Source of the DNA: Vagococcus hydrophili
GTDB taxonomy: Bacteria > Bacillota > Bacilli > Lactobacillales > Vagococcaceae
Reading direction: 5' to 3'
Assembly: GCF_011304195.1 (NCBI RefSeq)
Contig: NZ_CP049887.1
Coordinates: forward strand, 806,001-870,000
Length of the DNA: 64,000 bases
Of this stretch, positions 1-64,000 are shown in pieces. The notes below the pieces were generated by a model. The model searched no databases and had not been told where the DNA came from. It saw only the letters and a list, made by a program, of their open reading frames with translations. Position 1 is the stretch's first letter. Each line of letters begins with the position of its first letter. A program made the translations under genes and the position numbers.

Positions 1-1329
1 ATCCGAGCGCCGTTTCTTAGTATCGGTTCCATCATGATGGCTTTTTATATTGATGCCAAAATGGGGCTTATCTTTTTACTAACGATTCCTATTTTTTCCA
101 TTATTTTATTTTTTATCATGAAAAAAACCGTGCCCTTATATAAAAAAGTTCAACAAAAAATTGACTATTTGAATGCGACAATTAGTGAAAATTTAAGTGG
201 GGTTCGAGTGATTCGCGCCTTTGCTAAAAAAGAAAAAGAAATCGATGAATTTGGAGAGGTCAGTGATGATTTAGCCACAGCTTATAAAAATGTAACCAAT
301 CTTTCTGCATTACTTTCGCCAAGTACCATTCTTATCATGAACTTAGCCATTGTTTCTATTTTATATTTTGGTGGAATTAATGTTAATTTAGGTCATTTAC
401 AATCCGGTCAAATTTTGGCCTTGATTAATTATATGACCCAGATGTTACTCGCACTTGTAGTGGTCTCAAATCTAGTTGTTATTTTCACACGTGCTTTTGC
501 TTCTGCAGATCGAGTGAATGAAATTTTGGAAACAACACCTACTATTGAGACGAGTCAAAAAGCAACAATCTATACACCATGGAAAAACAACCAATTAGTA
601 AGTTTTAATAATGTGTCCTTTAGATACACTGAAAAAAGTGGGGATGTTCTTAAACATCTTAATTTTACCCTAGCTAAAAATGAGACTCTTGGTATTATTG
701 GTCCAACTGGTAGCGGTAAAAGCACTCTTATTCAGCTAATCCCTTATTTTTATGCTCCTACTAAAGGGACACTCTTAGTTAATGGGCAAGATATTACAAC
801 TTATGAAACAGGTTCGTTACGAGATCATATTGCCATTGTCCCTCAAAAGAGTTCCTTGTTTAGCGGAACGATTCGTAGCAACTTGCTCATTGGAAATCCT
901 AATGCTACAGATGCAGACTGTTTAGAAGCCTTAGAGATGGCTCAATGCTCAGATTTTGTCGATTCGTTACCTAAAAAATTAGATGCTGAAGTATTAGCTC
1001 AAGGTCAAAATTTTTCTGGTGGGCAAAAGCAACGATTAAGTATCGCCCGTGCCTTAATTAAAAAACCAGATTTACTCATTATGGATGATTGTTTAAGTGC
1101 CTTAGATTACCAAACCGACCTTTTGATTAGAAAAGCCTTGAAAGAGAACTTTAAGGAAACAACAGTGATCATCATTTCTCAACGCGTCTCATCTGTTAAA
1201 GATGCCACAGCTCTTTTGGTCTTAGATGAGGGACAGCAAGTTGGGTTCGGTTCACATGAGTCTCTATTGAAAGAATCTCCTATCTATCAACAAATTGTCC
1301 ATTCTCAAGCAGAAAAGGAGGTCTTCTAA
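1..1329 (+). CDS. Multidrug-type ABC exporter half-transporter, 5' end outside window
   Basis: The open frame runs from the first base, so the gene is cut at its 5' end and only the last 442 residues are present. The visible part has the end of a six-helix ABC exporter membrane domain, then a nucleotide-binding domain with P-loop GPTGSGKST, signature FSGGQKQR and Walker B LLIMDD. The catalytic glutamate after Walker B is aspartate here, as in the degenerate half of heterodimeric exporters such as LmrCD, BmrCD, EfrAB and TM287/288. The next gene follows after 2 bp and supplies the other half. Substrate cannot be read from sequence. A drug or lipid exporter is inferred from the family. Confidence 0.88.
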   Translation: MRAPFLSIGSIMMAFYIDAKMGLIFLLTIPIFSIILFFIMKKTVPLYKKVQQKIDYLNATISENLSGVRVIRAFAKKEKEIDEFGEVSDDLATAYKNVTNLSALLSPSTILIMNLAIVSILYFGGINVNLGHLQSGQILALINYMTQMLLALVVVSNLVVIFTRAFASADRVNEILETTPTIETSQKATIYTPWKNNQLVSFNNVSFRYTEKSGDVLKHLNFTLAKNETLGIIGPTGSGKSTLIQLIPYFYAPTKGTLLVNGQDITTYETGSLRDHIAIVPQKSSLFSGTIRSNLLIGNPNATDADCLEALEMAQCSDFVDSLPKKLDAEVLAQGQNFSGGQKQRLSIARALIKKPDLLIMDDCLSALDYQTDLLIRKALKENFKETTVIIISQRVSSVKDATALLVLDEGQQVGFGSHESLLKESPIYQQIVHSQAEKEVF

Positions 1330-1331
1330 AC

Positions 1332-3092
1332 ATGCGTAGAAAAAGTTTTTCTATTCACAGCCCTCGACGTTTTTTTGATTATTTAACTACTTTTAAAAAA
1401 GAAATTATTTTAGCTACTATTTTTGGAATTCTTAACGGTCTTTCTGTTGTCACAACCACGTATTTTATTGGTAAGTCGGTGGATACAATGGTTGGAATTC
1501 ACCAAGTTAGGTTAAAAGAATTGTCGCATATCGTGATTCTTTTATTAGCGATTACAGCAATTACAGCTTTTTCTCAGTGGTTTATCCAAACATTAGGTAA
1601 TCATGTTGCTTATTTTTCTGTTGCTAAATTAAGAAAAGATACCTTTAGTCACCTTAATAAGTTACCACTCCGATACTACGATCAGACAGCACACGGTGAC
1701 ATTATGAGCCGATTTACGAATGATTTAGATTACATTTCAGAAGCCTGTGCTGCCATTTTTAACAATGTTTTTTCAGGCATGACAATTGTTATCATTTCTT
1801 TAATCAGCATGTTGAAACTAAGTCCTATCTTAACTTGTGTTGTTCTTCTTTCTACAAGTTTTATTTTCTTAGTTAACTGGGTGGTCGCTAAAAAAAGCCA
1901 AAAAAATTTCGCTGAGCAACAAAAAAAAGTTGGAGAAATTTCTGGCTTCTTATCAGAAACGATTCAACAACAAAAAGTCATTAAAGCATTTCAATTTGAA
2001 GATACGTCTCAAGAGAACTTTGAAGGATTGAATCAACAATTACAACACGTTGGAGAAAGAGCTCAATTTATCTCTTCTCTAACAAATCCATTATCTCGTT
2101 TTATTGATCATTTAGGGTATTTGATGATTGGCGTTATTGGTGGAATCTTCGTGATTAAGTCTCCTGAAACAATGACTATTGGAATTATCACCAGTTTTAT
2201 TATTTATTCGAGTCAGTTCTCCAAACCTTTTATCGAACTTTCTGGCATTACAACTCAAATCCAAACAGCCATTGCAGGCTTAGACCGAATTTTTAGTTTA
2301 ATCGATCAACAAGAGGAACCATCAGATACTACCACTGATTCCTCCTTTTCCATACATTCTGGGAAAATTGTTTTTGATCATGTTTATTTCTCTTACTTAG
2401 AGAATCAACCATTAATTGAGGATTTTAATTTAATTGTTGAGCCTGGTGAAACTGTAGCGATCGTCGGGAAAACGGGAGCAGGAAAATCGACTTTAGTTAA
2501 TTTGTTAATGCGTTTTTATGACGTGAATCAAGGAAGTATTTCGATTGACGGTAGGCTCATTCAAGATATTCCGCGGGACAAATTGAGGCAATCTTTCGGG
2601 ATGGTTCTTCAAGAAACGTGGCTCTTTGATGGAACGATATGGGATAATCTCACCTTTGGTAATCAGCATGCCACTGAAGAGCTAGTTATCTCTGCGTGTA
2701 AAGAAGCTGCTATTTATCATTTTATTGATACCTTACCTGATAAGTTTAATACTCATCTAGGTCAACGTGGACTAAGTATTTCTGATGGTCAAAAACAATT
2801 ACTAACCATTGCTAGAACAATGATTAGCCAACCACACATGTTAATTTTAGATGAAGCAACTAGCTCTATTGATACCTTGACGGAGCAAAATATCCAAGCA
2901 GCTTTTTTGAAAATGATGAAAAATAAAACAAGCTTTATTATCGCTCATCGTTTATCTACTATTAGAGAAGCAGATAAAATCATGGTCATGGATCAGGGAA
3001 GTGTTGTAGAGATTGGTACCCATGAAGAATTACTCCAAATAAAGAATGGTTTTTATTACACCCTTTACCACGCTCAGTTTAAACATTCTTAA
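1332..3092 (+). CDS. Multidrug-type ABC exporter half-transporter, second subunit
   Basis: This 586-residue protein has an N-terminal six-helix exporter membrane domain (about residues 20-310) and a C-terminal ATPase domain. The ATPase has P-loop GKTGAGKST, Walker B LILDEATSSID with the catalytic glutamate, and a switch histidine in IIAHR. Its signature reads ISDGQKQ instead of LSGGQ. Canonical Walker B with an altered signature is the expected complement of the upstream subunit, whose Walker B is altered. The two should therefore form one canonical and one degenerate ATP site. The start ATG lies 2 bp after the preceding stop, with an AAAGGAGG ribosome site inside that gene's end. A hairpin at 3101-3140 closes the operon. 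Confidence 0.9.
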   Translation: MRRKSFSIHSPRRFFDYLTTFKKEIILATIFGILNGLSVVTTTYFIGKSVDTMVGIHQVRLKELSHIVILLLAITAITAFSQWFIQTLGNHVAYFSVAKLRKDTFSHLNKLPLRYYDQTAHGDIMSRFTNDLDYISEACAAIFNNVFSGMTIVIISLISMLKLSPILTCVVLLSTSFIFLVNWVVAKKSQKNFAEQQKKVGEISGFLSETIQQQKVIKAFQFEDTSQENFEGLNQQLQHVGERAQFISSLTNPLSRFIDHLGYLMIGVIGGIFVIKSPETMTIGIITSFIIYSSQFSKPFIELSGITTQIQTAIAGLDRIFSLIDQQEEPSDTTTDSSFSIHSGKIVFDHVYFSYLENQPLIEDFNLIVEPGETVAIVGKTGAGKSTLVNLLMRFYDVNQGSISIDGRLIQDIPRDKLRQSFGMVLQETWLFDGTIWDNLTFGNQHATEELVISACKEAAIYHFIDTLPDKFNTHLGQRGLSISDGQKQLLTIARTMISQPHMLILDEATSSIDTLTEQNIQAAFLKMMKNKTSFIIAHRLSTIREADKIMVMDQGSVVEIGTHEELLQIKNGFYYTLYHAQFKHS

Positions 3093-3100
3093 AAAATAAT

Positions 3101-3140
3101 AAAAGGCATTAACCAAGCGTCCTCTTGGTTAATGCCTTTT
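3101..3140 (+). terminator. Intrinsic terminator of the ABC exporter operon
   Basis: A perfect inverted repeat, AAAAGGCATTAACCAAG then six bases then its complement, begins 8 bp after the stop codon. The arm ends in TTTT on this strand and begins with AAAA, so it could work in both directions. Confidence 0.85.
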
Positions 3141-3220
3141 ACACTAGTAGTGATTGTGAAAAATATTCCTGTTTTATTATACAAATATTAGCCATTTTAA
3201 AAGATTAACTGTTATTATTT

Positions 3221-3697
3221 TCAAGAAACAGTGCTGAAATTCACAAAATCTAATAAAGAAAGCAATGCAACTAGAGAAAGTTCATTCTCAGGTTCAAAAA
3301 TAGTTAGCTCGTATGAATCTTCTGTTGCTATCCATCTTTTTCTTACTTTAGCTACTTTACGATAGCCTAACATTATCTCAAATGACATTTTTGATAAATA
3401 GCCTTCAGTATGCATTTCTTTGCTTTCAACTATATAATTTGATCCATGAGTTAGCATTTCTTTTTCTACATTAAATACCACCTCATTATCAACTTCAATT
3501 ATGTATTTTTCTTCTGCCCCCATCTCTACTTCCTTAACAACGGCGACAATTTCTTTTCCAATCGTTTTCACAGTTATTTTAGGAGTGTCTTTTTCTGAGG
3601 ATATTATAACAGTATATTCTTCCTTACCTTTTCGATTCACAACAGTTGTTGTTTCTCGAATACTAGTCTCACCTTGTTTCATAATCAGTTGCTTCAT
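3221..3697 (-). CDS. Putative LURP-one-related (tubby-like, YxjI) family protein
   Basis: This 158-residue protein has no signal peptide or predicted catalytic motif. It is rich in beta-strand patterns (alternating hydrophobic residues), and ends in a hydrophobic C-terminal helix (SLVALLSLLDFVNF). That is the layout of the LURP-one-related/tubby C-terminal fold of B. subtilis YxjI, which is about 160 residues long. The molecular function of that family in bacteria is not established. It has a good ribosome site (AAGGAGTG) and an upstream extended -10 element on the minus strand (TGTTATAAT, around 3733-3741). It appears to be a single-gene unit. The family assignment is moderate because it rests on overall pattern, not on a motif. 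Confidence 0.6.
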   Translation of the reverse strand: MKQLIMKQGETSIRETTTVVNRKGKEEYTVIISSEKDTPKITVKTIGKEIVAVVKEVEMGAEEKYIIEVDNEVVFNVEKEMLTHGSNYIVESKEMHTEGYLSKMSFEIMLGYRKVAKVRKRWIATEDSYELTIFEPENELSLVALLSLLDFVNFSTVS

Positions 3698-3770
3698 TAA
3701 ACCACTCCTTCTTGTTTAATTTCTACACCTGTATTATAACACAAAAGTATGTGATTTTGGTTACAATTCA

Positions 3771-4460
3771 CTAATTATTTAATATATTTTCTATTTGTTT
3801 TAAATTAGTACATATAAAAGTAGGTTTATCATCTCCAACCGATTCATTAAAGTTATTTATCCAGATAGAATCAATCCCTACTCGATTAGAACCTTTTATA
3901 TCAGAGGTTAAGCTGTCTCCTACCATCAAAACTTTACTTAAATCTTTTATCTGTTCTTGAATAAAAATCGCTTCAAAAAAACGCATGTCAGGCTTTTCAA
4001 ACCCTACCTCTTCTGAAATGTACAACTCTGTGAAAAATTCACTTATATCTGCATTTTTTAGACGTTTCCTCTGTGTTCGTCCGACACCGTTTGTTCCAGC
4101 ATAAATACTATAACCATCCGCTTTAAGCTGTTTTAATAACTCAACGGTCCCATCCATAACGTCATTGCGATTTTCCAGAAAAGTTCGATACTCATCGTCT
4201 GCCACTTTCCCATCAACTTGAAGACCTTTTAAAGCAAAAAATTTAGCAAATCTTGTTTCTAAGACGGTTTCTTTTTTTATTCGTCCCTCTTCTAATTTTG
4301 TCCATAATTCATGGTTAATCTCTTTATATTCAGCAAATGTTTCCTCATTAAAAATCACACCATACTTTGTAAACATTGCTTTTAAAGCGTGATGCTCCGA
4401 TAAACTGAAATTTAATAATGTATTATCTAAATCAAAAATGATATGTTCATATTTCTTCAT
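3771..4460 (-). CDS. yjjG: YjjG-type HAD pyrimidine 5'-nucleotidase
   Basis: This 229-residue HAD hydrolase begins with motif I FDLDNTLLNF, where the first aspartate is the nucleophile. It has motif II in YAGTNGVG, motif III lysine in GFEKPDMRFF, and motif IV GDSLTSDIKGS. The DLDNT motif, length and FEKPD sequence match the YjjG family. Those enzymes dephosphorylate non-canonical pyrimidine nucleotides and other small phosphates, a house-cleaning role in the cytoplasm. The MerR regulator gene lies 20 bp upstream on the same strand, so the two may be co-transcribed. Exact substrate is inferred from the family only. Confidence 0.8.
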   Translation of the reverse strand: MKKYEHIIFDLDNTLLNFSLSEHHALKAMFTKYGVIFNEETFAEYKEINHELWTKLEEGRIKKETVLETRFAKFFALKGLQVDGKVADDEYRTFLENRNDVMDGTVELLKQLKADGYSIYAGTNGVGRTQRKRLKNADISEFFTELYISEEVGFEKPDMRFFEAIFIQEQIKDLSKVLMVGDSLTSDIKGSNRVGIDSIWINNFNESVGDDKPTFICTNLKQIENILNN

Positions 4461-4480
4461 AAAAAAATTCCTCCTAATAG

Positions 4481-4966
4481 TTACTTTTTATAATGATGTG
4501 GCGTATCACTCACTCGCCACTTTTCTTCACTTTGGTTGCTATTATACTGTTTTAAGACCTCTGGGTTCAAGGATCTTGTCCCCTCTTTAAAATGGATCGA
4601 TTCAGTTTGAGCTTCGCAAGCTGTCTCATAGTACCATTTCTTCCACTTTAAAAAAGCAAGCATCATTTCTAAAGATTTAATTTTTCCCTGTAAAGCATGC
4701 TCTTTTTCAGAGAAAAAAACCTTCCTTTGTTTTAAAGTAGTGTCACCCAACATAGTCCATTCTACAAATTGCCCAATTTCTTTAACGGGAACATCTGATA
4801 ATTTCAAACACTGAATCACTTCTAAATATTTTAAATCCGTCTCACTAAATTCACGGTAACCAGATTCATTTCTTTTAACAAAAGGAAGCAAACCATTTTT
4901 GTCATAATAGCGTAATGTATCTGTTGAGATATTTGTGATTTTTGCCACTTCTCCTATGGTATACAT
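4481..4966 (-). CDS. MerR-family transcriptional regulator
   Basis: The 161-residue protein opens with a classic MerR winged helix-turn-helix (YTIGEVAKITNISTDTLRYYD, then a GYREFSETDL wing, residues 1-70). A long dimerisation helix and a short divergent C-terminal tail follow. The only cysteine is in the C-terminal part (ETACEAQ), which is not a metal-binding cluster, so a metal sensor is unlikely. It is divergent from an SDR oxidoreductase, and the shared gap holds a MerR-type promoter with a 19-bp spacer. Activation of that dehydrogenase in response to an aldehyde or other small electrophile is a reasonable inference. The inducer is unknown. Confidence 0.88.
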   Translation of the reverse strand: MYTIGEVAKITNISTDTLRYYDKNGLLPFVKRNESGYREFSETDLKYLEVIQCLKLSDVPVKEIGQFVEWTMLGDTTLKQRKVFFSEKEHALQGKIKSLEMMLAFLKWKKWYYETACEAQTESIHFKEGTRSLNPEVLKQYNSNQSEEKWRVSDTPHHYKK

Positions 4967-4983
4967 TTTTTTCCTCTTTTCTC

Positions 4984-5014
4984 TTGCCTTGAAGTTAGCT
5001 CCAAGGTTTATGCT
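4984..5014 (+). promoter_or_regulatory. MerR-type promoter and operator for the SDR gene
   Basis: The -35 box TTGCCT (4984-4989) and the -10 box TATGCT (5009-5014) are separated by 19 bp, the over-long spacing typical of MerR-activated promoters. The spacer contains the imperfect dyad CCTTGAAGTTAGCTCCAAGG (4987-5006), with 8 of 10 positions symmetric. It lies between the divergent MerR regulator and the dehydrogenase. Function is inferred from this architecture. Confidence 0.8.
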
Positions 5015-5053
5015 TCTATTAGTTTCTATAAATAATAAGGATGTGTGTTAAAA

Positions 5054-5788
5054 ATGTCAACTAAACCATTAATCGTCATTACAGGAGCCAGCTCAGGATT
5101 CGGTGCTAAGGCGGCTCAACTATTTAATTCAAAAGGATATCCTATGTTGTTACTCGCTCGCCGGATTGAAAAGATCGAGGAACTTCCTCTGAATTTTGAA
5201 AATGTCATGATTGAACAAGTAGACGTCGTTAATAAAGAAGCGTTTCGACAAGCGATTAGTAAAGCTGAAGCTATATACGGATCGACAGACTTACTAGTTA
5301 ATAACGCTGGTGTCATGCTCTTAGGAAATATTATGAGCCAAGAAGAAACAGAGTGGGAAACAATGCTTCAGACGAATGTTTTAGGCGTTTTAAACGGGAT
5401 GAAAGCTGTTTTAAGTCAGATGACTAAAAGAAATCACGGAACAATCATTAACGTTTCTTCAATCGCTGGTTTTAAAGCATTCACTGATCATACGGCTTAT
5501 GTTGCAAGTAAATTCGGGGTTCACGGACTAACAGAAACCATTCGCCAAGAAGTAGCCGATAGCAATGTCCGAATCTCGCTTATCTCACCAGGAGCTGCTG
5601 AGACAGAGCTTTTAAGTCACGTGACTAATCAACAGTCTCACGCTGATTATATTGCTTGGAAAGAAAGTATGGGCGGTTTAACTTTGGATCCAGAAAAAGT
5701 AGCCGAAGCGATTGCCTTCATTTACGAAATGCCACAAGAAGTCACCATAAGAGAAATAACCATCGCCGCCACTAAACAACAAGCGTGA
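5054..5788 (+). CDS. Short-chain dehydrogenase/reductase (SDR)
   Basis: This classical SDR of 244 residues has the nucleotide-binding motif TGASSGFGAK near the N-terminus, NNAG around residue 85, an active-site serine in NVSSIAG, and YVASK carrying the catalytic tyrosine and lysine. ATG 5054 is preferred over the in-frame GTG at 5045, because AAGGATGTG (5037-5045) then sits 8 bp upstream. The substrate is unknown, and relatives act on aldehydes, ketones or sugar alcohols. Control by the divergent MerR protein is likely. The final codons (ACTAAACAACAAGCG) already resemble the boundary of the structured repeat that starts at the stop codon. Confidence 0.88.
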   Translation: MSTKPLIVITGASSGFGAKAAQLFNSKGYPMLLLARRIEKIEELPLNFENVMIEQVDVVNKEAFRQAISKAEAIYGSTDLLVNNAGVMLLGNIMSQEETEWETMLQTNVLGVLNGMKAVLSQMTKRNHGTIINVSSIAGFKAFTDHTAYVASKFGVHGLTETIRQEVADSNVRISLISPGAAETELLSHVTNQQSHADYIAWKESMGGLTLDPEKVAEAIAFIYEMPQEVTIREITIAATKQQA

Positions 5789-6066
5789 TGAAAAAGGCGT
5801 TCAGCTCCAAGCAACTGGAGGAAAATAAAAATAATTCGTGCTTTTTGAATTAATTTTATTTTTTGAAGTTGCCGCAGGAGTTGCCTTTTGAATCCATACT
5901 AACAAGCGTGATGAAAAAGGCGTTCAGCTCCAAGCAACTGGAGGAAAATAAAAATAATTCGTGCTTTTTGAATTAATTTTATTTTTTGAAGTTGCCGCAG
6001 GAGTTGCCTTTTGAATCCATACTAAACAAGCGTGATGAAAAAGGCTGTTTTACTCCAAGCAGCTAA
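5781..6066 (+). repeat. Structured 3' repeat array A: two units plus a half-unit
   Basis: Units start at 5781 and 5904 (AAGCGTGATG...), and a left half-unit starts at 6028. The period is 123-124 bp, and the two full units are essentially identical. Each full unit can fold into one long hairpin. The outer stem is AAAAAGGC with GCCTTTT. Next come GCTCC/GGAG and GCAACT/AGTTGC separated by a small internal loop. A variable inner stem follows (AATAAAAATAATTC with GAATTAATTTTATT), closed by a GTGCTTTTT loop. The array begins within the SDR stop codon and ends directly in a terminator. See arrays B-E for covarying versions. I do not recognise the family. Confidence 0.9.
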
Positions 6067-6070
6067 AAAA

Positions 6071-6108
6071 AAGAGATTCTAACATTTTATATGTCAGAAT
6101 CCCTTTTT
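6071..6108 (+). terminator. Bidirectional terminator between SDR array A and folT
   Basis: A hairpin formed by AGATTCTAACAT and ATGTCAGAATCC is flanked by an A-run on the left and TTTTTT on the right. It can therefore stop transcription from the SDR gene on the plus strand and from folT on the minus strand. It directly follows the left half-unit of repeat array A. Confidence 0.8.
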
Positions 6109-6111
6109 TAA

Positions 6112-6636
6112 TTAAACGCTAAATTTAACAATTTGTTTTTGAAACACTCTAATATTCACCATTGAATAGGTGATAAACACTTGAATCACACACATAATAC
6201 TTGAACTGATAATACGAGCAGGTAAAAAGCCAAACACAGCGTTCCCTTGCATCATATATAACCATAATGTATTAAGTGGCAGACTTAAAAGAAATGTTAC
6301 AATAACATTTACTAAAATAATACGAGTTAATGTCAGATCTTTTTTGTGGTAAAAGCTACTATAGATGATCCCTGCTAAAAAGGCAGTCAATGTAAATCCT
6401 GGGAAGTATGCACCACCTGCCGGGAAAAGCATCGCTCCGATAAAATCACATAAAGCATTCGCACTACCAGCTACGATTGGACCAAATAAAATGGCCATAA
6501 TCACCACTGGAATAAAGAAAAAGCTAATCTTAACAAATCCCGTTGTAATTGATAAAAATTGCGACAACACAATGCGCAGAGCCATTAACACCCCCATCAA
6601 AGCAATTGTCTTCGTTGTAAAAACTTGTTTTTCCAT
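6112..6636 (-). CDS. folT: Folate ECF transporter S component FolT
   Basis: This 174-residue, highly hydrophobic protein with about six membrane segments is the substrate-binding subunit of an energy-coupling factor transporter. It would need the shared EcfA/A'/T module, which is not in this window. FolT hallmarks are visible: ALRIVLSQF near the N-terminus, LFGPIVAG, and FPAGGAYFPGFTLTAFLAG. The start is ATG 6636, with AAGGAGA just upstream. A longer open frame to 6720 only runs into the riboswitch. The THF riboswitch in the leader independently supports folate as substrate. Expression should fall when tetrahydrofolate is abundant. Confidence 0.88.
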   Translation of the reverse strand: MEKQVFTTKTIALMGVLMALRIVLSQFLSITTGFVKISFFFIPVVIMAILFGPIVAGSANALCDFIGAMLFPAGGAYFPGFTLTAFLAGIIYSSFYHKKDLTLTRIILVNVIVTFLLSLPLNTLWLYMMQGNAVFGFLPARIISSSIMCVIQVFITYSMVNIRVFQKQIVKFSV

Positions 6637-6656
6637 TCTAGCATCTCCTTTTTTAG

Positions 6657-6783
6657 ATAGAGTTGCTACATCCATTATGCAGCGAATGCGAAAATAATGT
6701 CGCAAGTGCTCCTCTAGCACTTTTCGTCCAGTGAGCTACATCCCATCCCACTGGCACTTGACGCTTTATTTCCTACTCTGTTT
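6657..6783 (-). promoter_or_regulatory. Tetrahydrofolate (THF) riboswitch of folT
   Basis: Read on the minus strand, the leader contains the conserved THF-I riboswitch pieces in order: AGAGTAGG, AAGCGTCAAGTG, GTGGGATGGGATG, CTCACTGGACGAAA, a GTGC/GCAC hairpin, and GGATGTAGCAACTCT closing helix P1 against AGAGT. These elements match the known folT/folE riboswitch class. The 3' end is about 20 bp before the folT start, close enough to affect the ribosome site. I assign this by motif recall and not by a covariance model. Confidence 0.85.
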
Positions 6784-6798
6784 CATTTTACACTAAGA

Positions 6799-6826
6799 AC
6801 TATATCACATTTTTGAGGGATTACAA
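6799..6826 (-). promoter_or_regulatory. Promoter of the folT riboswitch transcript
   Basis: On the minus strand TTGTAA (6826-6821) is followed after 16 bp by TATAGT (6804-6799). Transcription would start near 6792, just before the riboswitch. Confidence 0.6.
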
Positions 6827-6841
6827 TAAAGGGGATGACGG

Positions 6842-7219
6842 TCAATTTTCCGCCAAATTTTGGAGTTCTTTAAATAATAAAATTGCTGTACTTTTATTTG
6901 TTGCTAAAGGAACTTCGTAGACGTCACTCAGACGAATCAACGCGTTCACATCTGGTTCATGAGGTTGCGCTGTTAATGGATCTCTTAAAAAGATAATCAT
7001 GTCCATCTCACCTTCTGAAACTTTCGCACCAATTTGTTGATCTCCGCCTAAAGGCCCTGATTTGAAACAATGAATACTCAACTTAGTTCTCTCCATTATT
7101 TTTGTTCCTGTTGTCCCTGTCGCAAATAATTCATGCTGATTTAGAATAGCTTCATACTTCTGGGTAATTTGAATCAAATCTTCTTTCTTTTTATCATGAG
7201 CAATTAACGCTATTTTCAT
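6842..7219 (-). CDS. mgsA: Methylglyoxal synthase
   Basis: The 125-residue protein matches MgsA throughout. It starts MKIALIAHD, carries the phosphate-binding ATGTTG segment, the [10 protein letters not shown] motif with a conserved aspartate, FLRDPL, and the HEPDVNAL segment with the catalytic-site histidine and aspartate. It converts dihydroxyacetone phosphate to methylglyoxal and inorganic phosphate, a glycolytic overflow bypass in the cytoplasm. It is divergent from the sugar-importer ATPase gene ugpC. Ribosome site AAGGAGTG precedes ATG 7219. No separate terminator is evident before the folT promoter. Confidence 0.95.
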
Positions 7220-7279
7220 AATAACACTCCTTATTTATTTTTTAGTCATTTTGACATAAATGATTGGTCACTTTTAACA

Positions 7280-7309
7280 TTGTAAGCGTATTACATTTTC
7301 TATTATACT
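7280..7309 (+). promoter_or_regulatory. ugpC promoter with cre-like palindrome
   Basis: TTGTAA (7280-7285) and TATACT (7304-7309) with an 18-bp spacer form a plausible promoter. The perfect palindrome TGTAAGCGTATTACA (7281-7295) overlaps the -35 box. It resembles a catabolite-responsive element but does not fully match the cre consensus. Repression by CcpA or another carbon regulator is an inference. Confidence 0.55.
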
Positions 7310-7345
7310 CTATGTAACAAATGAATCGAAAGAAGGAAACTCGAC

Positions 7346-8452
7346 ATGGTAGAAATCGCATTAAAACATATACATAAAAAATATGATGGTAACCCAAATT
7401 ATTCAGTAACAGACTTTAACTTAGATATTCAAGATCAAGAATTCATCGTTTTTGTTGGGCCATCAGGCTGTGGTAAATCAACAACATTACGTATGGTTGC
7501 TGGTCTTGAAGATATTTCAGAAGGTGAATTATGGATTGGAGACCGCATGGTTAATGATGTTGCTCCTAAAGACCGTGATATCGCCATGGTTTTCCAAAAC
7601 TACGCACTATATCCACATATGACTGTTTTTGATAACATGGCATTTGGTTTAAAACTTCGTAAATATGACAAAGCTGAAATCCAAAAACGTGTGGATAATG
7701 CTGCTGATATTTTAGGATTAACTGAATACTTACAACGTAAACCTGCCGCTTTATCAGGTGGACAAAGACAACGTGTGGCTTTAGGTCGTGCCATCGTTCG
7801 TGATGCTAAAGTGTTCTTAATGGATGAGCCTTTATCAAACTTAGATGCTAAATTACGTGTGGCAATGCGTGCTGAAATCGCTAAATTACACCGTCGTTTA
7901 GAAACAACAACGATCTACGTTACCCATGACCAAACAGAAGCGATGACAATGGCTGACCGTATCGTTATTATGAAAGATGGTTTCATCCAACAAATCGGAA
8001 CACCAAAAGAAGTATATGATACACCTAACAACGTTTTCGTTGCGGGCTTCATTGGATCACCTGCAATGAACTTATTCAACGTTACTTTAGGCGAAGATGG
8101 TTACATGACAGACGATGCTGATTTACGCCTTCAAGTTCCTGAAGGTAAATTTAAAGTTCTTAAAGAAAAAGGTTACGCTGGTAAAAAAGTTGTCTTTGGT
8201 ATTCGTCCTGAAGATATCCACAGTGAGCCAATCGTAAAAGATGCGTCACCACATAGCGTTGTGACTTCTGAAGTAGTCGTATCTGAATTATTAGGCGCTG
8301 AAACAATGCTTTACACTCGTACAGGTCAAACTGAATTTATCTCTAAAGTAGATGCTCGTTCTGCTTACGTTCCAGGTGAACAAATTGAACTTGCTTTCAA
8401 CTTAAATAAGAGCCACTTCTTTGACGCTGAAACAGAAGAAGTTATTCGTTAA
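7346..8452 (+). CDS. ugpC: ABC sugar importer ATPase, UgpC/MsmX type
   Basis: This 368-residue ATPase belongs to the MalK/UgpC/MsmX class that energises carbohydrate importers. It has P-loop GPSGCGKST, Q-loop FQNYALYPHMTV, signature LSGGQRQR, Walker B FLMDEPLSNLD, H-loop THDQTEAM, and a C-terminal TOBE-type regulatory domain (about 240-368, including FGIRPEDI). No permease or binding-protein genes are adjacent. That fits a shared multitask ATPase serving several sugar importers, as MsmX does in B. subtilis. Codon use is regular and GC slightly higher than nearby, suggesting good expression. A strong terminator follows. Confidence 0.92.
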   Translation: MVEIALKHIHKKYDGNPNYSVTDFNLDIQDQEFIVFVGPSGCGKSTTLRMVAGLEDISEGELWIGDRMVNDVAPKDRDIAMVFQNYALYPHMTVFDNMAFGLKLRKYDKAEIQKRVDNAADILGLTEYLQRKPAALSGGQRQRVALGRAIVRDAKVFLMDEPLSNLDAKLRVAMRAEIAKLHRRLETTTIYVTHDQTEAMTMADRIVIMKDGFIQQIGTPKEVYDTPNNVFVAGFIGSPAMNLFNVTLGEDGYMTDDADLRLQVPEGKFKVLKEKGYAGKKVVFGIRPEDIHSEPIVKDASPHSVVTSEVVVSELLGAETMLYTRTGQTEFISKVDARSAYVPGEQIELAFNLNKSHFFDAETEEVIR

Positions 8453-8502
8453 TTAAACTTATTCCCTCTTTTCACTTTTTATTAACCAATTAAGTGAAAA
8501 TT

Positions 8503-8541
8503 AAAAGCTTGATCCTAGAAGTAAAAGGATCAAGCTTTTTT
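8503..8541 (+). terminator. Intrinsic terminator of ugpC
   Basis: AAAAGCTTGATCC pairs with GGATCAAGCTTTT, followed by a T-tract. It lies about 50 bp after the ugpC stop. Confidence 0.85.
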
Positions 8542-8599
8542 ATTCTATGTTAGATTGTTTAGTCCAGATTCAAGCGGCAGTCCCTCAACAACTTCACAA

Positions 8600-9181
8600 C
8601 TAAACGCCTCTTTTATCTCTCTGTTTAGCCGCTAAGTAAACAGGTAGCTTAAACTTCGTCCCAATTTTTTCTGCAATCGTAAACGCTATGGTGAAGTCAA
8701 CTAAGCTATGGATAAAGCCACCAATTCCAACAAAGACAAACACACTAATGAAGAATCCTGATGTATAAGTTTCTGCTGATAACCTACCATTCATAAAGAA
8801 GATCGTCACAACTAAGGTTTCACAAATCGCATGAATTAACCCAATCACCACATTAAACGCGATCATTTTTTTAGGCGAGCTGATAATATTTGGTCTCTTC
8901 GATAAGAAAAGCGCCCCTAAAAACGCAAAAATCACATGAGATAAAGCTCTCATTGCAATAATAAAAGGCGTCGTTAAGAAAAAACCAAAGGCTGTCCCTA
9001 AAGCAACTAACACAGCTACTGTAGGAGACACGAACATTGCTAAAAATACTGGTACGTGACTTGCTAAAGTATATGACGCAGGACCTAACACAATCCTGAC
9101 TGGCATAACCATCGGTATCATAATCCCTAACGCAATTAACAGTGCTGCGTAAGTTAATGATTGAACTGAATTTTTTTTCAT
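8600..9181 (-). CDS. ECF transporter S component, possibly niacin (NiaX-like)
   Basis: This 193-residue protein has about six membrane helices and the S-component layout. Its N-terminal part reads LIALGIMIPMVMPVRIVLGP and is followed by SHVPVFLAMFVSP, a pattern I associate with NiaX-type and related vitamin S components. It would bind a vitamin outside and dock to the common EcfAA'T module encoded elsewhere. It has its own promoter at 9212-9240 and a TTGGAGATG ribosome site. The substrate is uncertain: no RNA regulatory element was recognised in the short leader. Confidence 0.72.
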   Translation of the reverse strand: MKKNSVQSLTYAALLIALGIMIPMVMPVRIVLGPASYTLASHVPVFLAMFVSPTVAVLVALGTAFGFFLTTPFIIAMRALSHVIFAFLGALFLSKRPNIISSPKKMIAFNVVIGLIHAICETLVVTIFFMNGRLSAETYTSGFFISVFVFVGIGGFIHSLVDFTIAFTIAEKIGTKFKLPVYLAAKQRDKRGV

Positions 9182-9211
9182 TTACATTCATCTCCAACAT
9201 CTTTTTCAACT

Positions 9212-9240
9212 ATGATAACGATTGAACAGACTTTTGTCAA
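9212..9240 (-). promoter_or_regulatory. Promoter of the ECF S component gene
   Basis: A consensus TTGACA (9240-9235) is followed by exactly 17 bp and TATCAT (9217-9212) on the minus strand. It lies in the gap after rsmA, so the transporter gene can be expressed apart from the rsmA operon. Confidence 0.75.
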
Positions 9241-9257
9241 CGAACATTGTTTATGAA

Positions 9258-10715
<1,458 letters not shown>

Positions 10716-10716
<1 letters not shown>

Positions 10717-11486
10717 TATTCACCAATCCTAAATAAACGATGGGCATTTTCTCTTGTCACCTGTGCTACCTCTTCAAAAGGAATATTTCTCAACTCAGCG
10801 ATTTTTTCTGCCACATAACGCGTATACCCTGGTTCATTTCGTTTACCACGATAAGGCATCGGCGCTAAGTAAGGAGCATCGGTTTCAACCAATAACTTAT
10901 CCATTGGTACAACGGTTGCTGCTTCATGAACTTCAAAAGCTTTCTTAAAGGTCACCACACCACTAAAAGAAATGTGCATTCCTAAATCTAAAAAGCGTTT
11001 TGCCCATTCACCGTCACCACTAAAACTATGCATAATCCCGCCAATATTATGGATTTTTTCTTCTTTTAGTATTTTATAAGTATCCTCAATAGCATCTCTC
11101 GTGTGAATACTAATCGGTAAGTTCATTTCTTTAGCAATCGCAATTTGTCTTCTAAAAATTTTATCCTGAACTTCTTTGGGATCTTCCATCCAGTAGTAAT
11201 CTAAACCAATTTCACCTAGTGCCACAACTTTTGGCGTTTCTAATTGATGTTGTAATTTAGTTTCTATTTCTTTTGAATAACTACCCGCTTCTGTTGGATG
11301 CCACCCAATAATGCTATAAATATCTTCATAGGTATGACTTAATTCTAAAGACTTTTCAATTGTTGGGGTATCAAAGCCCACAACAGCCATTTCAGTCACA
11401 CCAAGTTCACGTGCTCGCTCAATCACTTCTGGAATTTCTGATTCAAAAGCTTCTACATTTAAATGAGTATGAGTATCAAAAATCAT
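10716..11486 (-). CDS. tatD: TatD-family metal-dependent DNase
   Basis: The 256-residue amidohydrolase-fold nuclease shows the TatD metal ligands in order: DTHTHLN at the N-terminus, [25 protein letters not shown], and [10 protein letters not shown]. Relatives have 3'-5' exonuclease or DNase activity and often sit between metG and rnmV, as here. An extended -10 element (TGTTAAAAT on the minus strand) overlaps the tail of the metG terminator and may drive this operon. Confidence 0.92.
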
Positions 11487-11521
11487 TTTTTCTCACTCCA
11501 ATCTTCTTCATTTTAACACAA

Positions 11522-11567
11522 AAGAAAACGACTGAAAGAACTAACGCTTCCTTTCAATCGTTTTTTT
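11522..11567 (-). terminator. Intrinsic terminator of metG
   Basis: AAAACGACTGAAAG and CTTTCAATCGTTTT form a long hairpin with T-rich flanks on both strands, 5 bp after the metG stop. Confidence 0.8.
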
Positions 11568-11569
11568 AA

Positions 11570-13708
<2,139 letters not shown>

Positions 13709-13789
13709 TTACTATCTGTTTTTCTGCCCATTAACAACACTATTTCATTCAAAAATCACTTTTTTGTTTTTGTTCCACATAAAATACGG

Positions 13790-13818
13790 TTGTTTTATTT
13801 AAATGAATCCCTTATAAT
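13790..13818 (+). promoter_or_regulatory. Promoter of candidate small RNA
   Basis: TTGTTT (13790-13795), a 17-bp spacer and a consensus TATAAT (13813-13818) lie on the plus strand. No plus-strand protein gene follows before the terminator at 13855-13881. Confidence 0.7.
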
Positions 13819-13824
13819 CATAAA

Positions 13825-13881
13825 CTGTGGTGTTCATTCATCATATTTTAGGCTAAGGCTGTCTTCGGGCAGTCTTTTTTT
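13825..13881 (+). ncRNA. Candidate small RNA of about 57 nt
   Basis: The promoter at 13790-13818 predicts a start near 13825. The transcript would end at a strong intrinsic terminator: AAGGCTGTC and GGCAGTCTT form a 9-bp stem closed by a cUUCGg tetraloop, followed by TTTTTTT (13855-13881). No convincing reading frame is inside: a GTG-started 8-codon frame exists but lacks a ribosome site. The unit lies opposite the presumed 3' untranslated region of the GNAT mRNA, so antisense pairing there is possible. The family is not recognised and transcription is predicted, not shown. Confidence 0.6.
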
Positions 13882-13882
13882 G

Positions 13883-14152
13883 TTATTTTTTAAGTAAATC
13901 TTGATACTCTAAGTGTGTTTCAAAATACTTCACAACATAAGAACAAGTTGGAATAATTTTGATGTTTTCATTTCGGGCTTTTTTTATAATTTCTAAAACT
14001 AATTTTTCTGCCAATCCTTTACCTCTTTGACTCGGATCAACAAAAGTATGATTTACCTCAATAACATCATCCATTACTGTCTCCCAAGTAATTTCAGCCA
14101 CCATTTTTCCATCTTCATTTAAATAAAATCGCCCATTTTCTTCTTGAAACAT
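13883..14152 (-). CDS. Small GNAT-family N-acetyltransferase (YjdJ-like)
   Basis: This 89-residue protein has the acetyl-CoA-binding motif RGKGLAEKLV and a C-terminal SYVVKYFETH segment. It matches the short one-domain GNAT proteins of the COG2388 type. Its acceptor substrate is unknown. ATG 14152 is chosen because AGGAG is 8 bp upstream, while the upstream GTG at 14161 overlaps that ribosome site. It is divergent from mntH. Its transcript probably runs past the stop to the minus-strand terminator at 13674-13702. Confidence 0.85.
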   Translation of the reverse strand: MFQEENGRFYLNEDGKMVAEITWETVMDDVIEVNHTFVDPSQRGKGLAEKLVLEIIKKARNENIKIIPTCSYVVKYFETHLEYQDLLKK

Positions 14153-14218
14153 GCGTCCCACTCCTTTTCATTTATCTCTCTTTAACTATATACAATTCAG
14201 CTTCTTAAAACAATTCTC

Positions 14219-14262
14219 TTGCTTTTTTGTTTATTTAAAAGCATAATTTAGGTACACCTAAA
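14219..14262 (+). promoter_or_regulatory. mntH promoter with DtxR/MntR-like operator
   Basis: TTGCTT (14219-14224), a 17-bp spacer and CATAAT (14242-14247) predict transcription starting near 14254. The palindrome TTTAGGTACACCTAAA (14247-14262) covers the start point and reaches the AAAAAGGAAGTG ribosome site. Its TTAGGT/ACCTAA arms resemble operators of DtxR-family manganese regulators (MntR, EfaR, SloR). Repression by manganese is an inference from this position and the downstream gene. Confidence 0.75.
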
Positions 14263-14278
14263 AAGGAAGTGTCTTTAT

Positions 14279-15625
14279 ATGAATAAACACCAAAATTTAC
14301 TTACTGATAAGCTTAATGGTTTAAGCTTACCCGAAATAAACAATACCGTTTCCGTCCCAAAAAATGCAAGTTTTTTAAGGAAATTACTCGCCTATTCTGG
14401 TCCAGGAGCTCTGGTTGCTGTTGGTTACATGGACCCAGGTAATTGGGTAACCTCCATTGCTGGTGGGGCGCAATACGGGTATTTACTCTTATCTGTTATC
14501 TTAATTTCTAATATCATTGCCATGATGCTACAGTACATGTCAGCGAAATTAGGTATTGTCACAGGAATGGATTTAGCCCAAGCAACACGCGTTCACACAA
14601 ATAAAAAAATGGGGATTTTCCTTTGGATCATGAACGAACTTGCTATTATGGCAACAGATATTGCTGAGGTAATCGGGAGTGCAGTTGCTTTAAATCTTTT
14701 ATTCGGGTTTCCTCTGCTACTCGGAGTCTTTATTACTGTTCTGGATGTCTTTTTACTCCTCATGTTAGCAAAACTTGGCTTTAGAAAAATCGAAGCAATT
14801 GTCATGACTTTAATTGCCACTATTTTTGTTATTTTCATGTACGAGGTTATATTAGGACAGCCCAACATGAGTGACTTATTTCAAGGGTTTATCCCTAGAA
14901 AAGAAGTATTAACTGATAACGGTGCCTTACTTCTTGCTCTAGGAATTGTAGGGGCGACAGTTATGCCTCATAACTTGTACCTTCATTCTTCGATTGTCCA
15001 ATCAAGACAGTATGATCGTGAAGATAAAGCTGAACTAAAAGAAGCAATTCGCTTTGCTAAATGGGATTCTAATATTCAATTATTTTTCGCTTTTATTGTT
15101 AACTGTTTACTATTAACACTTGGAGCGACATTATTTTTTGGTCATGGTGACTCATTAACAACACTGGGCTCTCTATACCATGCCTTATCTGACTCAACTG
15201 TCGTAGGAGCGATTGCTTCACCAGTGCTTAGCGTTCTGTTTGCTGTTGCTCTACTGGCTTCTGGTCAAAATTCAACGATTACAGGAACCTTGTCTGGGCA
15301 AATTATCATGGAAGGTTTTATTAAATTACGACTTCCAACTTGGGCTAGACGTTTAGTCACACGTCTTCTCGCCATCATTCCTGTCGTAATTGCGATTATT
15401 TTATTTGGAGACTCTGAAGAAGTTGTAGAGAAATTACTAATCTATTCACAAGTCTTTCTAAGTGCAGCCCTACCTATTTCGATTATTCCTTTGACTATTT
15501 TTACTAGTCAAAAGAAATTAATGGGCGACTTTACCAACCGTTTGTGGGTAACCGCTTCGGCTTGGATTATCACGGTTGTCTTAACTATTCTTAATGGCTA
15601 CCTTATTATCTCGACTTTTGTGTAA
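14279..15625 (+). CDS. mntH: Nramp-family Mn(II) transporter MntH
   Basis: The 448-residue integral membrane protein has about 11 helices. It carries the Nramp TM1 motif MDPGNW in [15 protein letters not shown], the TM6 motif MPHN in [14 protein letters not shown], and the conserved loop [14 protein letters not shown]. It imports Mn(II), and possibly Fe(II), with protons. The metal-ligand residues Asp, Asn and Met of TM1 and TM6 are present. A strong promoter with a DtxR-like palindrome precedes it. It is monocistronic, divergent from the GNAT gene. Confidence 0.95.
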
Positions 15626-15641
15626 AATATCATAAATTGTA

Positions 15642-15670
15642 TTGGTACTTTCTCTGACATCGTTTATAAT
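15642..15670 (+). promoter_or_regulatory. Strong promoter of the orphan 178-residue gene
   Basis: TTGGTA (15642-15647), 17 bp, TATAAT (15665-15670) lies 36 bp before the start codon. Confidence 0.7.
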
Positions 15671-15706
15671 AAAGGTATAAAAATACTATTATTGGAGGCC
15701 TACAAC

Positions 15707-16243
15707 ATGTTTCAACAACAAAAAGTTTACAAAAGCATGGAGAACCGCAATTTTACCCCTGAAAGTTTGTTAGCAGAATTAGAAGATCTTAAACAATTTA
15801 AATTTGAAAATATTTCTTACACTGGTATTAGCTTAAACATGGAAATGTTGATTACTCAATATTTACGTGACGCAAAATTCAGTTTAATCGAAGTTCAAGG
15901 CGGTTTAGCTAAGAAGAATTTCACGACTTGGCATGCCGATTTAACGTTAGCTATCAACATCTTTAATCACTTTGCTGAATTTACTCAAAATCATTTCAAC
16001 TACTATTTAGAAGAAGCTAAAAAATATCAAGCTGAAACTGGCAATAGTAATACATCAAAAGAATACAAAGCTTACTTTGAACAAGGTAATTCTATGTACT
16101 TCCATGATGTTTTACACAGTGTGTTTGATCTTTCTAGAAAACTTGATTTAAGCATCGATGATTTCAAAGAAGCCTTAGCTTCTGATGAGTTAAACCTTGC
16201 TGATTATGAATTACCTGAAAAGAAAGTTTTCGAAGGTAAATAA
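15707..16243 (+). CDS. Unknown soluble helical protein, 178 residues
   Basis: I do not recognise this protein. It has no signal peptide or membrane segment and is predicted largely helical and acidic. Several histidines and acidic residues lie in its middle (FTTWHADLT, IFNHFAEF, QNHFNYY, YFHDVLHSVF), which could suggest a helical bundle, possibly metal-binding, but no established motif is present. ATG 15707 has GGAGG 10 bp upstream. The in-frame TTG at 15692 lies on that ribosome site and is rejected. It stands alone between a near-consensus promoter and a clear terminator, so it is probably well expressed. Regular codon use supports a real gene. Confidence 0.85.
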   Translation: MFQQQKVYKSMENRNFTPESLLAELEDLKQFKFENISYTGISLNMEMLITQYLRDAKFSLIEVQGGLAKKNFTTWHADLTLAINIFNHFAEFTQNHFNYYLEEAKKYQAETGNSNTSKEYKAYFEQGNSMYFHDVLHSVFDLSRKLDLSIDDFKEALASDELNLADYELPEKKVFEGK

Positions 16244-16246
16244 TTC

Positions 16247-16297
16247 AAAAAAGAGCTATCCTTCACATCCGTTTTAGTGAAAGATAGCTCTTTTTTA
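16247..16297 (+). terminator. Intrinsic terminator of the orphan gene
   Basis: AAAAAAGAGCTATC and GATAGCTCTTTTTT form a hairpin with a further internal stem (CTTTCAC/GTGAAAG-like). Confidence 0.85.
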
Positions 16298-16334
16298 TGA
16301 CTGACTTTTTTTGCCAAGTATTATCCATTTCCTT

Positions 16335-16354
16335 ATCATAAATTTAGTTATGAT
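16335..16354 (+). promoter_or_regulatory. Inverted repeat upstream of AraC-type regulator
   Basis: ATCATAA, six bases, TTATGAT form a perfect 7-bp inverted repeat. The right arm includes a possible -10 box TATGAT. It is about 30 bp before the regulator start, so autoregulation is possible but unproven. Confidence 0.4.
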
Positions 16355-16386
16355 TACTTCAGAAGAGAGAAAGGCGGAAACCATTA

Positions 16387-17235
16387 GTGAATGAATTTGC
16401 TGCAGTTTTAGAATACATTGAGGAACATTTATCCTCAGAAATCAATATGAAAGATATCGAACGCTTGGCCCAAATGTCAGAATATAATTTTCAAAAAATA
16501 TTTTCTATTTTAGCTGGTATTTCTTTAGGTGAATACATTAGAAAAAGAAAACTCTCTCACTCTTTATACGATTTAAAAGAAACAGATATGAAAATCATCG
16601 ATATTGCTTTTAAGTACGGCTATCAATCATCTGAAAGCTACAGCAGAGCCTTTCAACAATGTTTCCAAACTTCTCCTTCTAACGCTCGAAAAAATTGGGA
16701 TAACCTTAAAATTTTCCCCAAATTATCGATTCGAGTTCAAATTAAAGGAGGAAATGAAATGAATTATTACATGACAAAAGAAGCTACTTTTTTAGTCACA
16801 GGAATTAGAGAAAGTTACACAACTGTTAATGAAGGACAAGCAAAAATTCCACAATTTTGGGATAGGTTTAACGATACAACTCTTTTTGATCAAGTTATTA
16901 ATGAGAAAGATGCCACAACACCTAACACAGTTCTTGGTATTTGTTTACCTGGTGAAGGTGAGGCTTATGATTATTTCATCGGCGTTAGAAGTAGTGAAGA
17001 AACAACTAATTCTGAACTAGAAACAATCACCCTTCCTGAAACAGATTGGGCTGTTTTTAAAGCTGTCGGAAAAGTCCCAGAAGCTATTAGAGAGACGTAT
17101 CAAGAAATTTATGAATCTTTCTTCCCTAGCACGTCTTATCAGCAAAGAAACTTACCCGATTTTGAATCCTACCCACTTGATTTAGACCCAATGTCAGAAA
17201 ACCACGTAACAGAAATTTGGATCCCTGTTAAATAA
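16387..17235 (+). CDS. AraC-family regulator with GyrI-like effector domain
   Basis: The 282-residue protein combines an AraC/XylS DNA-binding domain (residues about 1-100, with two helix-turn-helix units, the second around DIAFKYGYQSSESYSRAF) with a GyrI-like small-molecule binding domain (about 122-282). This is the architecture of Rob/BltR-type drug-responsive activators. The start is GTG 16387, with AAAGGCGG 9-10 bp upstream. No ATG at the start fits. Targets are unknown, as no transporter gene is adjacent. The stop codon TAA is the first base of structured repeat array B. Confidence 0.9.
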   Translation: MNEFAAVLEYIEEHLSSEINMKDIERLAQMSEYNFQKIFSILAGISLGEYIRKRKLSHSLYDLKETDMKIIDIAFKYGYQSSESYSRAFQQCFQTSPSNARKNWDNLKIFPKLSIRVQIKGGNEMNYYMTKEATFLVTGIRESYTTVNEGQAKIPQFWDRFNDTTLFDQVINEKDATTPNTVLGICLPGEGEAYDYFIGVRSSEETTNSELETITLPETDWAVFKAVGKVPEAIRETYQEIYESFFPSTSYQQRNLPDFESYPLDLDPMSENHVTEIWIPVK

Positions 17236-17770
17236 GAGTGAATAAAAAATCGTTTTGCTCTAAGCAACTGGAAGGAACAGCAAACAATCCGTGCTTTTGG
17301 GATTGATTGCTGTTCCTGAAGTTGTCGCAGGAGCAGATTTTTTATTCCTGACTAAACAAGCGTGATGAAAAAGGCGTTTAGCTTCAAGCAATTGGAAAAA
17401 ATGAAAAATAATTCACGGGTTTCGAATTAATTTTCATTTTTGAAATTGCCGCAGAAGCTGCCTTTTGAATCCATACTAACAAGCGTGATGAAAAAGGTGT
17501 TTAGCTTCAAGCAATTGGAAAAAATGAAAAATAATTCACGGGTTTCGAATTAATTTTCATTTTTGAAATTGCCGCAGAAGCTGCCTTTTGAATCCATACT
17601 AACAAGCGTGATGAAAAAGGCGTTTAGCTTCAAGCAATTGGAAAAAATGAAAAATAATTCACGGGTTTCGAATTAATTTTCATTTTTGAAATTGCCGCAG
17701 AAGCTGCCTTTTGAATCCATACTAACAAGCGTGATGAAAAAGGCGTTTAGCTCCAAGCAACTGGAGGAAA
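17233..17770 (+). repeat. Structured 3' repeat array B: four units plus a half-unit
   Basis: Units start at 17233, 17358, 17481 and 17604. A left half-unit starts at 17727. Units 2-4 are nearly identical with a 123-bp period, and unit 1 is divergent. Unit 1 pairs AAAAAATC with GATTTTTT, GCTCT with GGAGC, GCAACT with AGTTGT, and AACAGCAAACAATCC with GGGATTGATTGCTGTT. Units 2-4 pair GCTTC with GAAGC, GCAATT with AATTGC, and ATGAAAAATAATTC with GAATTAATTTTCAT. The stems differ from array A yet remain paired. The array starts at the AraC-type gene's stop codon and ends in a terminator. Confidence 0.9.
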
Positions 17771-17778
17771 TAGAAAAC

Positions 17779-17808
17779 AAAAAAGAGGATGCTGCATCCT
17801 CTTTTTTT
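17779..17808 (+). terminator. Bidirectional terminator after array B
   Basis: AAAAAAGAGGATGC, one base, GCATCCTCTTTTTTT is a near-perfect palindrome. It lies between array B and the stop of the convergent HD hydrolase gene. Confidence 0.9.
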
Positions 17809-17809
17809 G

Positions 17810-18460
17810 TTACTCTCCCCAATCAGAGATAAAATCTTCCACAAACAATTCCATCAATTGTTGGCGTTTCTCCGCTAAATTCTTGGCAGCCTCTGTGTGC
17901 ATCATATCTTTTAACAAGAATAATTTTTCATAAAAATGGTTGATCACAGTTTGATTAATTCGGTAATCTTCTTTTGTCATATTTTTACGAGCAGGAATAG
18001 CCGGATCATACATCGCGTGTCCTTTTCGCCCTCCATAATAAAAAGTTCGCCCGATTCCAATGGCTCCAATTGCATCAAGACGGTCCGCATCTTGAACAAT
18101 TTTTGCCTCTAAAGATAGAACCTCATTTGGATTTTCTAATTGGTGGCTAAAAGAAACATGATCAATCACTTCGAAAATATGCTGACTATCTTTTCTATCA
18201 ATACCAATTTCATTCAGAAAAGCAGTTAACGACTCCCTAGCAAGACTGACATCAGATACTAATTTATCATCCATCACATCATGGAGATATGCCCCCGAAA
18301 AAACGATAAATACGTTACCACCTTCTATTTTTTGAATTTTCTCGGCAGATCTTACTACGCGATAAATATGATCCATATTATGTCCCGTTTTATCATTTAG
18401 TAATACTTTTTCAGTGTATGCTTTGATTTGTTCTAGTTGTTTAGCTTCTATTTGGTTCAA
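17810..18460 (-). CDS. HD-domain phosphohydrolase (YpgQ-like)
   Basis: The 216-residue protein has an HD metal site: GHNMDHIYRV (first His), AYLHDVMDD (HD pair), and QDADRLDAIGAIGIGRTF (distal Asp). The DRLDAIGA and RTFYYGG sequences match the YpgQ/YedJ subgroup, for which nucleotide pyrophosphohydrolase activity has been described in B. subtilis YpgQ. The start is TTG 18460, preceded by GGGGGA about 10 bp upstream. No ATG fits before the first conserved helix. It stands alone, convergent with the AraC-type gene. Confidence 0.85.
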   Translation of the reverse strand: MNQIEAKQLEQIKAYTEKVLLNDKTGHNMDHIYRVVRSAEKIQKIEGGNVFIVFSGAYLHDVMDDKLVSDVSLARESLTAFLNEIGIDRKDSQHIFEVIDHVSFSHQLENPNEVLSLEAKIVQDADRLDAIGAIGIGRTFYYGGRKGHAMYDPAIPARKNMTKEDYRINQTVINHFYEKLFLLKDMMHTEAAKNLAEKRQQLMELFVEDFISDWGE

Positions 18461-18566
18461 AATTAGTTCCCCCCACTCTTTTTTACTAGTTTACCAATAA
18501 AAAATAAACTTGGCGATTTTATAGATTAATTAATTTTTGTTACAATAAAAGAAAAGGAGGATTTTT

Positions 18567-19982
18567 ATGTCGACTCATGTTTTATGGTTCAGAAAAGACT
18601 TACGACTTGAAGACAACACTGCTCTTCAAGAAGCTCTAAACTCTTTATCTCCTAACGATAAACTGCTATGTATTTTTCATATCAACGAACAACAGCTACA
18701 TCCTAAAACGCACAGTCATGATTACTTCTTTTCAACGTTAGATCATTTTATCTCGAACGCTAAAGAAAGTAACTTAACTATTCATGTCTTAACAGGAGAA
18801 ATCACCGATGCCTTTGATAGACTACTACAACTTTATCCAGACATTACCAAAGTTTTCTTCAATTTAGATAATCGTGGCTTTGGACAAAAACGAGACTTAA
18901 GTATCACTTCTTTTCTTGAATCAAAAAATATTCAAGTTAATTATTTCGAGGAAAACCACCTTCATCAAGCCGAAACAATCAAAAAACCTGATGGAACACC
19001 ATATAAAATGTTTACACCTTATTATAAACAGTGGCGACAATTACCAAAACGTTCTTTTCAGAAAATTAATTTAAAACAGTACTCTCATCAATTAATCTGT
19101 CATGAGGATAACTTTTTATTAGGAACTCAAGCTCTAAAAGAGTTATTAGCCAATAGAAACACTGATTTTTCAAATATCGTAGGCGAACAACTTGCTAACA
19201 AACAATTAAACACCTTTATCATGGCATATTTAGATAGTTACGACACAACAAGAGATTTTCCCTTTTTAGACAGTACGAGTCGTTTATCTCCTTATCTTTC
19301 AACTGGTACTATTTCTATTCGTAAAATCTATCAAGCTTGTCAACATTTACCTGATAGTAATGGGAAAGAAACCTTTATTAAGGAACTTGCTTGGCGAGAT
19401 TTTTATCATATGATTTATTTTTATCATCCAAATCAATATAAAGAAGAATTGAAAGAAAAGTATCGACAGCTACCTTGGCAACAAGAAAATATCAACTTTG
19501 AAAAATGGACAAATGGACAAACAGGATTTCCTATTATTGATGCAGCGATGAGACAATTAAATGAAACCGGTTGGATGCATAACCGTTTAAGAATGCTAGT
19601 AGCTTCATTTCTGACAAAAGATTTACTCATCGATTGGCGACTAGGGGAACGCTATTTTTCGGAGCAACTCATTGATTATGATGCCGCGAGTAATATTGGT
19701 GGTTGGCAATGGGCCGCCTCCACCGGAACAGATGCCGTTCCATATTTCCGAATTTTTAACCCTACAACACAAGGGCAGAAATTTGATCAACAGGCTGAAT
19801 TTATTAAAAAATTTGTTCCTGAATTAGCTCAACTCCCTAGTAAATATTGCCACGAGCCTTCACTATTACCTATAGAACTTCAGAAAGAGTTGAATTTTGA
19901 GGTTGGTATTAATTACCCTTTGCCTATTGTGGATCATAAGATGGCGAGAAACCGTGTGTTGGAGTGGTTTAAAGAATATTAG
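18567..19982 (+). CDS. phr: Deoxyribodipyrimidine photolyase
   Basis: The 471-residue class I CPD photolyase begins with the antenna-binding alpha/beta domain (VLWFRKDLRLEDN, residues 1-130). The helical FAD domain follows. It includes KELAWRDFYHMI, TGFPIIDAAMRQL with TGWMHNRLRMLVASFLTKDLLIDWRLGE split by one residue, and DYDAASNIGGWQW, the FAD and DNA-lesion contact sequence. The enzyme repairs UV-induced cyclobutane pyrimidine dimers using light. Ribosome site AAAGGAGG is 8 bp before ATG. It is monocistronic with its own terminator. Confidence 0.95.
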   Translation: MSTHVLWFRKDLRLEDNTALQEALNSLSPNDKLLCIFHINEQQLHPKTHSHDYFFSTLDHFISNAKESNLTIHVLTGEITDAFDRLLQLYPDITKVFFNLDNRGFGQKRDLSITSFLESKNIQVNYFEENHLHQAETIKKPDGTPYKMFTPYYKQWRQLPKRSFQKINLKQYSHQLICHEDNFLLGTQALKELLANRNTDFSNIVGEQLANKQLNTFIMAYLDSYDTTRDFPFLDSTSRLSPYLSTGTISIRKIYQACQHLPDSNGKETFIKELAWRDFYHMIYFYHPNQYKEELKEKYRQLPWQQENINFEKWTNGQTGFPIIDAAMRQLNETGWMHNRLRMLVASFLTKDLLIDWRLGERYFSEQLIDYDAASNIGGWQWAASTGTDAVPYFRIFNPTTQGQKFDQQAEFIKKFVPELAQLPSKYCHEPSLLPIELQKELNFEVGINYPLPIVDHKMARNRVLEWFKEY

Positions 19983-19984
19983 AT

Positions 19985-20028
19985 AAAAAATGAGGATGAC
20001 GTAAGAGACTGTCATTCTCATTTTTTTA
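19985..20028 (+). terminator. Bidirectional terminator between phr and the ABC permease
   Basis: AAAAAATGAGGATGAC and GTCATTCTCATTTTTTT form a hairpin with one mismatch and a T-tract. Confidence 0.85.
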
Positions 20029-20029
20029 T

Positions 20030-21184
20030 CTAGTATTTCTTTATTTTAAACTGAGTTCCCACTATCAATCCTAGCATTAAAATACAGCTTATTACCATTA
20101 TCTGCAGTCCCATGCCTAAGTTAACTTGGGCGTTATTAAGCGAACTACTCAACATACCACTTGTACTTCTCAAACTACTTAAATAAGTCGTTGGTAAAAG
20201 GTGAGCTATTTTACTCATTGGCTGTATTACATAAATCAACAACATCGGTGAAACAATTAATATAAGAGAAATAAAGAGAGCTGTTAACTGGTTTCTTAGA
20301 ACATAATTTAACCAATAAACTAACAAGATACAAAACACCAACGCTAGTAGAAATAAAGTGACACTTGGTAAATATAATGTTTGAAGTCCTTGATAATAAA
20401 ACTCTTCCTTAGAAAAGTTATACATCAGAATCGGAAAATCACTTGAACCAAAACCAAATATCAAGCCTGAAACAACCAATGAGAAGAATAGAAAAATAAA
20501 GAAAAGACTACTTCCTACAACAATTCCTAATAATAAATTTTGACTAATATTCTTCATTTTTGAGTACGGGAAAAGAGAAGACTTATTAATTTGTTCGTAA
20601 AATTTTTTTGAGTAGACATGCGTCAATATATAAATCACTGAAATAACAACAATCAGTGGCAACACATGACTTAAACACCACATCATAAAAGTAAATCCCT
20701 TTGTAGGAAAATCAGGATCTTGATAAGGCATATCCTGTATTTTTAAATATTGATAATACATTTTTTCTTTTTTTATTGCTTGTTCAACATCGTGATAGTC
20801 CTCTTTACTACTTTCAAACATTTCCTTATCTTCAGCATTTATTTTTAATAAACGCTCATAGGTAGACTGCCAATTTTCTGAATTCATGTAACTAATCACA
20901 TCTTCTTCTTGTTTTAATCTTTTTTTAGTAGACTCAAGGTCATTTCTTAGATTGTTTATTTCTCCTTCTGTATTTGAGTCCTTTTTTAACTCTTCTGTCT
21001 GTTTTATACTCATTTCTTTATTTTCTTTTATAGAGGTCATTAAATTAGCTCTTAAGCCTGTCTTATCATAATTTGATGCATTAGAAAACAAACAAACCAA
21101 AATTAATACTAAACCTAAAATCACAGGTACATAATTAAATTTATTCTTCAAAATTCCCTTCAACTGAAATTTAAAGTATGCCAT
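20030..21184 (-). CDS. ABC-2-type permease with extracytoplasmic coiled coil
   Basis: This 384-residue membrane protein has one N-terminal helix (residues 16-36), then a roughly 110-residue charged, coiled-coil-like stretch (about 45-165) that should be outside. Five or six hydrophobic helices follow in the C-terminal half. That is an ABC-2 exporter permease layout. It overlaps the ATPase gene by 14 bp and is the last gene of the XRE-ATPase-permease operon. The substrate is unknown, and a lipid, peptide or drug export role is possible. Confidence 0.8.
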   Translation of the reverse strand: MAYFKFQLKGILKNKFNYVPVILGLVLILVCLFSNASNYDKTGLRANLMTSIKENKEMSIKQTEELKKDSNTEGEINNLRNDLESTKKRLKQEEDVISYMNSENWQSTYERLLKINAEDKEMFESSKEDYHDVEQAIKKEKMYYQYLKIQDMPYQDPDFPTKGFTFMMWCLSHVLPLIVVISVIYILTHVYSKKFYEQINKSSLFPYSKMKNISQNLLLGIVVGSSLFFIFLFFSLVVSGLIFGFGSSDFPILMYNFSKEEFYYQGLQTLYLPSVTLFLLALVFCILLVYWLNYVLRNQLTALFISLILIVSPMLLIYVIQPMSKIAHLLPTTYLSSLRSTSGMLSSSLNNAQVNLGMGLQIMVISCILMLGLIVGTQFKIKKY

Positions 21185-21800
21185 TGGAATGCACCTCCAT
21201 AACAGTAGATTCTAAGCTCATGCAATAGTCACACTCACTTATGATGTCTTCTTTATAATGGGAAGAGATGATAATCATTTTATGCTCTTCTTTTACCATT
21301 TTTGAAAGTTGCTCAAACAATTTTCTTCGACTCACTTCATCCAAGCCACTTGTAATCTCATCCATAAACAAATACTTAGCATCACTCACAACATACATCG
21401 CAATGATCAATCTTTGCTTCATCCCGAGTGAATACTTTTTTATTGGTAAATGAATGTATTCCCTCATGTCCCAGTAGTCAATCACCTCTGCTAATTCTTT
21501 AGGCGACTTCCAAGCTTTTTTAACAAAATTCAAATAATCTTTCCCTGACAAATTTTTATCTAGCCACTCAGATAATTCAAAATAAAACATCTCTTTTTTA
21601 CTTTGAGAAACTGCTTTACCCTTAATTTTAATTTCACCCTTTTTAAAAGGAAGTAAGCCTGTGATTGTTCTAAAAAAAGTAGTTTTTCCTGCCCCGTTAA
21701 TCGCTACTAGTCCGTATAAATATCCTAAATCAAATTGGTAACTAAACTCATTAATAATCGGTTTTCTTGAAACGATGGATAGATTGTTTACTTCTAACAT
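21171..21800 (-). CDS. ABC transporter ATPase, short form
   Basis: The 209-residue ATPase contains P-loop NGAGKTTFF, signature-region YSLGMKQRL (LSGGQ replaced by SLGMK, common in ABC-2 exporters), Walker B YLFMDEITSGLD and H-loop IISSHY. It follows the regulator after 12 bp and overlaps the permease. It is shorter than the usual 230-300 residues because it lacks the C-terminal extension. It should pair with the adjacent permease as a homodimeric motor. Confidence 0.88.
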   Translation of the reverse strand: MLEVNNLSIVSRKPIINEFSYQFDLGYLYGLVAINGAGKTTFFRTITGLLPFKKGEIKIKGKAVSQSKKEMFYFELSEWLDKNLSGKDYLNFVKKAWKSPKELAEVIDYWDMREYIHLPIKKYSLGMKQRLIIAMYVVSDAKYLFMDEITSGLDEVSRRKLFEQLSKMVKEEHKMIIISSHYKEDIISECDYCMSLESTVMEVHSNGIL

Positions 21801-21812
21801 CTTCCTTACCTC

Positions 21813-22628
21813 CTAACTATTAATCGACTGATACTCCCTCTCTGAGACTTTTTTAACTTCCAACAACTCTGCTCTATTCACATCTAAATACTCATTAATT
21901 TCTTTTTTTATTTCAGCATCATAGACATAAGAAACACGTTCATCGATTGGCTCCTTAGGCACATCATCTAAGTAGTTCATTTTTTCATCCACCCTAACAA
22001 GCAGGCTTTCAGAATTTTTAATAGGAACATACACAAGAAATGCTTGCTCATCTACATAAACCACGTTCAATATTTCTTCGCCACTTTTTTCATAGGAACC
22101 AGAAATTTTGGTTTTATGATTGAATTTCATATAATTATTTCTAAATTTTGAACCTAAACTTTCTTTTGCCACCATCAAATGAACTTTACCTTCATTTTTC
22201 TCATACAAATAAGTTTCTTTGGGCGCATTCGGGTCTTTCAAATCTGGATAATCCTCTTTAATCACTACTTCTTCCCAATTGTCACTAAAATATTTTTGTT
22301 GAATCATTATTCCTGAAACCCAGATAATATTCAATACAATAAATATTGTAACTAACAGACTAGCTCCTAAAATAATCCGTTGATATCTTTTTTTCAACTT
22401 AGCATCTTTTATAATCTTCTTCTCCATAAAGGTATCTTCTTTTAATAATTCATCTAAACTGATCTCGTAAACTTCACTTAATGTGATTAGACTTTCAATG
22501 TCTGGATAACTTCGCTCGTTTTCCCAATTTGAAATCGTTTGTCTTGAAACATGTAAACTTTGAGCCACTGTTTCCTGCGTCTGCCCTGATTCATTTCTCA
22601 ATTTCTTTAATCTTTCACCGAATTTCAT
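21813..22628 (-). CDS. Membrane-anchored XRE-family regulator with external domain
   Basis: The 271-residue protein has an XRE helix-turn-helix at residues 1-60 (RLKKLRNESGQTQETVAQ, VSRQTISNWENERSYPD). A single membrane helix follows around residues 84-105 (IILGASLLVTIFIVLNIIW), and then a 160-residue C-terminal domain that should face outward. ATG 22628 is chosen over the GTG at 22655 because AGGAAAGG precedes it and it fits the family start. It heads an operon with an ABC ATPase and permease, so a one-protein transmembrane sensor controlling its own exporter is a reasonable inference. A -10 TATAAT lies at 22680-22675 on this strand. Confidence 0.82.
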   Translation of the reverse strand: MKFGERLKKLRNESGQTQETVAQSLHVSRQTISNWENERSYPDIESLITLSEVYEISLDELLKEDTFMEKKIIKDAKLKKRYQRIILGASLLVTIFIVLNIIWVSGIMIQQKYFSDNWEEVVIKEDYPDLKDPNAPKETYLYEKNEGKVHLMVAKESLGSKFRNNYMKFNHKTKISGSYEKSGEEILNVVYVDEQAFLVYVPIKNSESLLVRVDEKMNYLDDVPKEPIDERVSYVYDAEIKKEINEYLDVNRAELLEVKKVSEREYQSINS

Positions 22629-22798
22629 TTCTACCACAACCTTTCCTGATTTCACTGTAAAATACTTACTTAAATTATACTAGATAAGATAATGGGAATT
22701 CTTTTATTTTCATGTTTTTGTGATGCTTAGAATCTTTGCGAGTTGATTTGATAGGGTTTACTCTAACTCCTCAAATATAAATCACTTGTTTTAAAACA

Positions 22799-22867
22799 GA
22801 AATATTATTCCTTTTAAAAAGAAAATGATATCGTTTTATTGAAATATTATTCCGAACAAGTTATACT
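22799..22867 (+). promoter_or_regulatory. mupG operon promoter with twin 13-bp boxes
   Basis: The sequence GAAATATTATTCC occurs twice, at 22799-22811 and 22841-22853, spaced 42 bp (four helical turns). The second copy overlaps the -35 box TTGAAA (22839-22844), which is followed by 17 bp and TATACT (22862-22867). Each box is a partial palindrome. The RpiR/MurR-type regulator encoded at 26997 is the obvious candidate ligand, but this is inference. Confidence 0.7.
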
Positions 22868-22897
22868 GAAGTCAAATAAATAAAGGAGGCGCTTTAC

Positions 22898-23959
22898 ATG
22901 TTTGGTTTTTCAGTGTTTCTAGGTTCTGACATGTCTCAAGAAACAGAAGACTACCTTATTGAGATGAGTCAAAACGGCTTCGTTGGTATTTTTACTTCTA
23001 TGCACATTCCAGAAGATGATCAATCTCAATACGTTAATCGAATCACTCATCTCGGAAAATTAGCTAAAGAGCAACAACTTAATCTAATGGTTGATATTTC
23101 AACTAAAGGTTTAGCGACTTTAGGCATGGATATCAACGGTGACCTAAACAAGATCAAAAAATTTGGTATTACTGGTCTTAGAATGGATTACGGCATTCCA
23201 ATGGAAACGATCGCTCATGTTTCTCACCAATTAACGGTCGGTCTAAACGCTAGCACCCTGTCACTAGAAGATGTGGCTGAGTTGAAAAAATATGATGCTC
23301 AGTTTTCTAATATGGAATTTTGGCATAATTATTATCCACGCGTTGAAACTGGTTTAGATCGAGATGACTTTATCAAAAAAAATATCTGGCTAAAAGAATT
23401 AGGTGGAAAGATTATTTCATTTACTCCTGGAGATAACGTCTTAAGAGGTCCTCTTTTCTGTGGTTTACCTACATTAGAAGAACATCGTTTCACTCATCCA
23501 CTTGCTGCAGGAATTGATATGCTAACAGAGTGTTTAGTAGATGAGGTTTACATTGGAGATGGACAAATTCTCCCTGAAACCATCTCTCAATTTAAGCATT
23601 ATAAAGAGCATGGTGTCATACAACTCAATAGCCAATTTGTTGCTGAGGAATACCAAGAGCTTTTAACAGGTGTTCATACTAACCGAATGGACCCTGCTCG
23701 AGATGTTGTTAGAAGTCAAGAAGCAAGATTTAAAGATTTACCACTTATCAAGCAACTTAATCCAATTACACGTTTTAAAGGAGCTATCACTTTAGATAAT
23801 CAACTTTACGAACGTTACGCTGGAGAACTACAAATCATAAAAAATGAACTTGCTGCTGATCCTCGCGTCAATGTTATGGGAAGAGTCGTTGATAAGGATT
23901 TAGATTTGATTAAATGGATAACTGCTGGTCAAAAATACCAGTTTATTAGAAAGGATTAG
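22898..23959 (+). CDS. mupG: 6-phospho-N-acetylmuramidase MupG
   Basis: The 353-residue protein matches the DUF871/MupG family: an N-terminal TIM barrel (GFSVFLGSDMSQE, IFTSMHIPEDD) and a C-terminal beta domain (ITRFKGAITLDNQLYERY, NVMGRVVDKD). Known members cleave MurNAc-6-phosphate-GlcNAc, which enters by the PTS, into MurNAc-6P and GlcNAc. It opens the mupG-murQ-murP operon with a GGAGGCG ribosome site, and murQ follows after 3 bp. It acts in cytoplasmic recycling of peptidoglycan sugars. Confidence 0.9.
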   Translation: MFGFSVFLGSDMSQETEDYLIEMSQNGFVGIFTSMHIPEDDQSQYVNRITHLGKLAKEQQLNLMVDISTKGLATLGMDINGDLNKIKKFGITGLRMDYGIPMETIAHVSHQLTVGLNASTLSLEDVAELKKYDAQFSNMEFWHNYYPRVETGLDRDDFIKKNIWLKELGGKIISFTPGDNVLRGPLFCGLPTLEEHRFTHPLAAGIDMLTECLVDEVYIGDGQILPETISQFKHYKEHGVIQLNSQFVAEEYQELLTGVHTNRMDPARDVVRSQEARFKDLPLIKQLNPITRFKGAITLDNQLYERYAGELQIIKNELAADPRVNVMGRVVDKDLDLIKWITAGQKYQFIRKD

Positions 23960-23962
23960 CCG

Positions 23963-24850
23963 ATGGATTTAACTAAATTAACAACTGAGAGAAGAAATGA
24001 TCGTACCATGCATTTAGATGAGTTATCATCTCTTGAAATTTTAACGATCATGAACGAAGAAGATGCTAAAGTACCTTTAGCAATTAAAGAAGAGCTTCCA
24101 ACAATTAATGTTGTTGTTGAGGAAATTATTAAGTCATTTAATAAAGGAGGTCGCTTAATTTATATTGGTGCTGGAACAAGTGGGCGTTTAGGTATTTTAG
24201 ATGCCGCTGAATGCGTGCCAACTTTTGGAACTGATCCTGAAATGGTTCAAGGAATTATTGCTGGTGGAAACTCTGCCATGACCGTTGCGGTTGAAGGCGC
24301 TGAGGATTCTAAAGAACTGGCTATAGAAGATTTGAAAAATATCAAGTTAAACGAAAATGATACAGTGATTGGAATTGCAGCAAGCGGCCGCACACCTTAC
24401 GTGATTGGCGGTCTAGAATATGCTAAGAGTGTTAATGCAACAACAGCTACGATAGCTTGTAACAAAAATGCTGAAATTAGTAACTATGCTAGTTTTCCAA
24501 TCGAAGTAGATGCAGGTGCAGAAGTTTTAACCGGTTCCACAAGATTAAAAGCAGGCACAACGCAAAAATTAATTTTAAACATGTTATCAACTGTTTCAAT
24601 GATTGGTATTGGAAAAGTTTATAACAATTTAATGGTAGACGTTAAAGCAACCAATGAAAAATTAGTGGAACGCTCAAAACGTATTATTATGGAAGCAACA
24701 GGGTGTGATTACCCTACAGCAGAACACACTTTTGAAACATCAAATGAAAATGTCAAACTTGCAATTATTATGATCTTAACTGATGTGACAAAAGAAGAAG
24801 CTTCAGAAAAATTAACTAAGGGAAAAGGTTTTATTAAAAATAGTATTTAA
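23963..24850 (+). CDS. murQ: N-acetylmuramic acid 6-phosphate etherase
   Basis: The 295-residue SIS-domain etherase splits MurNAc-6P into GlcNAc-6P and D-lactate. Diagnostic sequences are YIGAGTSGRLGILDAAECVP, split by family into the AGTSGRLG sugar-phosphate loop and DAAECVPTFG, plus GIAASGRTPYV and GSTRLKAGTTQK. It begins 3 bp after mupG, using AAAGGA in that gene's end as ribosome site, and is followed directly by murP. Confidence 0.95.
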   Translation: MDLTKLTTERRNDRTMHLDELSSLEILTIMNEEDAKVPLAIKEELPTINVVVEEIIKSFNKGGRLIYIGAGTSGRLGILDAAECVPTFGTDPEMVQGIIAGGNSAMTVAVEGAEDSKELAIEDLKNIKLNENDTVIGIAASGRTPYVIGGLEYAKSVNATTATIACNKNAEISNYASFPIEVDAGAEVLTGSTRLKAGTTQKLILNMLSTVSMIGIGKVYNNLMVDVKATNEKLVERSKRIIMEATGCDYPTAEHTFETSNENVKLAIIMILTDVTKEEASEKLTKGKGFIKNSI

Positions 24851-24865
24851 TTGGGGGAAATTAAA

Positions 24866-26290
24866 ATGACAGATCGTATACAAAATATTGCTCAAGGCAT
24901 TTACGATAATGTTGGTGGCATGAAAAACGTGAATAAGATCGTTCACTGTATGACGCGCGTAAGAATGGAAATCGCTGATTACAATCAAGTCGATTTAGAT
25001 AAATTAAAACAAGTTGAAGGTGTTATGGGTGTTGTTGAAGATGACACGTTACAAGTTGTCATTGGACCCGGAACAGTTAATAAAGTAGCTCAAGCAATGG
25101 TTGATATGGCTGGAGTTAAATTGGGCGAGCCAATTACTCATGCTACTTCTGGAAAAGATGCTGTTGAAGCTAAAGCGGCTCAAGTTAAAGCGGATGTTAA
25201 AAAGAAAAACCAAAAACCTTGGTCGAAAGCATTAAAATCAATCGCTAATATTTTTGTTCCTTTAATCCCTGCCTTTGTTGGTGCCGGAATTATCGGCGGG
25301 ATTGCTTCAGTTTTAGGAAACTTAATGACGGCTGGACAAATTAGTGGCGATAACTGGGCACATATTATTACTGTCCTAAAAATCGTTCAAAGTGGTGTCT
25401 TTGCTTATCTTAATATTTATGTTGGTATTAACGCTGCCACAGAATTCGGTGCTTCGCCTAGTTTAGGTGGAGTTATTGGTGGAATTATCATGCTAACAGG
25501 TGTGACGCCTGAAAATCCATTACCAAATATCTTTACAGGTGGTGATTTAAGTCCTAACCAAGGTGGAATTATTGGTGTTATTTTAGCCGTCTTCTTAATG
25601 TCTATGATTGAGAAAAAATTACATAAAGTAGTTCCCGAATCAATTGATATTATTGTCACTCCGACTGTAACACTCTTAACGATGGTAATGATCACTATTT
25701 TCCTAATCATGCCAGTCGCTGGTGCGATTTCAGCTGGTTTAGTTGGTTTCATTAACTGGATTTTAGGTGTTGGTGGTGCTTTTGCTGGATTTATGTTGGG
25801 TGCTTTATTCTTACCAATGGTTATGTTTGGTCTTCACCAAATTTTAACGCCAATCCATTTAGAAATGATCACAAACAATGGTTACACATTATTATTACCT
25901 ATCCTTGCTATGGCTGGTGCTGGTCAAGTTGGGGCTTCAATTGCTCTTTGGGTTCGTTGTCGCAAAAACAAACAATTAACTGAAATGATCAAAGGTGCTT
26001 TACCTGTTGGAATTTTAGGAATTGGTGAACCTTTAATTTACGGTGTAACATTACCTCTTGGCCGTCCATTTATTACTGCTTGTATCGGTGGTGGTATTGG
26101 TGGTGCGGTGATTGGTTTATTTGGTAACGTTGGTGCAACATCGATTGGACCTAGTGGAGTTGCTTTAATTCCTTTAATTAACAATGGTCACATGTTACAA
26201 TATGTTATCGGTCTACTAGCTGCTTACGCTGGTGGCTTCTTAGCAACATACTTCTTTGGAACTAATCCAGAAATGCGAGTTGAACAATAA
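24866..26290 (+). CDS. murP: PTS MurNAc-specific EIIBC component MurP
   Basis: The 474-residue membrane protein has an N-terminal EIIB domain with the phospho-cysteine in IVHCMTRVR (about residue 30) and a C-terminal EIIC domain of the glucose superfamily (about 110-474), including [13 protein letters not shown]. It imports and phosphorylates MurNAc or MurNAc-GlcNAc. No EIIA domain is fused, so EIIA must come from elsewhere, as is usual for MurP. ATG 24866 is used, with GGGGGAAA just upstream. The TTG at 24851 is rejected. Specificity is assigned from the mupG-murQ context. Confidence 0.9.
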
Positions 26291-26291
26291 C

Positions 26292-26927
26292 ATGAAAAAA
26301 GCCGTTATTTTTGATATGGATGGCGTCATTATTCAATCAGAAATATTCTATCTTAAACGCCGAGAACTATTTTTTGAAGAACAAGGAATCATCGTCTCAG
26401 ATGACTTCCAACAAAATACCATAGGCTCAAATCCAAAAGCGATGTTTGAAGCCCTTTTTCCTAATGATTTAGTAAAACAACAAGAAATGCTAGTTGCTTT
26501 TGCTAACTTTAGAAAAGATTTCAAAGTCAATTACTCCGAGATGTTAACTGATCATATTCAGGAAGTCTTAACTTGGTTAAAATCTAATGGTTATAAAGTA
26601 GGTCTAGCTTCTGCTGGTGAGTATCACTCATTAATCCATGTGCTAAAAGATACCAAACTCACCGAATTTTTTGATGTCGTCGTCAGTGGTGCTGATATGC
26701 CTAAGTCAAAACCAGCACCTGATGTTTATCTGGCTGCTGCAAAAAAATTAGGTGTAGACCCAAGCGAGTGTGTTGCCATTGAAGATTCTACTTACGGTAT
26801 TCAAGCAGCCACATCAGCTGGAATAGATTGTTTAGCTTTAAAACCAAAAGACTTTGTCATTAATCAAAGTCAGGCGACAGAGATCATGCTATCTCTTCAA
26901 GAAATTCCAAACTGGTTAACGAGATAG
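26292..26927 (+). CDS. HAD-family phosphatase or phosphomutase in the mur operon
   Basis: The 211-residue protein is a HAD subfamily I enzyme of the beta-phosphoglucomutase type: FDMDGVIIQSE (nucleophile), LASAGE, KSKPAPDVYL (lysine) and IEDSTYGIQAA. It starts 1 bp after the murP stop, so it belongs to the MurNAc operon. The longer frame beginning at 26256 would lie inside murP and is rejected. The substrate may be a sugar phosphate from the recycling pathway. This is contextual inference, as such an enzyme is not part of the standard MurQ pathway. Confidence 0.85.
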   Translation: MKKAVIFDMDGVIIQSEIFYLKRRELFFEEQGIIVSDDFQQNTIGSNPKAMFEALFPNDLVKQQEMLVAFANFRKDFKVNYSEMLTDHIQEVLTWLKSNGYKVGLASAGEYHSLIHVLKDTKLTEFFDVVVSGADMPKSKPAPDVYLAAAKKLGVDPSECVAIEDSTYGIQAATSAGIDCLALKPKDFVINQSQATEIMLSLQEIPNWLTR

Positions 26928-26930
26928 ATT

Positions 26931-26979
26931 TTAAGACATACAACCTTTATAATGAAGTTGTATGTCTTTTATTTTTTTA
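26931..26979 (+). terminator. Intrinsic terminator of the mur operon
   Basis: AAGACATACAAC and GTTGTATGTCTT flank a 12-base loop and are followed by T-rich sequence. The loop contains TATAAT, so part of it might also act as the -10 box of the next gene. Confidence 0.8.
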
Positions 26980-26996
26980 TGAGAGGGCTGTATCCA

Positions 26997-27842
26997 ATGA
27001 AATATAATATTATCTATATCATGAAAGAAAAATTGAATAGTTTGTCAAAAGCAGAAAAGCAATTGGCTCTCTGGATTATGGAAAATCCTCAAGAAGTTAT
27101 TAACATGAGTGTAACGAACCTTGCCAAACAAGCTAATTCAAGCCCTGCAACGATTGTCCGCTTGTGCTACTCTCTTGGTCTGAGTGGTTTTACTGACTTA
27201 AAACTTCAGTTATCAAAAAATCTACCTCAAATCGAGGAAAACCTGCATACAGACATTGTTAAGAACGAAACCATTGATAACATTAAGAAAAAATTGAAGT
27301 TCAATTTAAATAATAGTTTTGAAGAAACCTTTAACTTACTAAATGATGACGTTATTTCTCAAGCAATCGACTACATTGAAGAAAACACAACCATTTTCAC
27401 TTTTGGATTAGGTGCTTCTGGGATTGTTTCTGAGGACATTTATCAAAAGTTCACGAGAATCGGACGCAATGTGATTTTCAGTAAAGACCATCACTTAATG
27501 TCCACCTCTCTTGTAAGTAATTCTTTACCTGGCACATTTATTGCCATCTCTAATTCTGGAGAAAAACAAGAAGTGATTCATTTGGCTCGGATTGCTAAAA
27601 ATCAAAACATTCCAGTCATTGTCATTACAAGCTCTCCTGACTCTAGCTTGGCAGTGATTGCAGATTGCTTGTTGATTACTTCAAGCGGTAGTGAAGCTCC
27701 TATTAGAAGTTCTGCGACGAACTCCATGATGGTCCAACTATTTGCAGCAGACATTTTATTCTCTACCTACGCCTCTAAAAACTATGAGGAAACAATGAAT
27801 AAATTAAATGTCTCAAAACAGATAATTGAGACTTTGAAATAG
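26997..27842 (+). CDS. RpiR-family regulator, MurR-like
   Basis: The 281-residue regulator has an N-terminal RpiR helix-turn-helix (LSKAEKQLALWIMENP, NLAKQANSSPATIVRLC, residues 12-75). A C-terminal SIS sugar-phosphate domain follows (about 110-270; FGLGASGIV, AISNSGEKQEV, ITSSPDSSLA). The start ATG 26997 has AGAGGG 8 bp upstream. The longer frame to 26952 runs into the terminator. Its position after the MurNAc operon points to MurNAc-6P as effector and the twin boxes near mupG as operator. The stop codon TAG lies at the edge of structured repeat array C. Confidence 0.88.
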   Translation: MKYNIIYIMKEKLNSLSKAEKQLALWIMENPQEVINMSVTNLAKQANSSPATIVRLCYSLGLSGFTDLKLQLSKNLPQIEENLHTDIVKNETIDNIKKKLKFNLNNSFEETFNLLNDDVISQAIDYIEENTTIFTFGLGASGIVSEDIYQKFTRIGRNVIFSKDHHLMSTSLVSNSLPGTFIAISNSGEKQEVIHLARIAKNQNIPVIVITSSPDSSLAVIADCLLITSSGSEAPIRSSATNSMMVQLFAADILFSTYASKNYEETMNKLNVSKQIIETLK

Positions 27843-28003
27843 CGTGGTAAAAAAGGCGTTTTGCTCCAAGCAACTGGAGTGAATACTAAATAATTCACGC
27901 TTTTCGAATTGATTAGTATTTGCGAAGTTGCCGCAGGATCTGCCTTTTGAACCCAGACTAAATAGCGTGGTAAAAAAGGTGTTTAAGTCTACGCAACTGG
28001 AGC
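27838..28003 (+). repeat. Structured 3' repeat array C: one unit plus a half-unit
   Basis: The full unit starts with AATAGCGTGG at the regulator's stop codon (27838), and the half-unit starts the same way at 27961, 123 bp later. The unit pairs AAAAAAGGC with GCCTTTT, CTCC with GGA in GGATC, GCAACT with AGTTGC, and AATACTAAATAATTC with GAATTGATTAGTATT around an ACGCTTTTC loop. The inner stem sequence differs from arrays A and B and stays paired. A terminator follows directly. Confidence 0.88.
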
Positions 28004-28053
28004 AAAAAAGAACTAGTAATTAACTCTACACAAGTTAATCACTAGTTCTTTTA
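28004..28053 (+). terminator. Bidirectional terminator after array C
   Basis: AAAAGAACTAGTAATTAACT and AGTTAATCACTAGTTCTTTT form a long stem with one mismatch and A/T tracts on both sides. The convergent binding-protein gene ends at 28058. Confidence 0.88.
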
Positions 28054-28057
28054 TTTT

Positions 28058-29023
28058 CTATTCAAACCCTTTTGCTACATCCTTAATCATCAACTCAGTT
28101 GACTCAATCCCGCCACCTGATAAATACCAAACATCTGGTGTTAGCATAATAACTTTGCCATTTTTACCAGCATTGGTTTGTTTCACTAATGCGTTCTCTA
28201 CCACATTATTTTTACTGTCATCTCCACCAATTGCTTTGGTACGGTCAATAACAAATAAAATATCTGGATTTTTCTCTAATACATACTCGTATGACACTTC
28301 TTGACCATGTGTTGAAGCTTCGATTTTGTCATCTGCCATAGCAACACCAAATGTATCATGAACAATCCCAAAACGAGAACCCTTACCGTATGCTGATAAA
28401 GAACCTTCATTAACTAACGTCACTAAACCTTTCGTTTTGCTTGCTTCTGCTTTTTCTTTTAATTCTTTGATATCTGTTTCTAATTTAGCAATTTTTTCTT
28501 TGGCAATGTCTTCTTTATCAAAAATTGTTCCTAGAGTTTCAATGTTTTGTTTCGTTGATTCCCACGTTTTAGTACTATCTACACCTAAATATAATGTTGG
28601 AGCAATTTTTTCTAAGTCTTTTTGAGCATCTTGTTGACGACCTGAAATAATAATCAACTCAGGTTGCATGGCATTGATTTTTTCCATGTCAGGTTCTTTA
28701 ATGCCACCAGCTGATTCAACTGATTTAAACGTATCTAAGTATTTAGGCAATGTTTTTAATGGAGCACCAATCACAGCATCACCTGCTCCTAATTGGTTAA
28801 TTGTATCTAATGATCCCATATCAAAAACGACTACTTTTTTAGGATTTTTAGGGACTTCTACTTCTTTGCCTTCCCCGTCTGTTACTTTGACTGTTGTCTC
28901 TTTCGCAACTTCGCTTGTTTTTGTTTCTTTTGTCTCTTTCTTAGCATCATTGCCACCACATGCTCCTAAAACAAGTGTTGTTAAGGCTAATACACTCATA
29001 AAACCAATTAATTTCTTCTTCAT
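28058..29023 (-). CDS. Iron-complex ABC transporter substrate-binding lipoprotein
   Basis: The 321-residue protein has a lipoprotein signal (ALTTLVLGACGG, lipidated Cys about 22) and a lysine/threonine-rich linker. A class III periplasmic-type binding domain follows (VVVFDMGSLDTINQLGAGD, PDLIIISGRQ-like segment, VLEKNPDILFVIDR). It resembles the FatB/CeuA/YclQ group that binds ferric siderophores or catecholates. It is the last gene of the four-gene operon headed by a Fur box. The ligand cannot be fixed from sequence. Confidence 0.88.
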   Translation of the reverse strand: MKKKLIGFMSVLALTTLVLGACGGNDAKKETKETKTSEVAKETTVKVTDGEGKEVEVPKNPKKVVVFDMGSLDTINQLGAGDAVIGAPLKTLPKYLDTFKSVESAGGIKEPDMEKINAMQPELIIISGRQQDAQKDLEKIAPTLYLGVDSTKTWESTKQNIETLGTIFDKEDIAKEKIAKLETDIKELKEKAEASKTKGLVTLVNEGSLSAYGKGSRFGIVHDTFGVAMADDKIEASTHGQEVSYEYVLEKNPDILFVIDRTKAIGGDDSKNNVVENALVKQTNAGKNGKVIMLTPDVWYLSGGGIESTELMIKDVAKGFE

Positions 29024-29041
29024 CTATTTTTTCGTCCTTTT

Positions 29042-29800
29042 CTAATTAAAATATAAACAGAAACGTTTTCCTTCAAGCTCACACACTCGGATGCTCATAT
29101 CATACAGCTCATCCAAGACTTCTTTAGTGATTACCTCATCTGTTGTTCCTGTTTTAAAAATTTTTCCGTATTTCATTGCCACAATGTCATCTGCATAACT
29201 TGCGGCAAAATTAATATCATGCAGCACAATAATGACTGTCTTTTTCTTTTCATCGACTAAACGACGAATCGTTTTCATCAATTGAACCGCATGATTCATA
29301 TCTAAATTATTGAGTGGTTCATCCAAAAACACATACTCCGTGTCTTGAGCCAGAACCATCGCAATATAAGCTCGTTGTAATTGTCCCCCTGATAACGTAT
29401 TGATGTTTTCCTCTGCCAAATCAAGTAGATTCAAATAATTCAAGCTTTCGGTAATTTTTTCTTGATCAACTTTTGATAGCTTACCTTTACTGTGTGGAAA
29501 CCGACCAAACGCAACGAGCTCTCTCACTGTTAAAGTAAGTTGAACCCCATTGGCTTGTTTTAATATTGCTAACTTTTTCGCTAACTCTTGTTGATTCCAA
29601 GCTTTGATTTCATTCTTTTCTAAATAAATACCGCCCTGGTCTTTATCTAGTAGCCGACTCATCATTGACAGTAGGGTACTTTTTCCCGCACCGTTGGGAC
29701 CAATGAATGCTGTTAACTTACCAGTCCTAACCTCGTAATCAATGTTACTAACCACTTCTTTTGCGCCATATTTTTTAGTCACTTGACTGACTTCCATCAT
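29042..29800 (-). CDS. Iron-complex ABC transporter ATPase
   Basis: The 252-residue ATPase of the FecE/YclP type has P-loop GPNGAGKST, signature LSGGQLQRAYIAM, Walker B VFLDEPLNNLD and H-loop VLHDINFA. ATG 29800 overlaps the stop of the upstream permease as ATGA, and GAGGAGG lies 6 bp before it. A second ATG follows immediately at 29797. The frame up to 29833 lies inside the permease and is rejected. It energises uptake of the iron complex. Confidence 0.9.
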   Translation of the reverse strand: MMEVSQVTKKYGAKEVVSNIDYEVRTGKLTAFIGPNGAGKSTLLSMMSRLLDKDQGGIYLEKNEIKAWNQQELAKKLAILKQANGVQLTLTVRELVAFGRFPHSKGKLSKVDQEKITESLNYLNLLDLAEENINTLSGGQLQRAYIAMVLAQDTEYVFLDEPLNNLDMNHAVQLMKTIRRLVDEKKKTVIIVLHDINFAASYADDIVAMKYGKIFKTGTTDEVITKEVLDELYDMSIRVCELEGKRFCLYFN

Positions 29801-30756
29801 ACGTTTCCTCCTCTCATTTTTAGTAGTTTCCAAATAAAGTAAAGACCGCCGCTAAATTCAATGACCACACTTAACGTTGTGTTCATTTGAAACACTTGTT
29901 CCACTAAAAATTGTCCCGAAACAAGAAATAAAATACTGAGAATCGCACCAGAGATAAACAGATAGGTATGTTTGTAAGTTCCTATCCACTGATACGTGAC
30001 GTTGGCTACAATAAACCCTAAAAAGGTAATCGGCCCGATTAAAGCTGTTGCTAGTGCTACTGATAAGCTAATTAAAAACAATAAATATTTTCTAAAACGG
30101 TTCACATTAATTCCTAAATTTGTCGCTTGCTCCATTCCTAAATGAAGGACATCTAGTTTTTTAGCGGCTAACATAAATAACACAACTAAGATAATTACAA
30201 CCGGGATCACCAAAATAAGTAAGTAAACTTCTATATTACTGAAACTGGCAAACAATTTTCCTTGTAGTTTGTCGTATTCGTTAGGATCCATCATCACTTG
30301 TAAGAAGGTACTCATACTTTTAAAAAGTGTTCCTAAGATCATTCCAATCATTAATAGTAGAAATAAATCTTGTTTCTCTTTTTTTAATAATGTTGAAAAT
30401 AAGAGAACGCTGATTAGTACCATGAGTAAAACATTTAAAATAAACAATCTAGGTTCTCGTTGATGAGAACTTCCTAAAAAGAAAAATAAAATTGTTTGGA
30501 TTAAGACATAGAGTGAATCAAAGCCTAAAATACTTGGTGTTAAGAAATGATTCTGAGAGATTGTTTGAAAAGTAATCGTTGAAAAACTCGTTAATAAGCC
30601 GACAATGACAAACGCGAGTATCTTTTTCCCTCGAAGTTCTAAAGCAAATTCCCAGTTACCATACGTATGATAGGTTAAAAATAAAAAAATCATTCCTAAA
30701 GTTAGAAGACTTAGACAGGCGATTTTAGTTGCTTGACGATTCATAACTTTTCTCAT
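29797..30756 (-). CDS. Iron-complex ABC transporter permease (FecCD family), second
   Basis: The 319-residue protein has about nine hydrophobic helices and the FecCD-family GPITFLGFIVANV segment near residue 235. It overlaps the first permease by ATGA at 30756-30753 and the ATPase by ATGA at 29800-29797, giving strict translational coupling. It pairs with the other permease to form the membrane channel of the importer. Confidence 0.88.
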   Translation of the reverse strand: MRKVMNRQATKIACLSLLTLGMIFLFLTYHTYGNWEFALELRGKKILAFVIVGLLTSFSTITFQTISQNHFLTPSILGFDSLYVLIQTILFFFLGSSHQREPRLFILNVLLMVLISVLLFSTLLKKEKQDLFLLLMIGMILGTLFKSMSTFLQVMMDPNEYDKLQGKLFASFSNIEVYLLILVIPVVIILVVLFMLAAKKLDVLHLGMEQATNLGINVNRFRKYLLFLISLSVALATALIGPITFLGFIVANVTYQWIGTYKHTYLFISGAILSILFLVSGQFLVEQVFQMNTTLSVVIEFSGGLYFIWKLLKMRGGNV

Positions 30757-31712
30757 GCTTTTCTTGCCCCCTTTAATAAAAGGAAGATAAAGACTACACT
30801 ACCAATAACACCAACAATTAGACTCACAGGTACTTCATAAGGTTGTCGAATCACTCTTGATAAAATATCACACATCACTAAGAATAAGCTCCCTGAAACA
30901 GCTGTGATAAACAACGTCTGCTTCATTTGATCCCCGTAAAACTGTGAAACGATATTTGGAATAATGACACCAATAAATGGTAGGCCTCCAATCGTAACTA
31001 AAGTCACACTACTAGCAATGGCAATCAAAAGTAGCCCTAACATTTGCGTTTTTTCATAATTCAAACCAACATTGGTTGCCATATCTTCTCCCATCCCAAC
31101 AATCGTAAAACGGTAAGCAAACACATAGCAGATAATTAAAATTGGGACCGAAACATAAATCAACTCATAATCACCTTTTGTGACAGTGGCAAAGTTACCT
31201 TGAAGCCAGGAAGTCATGTTTTGGATTAACTGAAATTGATAGGCAAAAAAAGTAACCACAGAACCGATAATATTTCCAAACATGACACCTATTAAAGGAA
31301 TCATGATTTGATTTTTAGCTGGCATTAGTTTGATTAACTTTAGAAATAAAAACGTTCCGCCAAAAGCAAACAAAAACGCCACAAATGAACGCGTTAAAAT
31401 GGAGCCTGAAGGGAAAAATAGCATTGCTACAAGCATGCCTAATCTGGCGCTGTCCATTGTTCCAGCCGTTGTTGGGGAAACAAATTTATTTTGTGTTAAA
31501 TGTTGCATGATTAATCCACAGACACTACTTGTTGCTCCTGCGATAATTAAACTTGCTGTACGTGGAATTCTCGTGTTCCATAAAACTAATTGTTCTAGTT
31601 CGTTAAAATTAAAAAGGTGGGTTATTGAAATACTTTGTACACCAATAAACAATGACAAACAAGAAAAAAAGATTAGTAAACTAATCGGAAGTTTTTTTTT
31701 CATAGAAAACAT
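30753..31712 (-). CDS. Iron-complex ABC transporter permease (FecCD family), first
   Basis: The protein has 319 residues if ATG 31712 is used, or 316 from ATG 31703. Both have weak ribosome sites. FecCD hallmarks are RIPRTASLIIAGATSSVCGLI near the N-terminus, read here in two parts around the loop, and GGLPFIGVIIPNIV in the C-terminal half. The frame extending to 31874 crosses the Fur box and promoter and is not coding. This gene is first in the importer operon. Confidence 0.87.
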   Translation of the reverse strand: MFSMKKKLPISLLIFFSCLSLFIGVQSISITHLFNFNELEQLVLWNTRIPRTASLIIAGATSSVCGLIMQHLTQNKFVSPTTAGTMDSARLGMLVAMLFFPSGSILTRSFVAFLFAFGGTFLFLKLIKLMPAKNQIMIPLIGVMFGNIIGSVVTFFAYQFQLIQNMTSWLQGNFATVTKGDYELIYVSVPILIICYVFAYRFTIVGMGEDMATNVGLNYEKTQMLGLLLIAIASSVTLVTIGGLPFIGVIIPNIVSQFYGDQMKQTLFITAVSGSLFLVMCDILSRVIRQPYEVPVSLIVGVIGSVVFIFLLLKGARKA

Positions 31713-31726
31713 TCTACTTTCTAATT

Positions 31727-31779
31727 GATAATGATTTTCATTTCCAATTAATTTTAACCAAATTGAAACAAAAATGCAA
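31727..31779 (-). promoter_or_regulatory. Fur-boxed promoter of the iron-complex operon
   Basis: On the minus strand TTGCAT (31779-31774), 17 bp and TAAAAT (31756-31751) form the promoter. The plus-strand sequence GATAATGATTTTCATTTCC (31727-31745) matches the 19-bp Fur consensus at 15 positions and covers the expected start point. Iron-dependent repression by Fur is the straightforward inference. Confidence 0.82.
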
Positions 31780-31853
31780 CAATTTTCTAAAATCTTTCCT
31801 ACCCTTACATATGTTATACTTAGTGTATAAAACTTAAAGAGAGGAGTTATGTA

Positions 31854-32312
31854 ATGGCCGGTAAAGATGTACAAGATTATTTAGACAATGCCCTTTACGG
31901 AACACCGCAAATTAAACCTGATGAGCAAAAGAAATACCTGGGAACGTTTAGAGAAAGAGTTGTGTTTGTGCTTACCACTGAAGAAGCAAAAAAAGCTATT
32001 TTTGACAGCTTCTCTTTAAAACAGTTTACAGATTTTCCAAACGGCACACTCTTAATTGATGCCAACTGTGATGTGACCAGTCAAAATCGTTTGATGAGTT
32101 TAGCTCAACGAAAAAACATTGAATTTAAATTTGTGGACCGAGATGAAGATGCCCTTAGTGAGGATGATATTGCAATGGTTTACGCCTTAAGTACTCCTAT
32201 CAATCGTGAAGATATTTCTGTTAAAAATAACAATGATTATAATAAAAAAACAACAAATGAACCTAAAACAGAAACAAAAAAAACAGGTTTTTTCAGTAAT
32301 TTATTCAAATAA
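31854..32312 (+). CDS. YueI-family protein (DUF1694)
   Basis: The 152-residue protein matches the YueI family: YLDNALYGTPQIKPDEQKKYLGTFRERV near the N-terminus (shown in the sequence, conserved in two blocks) and a central DFPNGTLLIDANCDVTSQNR. The C-terminal 35 residues are lysine/asparagine-rich and low in complexity, ending in GFFSNLFK. Function is unknown. It is cytoplasmic, since no signal or membrane helix is seen. It is preceded by an extended -10 (TGTTATACT, 31812-31820) and GAGGAG. It is divergent from the iron importer. Confidence 0.85.
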   Translation: MAGKDVQDYLDNALYGTPQIKPDEQKKYLGTFRERVVFVLTTEEAKKAIFDSFSLKQFTDFPNGTLLIDANCDVTSQNRLMSLAQRKNIEFKFVDRDEDALSEDDIAMVYALSTPINREDISVKNNNDYNKKTTNEPKTETKKTGFFSNLFK

Positions 32313-32369
32313 TCTTCAAATTCTCCTGTTAAATTTAATAATATAATAACAAATTAAGTGAGGTAAGAT

Positions 32370-33452
32370 ATGACGTTCAAAAAATTAAAAGAAAAAAAAG
32401 TTATGATCCTTGTCGCTTCTGTTTCCTTGGTTGCCCTTATATTATTTGGTGCTGTTTCTAAATCTAATTCATTTCACGCTGAATCTAAAACAAAACCAAC
32501 GGAACAAGAAACAACTATGAACGAAATCGACAGACTTGTTGATGATTCAAATATGTTTGGTTCACTTGTTATGATGAAAAATGGCGAAGCTATCTATACA
32601 CAAAGTTATGGGATGGCAGATGCTGAAGGTAAAATTAAAAACGATCAGGATATTATTTATCCGATTGCCTCACTACAAAAAAGTATGACGGCTGTCATGA
32701 TTGCCCAATTAATTAGCGAAGATAAATTAACTTATGATACAACTATTGATAAATTCTATGAAGATTTAGATCACGCAGAGGAAGTTACGGTTCGTGATTT
32801 GATTGACCATACTAGCGGTTTTGTGATGCCAGAAGTCGCAAGCGATTCTGTTCTAAAAACTGAACAAGAACAACTAGAAAACGCCCTAAAAACGAGTGAA
32901 TACAATGGTAATAGAGAATTTCAATATTCAAATGGAAACTATTCATTCTTAGCTGGAATTATCATGAAATTAGATGAGCGTTCATATGAAGAAAGTTTAC
33001 AAACGAGAATTCTTAATCCACTTCATATGAAGAATACTTATCTTTGGAGTAATTTACCTAAGGATGTCCAATTACCTAAAGAATATTTCTATCATGAAGA
33101 TAAGAATTATCAAACAGATACATTGGTTTATTCTGAAGAATTAATGAGTACCCTTCTTGGTGCTGGTAATGTTTATGCGACAGCTGAGGATGTGGCGATT
33201 TTTGAAACTTCTTTAAACAATGGGGTTTTACTTAAAGATGAGGAATACCTTGAATTATTTGGTATTCAGCATAATGATTTGATGGCTAGAATGGGAAATA
33301 TCTCATCCCAAGGTGCAGGTGGTGGATACAGTAGCTACGTTTACGGTGATATTACTAATCAAAATGTAGTGGTCTTCCTTGTTAATCAATCTTCACCAAC
33401 TGATTCGATACCAGTAATGGAAAACTTGTATCAACAACTATTAGAATTTTAA
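32370..33452 (+). CDS. Membrane-anchored serine hydrolase, class C beta-lactamase fold
   Basis: The 360-residue protein has an N-terminal signal anchor (residues 10-30) and a penicillin-binding-protein/beta-lactamase-type domain. The catalytic SxxK is in PIASLQKSMTAVM, and the Tyr motif YSN is in FQYSNGNYSFLAG. The third motif is less clear (GAGGGYSSYVYG). It should act outside the membrane on a peptidoglycan-like peptide or ester. Resistance is not implied, because most such proteins are esterases or D-aminopeptidases. A small unknown gene follows after 23 bp and probably shares its transcript. Confidence 0.87.
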   Translation: MTFKKLKEKKVMILVASVSLVALILFGAVSKSNSFHAESKTKPTEQETTMNEIDRLVDDSNMFGSLVMMKNGEAIYTQSYGMADAEGKIKNDQDIIYPIASLQKSMTAVMIAQLISEDKLTYDTTIDKFYEDLDHAEEVTVRDLIDHTSGFVMPEVASDSVLKTEQEQLENALKTSEYNGNREFQYSNGNYSFLAGIIMKLDERSYEESLQTRILNPLHMKNTYLWSNLPKDVQLPKEYFYHEDKNYQTDTLVYSEELMSTLLGAGNVYATAEDVAIFETSLNNGVLLKDEEYLELFGIQHNDLMARMGNISSQGAGGGYSSYVYGDITNQNVVVFLVNQSSPTDSIPVMENLYQQLLEF

Positions 33453-33475
33453 AAAAGTAAAAGGAGTGGTTTTAG

Positions 33476-33853
33476 ATGAATAACGAAACAATGATCAAAC
33501 AAGAATTAGCTCAAGCTTTACATGCTCACATTATGTTACTAAAGGATATTGATACGATTGACGCTAGGTCTGATGAAGGCTTGCGTTTTATCTTCAAGAG
33601 TTTTGGTTTTATGCTCGAGAGAATTCCTGAAGCTCTTGTTTCTGATAATGAAGAAGACATTTATTTTGCAGCGTTTCAATACTATAATTTATTAGCTGAA
33701 TTAAAAAATAACCTAACTCTTTCTTATCCTCATCTAACCACAATTGACCTTTCTCACTTCCCAGATAGCCACGTAGATATTCTAAACAAATGGTGGGAAG
33801 AAAAAACTGGACTAAAAGTAGACGAACCAACAAAACAAACAATGACACTATAG
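33476..33853 (+). CDS. Unknown small soluble protein, 125 residues
   Basis: I do not recognise a family with confidence. The protein is acidic and predicted helical, with no signal or membrane segment. Conserved-looking parts are GLRFIFKSFGFMLERIPEAL and FAAFQYYNLLAELKNNL. Size and helical nature loosely resemble bacteriocin-immunity or small regulatory helical bundles, but no motif supports that. AAGGAGTGG lies 6-7 bp before the ATG. It probably forms an operon with the serine hydrolase. Its stop codon TAG is the first triplet of structured repeat array D. Confidence 0.75.
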   Translation: MNNETMIKQELAQALHAHIMLLKDIDTIDARSDEGLRFIFKSFGFMLERIPEALVSDNEEDIYFAAFQYYNLLAELKNNLTLSYPHLTTIDLSHFPDSHVDILNKWWEEKTGLKVDEPTKQTMTL

Positions 33854-34020
33854 AGTGAAAAAAAAGACGGTTTGCTCCTAGTAACTGGAAGGAATAATAC
33901 TTAATCGGTTTTTTCGATTGAGTATTGTTCCTGAAGTTACCTCGGAGCAGGCTTTTTTTCCGGACTTCGTAGAGTGAAAAAAGTTGTTAAGAAAGCGGTT
34001 TATTTCCGAAGAAGCAGCTT
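33851..34020 (+). repeat. Structured 3' repeat array D: one unit plus degenerate half-unit
   Basis: The full unit starts with TAGAGTGAAAA at the stop codon (33851), and the half-unit starts with the same bases at 33970, 119 bp later. Pairings are AAAAAAAGAC with GGCTTTTTTT (one mismatch), GCTCC with GGAGC, GTAACT with AGTTAC, and GGAATAATACTTAATCG with CGATTGAGTATTGTTCC around GTTTTTT. GTAACT/AGTTAC replaces GCAACT/AGTTGC of arrays A-C, a compensatory change. The trailing half-unit is weakly conserved. A terminator follows. Confidence 0.85.
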
Positions 34021-34030
34021 TAGAAACACC

Positions 34031-34072
34031 GTAAAAAAGGACTGTGATTTAATTACCACGGCCCTTTTTTCT
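34031..34072 (+). terminator. Bidirectional terminator after array D
   Basis: AAAAAAGGACTGTG and CCACGGCCCTTTTTT pair with one mismatch and a G-T pair, followed by T-rich sequence. The stop codon of the convergent small gene (34049) lies in the loop. Confidence 0.7.
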
Positions 34073-34297
34073 TATATCTATTATTTTATCTGCCGCAAAG
34101 AATAGCACTGCAACGACTATCATTACTTTAAAAAAGATAACCCATCTCGTCAGACTAGGCATTAAATAGATCCATAAACAAAATAAACTAACAATAAAAA
34201 ATACTTTAAAAACAATCTTTGACTTTCTTATTAGTAACCACTGTAAAAAATCATCTTCTACACTTTTTGTTTCTAAGTACTCATCCCAAATTTTCAT
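34049..34297 (-). CDS. Small membrane protein of unknown function, 82 residues
   Basis: The protein has a charged N-terminus (WDEYLETKSVEDDFLQW), two hydrophobic helices (about 30-48 and 51-70) and a basic C-terminal tail. No family is recognised. AGGGATGG lies 9-10 bp upstream of ATG. Its 3' end overlaps the bidirectional terminator shared with repeat array D. Coding potential is supported by the ribosome site and the two clear membrane segments, but it could be a lineage-specific gene. Confidence 0.65.
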   Translation of the reverse strand: MKIWDEYLETKSVEDDFLQWLLIRKSKIVFKVFFIVSLFCLWIYLMPSLTRWVIFFKVMIVVAVLFFAADKIIDIRKKGRGN

Positions 34298-34369
34298 AAA
34301 CTTAGCTCCATCCCTTTATTTTTATTATACACTAATACGTTATATAGAACTATATTTATCGTATTTCCA

Positions 34370-34403
34370 CAAAAAAAGAACCCTATTATCTAGGATTCTT
34401 AAA
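34370..34403 (-). terminator. Intrinsic terminator of gshAB
   Basis: On the minus strand AAGAATCC and GGGTTCTT form the stem and TTTTTTT follows, 5 bp after the gshAB stop. Confidence 0.8.
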
Positions 34404-34407
34404 AAGA

Positions 34408-36687
34408 TTATTTTTCTAATTCTGGATAAAGTAATCGCAACACATCCATTGTTAATCGACGATTCTTTCCTGCAAACGGGTAAATGTGCATGTGCATCGC
34501 AGGGTTAAAGTTCCCTTCGATAATGCCGTACGTATTACTTTCTTTAGTACCTTCTATATTTCGATCTGGGATAATCAAATCAATCCCACAAATCACTGCT
34601 CCTAAACTTTCTGTGGCTGCTTCTGCGATTTTTTTATAACTTTCATCCATTTCATCTGTAATATCAATCGAATCACCACCTGTACTCACATTGGAATTCT
34701 CTCGGAGATAAACAATTTGCTCTTTTTCAGGGATACTATCAATCGTTAATCCCTGTTCTTTTAACATTAACTGTTCCAAGTCACCTAATTGAATTAACTC
34801 AAGAGGTGAACGATGATGAGTTCCTCTTAAGCTGTCTTTATTTTTTTCTGAAACTAAGGCTTCAATTGTGCGTACGCCATCTCCCACCACATTGGCTGGC
34901 ACACGTAACATCACTGCTCGAGTTTTACCATCTAAGACAAAGAAACGGTATTCTGTTCCTGGTAAAAATTCTTCCACTAAAATATCAGAATCTTCTTTAA
35001 AGGCAATTTCTAGAGCTTTTTGGTAATCTTCAAGAGAAGCGCCATCTTTAAAAATAGAGATACCTAATCCATAGTTGGTTGATTTAGGTTTCACCACAAA
35101 GCCTTTTTTGGCAAACAATTCATAACTAAGTTCAGCTTTCTCAACACTAGAGAATTCTTTCCCTAAAGGAACTCTGAAACCTGCTTTAGCTAGCACTTTT
35201 TTCGTCACCGTTTTATTTTCCATTAGAAGTGGAACCACATAAGAGTCTTTACTTGTCATGTTACCATTTTTGACATACTCTACTCGGTTGTTGAAAGTTA
35301 GTTTTAAAAATTGATCATTTTCATCTAAGACTTCTACTTTCACCCCATTTTGAATGGCATCAAACATTAAAATTTGTGTGGATAGTTCCATTTGTCGGTA
35401 ACCTGATAACTGGTAAGGTTTCTCCCACGCTTTTTCGTAATAATCTTCTGCGATTTTTGTTCCTAATTCTTGATTGCTGACACCAGATTTTTGTTCCTCT
35501 AAAACAATTCTTCCAGCTAAAGTTTCTTCTGGTTTCTCTAATCGTAACGTAGCCATTTCAATCACAGCTTGTTGTTCTTTTGTTAAACCAATACTTTGGG
35601 CCATGTCTTTCATTTCTTTTAACAACCATATACCTTCGTCTAAATAAGCCGTTTGATCTAGTGGATGTTCCAAAGAAACATCTTCATTGATTGCTGTTCC
35701 TTGTGCTAATAAATCATCTGAACTGATGTCTTTTTCGTCTAGCCACAACATCGTCATCACAAATAGGTGTAGGAAGGTTAGGGTTTCTTCCGAAATTCCA
35801 TACTCAGAAAATGGATCTAAATCGATGTTTCGAAGCTCTATGTATGAGACACCTTTTTCAAGCAACTCTTCCAAATCATCCGTCCCTCTTAGTCGCACAG
35901 AAGAATAAAATTCCTTCGCCTCAATTAAATCGCCATTATCAATTAAATGCTCAATGTCTGCCACGTATTTCTCAATTGATTCGTATGATGCTTTGATTTC
36001 TGGACGGTTGGTATAACCAAAATGACTATTACGGATACTTCTTACTGGTTCATCTGGGCGTTCATTTAAGAAATAACCCTCTTCTGCAAAAGGACTTGCC
36101 CCAAATAAATAAGTAATCAACCAACGATACCTTAAATAATGACGTGACGTCTTCAAATAAAGCTCTGTTCTAAAGCCTTCAAATGTTTGTTTTGTTTGTG
36201 ATTCTTCGTATAATTGTTGAATCATCTCATCTGAAAATTCAAAATTGTAATGAATCCCACTCACCATTTGTTTTCTCTTACCGTAAACTTTAGCTAAGTA
36301 GCGACGATAGTTCACATCTCCCTGATCACTAAGTTTAGCAATCACAATCTCACGATGACACTTAGGTAAAACTGGTGGCATACTTAGAGGCCATAATCTT
36401 TCCTTATCATCTAAAGAGCGCAAGGTCACATCATGAAGTGCTCCTAAAAAACGTAATGTTTCTTCATTTGATTCAAAAACTGGGGTAATTAGTTCAATTT
36501 GTGTTTCACTAAAATCTGTTTGAATATAAGGATGGAAATCTCGTGAGCCAACTTTTTTGGGATGCTCTGTTTTGGCTAAATCACCTAATGGGGTCACACG
36601 CTGACTTTCTTTTTCTAAACCAAGTCGAAACTCTTTAAATAAGGGTTTTATCATTTCTGATGCTAATTTATTTTTAATTGAGTTCAT
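34408..36687 (-). CDS. gshAB: Bifunctional glutamate-cysteine ligase/glutathione synthetase
   Basis: The 759-residue fusion enzyme (GshAB, GshF) makes glutathione in two ATP-dependent steps. The N-terminal half (about 1-480) is a gamma-proteobacterial-type glutamate-cysteine ligase (FRLGLEKESQRV, PYIQTDFSETQIELITPV, SGIHYNFEFSD). The C-terminal half is an ATP-grasp domain (VVKPKSTNYGLGISIF, ILVEEFLPGTEYRFFVLDG, GIIEGNFNPAMHMH). Length is typical of the streptococcal and listerial enzymes. It is monocistronic with a -10 TATAAT on the minus strand at 36733-36728. It supplies the thiol buffer of the cytoplasm. Confidence 0.95.
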   Translation of the reverse strand: MNSIKNKLASEMIKPLFKEFRLGLEKESQRVTPLGDLAKTEHPKKVGSRDFHPYIQTDFSETQIELITPVFESNEETLRFLGALHDVTLRSLDDKERLWPLSMPPVLPKCHREIVIAKLSDQGDVNYRRYLAKVYGKRKQMVSGIHYNFEFSDEMIQQLYEESQTKQTFEGFRTELYLKTSRHYLRYRWLITYLFGASPFAEEGYFLNERPDEPVRSIRNSHFGYTNRPEIKASYESIEKYVADIEHLIDNGDLIEAKEFYSSVRLRGTDDLEELLEKGVSYIELRNIDLDPFSEYGISEETLTFLHLFVMTMLWLDEKDISSDDLLAQGTAINEDVSLEHPLDQTAYLDEGIWLLKEMKDMAQSIGLTKEQQAVIEMATLRLEKPEETLAGRIVLEEQKSGVSNQELGTKIAEDYYEKAWEKPYQLSGYRQMELSTQILMFDAIQNGVKVEVLDENDQFLKLTFNNRVEYVKNGNMTSKDSYVVPLLMENKTVTKKVLAKAGFRVPLGKEFSSVEKAELSYELFAKKGFVVKPKSTNYGLGISIFKDGASLEDYQKALEIAFKEDSDILVEEFLPGTEYRFFVLDGKTRAVMLRVPANVVGDGVRTIEALVSEKNKDSLRGTHHRSPLELIQLGDLEQLMLKEQGLTIDSIPEKEQIVYLRENSNVSTGGDSIDITDEMDESYKKIAEAATESLGAVICGIDLIIPDRNIEGTKESNTYGIIEGNFNPAMHMHIYPFAGKNRRLTMDVLRLLYPELEK

Positions 36688-36778
36688 ATATCTTCACCTT
36701 TTAGTTTTCTTTTACATTTGTAAATTATTATACCACTTCATAAAATCTTTCTCTAAAATTATGTTTCAAAAACTAACA

Positions 36779-36830
36779 AAAAATAAGTTGCAAGAAAATC
36801 AAAATTGATTTTCATACAACTTATTTTTTT
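36779..36830 (-). terminator. Intrinsic terminator of the fru operon
   Basis: AAATAAGTTG/CAACTTATTT and an inner GAAAATC/GATTTTC stem form a long hairpin. On the minus strand it ends in a T-rich tract. It lies 5 bp after the fruA stop. Confidence 0.8.
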
Positions 36831-36834
36831 AAAT

Positions 36835-38739
36835 CTATACTTTCTTCTTCAATAACCCTAAAACAATCGCACTAACAAATGAACCGATTAAGATAAAACC
36901 TAAGTAAAGAATTGGTTTATTAACTAACATGATAACAAAAATCCCGCCATGTGGTGCCATTAATTTAATGCCTGCACCACCAACTAAAGCGCCAGTTAAC
37001 GCTGAACCAACCACAAAACTTGGAATCATTTTTAATGGATCAGAAGCTGCAAATGGAATAGCTCCTTCTGTAATAAATGAGAATCCCATGACTAAGTTTG
37101 TTAGTCCTGCATCTTTGTCTTTTTTAGTAAATTTATCTTTGAATAAAATCGTTGCAATGGCAATAGCAAGTGGTGGAACCATCCCACCAGCCATCACTGC
37201 TGCCATCATTGGACTACCACCTGTAGCTACTGTTGCTGCTAGGGTTCCTGTCCCAAAGACGTAAGCAGCTTTATTTACTGGACCACCTAAGTCAATCGCC
37301 ATCATTCCACCTAATAACGCACCAAGTAAGGCAGCATTTCCGCCTGATAAACCGTTTAAGAAATTATTCAAGCCATCATTGATCGCTGCCATTGGAACAT
37401 TAACCACTAACATGATTGCGCCTGTAATTAATACACCAAACAGTGGATAGAATAAAATCGTTTTGATTCCATCTAATGATTTTGGTAATCCTTTAAGAAT
37501 TTTTCTTAAGAATTCCACCACGTAACCCGCAATGAAACCACCTAGTAAAGCACCTAAGAAACCTGCACCACCTGTATTAGCTAAAGCACCTGCAGCAAAA
37601 CCAACCACTAAACCGGGACGATCCGCAATACTTGAAGCAATAAATCCGGCTAAAACTGGTAACATGAAACCAAATGCTGCCCCACCAATGGTATTTAATT
37701 GAGCGGCTAACTCATGGTAACTACCTAGTTTTGACAATTCTTCTTGAGGAACACCCATAAATTGATCCACCATGAATGACAAGGCAATAATAATTCCCCC
37801 ACCAATCACAAATGGCAACATATGACTAATCCCATTCATTAAATGTTTATAAATTTGAGAACCAATGCTTCCACTAGCTTTTTCTGAACTTTCTTCTGCT
37901 TCAGAATTACCGCTATGATGATAAATTGGTGCTTCTTGTTTAAGTGCTAAATTAATTAATTCTTCTGTTTTTTTGATACCATCACTAACGGGACGATTGA
38001 TTAAATGCTTCCCTTCGAATCTAGCCATCTCGACATTTTTATCTGCGGCAACAATCACTCCCGCAGCGCGCTCAATGTCCTCCGCCGTTAAATGATGTTT
38101 CACACCTTCAGAACCATTTGTTTCGACTTTAATCTCAACATTCATCTCTTTAGCTTTGTTTTTCAGAGCATCTTCTGCCATGTACGTGTGAGCAATACCT
38201 GTCGGGCAGGCTGTCACCGCAATCACAAAAGGACGTTCTGTTGCTGTTTGGACTTCCTCTTCTGCTGCTTGCGCTTGATCATACTCTTTTTGCGCTGTGT
38301 CAAAAATTGAAATCACTGCTTCTGGGTTTGTTGCCTGTTTTAAAGAGGTAATTAACTCTGGGTTTAAAAGCAAACGAGACAATCCAGCTAAAGCTTGTAA
38401 ATGTGTGTCATTAGCGCCTTCTGGAGCGGCAATCATAAAGAATAAAAAGGTCGGTTGACCGTCTAGCGCTTCATAGTCAACACCTGTTGAACTTTTAGCG
38501 AATAATACAGTTGGTCTAACTACCGCACTATTTTTTGAATGAGGCATCGCAATTCCATCACCTAAACCAGTTGATGTTTGTTCCTCACGTTTAATAATCC
38601 CTACTTCAAACATTTCTTGATCATTAATACGACCTGCTTCGTGTAACTTACTCACCATCTCTTTAATCGCAGACTTTTTATCAGTCGCTTTTAAATCCAT
38701 GATCATACAGTCCATTGCCAATAAATCCGTTACTTTCAT
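36835..38739 (-). CDS. fruA: PTS fructose transporter EIIABC
   Basis: The 634-residue protein carries EIIA (1-150; phospho-His in GIAMPHSKN), EIIB-fructose (about 170-265; phospho-Cys in TACPTGIAHTYMAE) and EIIC (about 295-634; membrane domain with GGPVNKAAY and GAIPFAASDP). It imports fructose as fructose-1-phosphate. It follows fruK after a 21-bp gap. Alanine-rich linkers separate the domains. The fruR-fruK-fruA order is typical of Firmicutes. Confidence 0.95.
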   Translation of the reverse strand: MKVTDLLAMDCMIMDLKATDKKSAIKEMVSKLHEAGRINDQEMFEVGIIKREEQTSTGLGDGIAMPHSKNSAVVRPTVLFAKSSTGVDYEALDGQPTFLFFMIAAPEGANDTHLQALAGLSRLLLNPELITSLKQATNPEAVISIFDTAQKEYDQAQAAEEEVQTATERPFVIAVTACPTGIAHTYMAEDALKNKAKEMNVEIKVETNGSEGVKHHLTAEDIERAAGVIVAADKNVEMARFEGKHLINRPVSDGIKKTEELINLALKQEAPIYHHSGNSEAEESSEKASGSIGSQIYKHLMNGISHMLPFVIGGGIIIALSFMVDQFMGVPQEELSKLGSYHELAAQLNTIGGAAFGFMLPVLAGFIASSIADRPGLVVGFAAGALANTGGAGFLGALLGGFIAGYVVEFLRKILKGLPKSLDGIKTILFYPLFGVLITGAIMLVVNVPMAAINDGLNNFLNGLSGGNAALLGALLGGMMAIDLGGPVNKAAYVFGTGTLAATVATGGSPMMAAVMAGGMVPPLAIAIATILFKDKFTKKDKDAGLTNLVMGFSFITEGAIPFAASDPLKMIPSFVVGSALTGALVGGAGIKLMAPHGGIFVIMLVNKPILYLGFILIGSFVSAIVLGLLKKKV

Positions 38740-38760
38740 TGTTAATCCCCTATTTTTTTA

Positions 38761-39675
38761 TCACGTTAATTTATTTATTTTAACTTTTTCGACTAATGCT
38801 AAAATATCTTTACCTGGTGCTAAATCATCATTAAAAGCTGTGGCGCTTCCTGATGCCACGCCGTACTTAAAGGCTTCTAATATCTCTTTTTCTTGAGAGA
38901 GTTGACTGACAAAGCCAGCTACCATTGAATCCCCTGATCCAACTGAATTTTTCAATTGACCGACTAATCCAGGTGCTCTGTAAACACCTGTTTCATTGAA
39001 TAATGCTGCACCATCTTTCCCCATTGATAGTAAAACATTTTCCGCTCCCATAGCGACCAACTTTTGACCGTAAGGAATCATCTCTTCAAAACTATTGAAT
39101 GATGTATTAAATATATCTGCCAACTCATGATGATTCGGCTTGATAAGTGTTGGTGAGAATTTTAAAATATCCAATAATTTCTCACTACTAATATCCACCA
39201 CAAAGGGAATATTTAATTCACTCACTAGCTGAACTAATTCTGTGTAAATATCCTCAGATACGCCTTTTGGAATACTTCCTGAAAAGACGATTAAATCAGA
39301 TGACGTACAATCTGATAGCTGTGATTTTAAAGCGTGTAAGTGAACAGATTCAATTGTAGGACCTTGACCATTGATCTCTGTTTCAACATCACTCTTTAAC
39401 TTAATGTTAATTCGTGTGTCTCCTGGTACTTCGATAAAATCTGTGATTAAGCGTTCTTCACTTAATTTATTTCTGATGAATGAGCCCGTAAACCCGCCAA
39501 CAAAACCTAAATTTATTGATTCCACATCCAAGTTTTTCAAAATTCTAGAAACATTAATTCCTTTGCCTCCTGGAAACTTGTATTCCTCAGTTGTTTTGTT
39601 CAGTTGATCCACTTGAAACTCAGGAACTCGAATCACATAATCAATCGCTGGATTTAATGTGACAGTGTAAATCAT
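38761..39675 (-). CDS. fruK: 1-phosphofructokinase
   Basis: The 304-residue PfkB-family kinase phosphorylates fructose-1-phosphate to fructose-1,6-bisphosphate. It has the N-terminal MIYTVTLNPAIDYV, the glycine-rich FPGGKGINVSR, and the C-terminal catalytic signature GSGDSMVAGFV with the base aspartate. The start overlaps the fruR stop by ATGA. Context with fruA fixes the substrate within the PfkB family. Confidence 0.93.
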   Translation of the reverse strand: MIYTVTLNPAIDYVIRVPEFQVDQLNKTTEEYKFPGGKGINVSRILKNLDVESINLGFVGGFTGSFIRNKLSEERLITDFIEVPGDTRINIKLKSDVETEINGQGPTIESVHLHALKSQLSDCTSSDLIVFSGSIPKGVSEDIYTELVQLVSELNIPFVVDISSEKLLDILKFSPTLIKPNHHELADIFNTSFNSFEEMIPYGQKLVAMGAENVLLSMGKDGAALFNETGVYRAPGLVGQLKNSVGSGDSMVAGFVSQLSQEKEILEAFKYGVASGSATAFNDDLAPGKDILALVEKVKINKLT

Positions 39676-40424
39676 TTTAAAACCTCCTTGATTGTTGTTT
39701 TATTTTTAAGACGGGCTAATTGTTCTTCTTGTAGTAAATCTGTAATGAGTAATGCCTCTTCGATATTACCAATTTTAGAAAAATTCACCTTGTCAAATTT
39801 CGTCTTGTCTGCTAAAACAAACACTTGTTGCGACTGATGCATGGCTACTTTTTTAATCGCTGCTTCTTCTGCATCAACTGTTGTATAACCATATTCATCA
39901 TGAACGCCATTAGCTCCCATAAAAGCTTTATCAAAATAACACATTTTGATTTGCTCAATGGCTTGATGACTAACCGCCGCTTTTGTCGTGTTTCTAATCG
40001 CGCCACCAATCATGGTTATTTGAAGCCCTAAATCAATACCTGCACTGGCATGTTGAACAGAGTTCGTCACAACATGAATCGTTTTATCCTTTAAAAAGGG
40101 TAACATTTCATATGTGGTTGTTCCTGCATCTAGGTAAATAAATTCACCTTCTGTCACAAGAGAGGCTGCATAAGCACCAATTGAATTCTTTTCATGAACG
40201 TTTTTGGATGATTTAGCTTCCATATCTAGTTCAGATTCTAATTTAATGGTTCTCTTAGCACCACCATGAACACGCTTTAAAATTCCGGCAGCTTCCATTT
40301 CTTGTAAATCACGACGAATCGTTGATTCAGAAACATCTAAAGATGACATAAGTTCTCTTGTTTTAATGATATTCTTTTCATTGAGTAAAGATAAAATCGC
40401 TTGTTGTCTTTCTTCTGTTAACAT
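39672..40424 (-). CDS. fruR: DeoR-family repressor of the fructose operon
   Basis: The 250-residue regulator has a DeoR helix-turn-helix (LTEERQQAILSLL, VSESTIRRDLQEMEAAG, VHGGAKR at residues 1-60) and a C-terminal effector domain resembling phosphosugar isomerases (IYLDAGTTTYEM, TMIGGAIRN). Fructose-1-phosphate is the probable inducer, from the family. ATG 40424 has GGAGTGAT upstream. The GTG at 40433 overlaps it and is rejected. It is the first gene of the operon and probably self-regulated. Confidence 0.92.
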   Translation of the reverse strand: MLTEERQQAILSLLNEKNIIKTRELMSSLDVSESTIRRDLQEMEAAGILKRVHGGAKRTIKLESELDMEAKSSKNVHEKNSIGAYAASLVTEGEFIYLDAGTTTYEMLPFLKDKTIHVVTNSVQHASAGIDLGLQITMIGGAIRNTTKAAVSHQAIEQIKMCYFDKAFMGANGVHDEYGYTTVDAEEAAIKKVAMHQSQQVFVLADKTKFDKVNFSKIGNIEEALLITDLLQEEQLARLKNKTTIKEVLK

Positions 40425-40444
40425 AATGATCACTCCATATTTTT

Positions 40445-40480
40445 ATAATACTATCAAATACTTTCTTTTTCAATCAAAAA
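40445..40480 (-). promoter_or_regulatory. fru operon promoter with candidate FruR half-sites
   Basis: On the minus strand TTGAAA (40473-40468), 17 bp and TATTAT (40450-40445) form the promoter. TTTTTGATTG and TATTTGATAG repeat 20 bp apart over the -35 and spacer, a spacing suited to a DeoR-type regulator. The operator role is inferred. Confidence 0.6.
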
Positions 40481-40491
40481 CATTCAAAAAT

Positions 40492-40522
40492 AAAAAAATA
40501 ACTGTCAATTTCTGACAGTTAT
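40492..40522 (-). terminator. Intrinsic terminator of the rnc-smc-ftsY operon
   Basis: On the minus strand ATAACTGTC and GACAGTTAT form a stem followed by TTTTTTT. It comes directly after the half-unit of repeat array E, some 180 bp past the ftsY stop. Confidence 0.85.
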
Positions 40523-40539
40523 CTATTTGTTTAGTTTAA

Positions 40540-40702
40540 ATGACTTCCAGTTGATTGGAGCAAAGCCCTCAAAAATGCACGCTAGTAGTCCGGCATTGAT
40601 AAGCTGCTCCTTCGGTAACTTCACTATCAATAGTCAATCAAAAACCGATTGATTATTGATACCTCCAGTTACTCAGAGCATAACGCTTATAAATGCACTT
40701 TA
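40540..40702 (-). repeat. Structured 3' repeat array E (minus strand): one unit plus a half-unit
   Basis: Read on the minus strand, the unit starts with TAAAGTGCATTT at the ftsY stop codon (40702), and the half-unit starts with TAGCGTGCATTTTT at 40584, 118 bp later. Pairings are ATAAGC with GCTTAT, GCTCT with GGAGC, GTAACT with AGTTAC, and TATCAATAATCAATC with TGATTGACTATTGATA around GGTTTTT. The outer stem differs wholly from arrays A and B yet is fully complementary. The half-unit carries GCTCCAATCAACTGGAAG. This is the only copy on the minus strand, and it again follows the strand of its gene. Confidence 0.87.
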
Positions 40703-41989
40703 GTCTTCATACATTTCCATTAGGTCTTTGAATAATCCGTAGACGAATTGGTTTGGATCGAAGTCTTCTAGGTCTGTGATTCTCTCTCCTAATCCAACTA
40801 ACTTAACTGGTAGGTGTAGTTCGTTACGGATGGCTAGAACCATTCCACCTTTGGCTGTTCCATCTAATTTAGAAAGAACAATCCCTGTTACATCTGTCGT
40901 ATCTTTAAATTCTTTGGCTTGAACCATAGCATTTTGACCTGTTGTTGCATCCACTACAAGTAATACTTCGTGAGGAGCAGATGGGTATTCACGTTCAATA
41001 ATACGTTTCATTTTTTCAAGTTCTTTCATCAGATGAACTTTATTTTGTAAACGTCCTGCTGTATCCACTAATAGGATATCGTAGTTCTCTTTTTTCGTTT
41101 TTTCAACAGCATCAAATACAACCGCTGCAGGATCACTACCGGCAGCATGTTTTACAACATCCACTCCAGCTCGTTCACCCCAAACAGCTAACTGATCAAT
41201 TGCTCCGGCTCTAAAGGTATCTGCGGCTGCAAGTAAGACTTTTTTCCCGTCTTGCTTGTATCGATGAGCCAGTTTCCCAATGCTCGTTGTTTTCCCAACG
41301 CCATTGACTCCAACAAATAAAATAATTGTTGGACCATCTGTTTGGATATTCAGCTCGTTATTCTCATCAGCACCCTCAGCGTCATAAATTTCAACTAATT
41401 TTTCGATAATTGTATTCTGAACGTCAGATTGTTTTTTAACATTTTTCAGTTTTACTTCTTCTTGAAGTTCATCTGAAATTCGCATAGCTGTTTCAAAACC
41501 AACATCGGCTCTGATCAACGCTTCTTCTAATTCTTCGAAAAACTCATCATCCACCATACGGAAATTCGAGAATAAATTATTCATAAATTGTCCGAATGTC
41601 TTACGTGATTTTTCTAAGCCTTTGTCGTATTTTTCAACCGTTGTTTCTTCCTCTACTTTTGGTTGTTCCACAACAACTTCTTCTTGAATAGGGGCTTCTT
41701 CGACTACTGGTTGTACCTCTTCAACTATAGGCTCCTCAACACTGACCTCTGATTCAACTTGCTCAGGTTCTTCAGCTTTAATTTCAGTTGTCTCAAAAGC
41801 CATTTCTTCTTCCACTTTAATCGGTTCAGAAATCATTTCTTCTGTCACTTCAACTACTGCTTCCACTACTTGCTCAGCAGGTTCCTCTATTTGAGGCGTT
41901 TCTTCTATCTCAACAATTTCTTCTTTTATTTCAACTTGTTCTGACTTTTCTCCTAGAACAGCTTTTTTTATCTTATCAAAAAATCCCAT
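40700..41989 (-). CDS. ftsY: Signal recognition particle receptor FtsY
   Basis: The 429-residue GTPase has a long acidic N-terminal region (about 18-118) made of repeated glutamate/valine/proline segments such as VEEPIVEEVQPVVEEAP, then the NG domain. Motifs are GVNGVGKTTSIGKLA (G1), AADTFRAGAIDQL (G2), DTAGRLQNK (G3) and LSKLDGTAKGG (G4). It docks ribosome-SRP complexes at the membrane. It is the last gene of rnc-smc-HAD-ftsY, the usual Lactobacillales order. Its stop TAA is the edge of repeat array E. Confidence 0.96.
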   Translation of the reverse strand: MGFFDKIKKAVLGEKSEQVEIKEEIVEIEETPQIEEPAEQVVEAVVEVTEEMISEPIKVEEEMAFETTEIKAEEPEQVESEVSVEEPIVEEVQPVVEEAPIQEEVVVEQPKVEEETTVEKYDKGLEKSRKTFGQFMNNLFSNFRMVDDEFFEELEEALIRADVGFETAMRISDELQEEVKLKNVKKQSDVQNTIIEKLVEIYDAEGADENNELNIQTDGPTIILFVGVNGVGKTTSIGKLAHRYKQDGKKVLLAAADTFRAGAIDQLAVWGERAGVDVVKHAAGSDPAAVVFDAVEKTKKENYDILLVDTAGRLQNKVHLMKELEKMKRIIEREYPSAPHEVLLVVDATTGQNAMVQAKEFKDTTDVTGIVLSKLDGTAKGGMVLAIRNELHLPVKLVGLGERITDLEDFDPNQFVYGLFKDLMEMYED

Positions 41990-42003
41990 GATGAACCTCC
42001 TTT

Positions 42004-42816
42004 TTAATCCCTTAACACAAATTTTTCAACAGCATATGCCACGCCGTCTTCCTCATTTGATTTTGTAATAAATTGGGCTAGTTTTTTGACGGTTTCGTTC
42101 CCGTTCTCCATTACAACGCCCATACCAGCATACTCAATCATCGAAATATCATTTTCCTCATCACCAATTGCCATAACTTCTGATTGCTTAATGCCTAATT
42201 CTTTCGCAAGTAAATCAATTCCATTTGATTTACTTACATCACGGTGGATAATTTCAAGTAAACATGGACGAGATTTCATAATATTGAATTTTTCTTTCCA
42301 GATGTCGTCTAAGCTTTTTAGTTTTTCATCTAAGTACTCAGGTTCAACGCCAACTACCATTTTATTGAAGATAATGTCTTCTGTTAATTCATCTGGTGTC
42401 ATAGTTTTATACGTTAAGATTGGGTTCAACGTTTGATAGATTGATTTCTTACTTTTAGACGTTGTTAAATTAATACAAGTATCTACTGAAATAATATCTA
42501 AAGGTAAATCTAATTCAGTCATCACCTCAGCCATTTGTTTCACTTCTTCAAGGCTTAATGAATAAGAAAGTAACTCTTCACCTGTATCATTTTTTTGAAT
42601 CGCTCCACCATTAAAGGTAATGCTATAATCCTCTGCATCTCTTAATTCTAAACGGTTCAAATAAGTTTCAATCGCAATCAAAGGTCGTCCCGTACATAAA
42701 ACAATTTTTGTTCCTTGTTCTTTTGCTTTAGTTAAAACTTCTTTATTACGATCAGTAATTTTCTTTTCATCTGTTAACAACGTGCCATCTAAATCTATTG
42801 CTACTAATTTAATCAT
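42004..42816 (-). CDS. Cof-type HAD phosphatase
   Basis: The 270-residue HAD IIB enzyme has motif I AIDLDGTLLT, motif II LCTGRPLI, a lysine in SKSNGIDLL and motif IV MAIGDEENDISMI. Cof/YidA relatives dephosphorylate sugar phosphates and pyridoxal phosphate, and some act on flavin. It lies between smc and ftsY, a common arrangement in enterococci and streptococci. Gaps of about 15 bp on both sides indicate one operon. Confidence 0.9.
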   Translation of the reverse strand: MIKLVAIDLDGTLLTDEKKITDRNKEVLTKAKEQGTKIVLCTGRPLIAIETYLNRLELRDAEDYSITFNGGAIQKNDTGEELLSYSLSLEEVKQMAEVMTELDLPLDIISVDTCINLTTSKSKKSIYQTLNPILTYKTMTPDELTEDIIFNKMVVGVEPEYLDEKLKSLDDIWKEKFNIMKSRPCLLEIIHRDVSKSNGIDLLAKELGIKQSEVMAIGDEENDISMIEYAGMGVVMENGNETVKKLAQFITKSNEEDGVAYAVEKFVLRD

Positions 42817-42831
42817 TTATATCCTCCTAAG

Positions 42832-45800
42832 TTAAGGCATATCTAATAATTCTTGATTCTCTAACTCTTCTAAATGAACGGAAACAATCTTAGAAACACC
42901 TGATTCTTGCATGGTTACTCCGTACAAAACACTAGCCGATTCCATCGTCCCTTTACGGTGAGTAATCACGATAAACTGTGTCGACTCCCCAAATTGGCGT
43001 AAATAATTACCATATCTTGCCACGTTGGCATCATCAAGAGCTGCTTCGACTTCATCTAAAATACAGAAAGGCACTGGACGCGCTTGAATAATCGCAAATA
43101 ATAAAGCAATTGCCGTTAAGGCTCTCTCCCCGCCTGATAAAAGACTTAAATTTTGTAATTTTTTACCAGGTGGTTGGGCAATAATATCTATCCCTGTATG
43201 AAGTAAATCAGTAGGATCTGTTAACACTAAATCTGCGTGACCGCCACCAAACATGTTCGGGAATACCACTCTAAATTCTTCACGAATATCACAGAAAACG
43301 TCATGGAATTTCTTAATTACTAGTTCATCCATCTCATTCATTGTCTCAAACAATTCATTTTTTGCAAGGATCAAATCTTCTTGCTGGCTCACAAGGAATT
43401 GATAACGCTCATTGACTTCTTCATACTGCTCGATTGACGAGACATTCACCACACCTAACTGTTGAATGCTTGCCTTTAACAGTTGAATGCGTTCCTTACC
43501 TTCTTCAAAGTCAACCATCTCTGGATAAAGGGCTTTTCCACCTTCATACGTCATGCCGTACTCTTCTTGAAGGTACGTTAAACATCTATCTAAAGCAATA
43601 CCTGAGCTATTTTTAGCGACTTCGATAGCCGTTTTTTCATCCATCACTTTTTGGATACTTTGATTTTTAAGAACGACTTCTTTTTCTAATACCTCAATTG
43701 CTTTATACAGTTCTTCACGTTGATTTTTTAATGTTTCCAATTCAGTCGTGATAACTTCTCGGTTTTCTCTTAAACGGGTCATCTCTACATAAATCTTTTG
43801 ACTCGTTTCTCCTTGAGTGAGATGCTCATGAGACTGATCATCTAATTGAGAGACAATTGCTGCTTTTTGATTCGTTAACTCTGTTTGTTCTGCATTTTTT
43901 TCAGCTTGTCTTGAAACCAATTGACTGATTTTTTCTGTTAAGACAGCAAGTTCTGATTGCTGTTTGTTTAACTCTTGTTGGGTTTCTTCTTTTTTTAGCG
44001 TATTCTCTTCTTCTAATTGGCTTGTTTGAGCCATTAGCTGATCTAGCTCTGCTTGTTTCTCATCTAGTTTTTCTTTCGCTTCTGTGAGTTGCTCTTTTTC
44101 TTCCTGATAATCTTCTAAGAAGCGTTGCAATTCTCGTTTTTCATATTCAAAGGCACGACGTTCTTTTTCTTGTTGCGTGCTTCTTGTTTCAAGTTGATTG
44201 ACTTCGTTGGTTAAGTTTTGTTCTGAAAGACGGGCTTCCTCGCCAGATTTTCTTAACGCATCTAAATCCGTTTCTGCCTTTTGACTTGTTGCTTTTAAGT
44301 CTCTAACTTCTGCTTCTTTTGTTTCGTAAAGCTTGGTCATTTGAGCAATTTGCGTTTCTAATTCTTTCAGTTCATGCCCTTGTGAGAAGAGTTGGTTATT
44401 TTGACCATTTTTACTCGCCCCACCAGTCATTGAACCCCCAGGATTCATCACGTCGCCCTCTAAAGAAACAACTCTAAATTGGAAGTTAATCTGTTTAGCT
44501 AGTTCATTGGCTGATTTTAAATCTTTGGCAATAATCGTTAGACCTAAAATATTTTGAACCACGCTTTTAATTGATTCATCATAGCTGATCAACTCACTGG
44601 CAACACCCACATAACCTGAATGTTGAGAGACTCTACTTTTCATCGTGTCATTGAGCTGGCGTGCCTTAATCGTTGTCAAAGGTAAGAACGTTGCTCGACC
44701 CACACGTTTTTGTTTTAAATAGGCAATCGCTTGTCTGGCACTCTGCTCATTTTCAGTAATGACATGTTGGGCTGAGGCTCCTAACGCTGTTTCAATGGCT
44801 AAACTAATTTCTTTTGGTACTTCGATTAATTCTGCCACCGCACCAACAATTCCGCCAAGTTGTTCACGGTCTTTTAAGACAGAACGAACCCCTTGATAAA
44901 ACCCTGAATAATTCGCTTGTAAATCTTTCAAACTTTTTTCTTTGGCTTGACCTTGTTGTAAGATTTTCAGTGCTTCATACATTTGACGTTCATTAGCTGT
45001 GACTTGTTGTCTTAAAAGTAGGACTTCTTTTTGCTTTTCTTGGAAATTCTCAAGTAGCTGAGTCACTTGCTCTGTTTGGTCCACTAATTTCTTAGCTTGT
45101 TTTTCCTTTTGAGCTTTGGTTTCTTTTTCTTCTAACAATAAGCGGTCATAGGTAGATACATCTTTTTCACTACGTACCATTTCTTGCTGGTATTGTTTTT
45201 CTAAATGTTTCAAATCATTGTTAATATTGGTTTGTTGTTGCATCACATCTACATAGTCACTTCTTAAATCTTCTAATTGTTCCTTAGCTGATTTACTGAA
45301 ACGCATCACTTGCTCACTTAAACTAGCTACAGAAGCTAGTAACTCTTTTTCACTCTGAGTTAATTGCTCTTGCTCTTCTAGTAGGCTTGCTACTTCTGTT
45401 CTTAACAGTGATTCTTTTGTCTCAATGGCTTGTAAACTTTCTTGATAAGACGATTTATTTTGTGTTGAAAAGCGCTGACGTTCTTCAAGCACATTTTTTT
45501 GACCTTCTAATTGCTCGTAGCCTGTTGTCACTTCTAATAGATGACTTTGTTTTTCATCAACAGTCTTTTCAAGTTGCTCCCGTTTTTCTTTTAATGTTTC
45601 TAACTGAGTTTCTGCCTGCTCTAAAGCATGACGTTTTTCTTCAATATCCTTCAATAAAATATTAAGAGCCGTCTCTTTTTCGTCCCAGTTTTGTTTATTT
45701 TTTTCAATTTCTTGAACAGAGACATTCACATCAACTTCTGTTAATTGCTCTTTTAAATGAAGATATTTTTTAGCTGTATCACTTTGTTCTCTCAAAGGAT

Positions 45801-46407
45801 TTAACTGAACTTCTAATTCATAAATAATATCTTGCACACGACTTAAATTATCATCGGTTTCACTTAATCTACGTTCTGCTTCTTTTTTTCGGGTTTTATA
45901 TTTTAAAACACCTGCTGCCTCTTCAAAAATCCCGCGACGATCTTCTGGTTTACTATTAAAAATAGCTTCCACCTTACCTTGCGAAATAATCGAGAATGAT
46001 TCTTTTCCAAGACCTGAATCCATAAAGAGATTCACAATATCTTTCATCCGACAGCTTTGTTTATTAATAAAGAAATCACTGTCCCCACTACGAGTTAAAC
46101 GCCTTGTGACACTAACTTCGCTAAAATCAAGTGGTAAGAACCGTTCTTCATTATCCAAGACAAGGGTTACTTCCGCACGATTTAGAGCCGCACGTGAAGA
46201 AGAGCCAGCAAAAATCACGTCTGGCATGGTTCCCCCACGTAAATTTTTGGCTGACTGCTCCCCTAATACCCATCTAATGGCTTCCGTTATATTACTTTTT
46301 CCACTTCCGTTTGGTCCAACTACTGCGGTTAAGCCTTGGTTAAATTCAATAATCGTTCGGTCAGCAAATGACTTAAACCCAGCTATTTCAATTCGTTTTA
46401 AATACAC
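42832..46407 (-). CDS. smc: Chromosome segregation protein SMC
   Basis: The 1191-residue protein has an N-terminal ATPase half (FADRTIIEFNQGLTAVVGPN then GSGKSNITEAIRW), a coiled-coil arm, a hinge around residues 510-670 (GGIVGAVAELIEV, GGSMTGG), the returning coiled coil, and the C-terminal half (LSLLSGGERALTAIALLFA, FCILDEVEAALDDANV). It is full length. It organises and segregates the chromosome with ScpA and ScpB, which are not in the window. It follows rnc after 18 bp. Confidence 0.97.
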   Translation of the reverse strand: MYLKRIEIAGFKSFADRTIIEFNQGLTAVVGPNGSGKSNITEAIRWVLGEQSAKNLRGGTMPDVIFAGSSSRAALNRAEVTLVLDNEERFLPLDFSEVSVTRRLTRSGDSDFFINKQSCRMKDIVNLFMDSGLGKESFSIISQGKVEAIFNSKPEDRRGIFEEAAGVLKYKTRKKEAERRLSETDDNLSRVQDIIYELEVQLNPLREQSDTAKKYLHLKEQLTEVDVNVSVQEIEKNKQNWDEKETALNILLKDIEEKRHALEQAETQLETLKEKREQLEKTVDEKQSHLLEVTTGYEQLEGQKNVLEERQRFSTQNKSSYQESLQAIETKESLLRTEVASLLEEQEQLTQSEKELLASVASLSEQVMRFSKSAKEQLEDLRSDYVDVMQQQTNINNDLKHLEKQYQQEMVRSEKDVSTYDRLLLEEKETKAQKEKQAKKLVDQTEQVTQLLENFQEKQKEVLLLRQQVTANERQMYEALKILQQGQAKEKSLKDLQANYSGFYQGVRSVLKDREQLGGIVGAVAELIEVPKEISLAIETALGASAQHVITENEQSARQAIAYLKQKRVGRATFLPLTTIKARQLNDTMKSRVSQHSGYVGVASELISYDESIKSVVQNILGLTIIAKDLKSANELAKQINFQFRVVSLEGDVMNPGGSMTGGASKNGQNNQLFSQGHELKELETQIAQMTKLYETKEAEVRDLKATSQKAETDLDALRKSGEEARLSEQNLTNEVNQLETRSTQQEKERRAFEYEKRELQRFLEDYQEEKEQLTEAKEKLDEKQAELDQLMAQTSQLEEENTLKKEETQQELNKQQSELAVLTEKISQLVSRQAEKNAEQTELTNQKAAIVSQLDDQSHEHLTQGETSQKIYVEMTRLRENREVITTELETLKNQREELYKAIEVLEKEVVLKNQSIQKVMDEKTAIEVAKNSSGIALDRCLTYLQEEYGMTYEGGKALYPEMVDFEEGKERIQLLKASIQQLGVVNVSSIEQYEEVNERYQFLVSQQEDLILAKNELFETMNEMDELVIKKFHDVFCDIREEFRVVFPNMFGGGHADLVLTDPTDLLHTGIDIIAQPPGKKLQNLSLLSGGERALTAIALLFAIIQARPVPFCILDEVEAALDDANVARYGNYLRQFGESTQFIVITHRKGTMESASVLYGVTMQESGVSKIVSVHLEELENQELLDMP

Positions 46408-46425
46408 TAAAGTTTAGTCTCCTTC

Positions 46426-47130
46426 CTAAGATTGCTTATTATTCGCAATATCTGCTAAGGCAACTTCCGCGGCCTTTTGTTCTGCTGCTTTTTTGCTCTT
46501 ACCTGAACCAATTCCTAATGATTTTCCACCTGCGTTGATTTCTACATGGAAAATACGGCTATGAGCTGGCCCTTCTTCTCTTACTAATTGATAATCAATT
46601 AAGATGTCTCCATTTTTTTGTAATACTTCTTGTAAGGCTGTTTTGTGATCCATCTCATGTGAAAAAGCACCCGCTTCGATTCTTGGAATAATCACTTGAT
46701 CAATAAAGTCTTTCGCTGCTTCTTGTCCTTGATCAATAAATAATGAACCTAAAAAGGCTTCAAACAAATCACATAAAAGTGATGAACGTGTGCGTCCATT
46801 AGAATTTTCTTCACCTTTTCCAAGACGAACGAATTTATCAAACTGGCAATCTTTAGCAAACATAGCTAAACTATCTTCACGAACGATTGTGGCACGTAAC
46901 TTTGTTAGTTTCCCTTCAGGTAGGTCTTGATAATGATGGTATAAGTAATCAGAGATAATTAATTCTAATACCGCGTCTCCTAAAAATTCTAAACGCTCAT
47001 TATCCGTCATTTCCAAATGTCGATGCTCATTCACATAGGATGAATGGGTAAAAGCTTGTTCTAAAAGACCGATGTCCTTAAATGTAATCCCGTACTCGTC
47101 TTTGATTAAATAAATTAGTTCTTGAATCAT
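46426..47130 (-). CDS. rnc: Ribonuclease III
   Basis: The 234-residue double-strand RNA endonuclease has an N-terminal catalytic domain with ERLEFLGDAVLEL (metal site) and a C-terminal dsRNA-binding domain (DYQLVREEGPAHSRIF, GSGKSKKAAEQKAAEVAL). It processes rRNA precursors and structured RNAs. The start ATG 47130 is preferred, since the frame to 47214 crosses the promoter -10 (TATAAT on the minus strand near 47174) and the opp terminator tail. It opens the rnc-smc-HAD-ftsY operon. Confidence 0.95.
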   Translation of the reverse strand: MIQELIYLIKDEYGITFKDIGLLEQAFTHSSYVNEHRHLEMTDNERLEFLGDAVLELIISDYLYHHYQDLPEGKLTKLRATIVREDSLAMFAKDCQFDKFVRLGKGEENSNGRTRSSLLCDLFEAFLGSLFIDQGQEAAKDFIDQVIIPRIEAGAFSHEMDHKTALQEVLQKNGDILIDYQLVREEGPAHSRIFHVEINAGGKSLGIGSGKSKKAAEQKAAEVALADIANNKQS

Positions 47131-47195
47131 GTTTGCTTTTCTTCCTCTCAATCCAAATGTCATATAAACATTATACGTTTTTTTCATTGCTTTTA

Positions 47196-47240
47196 AAACA
47201 AAAACTATCAACACAAGAAAGTTTTCTTGCGTTGATAGTT
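47196..47240 (-). terminator. Intrinsic terminator of the opp operon
   Basis: On the minus strand AACTATCAACGCAAGAAA and TTTCTTGTGTTGATAGTT pair with one mismatch, followed by TTTGTTTT. It lies 10 bp after the oppA stop. Confidence 0.85.
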
Positions 47241-47249
47241 AAAAAGGTA

Positions 47250-49031
47250 TTATTTTTTCTCAGTTACTCCGATTGTAGACCATGGATTAACTTGAGTAGA
47301 GTATGCCCAGTCGTATCCTGCTACACGATCAGTAACTGGTAACACTGCATCTCTAAATAAAATCGGTAATACATATGCTTCTTCACTTGCATATTCTTGC
47401 CACTCTTTAAATGCTTTCACTCGGTAGTCTTTATCAAAGGCTTTTTCAGAATCAATGTTACCTAATAATTCAGTGTTTTTCTCTGATTCGAAACGAGTGT
47501 AGTTAAATGGTGCTGCTTTACCGTATAAACCTGATTGAGATGGGTCACTACTTACACCCCAAGCTGCTTGGTATACATCGATTTCTGGATCATCATTTTT
47601 CAACTTGTCATAGAATGAGTTCATTTCGATTAAACGGCCTGTTGCCAATTTAACGTCTAAACCAATTTCTTTCCAACAGTTGATATAGTATTCTGCTAAT
47701 GGTTGTGCTGTTTCTCCACCTGACATAGCAGCATATTTAATTTCTAATTTTTCACCTTTAGGATCGCGACGGAATTCTTCGCCATCTTTTTTCTTGTAGC
47801 CAGCGTCATCTAAAATTTTGTTTGCTTTTTCAACATCTTGTTTCGCATAGCCTTCTAATTCTTTATCACTAAATTCATTAAAGATTGGTGGTACTAAAGC
47901 GTTAGCAGATTGACGTAAACCGTGGTAGAATTTATCAGCCACTGCTGTGTTATCAATCGCATATCCCATTGCTTGACGTAATTCTTTGTTCGCCATTTTA
48001 GCTTCTGGGTTATAAGCTACAGCTTTTTTATCTGTATCCCATTTACCTAATTTGAAACCAATGTAACTATATGCTAAATCCGCACGACCTAAGATTTCAT
48101 ATCCTTCAATGTCTTTGTATGATGGATAGTTGTCTGTTGGCATACTGAAAATCATGTCATATTTTTTAGCTTTCATTGCTTCTGTTAATGAATTAGTTGG
48201 TGCAACACGCAAGATTAATTTATCTAATTTTGGTTTTTCACCATAATAGAATTCATTTGGTGCATACTCTACAGATTCACCTTGAGTGATTTTAACCATT
48301 TTGTAAGGTCCTAAGGTTACTGGCGTCTTACGAACTGGGTCACTTGATTCCATACCTTTAACTGGCATATCTTTAAAGATGTGAGATGGCATAGCACTTG
48401 ACCATACTGTTTCACTTGTTTGTTTCATTCCAGGATTCATTTCTTTATAAGTGATTTCAATTGATTTGTCATCAATTTTCTTGATTCCTGAAATATCTTT
48501 TGATTTACCATCATGGTATTCTTCAACACCCACTACGTTAGTGAAATCTTCACCATAACGAATACCTGCATAATCAGGATGAGCAATAACTAAATATGGT
48601 TGGATTAAATCTTCTGCAATTAAAGGTTTACCATCTGACCACTTAGCATCTTTAGTAATTGTTAATTTGATTTTTTTGCCTTTTACATCAATATCTTTTT
48701 TAACTAAACCATTCTCAGTTGTTTCGAAGTTTTCGTCTGAAAAGAAAATAGCTTCGTGAGAAGGATCCATGAATAATTGATCCACATTATTTTCATAAAA
48801 CTCAGCTGCAAATAATCCAGCAAATTGGGAATCTGTTGCGACACCAGCTTCTAATGTGCCACCTTCGATTACTTTTTTGTCGTTACTTGTTTTAGATGGG
48901 AACTTAGAAACGTCTTCCTTTTTAGTATCTCCCGACTTTTTACCAGTATCTTTTCCTCCACCACAGGCAGCTAAACCAACTGTCACTGCAGCACCAAGTG
49001 CCATAGCACTAACTAATTTTTTGTACTTCAT
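47250..49031 (-). CDS. oppA: Oligopeptide ABC transporter substrate-binding lipoprotein
   Basis: The 593-residue protein has a lipoprotein signal (VTVGLAACGGG, lipidated Cys about 23), a lysine-rich linker, and a class II (SBP family 5) peptide-binding domain (ITKDAKWSDGKPLIAEDLI, ELRQAMGYAIDN). It captures oligopeptides at the outer face of the membrane. It is the last gene of oppDFBCA with a 23-bp gap, so its level may differ from upstream genes. Peptide specificity cannot be read. Confidence 0.92.
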   Translation of the reverse strand: MKYKKLVSAMALGAAVTVGLAACGGGKDTGKKSGDTKKEDVSKFPSKTSNDKKVIEGGTLEAGVATDSQFAGLFAAEFYENNVDQLFMDPSHEAIFFSDENFETTENGLVKKDIDVKGKKIKLTITKDAKWSDGKPLIAEDLIQPYLVIAHPDYAGIRYGEDFTNVVGVEEYHDGKSKDISGIKKIDDKSIEITYKEMNPGMKQTSETVWSSAMPSHIFKDMPVKGMESSDPVRKTPVTLGPYKMVKITQGESVEYAPNEFYYGEKPKLDKLILRVAPTNSLTEAMKAKKYDMIFSMPTDNYPSYKDIEGYEILGRADLAYSYIGFKLGKWDTDKKAVAYNPEAKMANKELRQAMGYAIDNTAVADKFYHGLRQSANALVPPIFNEFSDKELEGYAKQDVEKANKILDDAGYKKKDGEEFRRDPKGEKLEIKYAAMSGGETAQPLAEYYINCWKEIGLDVKLATGRLIEMNSFYDKLKNDDPEIDVYQAAWGVSSDPSQSGLYGKAAPFNYTRFESEKNTELLGNIDSEKAFDKDYRVKAFKEWQEYASEEAYVLPILFRDAVLPVTDRVAGYDWAYSTQVNPWSTIGVTEKK

Positions 49032-49054
49032 CCTTCATTTCCCCTTTGATTTTT

Positions 49055-49951
49055 TTAACCTAAACGTTGACGCGCATCAGCTGAACGCTTAAATGCTTGA
49101 CCAACATAATTTATACTCAGCATCATTACTAAGATAAGTATTGATGCGGGAGCCCAAATCCATGTCATAGTAGATAATACATCACCATTAGATGCATATC
49201 CGATTAACGTACCCAAACTTGGTGTTGCTGGTGGCAACCCAAAACCTAAGTAAGATAGGGTTGTTTCAATCCCGATGTTAGCAGCGAAATTGATTGTTAA
49301 GTTAGTGATAATCAATGAACTTAAGTTAGGCATTAATTCACCAAACATAATTTTAAAATCGCTAGTTCCTAACGTTTTAGAGGCGCTAATATAATCACGA
49401 CGACCTTCTGATAAAGTTTTCCCTCTAAATAAACGAGCTTTCGCTACCCAGAAGAATAAACTCATAATCATAACAAAACTTGATACATTGTATTTTGGTG
49501 TAATTGTTACAAATACAATAATTACCATAGTAATTGGAAGAATCATGATAAAATCAACAATTCTCATAATAACTGTATCTATCACTCCACCATAGTACCC
49601 AGCAATAATCCCTAAACCTACCCCAATAATTGAAGTGATAATAGTGATTGTGAAACCGATGACCACAGAGTTTCTAGCTCCAATAATTAATTGACCAAAA
49701 ACATCACGTCCACCTTCATCGGCTCCTAACAAGAAACCGTTACCTGGTGGTGCATATTTATCAAAAATACTAACTTTCATAACTGCTGATTGATCTAATA
49801 CCATAGCACCTATAAAAATAGTTAACATGATAATAACCAATAGACCTAATGAAAATAAGGCTAATTTATCTTTTTTAAATTCTCTAATAATCATTTTCAT
49901 ACCTGTAGGAGGTACACTTACTACTTCTTGTTCTTTCTTTTCTTTACTCAC
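49055..49951 (-). CDS. oppC: Oligopeptide ABC transporter permease OppC
   Basis: The 298-residue protein has an N-terminal cytoplasmic tail, a first helix near residue 35-55, a large outer loop with GADEGGRDVFGQLIIGAR, and the EAA cytoplasmic loop YISASKTLGTSDFKIMFGELMPN that contacts the ATPases. These match OppC/DppC permeases. It forms the channel with OppB. Confidence 0.93.
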   Translation of the reverse strand: MSKEKKEQEVVSVPPTGMKMIIREFKKDKLALFSLGLLVIIMLTIFIGAMVLDQSAVMKVSIFDKYAPPGNGFLLGADEGGRDVFGQLIIGARNSVVIGFTITIITSIIGVGLGIIAGYYGGVIDTVIMRIVDFIMILPITMVIIVFVTITPKYNVSSFVMIMSLFFWVAKARLFRGKTLSEGRRDYISASKTLGTSDFKIMFGELMPNLSSLIITNLTINFAANIGIETTLSYLGFGLPPATPSLGTLIGYASNGDVLSTMTWIWAPASILILVMMLSINYVGQAFKRSADARQRLG

Positions 49952-49981
49952 ACTTATTCTCCTTTCTTATTCCTTGTTTGG

Positions 49982-50944
49982 TTACTGAATACGAATTCGA
50001 GGATCCACAATACTCATTACAATATCAGAAATTAAGTTTCCGACAATTGTTACAATACCTAAAATTAAAACTAAGGCAGTAATAACTGAGTAGTCACGAC
50101 CATTAATTGCATCAATAAATAATTTACCAATACCTGGATAAGCAAAGGTTTGCTCAATAACAACTGAACCACTAATAAGCGCTGATACTTCATAACTTAG
50201 TTGGGCAGCAATTGGTAAAGAAGCGTTTCTAAAAATGTGTCTTGTAAAGACTTTGTTTGTTGGAACTCCTTTCGCACGAGCTGTACGAACAAAATCCATT
50301 TGTTGTGCGTCAATTACTTCATTACGTAAGTACTGAATCGTCACAGCTGTAGCAAGTATGGCTTGTGTGATGGCTGGTAAAATCATATGGTAGAATTTGC
50401 TACCAAAGTATGCCATTGAACCTGGCTCTAAACCACTACCCACAGAACCTGTTGTTGGAAACCAGTCTAAACGATAACCAAAAATAAATAACATTAATAA
50501 CGCAAAGATGAAAATTGGAACAGCAAAACTTACAAAGTTGTACACTACAACTGTTTTATCAAATAATGAGTTTTGGTATCTACCTGAGAACAAACCTAAA
50601 GGTAAAGCAATCAAGTAAGTTAAAACAGCAGTTAATAGTGATAAAATAATTGTATTTGTTGCACGTTGCCCAATAATATCTGTTACTGGCAATTTATAAA
50701 GGAAACTTTGTCCAAAATCACCTTGAACAGCATTTGTTACCCAATCCCAGTACTGGACGTACCATGGATTGTTCAAACCAGCTGCTTCACGCATTTTATC
50801 AATGGTCGCTGGGTCCATGTTTGGATTAATTAATCCCGTAAACGGATCCCCCGGCATTGCTTTAGCTAAAATAAAAATGAATAAGCTCAAAATAATTATT
50901 TGAGGAATCATGGCTAAGACACGGCGTAATATTGTTTTCCACAT
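49982..50944 (-). CDS. oppB: Oligopeptide ABC transporter permease OppB
   Basis: The 320-residue permease starts with the membrane helix MIPQIIILSLFIFILA, has MPGDPF (OppB signature) and the EAA loop DFVRTARAKGVPTNKVFTRH. It begins 1 bp after the oppF stop and is followed by oppC after 30 bp. With OppC it forms the peptide channel. Confidence 0.93.
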   Translation of the reverse strand: MWKTILRRVLAMIPQIIILSLFIFILAKAMPGDPFTGLINPNMDPATIDKMREAAGLNNPWYVQYWDWVTNAVQGDFGQSFLYKLPVTDIIGQRATNTIILSLLTAVLTYLIALPLGLFSGRYQNSLFDKTVVVYNFVSFAVPIFIFALLMLFIFGYRLDWFPTTGSVGSGLEPGSMAYFGSKFYHMILPAITQAILATAVTIQYLRNEVIDAQQMDFVRTARAKGVPTNKVFTRHIFRNASLPIAAQLSYEVSALISGSVVIEQTFAYPGIGKLFIDAINGRDYSVITALVLILGIVTIVGNLISDIVMSIVDPRIRIQ

Positions 50945-50945
50945 A

Positions 50946-51893
50946 CTATTTTCCTCCTCCTTCGCCTAAGTTAACAGCAGCTCGATGAGTTGGGCTGATA
51001 GTTTGTAGGTCATACACGCGACCATTTTCATCATAATAATGATTGTATAACTCGTCGTATTCTCTTTCGACTTTACGACGGTTTTCTTTGTGCTCTGCAC
51101 GGTTGTCCACATCAATTTTTGGAATCGCTGATAATAAGCGTTTTGTATAAATATGTTGTGGGTCGTTATAAATATCTTCTCTTGAGCCAATTTCAACGAA
51201 ACGGCCTTTGTTCATGATGGCGATGTTATCACACATGTGTTTAACAACCCCTAAATCATGAGAGATGAATAGATAACTTAAATTGTATTCTTCTTGAATA
51301 CGTTTCATGAAGTTTAGTACTTGCGCTTGTACCGATAAATCTAGGGCTGATACTGGCTCATCTGCGATAATCAATTTTGGATTCGTCGCAACGGCACGGG
51401 CAACACCTAAACGTTGTCTTTGACCACCTGAGAATTCATGTGGGTATTTGTAAAGCGCATCTGTTGGCATCCCAACGATATCTAATAAACCTTGAACTTT
51501 TTTCTTTTCTTCTTGATCAGATAATTTTTCAAAGTTACGAATTGGTTCAGCAATAATATCAATAACACGTTTTTTAGGATTTAAACTAGACATTGAATCT
51601 TGGAAAATCATTTGAACGTCTTTGTTATAGCCAATTTTTTTACGAATGCTACGATTAGTAACATCACTATCCTCAAAAATAATTTCACCTGATGTTGCTT
51701 TTTCAAGACCAACAATTGTTTTACCAATCGTTGATTTACCTGAACCAGATTCTCCTACTAAACCGTAAGTAGTTCCAGCTTCAATTTCAAAATTAACACC
51801 GTCAACTGCGTACACGTAATCAACGACTTTATTGAAGAAACCTCCACGAATAGGATAGTGAACTTTTAAATCTTTAATTTGAATTAATCCCAT
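50946..51893 (-). CDS. oppF: Oligopeptide ABC transporter ATPase OppF
   Basis: The 315-residue ATPase has P-loop GESGSGKST, Q-loop MIFQDSMSSLNP, signature FSGGQRQRLGVARA, Walker B LIIADEPVSALD and the C-terminal oligopeptide-ABC extension (HIYTKRLLSAIPKID). The ATG overlaps the oppD stop as TAATG. It acts as a heterodimer with OppD. Confidence 0.94.
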   Translation of the reverse strand: MGLIQIKDLKVHYPIRGGFFNKVVDYVYAVDGVNFEIEAGTTYGLVGESGSGKSTIGKTIVGLEKATSGEIIFEDSDVTNRSIRKKIGYNKDVQMIFQDSMSSLNPKKRVIDIIAEPIRNFEKLSDQEEKKKVQGLLDIVGMPTDALYKYPHEFSGGQRQRLGVARAVATNPKLIIADEPVSALDLSVQAQVLNFMKRIQEEYNLSYLFISHDLGVVKHMCDNIAIMNKGRFVEIGSREDIYNDPQHIYTKRLLSAIPKIDVDNRAEHKENRRKVEREYDELYNHYYDENGRVYDLQTISPTHRAAVNLGEGGGK

Positions 51894-52897
51894 TACGCTT
51901 TACCCTCCTCGTTAAAATGAAAATGCTTGTAACATGTACAACGAACAAAATGTCCTGGTTCAACTTCATGTAATGTTGGTGTTTTTTCATGCTCTTCTTC
52001 TTTAATCCATGGGATACGTTCAGCAAAACGACAGCCTTCGCGTTCCATGTTTTTAAGAGTTGGCACAACCCCTTCGATTACGTGAAGATCACTATCATGC
52101 GCATCTTCTTGTGGAATTGAGTTTAGTAATGATCTTGTATATGGATGTTGTGGGTTTTTAAATAATAAATCAACTGGAGCTTCTTCTACTATTTGTCCAC
52201 CGTACATAACAGCGACACGGTCAGCTGTTTCGGCTACAACACCTAAGTCATGGGTAATTAAAATAATGCCCGACTCTGTTTCTTTTTGCAGATCATTTAG
52301 TAAGTCTAAAATTTGAGCTTGGATCGTTACGTCTAACGCCGTTGTAGGCTCATCTGCAATAATAATTGGTGGTTTACAAGCAATGGCAATTGCGATAATT
52401 ACACGTTGTCTCATTCCTCCAGATAACTCATGTGGGTATTGTTTTGCAACGCGTTTAGGATTAACAATTCCTACTTGATCAAGTAAATCAACCGCGCGCT
52501 CATTTCTTTCGTCTTCTTTTAAATCAGTGTGATAAAACAGCGATTCAGCAATTTGGTCACCGATTCTCATTAAAGGGTTAAGTGCTGATAAAGGGTCTTG
52601 GAAGATCATCCCAATATCATTTCCTCTTACTTTATTATATAGCGTTTCATTTAACCCAACGAGATTCAAATCATTATAGATGATATCTCCTGTAATTCTA
52701 GTTTTGTTTGGATCTTGTAATCCCATGATTGTCATAGCTAAGGTACTTTTACCACAACCTGACTCCCCAACAATCGCTAAAATTTCATTTTTGTCTAACG
52801 TAAGTGATACGTCATCCACTGCATCATAGTAATCATCCTTAAAGCGAAAACCAGTGTGCAAATTTCTAATTTCTAATAACTTGTTGTCAACAAACAA
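51893..52897 (-). CDS. oppD: Oligopeptide ABC transporter ATPase OppD
   Basis: The 334-residue ATPase has P-loop GESGCGKSTLA, Q-loop MIFQDPLSALNP, signature LSGGMRQRVIIAIA, Walker B IIADEPTTALD and the C-terminal OppD/F extension with PQHPYTRSLLNSIP plus cysteines near the end (REGCRF, RCTCYKH), typical of this family. The start codon is TTG 52897, fixed by AAAGGAGAA 8 bp upstream. No usable ATG lies before the ATPase domain. It is the first gene of oppDFBCA. Confidence 0.93.
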   Translation of the reverse strand: MFVDNKLLEIRNLHTGFRFKDDYYDAVDDVSLTLDKNEILAIVGESGCGKSTLAMTIMGLQDPNKTRITGDIIYNDLNLVGLNETLYNKVRGNDIGMIFQDPLSALNPLMRIGDQIAESLFYHTDLKEDERNERAVDLLDQVGIVNPKRVAKQYPHELSGGMRQRVIIAIAIACKPPIIIADEPTTALDVTIQAQILDLLNDLQKETESGIILITHDLGVVAETADRVAVMYGGQIVEEAPVDLLFKNPQHPYTRSLLNSIPQEDAHDSDLHVIEGVVPTLKNMEREGCRFAERIPWIKEEEHEKTPTLHEVEPGHFVRCTCYKHFHFNEEGKA

Positions 52898-53011
52898 TAG
52901 AATTCTCCTTTCTGTTCTATTCCCGTACTGATTTCATTTCTTATTTAAAATTTAACACTTCATTTATTTTGTCCACAGATTTTTCATAAAAAAACCCTAA
53001 GATATCTTATA

Positions 53012-53040
53012 ATTATATTAGAATAACTCATATTAATCAA
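53012..53040 (-). promoter_or_regulatory. opp operon promoter
   Basis: On the minus strand TTGATT (53040-53035), 17 bp and a consensus TATAAT (53017-53012) lie about 115 bp before the oppD start. This leaves a leader of about 108 nt in which I see no clear attenuator. Confidence 0.68.
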
Positions 53041-53371
53041 TACCTAGGGATTAGATAAAATGAGATTATGATTAAAAAATATAGTGTTTATACTCATAAT
53101 AAGCTTAAAACAAACAGTCCTCTCTAATTTAATTTTTTAGTTTTTATAGATAAAAATGTAACTTAATATAAAATTAAAAGCTCTTTACAGTCTTTATTTA
53201 TCAAATAAGCGTTAAAAATAACCGCAGAATAATAACCAACATTTCTTTTTATAAAGACAACTTAAATGAGAGTTTTCTAATAAATTTTACTTTAATATCT
53301 CATTTTATCTTTTTTTATTTTTTTTACGACCTTTAAAAGAACAAAAGACTTCTAAATGAGTTAAAGTAAAA
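53041..53371. other. AT-rich gap with no gene
   Basis: About 330 bp between the opp promoter and the acpP terminator hold no supported reading frame, RNA gene or long repeat. The stretch is very AT-rich with several A/T tracts. Upstream regulatory DNA for opp is possible. Confidence 0.5.
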
Positions 53372-53412
53372 TAAAAAAACAAGTGACAGGTCTATACCTA
53401 TCACTTGTTTTT
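53372..53412 (-). terminator. Intrinsic terminator of acpP
   Basis: On the minus strand AAACAAGTGATAGGT and ACCTGTCACTTGTTT form a stem with one mismatch, followed by TTTTATTTTA. Confidence 0.88.
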
Positions 53413-53651
53413 TATTGATTACTCATAATATAATCTACAGCTGCACCGATTGTTTCAATTTTCTCAGCATCTTCATCTGAAATTTCTGCTTCAAAGACAT
53501 CTTCAAGTTCTAAGACGAATTCCATAATGCTAATTGAATCAGCTTCTAGGTCATCCTTGATACTTACTGCTTCTGTTACTTTATCTTCATCGATTTCAAA
53601 ATGCTCAATCACGATTTCTTTTATTTTTCCAAAGACTTCTTGACGTTCCAA
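53412..53651 (-). CDS. acpP: Acyl carrier protein
   Basis: The 79-residue acidic protein has the phosphopantetheine attachment serine in LEADSISIMEFV. The usual DSL(D/E) motif is DSI here, which is uncommon but keeps the serine. It carries acyl chains in fatty-acid and phospholipid synthesis. Its position next to plsX, whose product uses acyl-ACP, fits. Because enterococci often have a second ACP in the fab cluster, this may be the phospholipid-linked paralogue. That is inference. Confidence 0.92.
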   Translation of the reverse strand: MERQEVFGKIKEIVIEHFEIDEDKVTEAVSIKDDLEADSISIMEFVLELEDVFEAEISDEDAEKIETIGAAVDYIMSNQ

Positions 53652-53757
53652 TTGACTAACACCCCCGTTCGCTCTTTCTTGCGTTCACTATGATCTTAAC
53701 CCTAATTTTACTTGTAAAGGGTTGATTTGTCTATCTCTTTACTAATAAAAGCCTATT

Positions 53758-54762
53758 TTACGCCTCTTTATTATCAAAAAAGGTCTGTAATTCTTCAACT
53801 AAATTAGTTTCTAGCATGGTTTTGATTTGTCCCATTGTATGACTCACAGCTTCTGGACCAGTTGATCCATGAGTTTTAACGACTGGCGCCTTCACACCAA
53901 ACAACACGGCACCACCGTGGCTTGAATAATCTAAAGTACTCTTCATGCCTTTTAAACTATCTTTTAACATCAATGCACCCATTTTACCTTTAAGACCACT
54001 ATCCATAATCGAAGATTTCAAAATCGTCATTAAAGACATTGCTGTTCCTTCAACTGATTTCAAGACTGCATTTCCAGTAAAACCATCTGTCACCACAACA
54101 TCAGCCACACCATTAAACAAATCACGAGCTTCAACGTTACCGATAAAATTAATACTTTCTTCTTTTTCAAGGAGTTCATAAGCCGCTTTAGTTAATTCGC
54201 TACCTTTTGTGGCTTCCGTCCCATTATTTAATAACCCAACACGAGGATTTTCAATACTACGAACTTTTTTTGCATAAAAAGAACCCAAAATTCCGTAAGT
54301 TAACAAATGCTCTGGTTTATTGTCTGCATTTGCTCCCATATCGATAAAATCAAAACCAGCTCCTGCTTCACCAGTAAAAACTGGCATAGTTGTCATCAGA
54401 CCTGGACGCTCTACTTTTTTGATACGTCCAACAACAAATAATCCAGCTGCCAATAAAGCACCTGTATTCCCTGCTGAAAACAAGGCATCCGCTTCTTTAT
54501 TCTTAACCGCATGCGCAGCTAAAACCATCGAAGCTTGTTTCTTTTGGCGAATCGATTTGACAGGTTCATCATCACTATTAATCTTTTCATCTGTATGGAT
54601 AATCGTGACATTTTTCTCGTCAGTCAAATATTTTTTAATTTCATTTTCTTTACCAAATAATAAAAATTCAAGTTCCGGGTAATTTTTTTTAGCTAAATTA
54701 ATCCCTTCAACAATCGCTTGTGGGGCATTATCCCCACCCATAGCATCTATCGCTATTCTCAC
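53758..54762 (-). CDS. plsX: Phosphate acyltransferase PlsX
   Basis: The 334-residue protein begins [14 protein letters not shown], the PlsX signature, and contains [20 protein letters not shown] in two parts around the conserved lysine and the ETDGFTGN-like [14 protein letters not shown]. It exchanges acyl-ACP and acyl-phosphate, feeding PlsY and the FakA/B fatty-acid kinase route. acpP lies 106 bp downstream, recG upstream. The FakA gene nearby gives a coherent lipid-entry cluster. Confidence 0.95.
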
Positions 54763-54813
54763 ATGATTCCCTCTTTTCTCTTACTCAATCTTTTACATTC
54801 TACCATATTCTGA

Positions 54814-56853
54814 TTAATCTAAGAACTCTGTTTCTTCATCTCGTTCTTTTAGACTTTTAACGAGTATCTGATTCTCCGTTTTTTCCTGCCAACTTGAATC
54901 TGCCAACAACTCTGTCGCTTCTACTCTAGCTGTTTCTAAAATCATCACATCTGCGACAATATCCCCGACTTTAAATACGGGTAAACCTGATTGTTTCGCC
55001 CCAAAGAAATCTCCCGGACCACGCATTTCTAAATCTTTTTCACTTAAGACGAAACCATCTGTGGTTTCCGTCATGATTTTCATTCGCTCTTTTCCTTGAT
55101 CACTCTTAGGATTAGCGACTAAAATACAATAAGAAGCCAAACTACCACGGCCAACACGCCCTCGTAATTGATGAAGTTGTGCCAAACCAAAGCGATCCGC
55201 ATCCATAATCATCATCATCGTCGAATTAGGTACATTCACCCCAACTTCAATAACTGTTGTTGAAACAAGAACTTGGAGCTGATTATCTTTAAATTCTTCC
55301 ATAATAGCGTCTTTTTCTTGAGATTTCATTTTCCCGTGAAGCAAACCAACTTTGTAGGTTGGGCTAAAAAACTCACTCAGATGTTCATAGATTTCTGTCG
55401 CATTTTTTACGTCCAACATTTCAGATTCTTCTATTAAGGGACAAATAACATACGCTTGTTGCCCTGCTTGGAGTTGTCTATTCATCCATGTTAAAACCGA
55501 ATCCACTTGTTTAGGTAAAATCCATCTCGTTTCGATGGGAATTCTTCCAGCTGGTAACTCATCAATAACAGAAACATCCATTTCTCCATATGCGGTAATC
55601 GCTAGAGTTCTTGGAATCGGAGTTGCTGTCATGAATAATACATCTGGTCGATCTCCTTTTTCACGGAGCATCTTCCTTTGATTTACTCCAAAACGATGCT
55701 GTTCATCTGTAATAACAAGTCCCAGATGATTAAACCTGACTTCTTCTTGAATTAAAGAGTGCGTCCCCACAATAATATCAATCTCACCTGAGTCTAGTTC
55801 AGCTAAAATTCGGCGTCTTTCGGCGGTTTTAGTGGAACTGGTAAGTAACGCCACACTCACTTCTAATGGATCAAACAAGCCAAGTAAACTTTCCATGTGT
55901 TGTTCTGCTAAGATTTCTGTAGGCACCATTAAAGCTCCTTGATAACCAACACTAACCACTGCATACAAACAAATTGCCGCAACAATGGTTTTACCGCTCC
56001 CAACGTCCCCCTGAAGCAAGCGATGCATATGTTTTTCATTTCTTAAATCAGAACAAATTTCATTCACCACTCTTTTTTGGGCTTTCGTTAACTCAAAAGG
56101 TAAAGTTTCAATAAAAGCTTTTAACTTCTTCACATCATAAAGAATCGCATTTCCTTGTTCTTTAGAGGTTTCTTGATTTTTCAATTGAATCATTTGCAGT
56201 TGGAATAAGAAAAACTCTTCAAAAGCTAACCTTCTTTTAGCTAAGCGATTTTCTGCAGTATCTCTAGGAAAATGCATCGCATAGGCTGCTTGTTTTTTAG
56301 GCATTAAGCGATATTTATCAACTAACCATTGAGGAAGGTTCTCTTCCAGCTCATCTCCGTACATTTCCCAAGTACTACGAATTAAATCAACTAAGGTTTT
56401 CTGTTTAATTTTTTTATTCACGTGATAAATCGGTGAGAAATCCTCTTCATCATCTTGAGTAGCCAAAATTTTCATCCCTGTTAAGGCTTTTCTCTTACCG
56501 TCCCATTTTCCGTAAATGGCTATTTCTTCTGATGCGTTAATTTTCGATTTTAAGAAAGGTTGATTAAAGAAAGTCACTCCGATAACAGCTTGTTCGTGCA
56601 TCATCCGAAAGACTAAACGACTCTTTTTAAACCCGAAATAACTAACGACAGGTTCTGCTAGCACTGTGCCTTTTAAGACTACTTTCTCTTGATCTTGAAT
56701 CTCATCTAAGGTTTTCTCTTGAATATCATCGTATCTAAACGGATAGTACATTAACAAGTCCTCAATCGTTTTGATTCCTAAACTTTGAATCACTTCTGCT
56801 CTTTTTGGTCCCACACCTTTTAACGTGTCGATTGATTGTTTTAGATGACTCAT
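54814..56853 (-). CDS. recG: ATP-dependent DNA helicase RecG
   Basis: The 679-residue helicase has an N-terminal wedge (OB) domain (residues 1-220) and superfamily 2 motor domains: P-loop LLQGDVGSGKT, DEQH box in VITDEQHRFG, FMTATPIPRT, and the C-terminal QLHQLRGRVGRG. It remodels stalled replication forks. ATG 56853 is preferred over the TTG one codon upstream, because GGGGGAG spacing fits better. It follows the fakA terminator closely. Confidence 0.95.
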   Translation of the reverse strand: MSHLKQSIDTLKGVGPKRAEVIQSLGIKTIEDLLMYYPFRYDDIQEKTLDEIQDQEKVVLKGTVLAEPVVSYFGFKKSRLVFRMMHEQAVIGVTFFNQPFLKSKINASEEIAIYGKWDGKRKALTGMKILATQDDEEDFSPIYHVNKKIKQKTLVDLIRSTWEMYGDELEENLPQWLVDKYRLMPKKQAAYAMHFPRDTAENRLAKRRLAFEEFFLFQLQMIQLKNQETSKEQGNAILYDVKKLKAFIETLPFELTKAQKRVVNEICSDLRNEKHMHRLLQGDVGSGKTIVAAICLYAVVSVGYQGALMVPTEILAEQHMESLLGLFDPLEVSVALLTSSTKTAERRRILAELDSGEIDIIVGTHSLIQEEVRFNHLGLVITDEQHRFGVNQRKMLREKGDRPDVLFMTATPIPRTLAITAYGEMDVSVIDELPAGRIPIETRWILPKQVDSVLTWMNRQLQAGQQAYVICPLIEESEMLDVKNATEIYEHLSEFFSPTYKVGLLHGKMKSQEKDAIMEEFKDNQLQVLVSTTVIEVGVNVPNSTMMMIMDADRFGLAQLHQLRGRVGRGSLASYCILVANPKSDQGKERMKIMTETTDGFVLSEKDLEMRGPGDFFGAKQSGLPVFKVGDIVADVMILETARVEATELLADSSWQEKTENQILVKSLKERDEETEFLD

Positions 56854-56872
56854 CAAACTCCCCCTTTATGAC

Positions 56873-56912
56873 AAAAAAGAGGCGAGTTCAATTAAACTCA
56901 ACCTCTTTTATT
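56873..56912 (-). terminator. Terminator between fakA and recG
   Basis: AAAAGAGG-TGAGT and ACTC-CCTCTTTT arms form a hairpin with T-tracts on both strands. recG starts only about 20 bp later, so some read-through or a promoter inside fakA is needed for recG expression. Confidence 0.7.
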
Positions 56913-56928
56913 TTTGTTTTAATTTATT

Positions 56929-58605
56929 TTACTCTGCAGCAAAAAGATATGGGTAAACCGGTTGATCCCCTTGGTGGATTTCAACTTCTAAATCTTCGTT
57001 CATTGAAATAAGTGTTGCTTCAATGCGCTCAGCTTCTTCAGCGTCGCCATCTTCACCAATGATGATTGTCACAATTTCAGTATCTTCTTGAAGCATTCCT
57101 TTTAAAGTTTCAACTGACGCATCTAAACGATCTGGATTAGACACAACAATCTTTCCTTCAATCATACCGATATAGTCGTCTTTAGTAATCTCAACACCGT
57201 CGATTGTTGTATCACGAACGGCAGTTGTTACTTGACCACTAATCACTTCTTCAAGCATATCTCTCATAGCAGATGTGTTATCTTCTAATGACATTTGCTC
57301 ATTGAAGCCTAATAAAGCTGTCATTCCTTGAGAAACCGTTTTTGACGGAATCACAACTGCTGGAATTTCACTTACTTCAGCTGCTTGATCAGCTGCCATG
57401 AAGATATTTTTATTGTTAGGTAAAATAATGACTTGTTCTGCATGAACGGCATCAATTGCCTTTAAGATATCTTCTGTACTTGGGTTCATTGTTTGCCCAC
57501 CACTAATAATGTAGTTTGCTCCCATGCTAGTAAATAGCTCTTGAACCCCTTTTCCAGCTGCCACAGAAATAATTCCGTAAGGCACACGTTCTTTAGGTTT
57601 CTCAGCTTTTGCTGTACTTTCAGTTTCTAAAATCGTTTCATGTTGAACACGCATGTTATCCACTTTAATTTTAATTAATGAACCGAATTTTTGACCGTAA
57701 TTCATGACTTCACCTGGTTGCTCTGTATGAACATGAACTTTGATAATTTCATCATCAGCAACCACTAATAAACTATCACCTAGTTCATTTAAGTAGTTTC
57801 TAAATGTATCATAATCAAATTCACTATCAACAGTTGGTCCTTCGCCGATACGTACCATAATTTCAGTACAGTAACCAAATTTAATGTCCTCAGTTGCAAC
57901 AGAACCAGAAACACTTCTGTGATGTTCCGCATTAACCATCGCGTCCATTTGTCCAGGTGTTGGTTGATGTAAGTCACTCTCAACAATTTTTCCTGATAAT
58001 GATTCTAAGAAGCCTTCATAAACAAAAACTAACCCTTGACCACCACTATCAACCACGCCAACTTCTTTTAAGACTGGTAACATATCTGGTGTTTTTGCCA
58101 AAGCTTTTTTAGCGCCTTTAAGAGCTGCTTCCATAACTTCGATACAATCATCAGATGTTTTTGCTTTTTTCTCAGCGCCAATCGCCGCCCCACGAGAAAC
58201 AGTTAAAATCGTTCCTTCAACAGGTTTCATGACTGCTTTATAAGCTGTTTCCACACCATTTTTAAAAGCGTCTGCTAAATTTTGAGCGCTTAGTGTTTCT
58301 TCTTCAATAATTTGTTTTGAAAAGCCACGGAAAATTTGTGATAAAATTACTCCAGAGTTTCCACGAGCTCCCATTAACAATCCTTTTGATAGAATTGCTG
58401 CTAATTCGCCAACATGTTCACTAGTCGAGTCTCTGACTGCTTTAGCGCCACTTGTCATTGATAAATCCATATTCGTTCCTGTATCACCGTCTGGTACAGG
58501 GAAAACATTTAAAGAGTTTACAAATTCTGCATTTTGATTCAAACGATTCGCACCTGCTTGAACCATTGCTTGAAATTGCCCTCCGTTGATTGCTTTCACT
58601 TCCAC
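56929..58605 (-). CDS. fakA: Fatty acid kinase catalytic subunit FakA (DAK2-like)
   Basis: The 558-residue protein has an N-terminal DhaL/DAK2 kinase domain (VFPVPDGDTGTNMDL, GARGNSGVILSQIFRG) and the C-terminal FakA domain. It phosphorylates fatty acids bound to FakB proteins. The start is GTG 58605, reading (M)EVKAINGGQF as in family members, with AGGAGG 9 bp upstream. The longer frame to 58644 is rejected. YloU precedes it by 55 bp, the common Firmicutes pair. Confidence 0.92.
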   Translation of the reverse strand: MEVKAINGGQFQAMVQAGANRLNQNAEFVNSLNVFPVPDGDTGTNMDLSMTSGAKAVRDSTSEHVGELAAILSKGLLMGARGNSGVILSQIFRGFSKQIIEEETLSAQNLADAFKNGVETAYKAVMKPVEGTILTVSRGAAIGAEKKAKTSDDCIEVMEAALKGAKKALAKTPDMLPVLKEVGVVDSGGQGLVFVYEGFLESLSGKIVESDLHQPTPGQMDAMVNAEHHRSVSGSVATEDIKFGYCTEIMVRIGEGPTVDSEFDYDTFRNYLNELGDSLLVVADDEIIKVHVHTEQPGEVMNYGQKFGSLIKIKVDNMRVQHETILETESTAKAEKPKERVPYGIISVAAGKGVQELFTSMGANYIISGGQTMNPSTEDILKAIDAVHAEQVIILPNNKNIFMAADQAAEVSEIPAVVIPSKTVSQGMTALLGFNEQMSLEDNTSAMRDMLEEVISGQVTTAVRDTTIDGVEITKDDYIGMIEGKIVVSNPDRLDASVETLKGMLQEDTEIVTIIIGEDGDAEEAERIEATLISMNEDLEVEIHQGDQPVYPYLFAAE

Positions 58606-58660
58606 TAAAATGTTCCTCCTCATTTCTTTCAAAAACATAATCATCTATTATGTGCTTATT

Positions 58661-59023
58661 TTACTCAGGTTGTACTCGGACACCTTGGATAAAAATATTA
58701 ACTGAATTTGCGACAACACCTAACATTGTCTCTAGGTTGTATTTCACACTTTCTTGCACATTACGACTTACTTCAGAAATTTTTGTACCATAGCTTACCA
58801 TGATATAGACATCAACTGCAACGCCATTTTCTTCCTGACGAACAACCACGCCTCTTGAATAATTTTCTTTACCTAAAATATCATTTACATTATCTTTAAT
58901 TTGATTTTTACTTGCCATGCCAACAATCCCATAGATATCTGTTGCAGCGCCGCCGACAACAGTAGCGATGACATCATTTGAAATTTCAATGGTTCCAGCC
59001 TGTGTTTTAATTTTTACAGCCAT
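58661..59023 (-). CDS. Asp23/Gls24-family protein YloU
   Basis: The 120-residue protein matches the Asp23/Gls24 envelope-stress family: TIEISNDVIATVVGGAATDIYG, split here, and VDVYIMVSYGTKI with VSRNVQESVKYNLE. It sits directly upstream of fakA, a conserved pairing whose functional basis is not well known. It has a GGGAGG ribosome site. It is divergent from rpmB. Confidence 0.92.
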   Translation of the reverse strand: MAVKIKTQAGTIEISNDVIATVVGGAATDIYGIVGMASKNQIKDNVNDILGKENYSRGVVVRQEENGVAVDVYIMVSYGTKISEVSRNVQESVKYNLETMLGVVANSVNIFIQGVRVQPE

Positions 59024-59238
59024 TTTGCTACCTCCCTATAGTCAGTATTTTCCCATTTTCACGCTTAAGTTTATCACAATCCACAGTAATGTTAAAGAAT
59101 AAATCACAGATTACCTACTTTTTTAGAATTTTTATCCACTTCAAGTAAAATTTATATTGCATAAACTCTTAATATATGATAAATTATTCTAGTGTGATTA
59201 ATGTACAATTGATATATACAAAGCAAAGGAGGGATATC

Positions 59239-59427
59239 ATGGCAAAAGAATGTTATATAACTGGGCGTAAAGCAAGATCAGGAAACAACCGCTCTCACGC
59301 AATGAACGCATCTAAACGTACTTGGGGTGCTAACTTACAAAAAGTTCGTATCTTAGTAGACGGTAAGCCAAAGAAAGTTTGGGTTTCTGCTCGTGCTTTG
59401 AAATCTGGTAAAGTTGAACGCGTTTAA
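59239..59427 (+). CDS. rpmB: 50S ribosomal protein L28
   Basis: The 62-residue L28 starts [20 protein letters not shown] and ends [15 protein letters not shown]. Only one cysteine is present, so this is a non-zinc-ribbon version. AAAGGAGGG lies 6 bp before ATG 59239. The frame back to 59176 covers the promoter region and is not coding. It is monocistronic and divergent from yloU, as in many Firmicutes. Confidence 0.96.
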
Positions 59428-59441
59428 TAAAAAAACTGATT

Positions 59442-59485
59442 AAAGACACTTATATCATTCAGATGATTGGGCGTCTTTTTGTTTT
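59442..59485 (+). terminator. Intrinsic terminator of rpmB
   Basis: AAAGAC/GTCTTT with an inner ATCAT/ATGAT stem is followed by TTTTTGTTTT. Confidence 0.7.
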
Positions 59486-59489
59486 CTAT

Positions 59490-59545
59490 TAAAAAAGAGT
59501 TTAAGATAAAACCTTTAAATAGGTGATATCTTAAACTCTTTTTAT
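59490..59545 (-). terminator. Bidirectional terminator of thiN operon
   Basis: AAAAAGAGTTTAAGATA and TATCTTAAACTCTTTTT form a strong stem with T-tracts on both strands, overlapping the thiN stop codon. Confidence 0.85.
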
Positions 59546-60198
59546 TTTTTATCCTTTGATTGAATCACGCACATCAAACCACTCTCAAAAGAAAAATGGC
59601 TAACATCACCTACAAATTCATTACTTGATAATGACGTAGGATATATAAAATCAACTTGATCCAATTTATATTTAGCATCATACAAGGATAGTTTAGTGAT
59701 TGGTACCAAACAAACATAAGCCAGATACTTTTTATCTGCTTCCTTAAAGATTTTGTGTTTTCCTGGATTAAAGTAAGTCACACTGTTTTGATCATCAAGG
59801 ATTCGAATTTTTTCAAAATAAGGCATAAAGCGTTCTTGGAGCGGTAGCCATAGATTGGATAAATAATGATCCAATCTACCACCTGTTGCTCCAATTAATG
59901 TGTAATCAGCCTTAGGATGCTTCTCAATTGCTTTTAGAATACCTAATTGCATATCCGTGTCATCTTTTTCAGCAGGACATCGTGCAATATCATCTAGTTG
60001 GGTTGTTAACCATTGCCACTCCACTTCAGAAAGGGAATCAAAGTCTCCCACTGCCGCTTCAAGTTCGAAACCAGCTTTAATACCGTAGAGCGATCCACGA
60101 TCAACGCCAATAAACGCGGTCGTTTCCAGATTGTACTGCGTCATATCCGGCCAACTACTCGGATCTGCCCCACCGATAATCACCACTTCGTTAATCAT
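59542..60198 (-). CDS. thiN: Thiamine diphosphokinase
   Basis: The 218-residue enzyme transfers diphosphate from ATP to thiamine. Features are IGGADPSSWP, FIGVDRGSLYGIKAGFELEAAVGDFDS (two blocks) and GATGGRLDHYLSNLWLL-like ATGGRLDH. ATG overlaps the rpe stop as TAATG. The rsgA-rpe-thiN order is highly conserved in Firmicutes. Confidence 0.94.
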   Translation of the reverse strand: MINEVVIIGGADPSSWPDMTQYNLETTAFIGVDRGSLYGIKAGFELEAAVGDFDSLSEVEWQWLTTQLDDIARCPAEKDDTDMQLGILKAIEKHPKADYTLIGATGGRLDHYLSNLWLPLQERFMPYFEKIRILDDQNSVTYFNPGKHKIFKEADKKYLAYVCLVPITKLSLYDAKYKLDQVDFIYPTSLSSNEFVGDVSHFSFESGLMCVIQSKDKK

Positions 60199-60851
60199 TA
60201 CTTCGTTACTTCACGTAATGTTTGAATTCTCTCTCCTACATCAGGTGAGTTATAAACGTAAGATCCAGCCACTAAAACATCTGCTCCCGCATCAACACAT
60301 GATTTAGCTGTTTTATCATCAACGCCACCATCAATTTCAATTTCATACGTATAGCCATGTTCTTTTCTAAGTTTATCTAATTGCTCAACTTTAACTAAGC
60401 ACTCAGGTAAGAAAGCTTGGCCGCCAAAACCTGGGTTGACTGTCATAATTAAAACTAAGTCTGCTAAAGCTAAAACAGGTTCAATCACTGAAACAGGTGT
60501 TCCTGGATTAATGACCACGCCCGCTTTTTTTCCCGTTGCTTTAATCATTTGCATGGCACGGTGAACATGAACCGTACTTTCAGCATGAACGGTAATAATA
60601 TCGGCACCCGCTTTCGCAAAATCTTCGATAAAGCGTTCTGGTTCCACAACCATTAAATGCACGTCTAATACTAAATCTGTTACCGGACGAATCGCAGAAA
60701 TAATATTAGCTCCTAAAGTAATATTCGGTACAAATTGACCATCCATCACATCAACGTGAATATAGTCCGCGCCCTTTTCATCTACCAAACGAATATCTCT
60801 TTCTAAATTTGCAAAATCTGCGCTTAAAATTGAAGGTGCTATTTTAACCAT
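60198..60851 (-). CDS. rpe: Ribulose-phosphate 3-epimerase
   Basis: The 217-residue TIM-barrel enzyme starts MVKIAPSILSADFANL and contains HVDVMDGQFVPN, DVHLMV, MTVNPGFGGQ and EIDGGV, all with catalytic or phosphate-site residues. It interconverts ribulose-5-P and xylulose-5-P. ATG 60851 follows GTGAGG, and the frame extending to 60932 would overlap rsgA. The gap to rsgA is 10 bp. Confidence 0.95.
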   Translation of the reverse strand: MVKIAPSILSADFANLERDIRLVDEKGADYIHVDVMDGQFVPNITLGANIISAIRPVTDLVLDVHLMVVEPERFIEDFAKAGADIITVHAESTVHVHRAMQMIKATGKKAGVVINPGTPVSVIEPVLALADLVLIMTVNPGFGGQAFLPECLVKVEQLDKLRKEHGYTYEIEIDGGVDDKTAKSCVDAGADVLVAGSYVYNSPDVGERIQTLREVTK

Positions 60852-60861
60852 TGTTATTGCC

Positions 60862-61749
60862 TCACTTTTCTTTTTTATTGTATTTTGGTTTTCTTGTTTT
60901 AATCTCTTCGTAAAACTGTAAATAATTATCATACCGTGACTGTAAAATGTTGCCTTCTTCTAAACGATGTTTCACTTCACATTTTGGCTCTTTATGATGC
61001 ATACACTCTCTAAACTTACAAAATTCAGAAGCCTCTAAAAATTCAGGGAAATACTTAGGTAATTCTTCCAAACTCATTTCTAAAAATTCAATTGAACTAA
61101 ATCCTGGAGTATCAGCAACAAGACCTCCGTTTAATTCAATTAATTCTACATGTCTGGTTGTGTGACGTCCTCGACCTAATGCCTCAGAAATGTCTCCTAC
61201 TTCCAAATCAAGACTTGGGGCAATTTTATTGAGGAGTGTCGATTTTCCTGCTCCGGATTGTCCCATAAAAACAGTTAGTTTGTCTTTGAAATAAGCGGTC
61301 AAGTTATCAGTGTTTCCTGATTCTGAATATAAAACTGGATAACCTACTGATTCGTAATATTTTTTTACATTAGCCATCTCAGCTTTGATTTCTTCTGTCG
61401 CTAAATCTAACTTAGTAATATAAATAATCGGTTGGATTTTTTTCGACTCTAAGGTCACTAAAAAGCGGTCTAATAGATTAAAAGAGAAATTAGGTTTGAC
61501 ACAACTAGTCACCACAACTCCTAAATCAATGTTCGCAACAGCCGGTCTAATCAATTCGTTCTCCCGCTCAAAAACATCTAACACATAACCATCTGTTAAA
61601 TTACTACTTTCAAATTCCACCCAATCACCAACAAGAGGGGTAATGTTGCGATTACGAAAATTCCCACGACCCCTTGTTTGATAGGTTTCTCCCTCATGAT
61701 ATATATAATAAAACCCACTTAACGCTTTTCTAATTTGTCCTTTAGGCAT
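60862..61749 (-). CDS. rsgA: Ribosome small-subunit GTPase RsgA
   Basis: The 295-residue circularly permuted GTPase has an OB domain (residues 1-70), ITKLDLA (G4) before GQSGAGKSTLLN (G1), DTPGFSS (G3), and a C-terminal zinc site (CKFRECMHHKEPKCEVK). It acts in late 30S maturation. GAGGAAAG precedes ATG. An extended -10 (TGTTACAAT on the minus strand near 61791) gives it a promoter after the pknB terminator. Confidence 0.95.
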   Translation of the reverse strand: MPKGQIRKALSGFYYIYHEGETYQTRGRGNFRNRNITPLVGDWVEFESSNLTDGYVLDVFERENELIRPAVANIDLGVVVTSCVKPNFSFNLLDRFLVTLESKKIQPIIYITKLDLATEEIKAEMANVKKYYESVGYPVLYSESGNTDNLTAYFKDKLTVFMGQSGAGKSTLLNKIAPSLDLEVGDISEALGRGRHTTRHVELIELNGGLVADTPGFSSIEFLEMSLEELPKYFPEFLEASEFCKFRECMHHKEPKCEVKHRLEEGNILQSRYDNYLQFYEEIKTRKPKYNKKEK

Positions 61750-61811
61750 GCTTTCCTCCTTATCAAGATAACGGTTTATTTCTATTTGTTATTGTAACAT
61801 AAATCACGGTA

Positions 61812-61850
61812 AAAAAAGAAGAGACTGACCATTTGAGTCAATCTCTTCAA
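61812..61850 (-). terminator. Intrinsic terminator after pknB
   Basis: On the minus strand GAAGAGATTGAC and GTCAGTCTCTTC form a stem followed by TTTTTTT, 6 bp past the kinase stop. Confidence 0.85.
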
Positions 61851-61855
61851 TGTTT

Positions 61856-63727
61856 TTAACTTTTATTTTCTTTGTCTTTTTGATCATTGTTAGGATTTTC
61901 TTCTTTGCTTGATGGCTCTCCTGTATCCGTTGTTCCAGTCGTTGGTTCTTCTTTCGAACTTGAGTGTGAGGAAGAAGAACTAGGAGGTGTTGTTGATTGT
62001 GGTGGAGCTGTCGGCTCTTTTCCTGCCGAGAACATCACAACAATCTCATCACCTTTTTTCACTTGACTCTTATCACCCACTCTTGGATACGCATAGATGA
62101 CACTCCCTTGTGGAACATTGTCATCGTATTGAGTTCCGCCATCAGAAAAAACTAACCCTGAACTCTCTAAATAACTTAAGGCACGACTTCTTGAATAGTT
62201 ATACATATCCTCTAGAGCAAATGTTGCGGCACCTTCACTAATAATTAGCGTCACTTTAGTGTCATCCGGGTTAACCTTACGACCTGATTTTGGCGTTTGC
62301 TTAATGACTGCATCCGTTTTAACAGAAGAAGATTTTTCTTTTTTAATCGTAATATTTTCTTCTTTAAACCCTTTATTTAACAGATCATCTTTAGCATCCG
62401 TCACATCTTCATGAGCATAATCTTTCATCGTCACATCTGATTGACCAGAACTCACGTAAAGTGTGATCGAGCCAGATTTTTTCTTCACGGAAGATCCAAT
62501 TGGCGGATCAGTTTTAACAACGAGTCCTTTTTCAATTTTATCGTCACTTATTTTTTCAGTTTTCTTAACGCTAATGTGCTCTTTTTCAAGCATAGCAGTG
62601 GCTTCTGCTTCTGTCTTACCACTCACATCTGGAATAGTAACATCGCCACCTTTTTTGCCTAAAACAAACAATCCACCACCAAGCAAAATCAAGACTGCCG
62701 CAATCGCTAAAAAGATTTTTAAACCACGTTTAGATTTCTTCTTAACTTCATCTAATTCTTCATCGTCATCCTCATCTAAATTTGGATTTAACTTAGGAAT
62801 TGGCTTAGTCACATGACTTGGCACGTAGACATCATCGATGGGTTCTAACATGATTGTTTCATCCGTCATCGCTGAAGGCTCAAAAACAGCCTCTCTAGCA
62901 CGGTCCGGACTCAATGACGTTCTAATATCAGCATACATTTCATCCACTGTCTTATAACGATCCGTCATCTCTTTAGCTGTTGCTTTTAAGACCACGTTTT
63001 CTAAAGGTTGTGGAATTTGTAGATTACTTTCTCTCACTGAAGGCATATCTTTTTGGAAATGTTTCAATGCAATCGATACGGCGGATTCTCCTTCAAAAGG
63101 AACCCCACCTGTTAAGAGTTCATACAAAATTATCCCTAAGGCATAGATATCTGATTGACGCGTCGCCATACCACCACGAGCTTGCTCTGGTGATAAGTAA
63201 TGAACCGATCCTAAGAGCGTATTCGTTTGAGTAATAGATGTTTCAGATAATGCAATCGCAATCCCGAAATCGGTAATTTTAACAGTACCGTCTTCATCTA
63301 CTAAAATATTTTGTGGTTTCAAGTCACGGTGAATAATTCGGTGTTGATGAGCTAAAGAGATAGCTGACAACACTTGACCCATAATATCGACCACTGTTGT
63401 TAGCGGAATATTAGGATGATTTTTAATGTACTGCTTTAAATCTGTTCCCTTAACATATTCCATCACTATATACTGCATGCCGCTTTCTTCGCCCACATCG
63501 TACACACTCACAATGTTTGGATGTACCATCTCAGTTGCAGCAAGTGCTTCTCTTTGAAAACGTCTCAAAGAATCCTGATCGTTTTGAAAGTCAAAACGAA
63601 GGACTTTAACAGCCACTTCACGATTTAAGATTAAATCTTTCGCTAAATAAACATTGGCCATACCGCCGCTACCAATGTTACCAATCGTTTCATAGCGTTC
63701 CCCTATCTTTGTGCCAATTGTTATCAT
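61856..63727 (-). CDS. pknB: PASTA-domain Ser/Thr protein kinase (PrkC/PknB/StkP)
   Basis: The 623-residue membrane kinase has an N-terminal kinase domain (1-275: GSGGMANVYLA, VAVKVL, HRDLKPQNILV, DFGIA, SPEQARGG), a juxtamembrane acidic stretch (EDDDEELDE), one membrane helix (about 335-355) and three PASTA repeats (about 360-565). A serine/threonine-rich external tail follows. It senses muropeptides or lipid II and controls cell-wall synthesis. ATG overlaps the phosphatase stop by ATGA, the universal stp-pknB coupling. Confidence 0.95.
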   Translation of the reverse strand: MITIGTKIGERYETIGNIGSGGMANVYLAKDLILNREVAVKVLRFDFQNDQDSLRRFQREALAATEMVHPNIVSVYDVGEESGMQYIVMEYVKGTDLKQYIKNHPNIPLTTVVDIMGQVLSAISLAHQHRIIHRDLKPQNILVDEDGTVKITDFGIAIALSETSITQTNTLLGSVHYLSPEQARGGMATRQSDIYALGIILYELLTGGVPFEGESAVSIALKHFQKDMPSVRESNLQIPQPLENVVLKATAKEMTDRYKTVDEMYADIRTSLSPDRAREAVFEPSAMTDETIMLEPIDDVYVPSHVTKPIPKLNPNLDEDDDEELDEVKKKSKRGLKIFLAIAAVLILLGGGLFVLGKKGGDVTIPDVSGKTEAEATAMLEKEHISVKKTEKISDDKIEKGLVVKTDPPIGSSVKKKSGSITLYVSSGQSDVTMKDYAHEDVTDAKDDLLNKGFKEENITIKKEKSSSVKTDAVIKQTPKSGRKVNPDDTKVTLIISEGAATFALEDMYNYSRSRALSYLESSGLVFSDGGTQYDDNVPQGSVIYAYPRVGDKSQVKKGDEIVVMFSAGKEPTAPPQSTTPPSSSSSHSSSKEEPTTGTTDTGEPSSKEENPNNDQKDKENKS

Positions 63728-64000
63728 TTATCAAAGGCCTCCTTACTTGGAGTTTTAAAATCAATTAATAAAGCGGTGATATTGTCTGTTCCACCTGCTT
63801 CATTGGCCTCACTAATCAATTGTTCCACACGTTTTTTCAACGAATCTGGTTGTGAAACAATGCTCTTCATATAAGTATCAGAAAGCATATTACTTAATCC
63901 GTCAGAACATAACAAAATATGATCATTTTCAGAAATTGCCACCACTGATAAATCCACTTCAACCTCACCTGGAACACCCACAGACCTGACTAACACATTC
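63724..64000 (-). CDS. PP2C-type Ser/Thr phosphatase, C-terminal part, cut by window end
   Basis: The last roughly 92 residues of a PP2C phosphatase (Stp/PrpC) are visible, and the frame stays open to the window edge. Motifs NVLVRSVGVPGEVEVD, LLCSDGLSNMLSD (metal Asp) and GGTDNITALLIDF (metal Asp) are typical. The GTG at 63996 is internal and not the start. It reverses phosphorylation by the adjacent PASTA kinase. Confidence 0.93.
   Translation of the reverse strand, partial: NVLVRSVGVPGEVEVDLSVVAISENDHILLCSDGLSNMLSDTYMKSIVSQPDSLKKRVEQLISEANEAGGTDNITALLIDFKTPSKEAFDK

Follow-up and report, generated by a model that had tools for sequence, protein, structure and literature searches.

Does the interval between metG and a convergent GNAT gene in Vagococcus hydrophili encode an RNA of its own, and how might such an RNA act? 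A sequence-only reading of the 64,000-nt stretch of DNA analyzed here (the window) had pointed to an orphan small RNA unit at this position, with a textbook promoter and a cUUCGg terminator. The features that bear on the question are as follows.

11570 to 13576, − strand: metG
13680 to 13700, − strand: terminator of the GNAT transcript, from a terminator scan
13790 to 13795, + strand: −35 box TTGTTT, matching TTGACA at 3 of 6 positions, kept in 3 of 3 species
13813 to 13818, + strand: −10 box TATAAT, 6 of 6 consensus, kept in 3 of 3 species
13824 to 13881, + strand: predicted small RNA of ≈57 to 58 nt, from sequence and conservation
13826 to 13845, + strand: predicted 5′ hairpin UGUGGUG(UUCAUU)CAUCAUA, 7 bp
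13827 to 13856, + strand: 9-codon ORF GTG GTG TTC ATT CAT CAT ATT TTA GGC TAA, a rival reading
13846 to 13854, + strand: predicted single-stranded linker UUUUAGGCU, 9 nt, invariant in three species
13855 to 13881, + strand: intrinsic terminator with UUCG loop and T run, 9 bp
13883 to 14161, − strand: GNAT gene (Acetyltransf_CG family), convergent with the unit
14279 to 15625, + strand: mntH, NRAMP Mn2+ transporter, the next gene on the strand of the RNA

Anatomy of the unit

The unit lies on the + strand between the start of metG and the end of the GNAT gene. Its promoter boxes are separated by a 17-nt spacer, a spacing conserved in all three species that carry the unit. The description of the promoter as textbook is apt for the −10 box but not for the −35 box with its three mismatches, and a standard scan left the promoter unlisted. 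The 9-bp cUUCGg stem followed by seven T residues was found as described: the stem-loop spans 13855 to 13876, closes on C(UUCG)G, and contains four G-C pairs and two G-U wobbles, and the T run occupies 13875 to 13881 with two of its residues inside the stem. Placing the 5′ end at 13824 to 13826 from the position of the −10 box, and the 3′ end from the T run, predicts a short RNA bounded by its own promoter and an intrinsic terminator. The assertion that no gene follows on the same strand does not hold, as mntH starts 397 nt past the T run.

Such anatomy carries little weight on its own. Requiring an exact TATAAT, a −35 box with at least three of six matches, and a terminator within ≈130 nt, and counting both strands, we find one unit in the window and at least one in 22 of 100 first-order Markov windows. 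The combination of promoter and terminator by itself is therefore near chance and proves little, and the case for the unit consequently rests on conservation.

Conservation in three species

A DNA search of 14 genomes of the genus matched the unit in three: that of the window itself (G000), G004 with 89% identity, and G002 with 79% identity. A second, short match in G002 (L004) is, by eye, merely a similar terminator. The genomic place is identical in all three carriers, between metG and the GNAT gene. Across 13826 to 13865, 38 of 40 positions are identical among the three, a 2-nt insertion in G004 sitting between the counted columns of this comparison. The corresponding three-way count is 49 of 135 for metG fourfold sites and 100 of 215 for the remaining aligned positions of the stretch, which include the metG promoter region and the end of the GNAT gene; pairwise, the carriers differ at 43 to 51% of fourfold sites. 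At the metG fourfold rate, the probability of at least 38 identical positions in 40 is ≈6e-15, a value to be read in light of a stretch picked after inspection, sites that are non-independent, and three species that amount to few events. The conserved stretch begins beside the predicted 5′ end of the RNA and extends into the terminator. Conservation next to metG in related genomes had been put forward as a check on the unit, and the outcome favors it: all three species retain the promoter, the hairpins, and a near-invariant core. The conserved, lineage-specific unit probably represents a genuine small regulatory RNA.

These data also bear on the possibility that no small RNA function exists here and that the promoter and terminator merely coincide, or that the DNA is conserved for another reason, such as a protein-binding site. 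The frequency of like units in the Markov windows fits this explanation, as does a 9-nt palindrome-like sequence in the core, TTAGGCTAA, noted by eye. It is countered by the retention of both promoter boxes and of the fold, by the extent of conservation from near the RNA 5′ end into the terminator, and by the small probability given above, even for a stretch chosen after the fact. We regard it as very doubtful.

Predicted fold

All three RNAs are predicted to share a common fold composed of the 5′ hairpin, the single-stranded linker, and the terminator. Folded as a 59-nt RNA, the V. hydrophili sequence reaches −17.5 kcal/mol (z = −4.4), which none of 200 shuffled sequences equals, and the z scores of the three carrier RNAs are −4.4, −5.3, and −5.65; the terminator accounts for much of this low folding energy. 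The 5′ hairpin of G002 gains one pair, and the best fold of G004 adds a weak outer stem. When every predicted pair is read in each species, standard pairs fill 21 of 21 cells in the 5′ hairpin and 26 of 27 in the terminator, the odd cell lying beside the G004 insertion. The overall proportion, 47 of 48 (97.9%), compares with 37.5 to 64.6% when the partners are slid by 1 to 3 columns; a letter-shuffle control of the same test was uninformative (500 of 500). One-sided variation is seen in six of the 16 pairs and a two-sided compensatory change in none, so that covariation proper is absent among the three RNAs. Save for the G004 insertion, changes in the five variable pairs of the terminator are confined to the 3′ arm, a hint that the 5′ arm may be constrained in its own sequence. 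The fold leaves conserved unpaired regions suited to pairing with another RNA, namely, the invariant 9-nt linker, presumed to form part of the pairing region, and a hairpin loop with one change.

Distribution of the RNA

In two relatives, G003 and G005, metG is adjacent to the GNAT orthologue but the RNA is missing, and by eye their GNAT terminator follows immediately after the gene. GNAT identity to G000 is 78 and 65% in the other carriers, compared with 51 and 57% in G003 and G005, whereas the metG fourfold sites place the RNA-less G003 nearest to G000 (38% differ), so that the two measures disagree on whether the carriers form one clade.

Beyond the genus, the DNA search returned no match in 15 other genomes of the family (3 of 29 overall), and of 395 genomes of the order, only the three carriers, all of one genus, contain the core when up to three mismatches are allowed. 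A covariance model built from the three RNAs, whose E-values are rough, gives strong matches in G000, G002, and G004 alone among the 29 family genomes and, at E up to 1, some match in all 29. Eight of the nine weaker matches that we read (L040 to L048, E 3e-6 to 3e-3) resemble, by eye, terminators that follow other genes and lack the core; match L048 has just ATATTTTAGGCTA in common and is without such a terminator. The genome of V. hydrophili itself contains a single match at E 0.001, with no paralogue. A mobile origin was rejected, as plasmid and phage collections yielded no match and viral contigs no exact match to the core. Over the RNA region, every Rfam family scores below its gathering threshold. 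From this narrow distribution, with no convincing further member, we take the element to be either young or often lost; where it persists, it is under strong constraint.

A possible, nearly leaderless reading frame within the conserved core

Conservation supports the unit as an independent gene, as had been proposed, and leaves its noncoding nature uncertain, given that a 9-codon ORF fills the conserved part. On this reading, a 57-nt, nearly leaderless mRNA would consist of a promoter, the MVFIHHILG frame, and a terminator, and either the peptide M-V-F-I-H-H-I-L-G or the act of its translation would be the function, with the transcript possibly doubling as a base-pairing RNA. The start codon lies some 1 to 3 nt past the predicted RNA 5′ end and 8 nt downstream of the −10 box in all three species. 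A start codon (GTG, ATG, or GTG), the next eight residues, and the TAA stop, which extends into the foot of the terminator stem, are common to the three. The sole in-frame differences are a start-codon swap from GTG to ATG in G004 and a synonymous change from ATT to ATA; as 19 of 90 possible single changes in the ORF are silent, finding both changes silent has p ≈0.045. The frame thus accounts for the same conservation as an RNA would, but it was picked post hoc and the test involves only two changes. Both changes also keep the 5′ hairpin paired, which is true of 27 of 60 single changes (p ≈0.20), and the 5′ arm of the terminator, which lies outside the frame, is equally conserved save for the G004 insertion. 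GTG is, moreover, usually a poor start at a leaderless 5′ end. Weighing these points, we consider a micro-gene of this kind a serious but unlikely rival.

Antisense to GNAT or action in trans

The sequence-only reading had envisaged action either in cis, as antisense to the GNAT mRNA, or in trans. It also suggested that the GNAT mRNA runs to a terminator at 13674 to 13702, in agreement with our scan, which finds none on that strand before the one at 13700 to 13680; equivalents consisting of a hairpin plus T residues are visible by eye in the other two carrier species. The GNAT transcript, predicted to extend to about 13680, should accordingly carry the complement of the RNA, an arrangement that looks alike, by eye, in the other carriers. 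A cis-antisense RNA could then form a perfect duplex with the GNAT 3′ UTR and tune the stability of that mRNA. Pairing in cis would stay perfect however the sequence drifted, yet conservation of the RNA far exceeds that of the remaining stretch, and the two RNA-less relatives retain the GNAT gene with, by eye, a terminator straight after it. We find this explanation quite improbable, and action in trans appears more likely than antisense on the GNAT 3′ UTR.

Our preferred reading, toward which we lean with modest confidence, is that of a lineage-specific small regulatory RNA of ≈57 to 58 nt with its own promoter, acting in trans by base-pairing. It offers the best explanation of the observed anatomy, conservation, place, and predicted fold; transcription, pairing, and trans action are what we infer from them. 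A vegetative promoter would start the RNA and the intrinsic terminator would end it. The near-invariant UGGUGUUCAUUCAUCAUAUUUUAGGCUAAG, comprising the 5′ hairpin with its loop and the linker, would pair with one or a few mRNAs in the region where translation starts, and this pairing would alter their translation or decay. We place the presumed partner elsewhere because pairing with the GNAT 3′ UTR is automatic and needs no frozen sequence.

Candidate targets

We ranked 332 predicted gene starts, taken with crude gene calls from the window and a 400-kb sample (464 kb of the 3.05-Mb genome), by their predicted pairing with the RNA. For the 5′ part (first 34 nt), the best partner is the start of a ParB/Noc-like gene (−27.3 kcal/mol); among 200 shuffled sequences, 7 attain a minimum this low. 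With the G000 RNA used for the RNA-less genomes, the parB starts score −27.3, −24.8, and −20.5 in the carriers and −25.8 and −19.2 in the RNA-less relatives.

The start of mntH ranks 10th by the 5′ part (tied), 19th by cofolding, and 45th with the whole RNA, and at its start codon in G000, 13 of 14 nt pair with the RNA. Its energies are −19.0, −15.1, and −17.6 in the carriers versus −18.2 and −15.8 in the RNA-less genomes. Shuffled 5′ parts pair as well in 2 of 200 cases in G000 (7 of 1000 in a second run), 54 of 1000 in G004, and 16 of 1000 in G002, and among the RNA-less genomes in 10 of 1000 in G003 and 129 of 1000 in G005. Pairing in the RNA-less G003 is thus no poorer than in the carriers, which leaves mntH a weak candidate. 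Neither parB nor mntH is discriminating, since the starts in RNA-less relatives pair about equally well; these starts are presumably kept for coding reasons. Both stand as candidate targets only, predicted from pairing energies, and we name no target.

The start of an MsbA-like ABC transporter gene (L106, 421 to 2196) comes second by 5′ duplex and first by cofolding. It was rejected on the ground that G004 pairs far less well (−15.6, with −16.6 in the RNA-less G003), and at E 1e-150 neither G002 nor G005 has a match to the transporter. High predicted pairing is also seen at the start of a gene for a 131-residue protein (L110, 1803 to 2195).

Long complementarity was sought with antisense patterns of 16 to 17 nt, allowing up to two mismatches, in five genomes and with a reversed control. 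The patterns occur at 3 to 10 places per genome, RNA-less genomes included, versus 0 to 4 for the control. Six of the 61 places are the RNA gene itself. The 23 places that we read by eye lie within frames or opposite genes, and 0 are antisense at a start region.

Neighboring regulatory features

A putative mntH promoter, TTGCTT-17-CATAAT, is visible by eye at 14219 to 14247. The palindrome TTTAGGTACACCTAAA (14247 to 14262, + strand) touches its −10 box and is unchanged or has one to three changes in all four relatives read; it resembles an operator of the DtxR/MntR type. A role for the unit as a riboswitch or leader of mntH was discarded: no Rfam match over the region attains the gathering score, and mntH has, by eye, an apparent promoter of its own with this metal-regulator-like palindrome.

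On the other side of the unit, the 5′ leader of metG (13577 to 13634, − strand) is conserved in the five genomes compared. It contains, in order, GGACUAUAYGUAAAA, UGGG...CCCA, and RAGGAGGUUUA. The pair next to UGGG...CCCA is U-G, U-A, A-U, or G-C, by eye, and UUUACA, adjacent to the ribosome site, is a potential pairing partner for a UGUAAA close to the 5′ end. From its sequence, this may be a cis-regulatory leader. Elsewhere in the window, a THF riboswitch (6678 to 6782, − strand; 80.2 bits) is the sole Rfam match at the gathering threshold.

Significance and comparison with known small RNAs

If real, this lineage-specific regulatory RNA or micro-gene is compact, of a sort that annotation easily misses, and under unusually strong constraint in three species; with a core of 40 nt, it offers an inexpensive test case for finding targets.

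The RNA II antitoxins of Fst/par type I systems are very short RNAs with their own promoter and intrinsic terminator, located opposite a convergent transcript. The V. hydrophili unit shares this description in being very short, in having its own promoter and terminator, and in facing a convergent transcript. Unlike RNA II, its terminator is called in one direction only. Membership was rejected: where a toxin ORF of ≈30 aa would be expected, the − strand from 13688 to 13882 has no ORF of at least 20 aa with an ATG, GTG, or TTG start. The best bacterial small RNA family in Rfam, RF02838 (Ref55, Enterococcus sRNA 55), has a similar terminator and matches weakly over 13842 to 13882; at 15.2 bits versus a gathering score of 43 (E 9.7), we do not assign the RNA to it.

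A literature search found the core sequence in no paper. Among the matches listed for Vagococcus, the excerpts available included no small-RNA study beyond a survey of 6S RNA in lactic acid bacteria (PMC8414754), and those listed for mntH together with small RNAs included no described match.

The enterococcal small RNAs are also among the closest known systems. As characterized in the portions of the study by Michaux et al. (2020; PMC7724050) available to us, these are short and intergenic, nearly all have a σ70-type −10 box, ≈23 to 28% end in a predicted intrinsic terminator, and most are 73 to 115 nt in length. At 57 to 58 nt, the V. hydrophili RNA would be shorter than most of them, in a comparison made by description only. 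It resembles them, within the same portions of that study, as a short intergenic unit with a −10 box and an intrinsic terminator.
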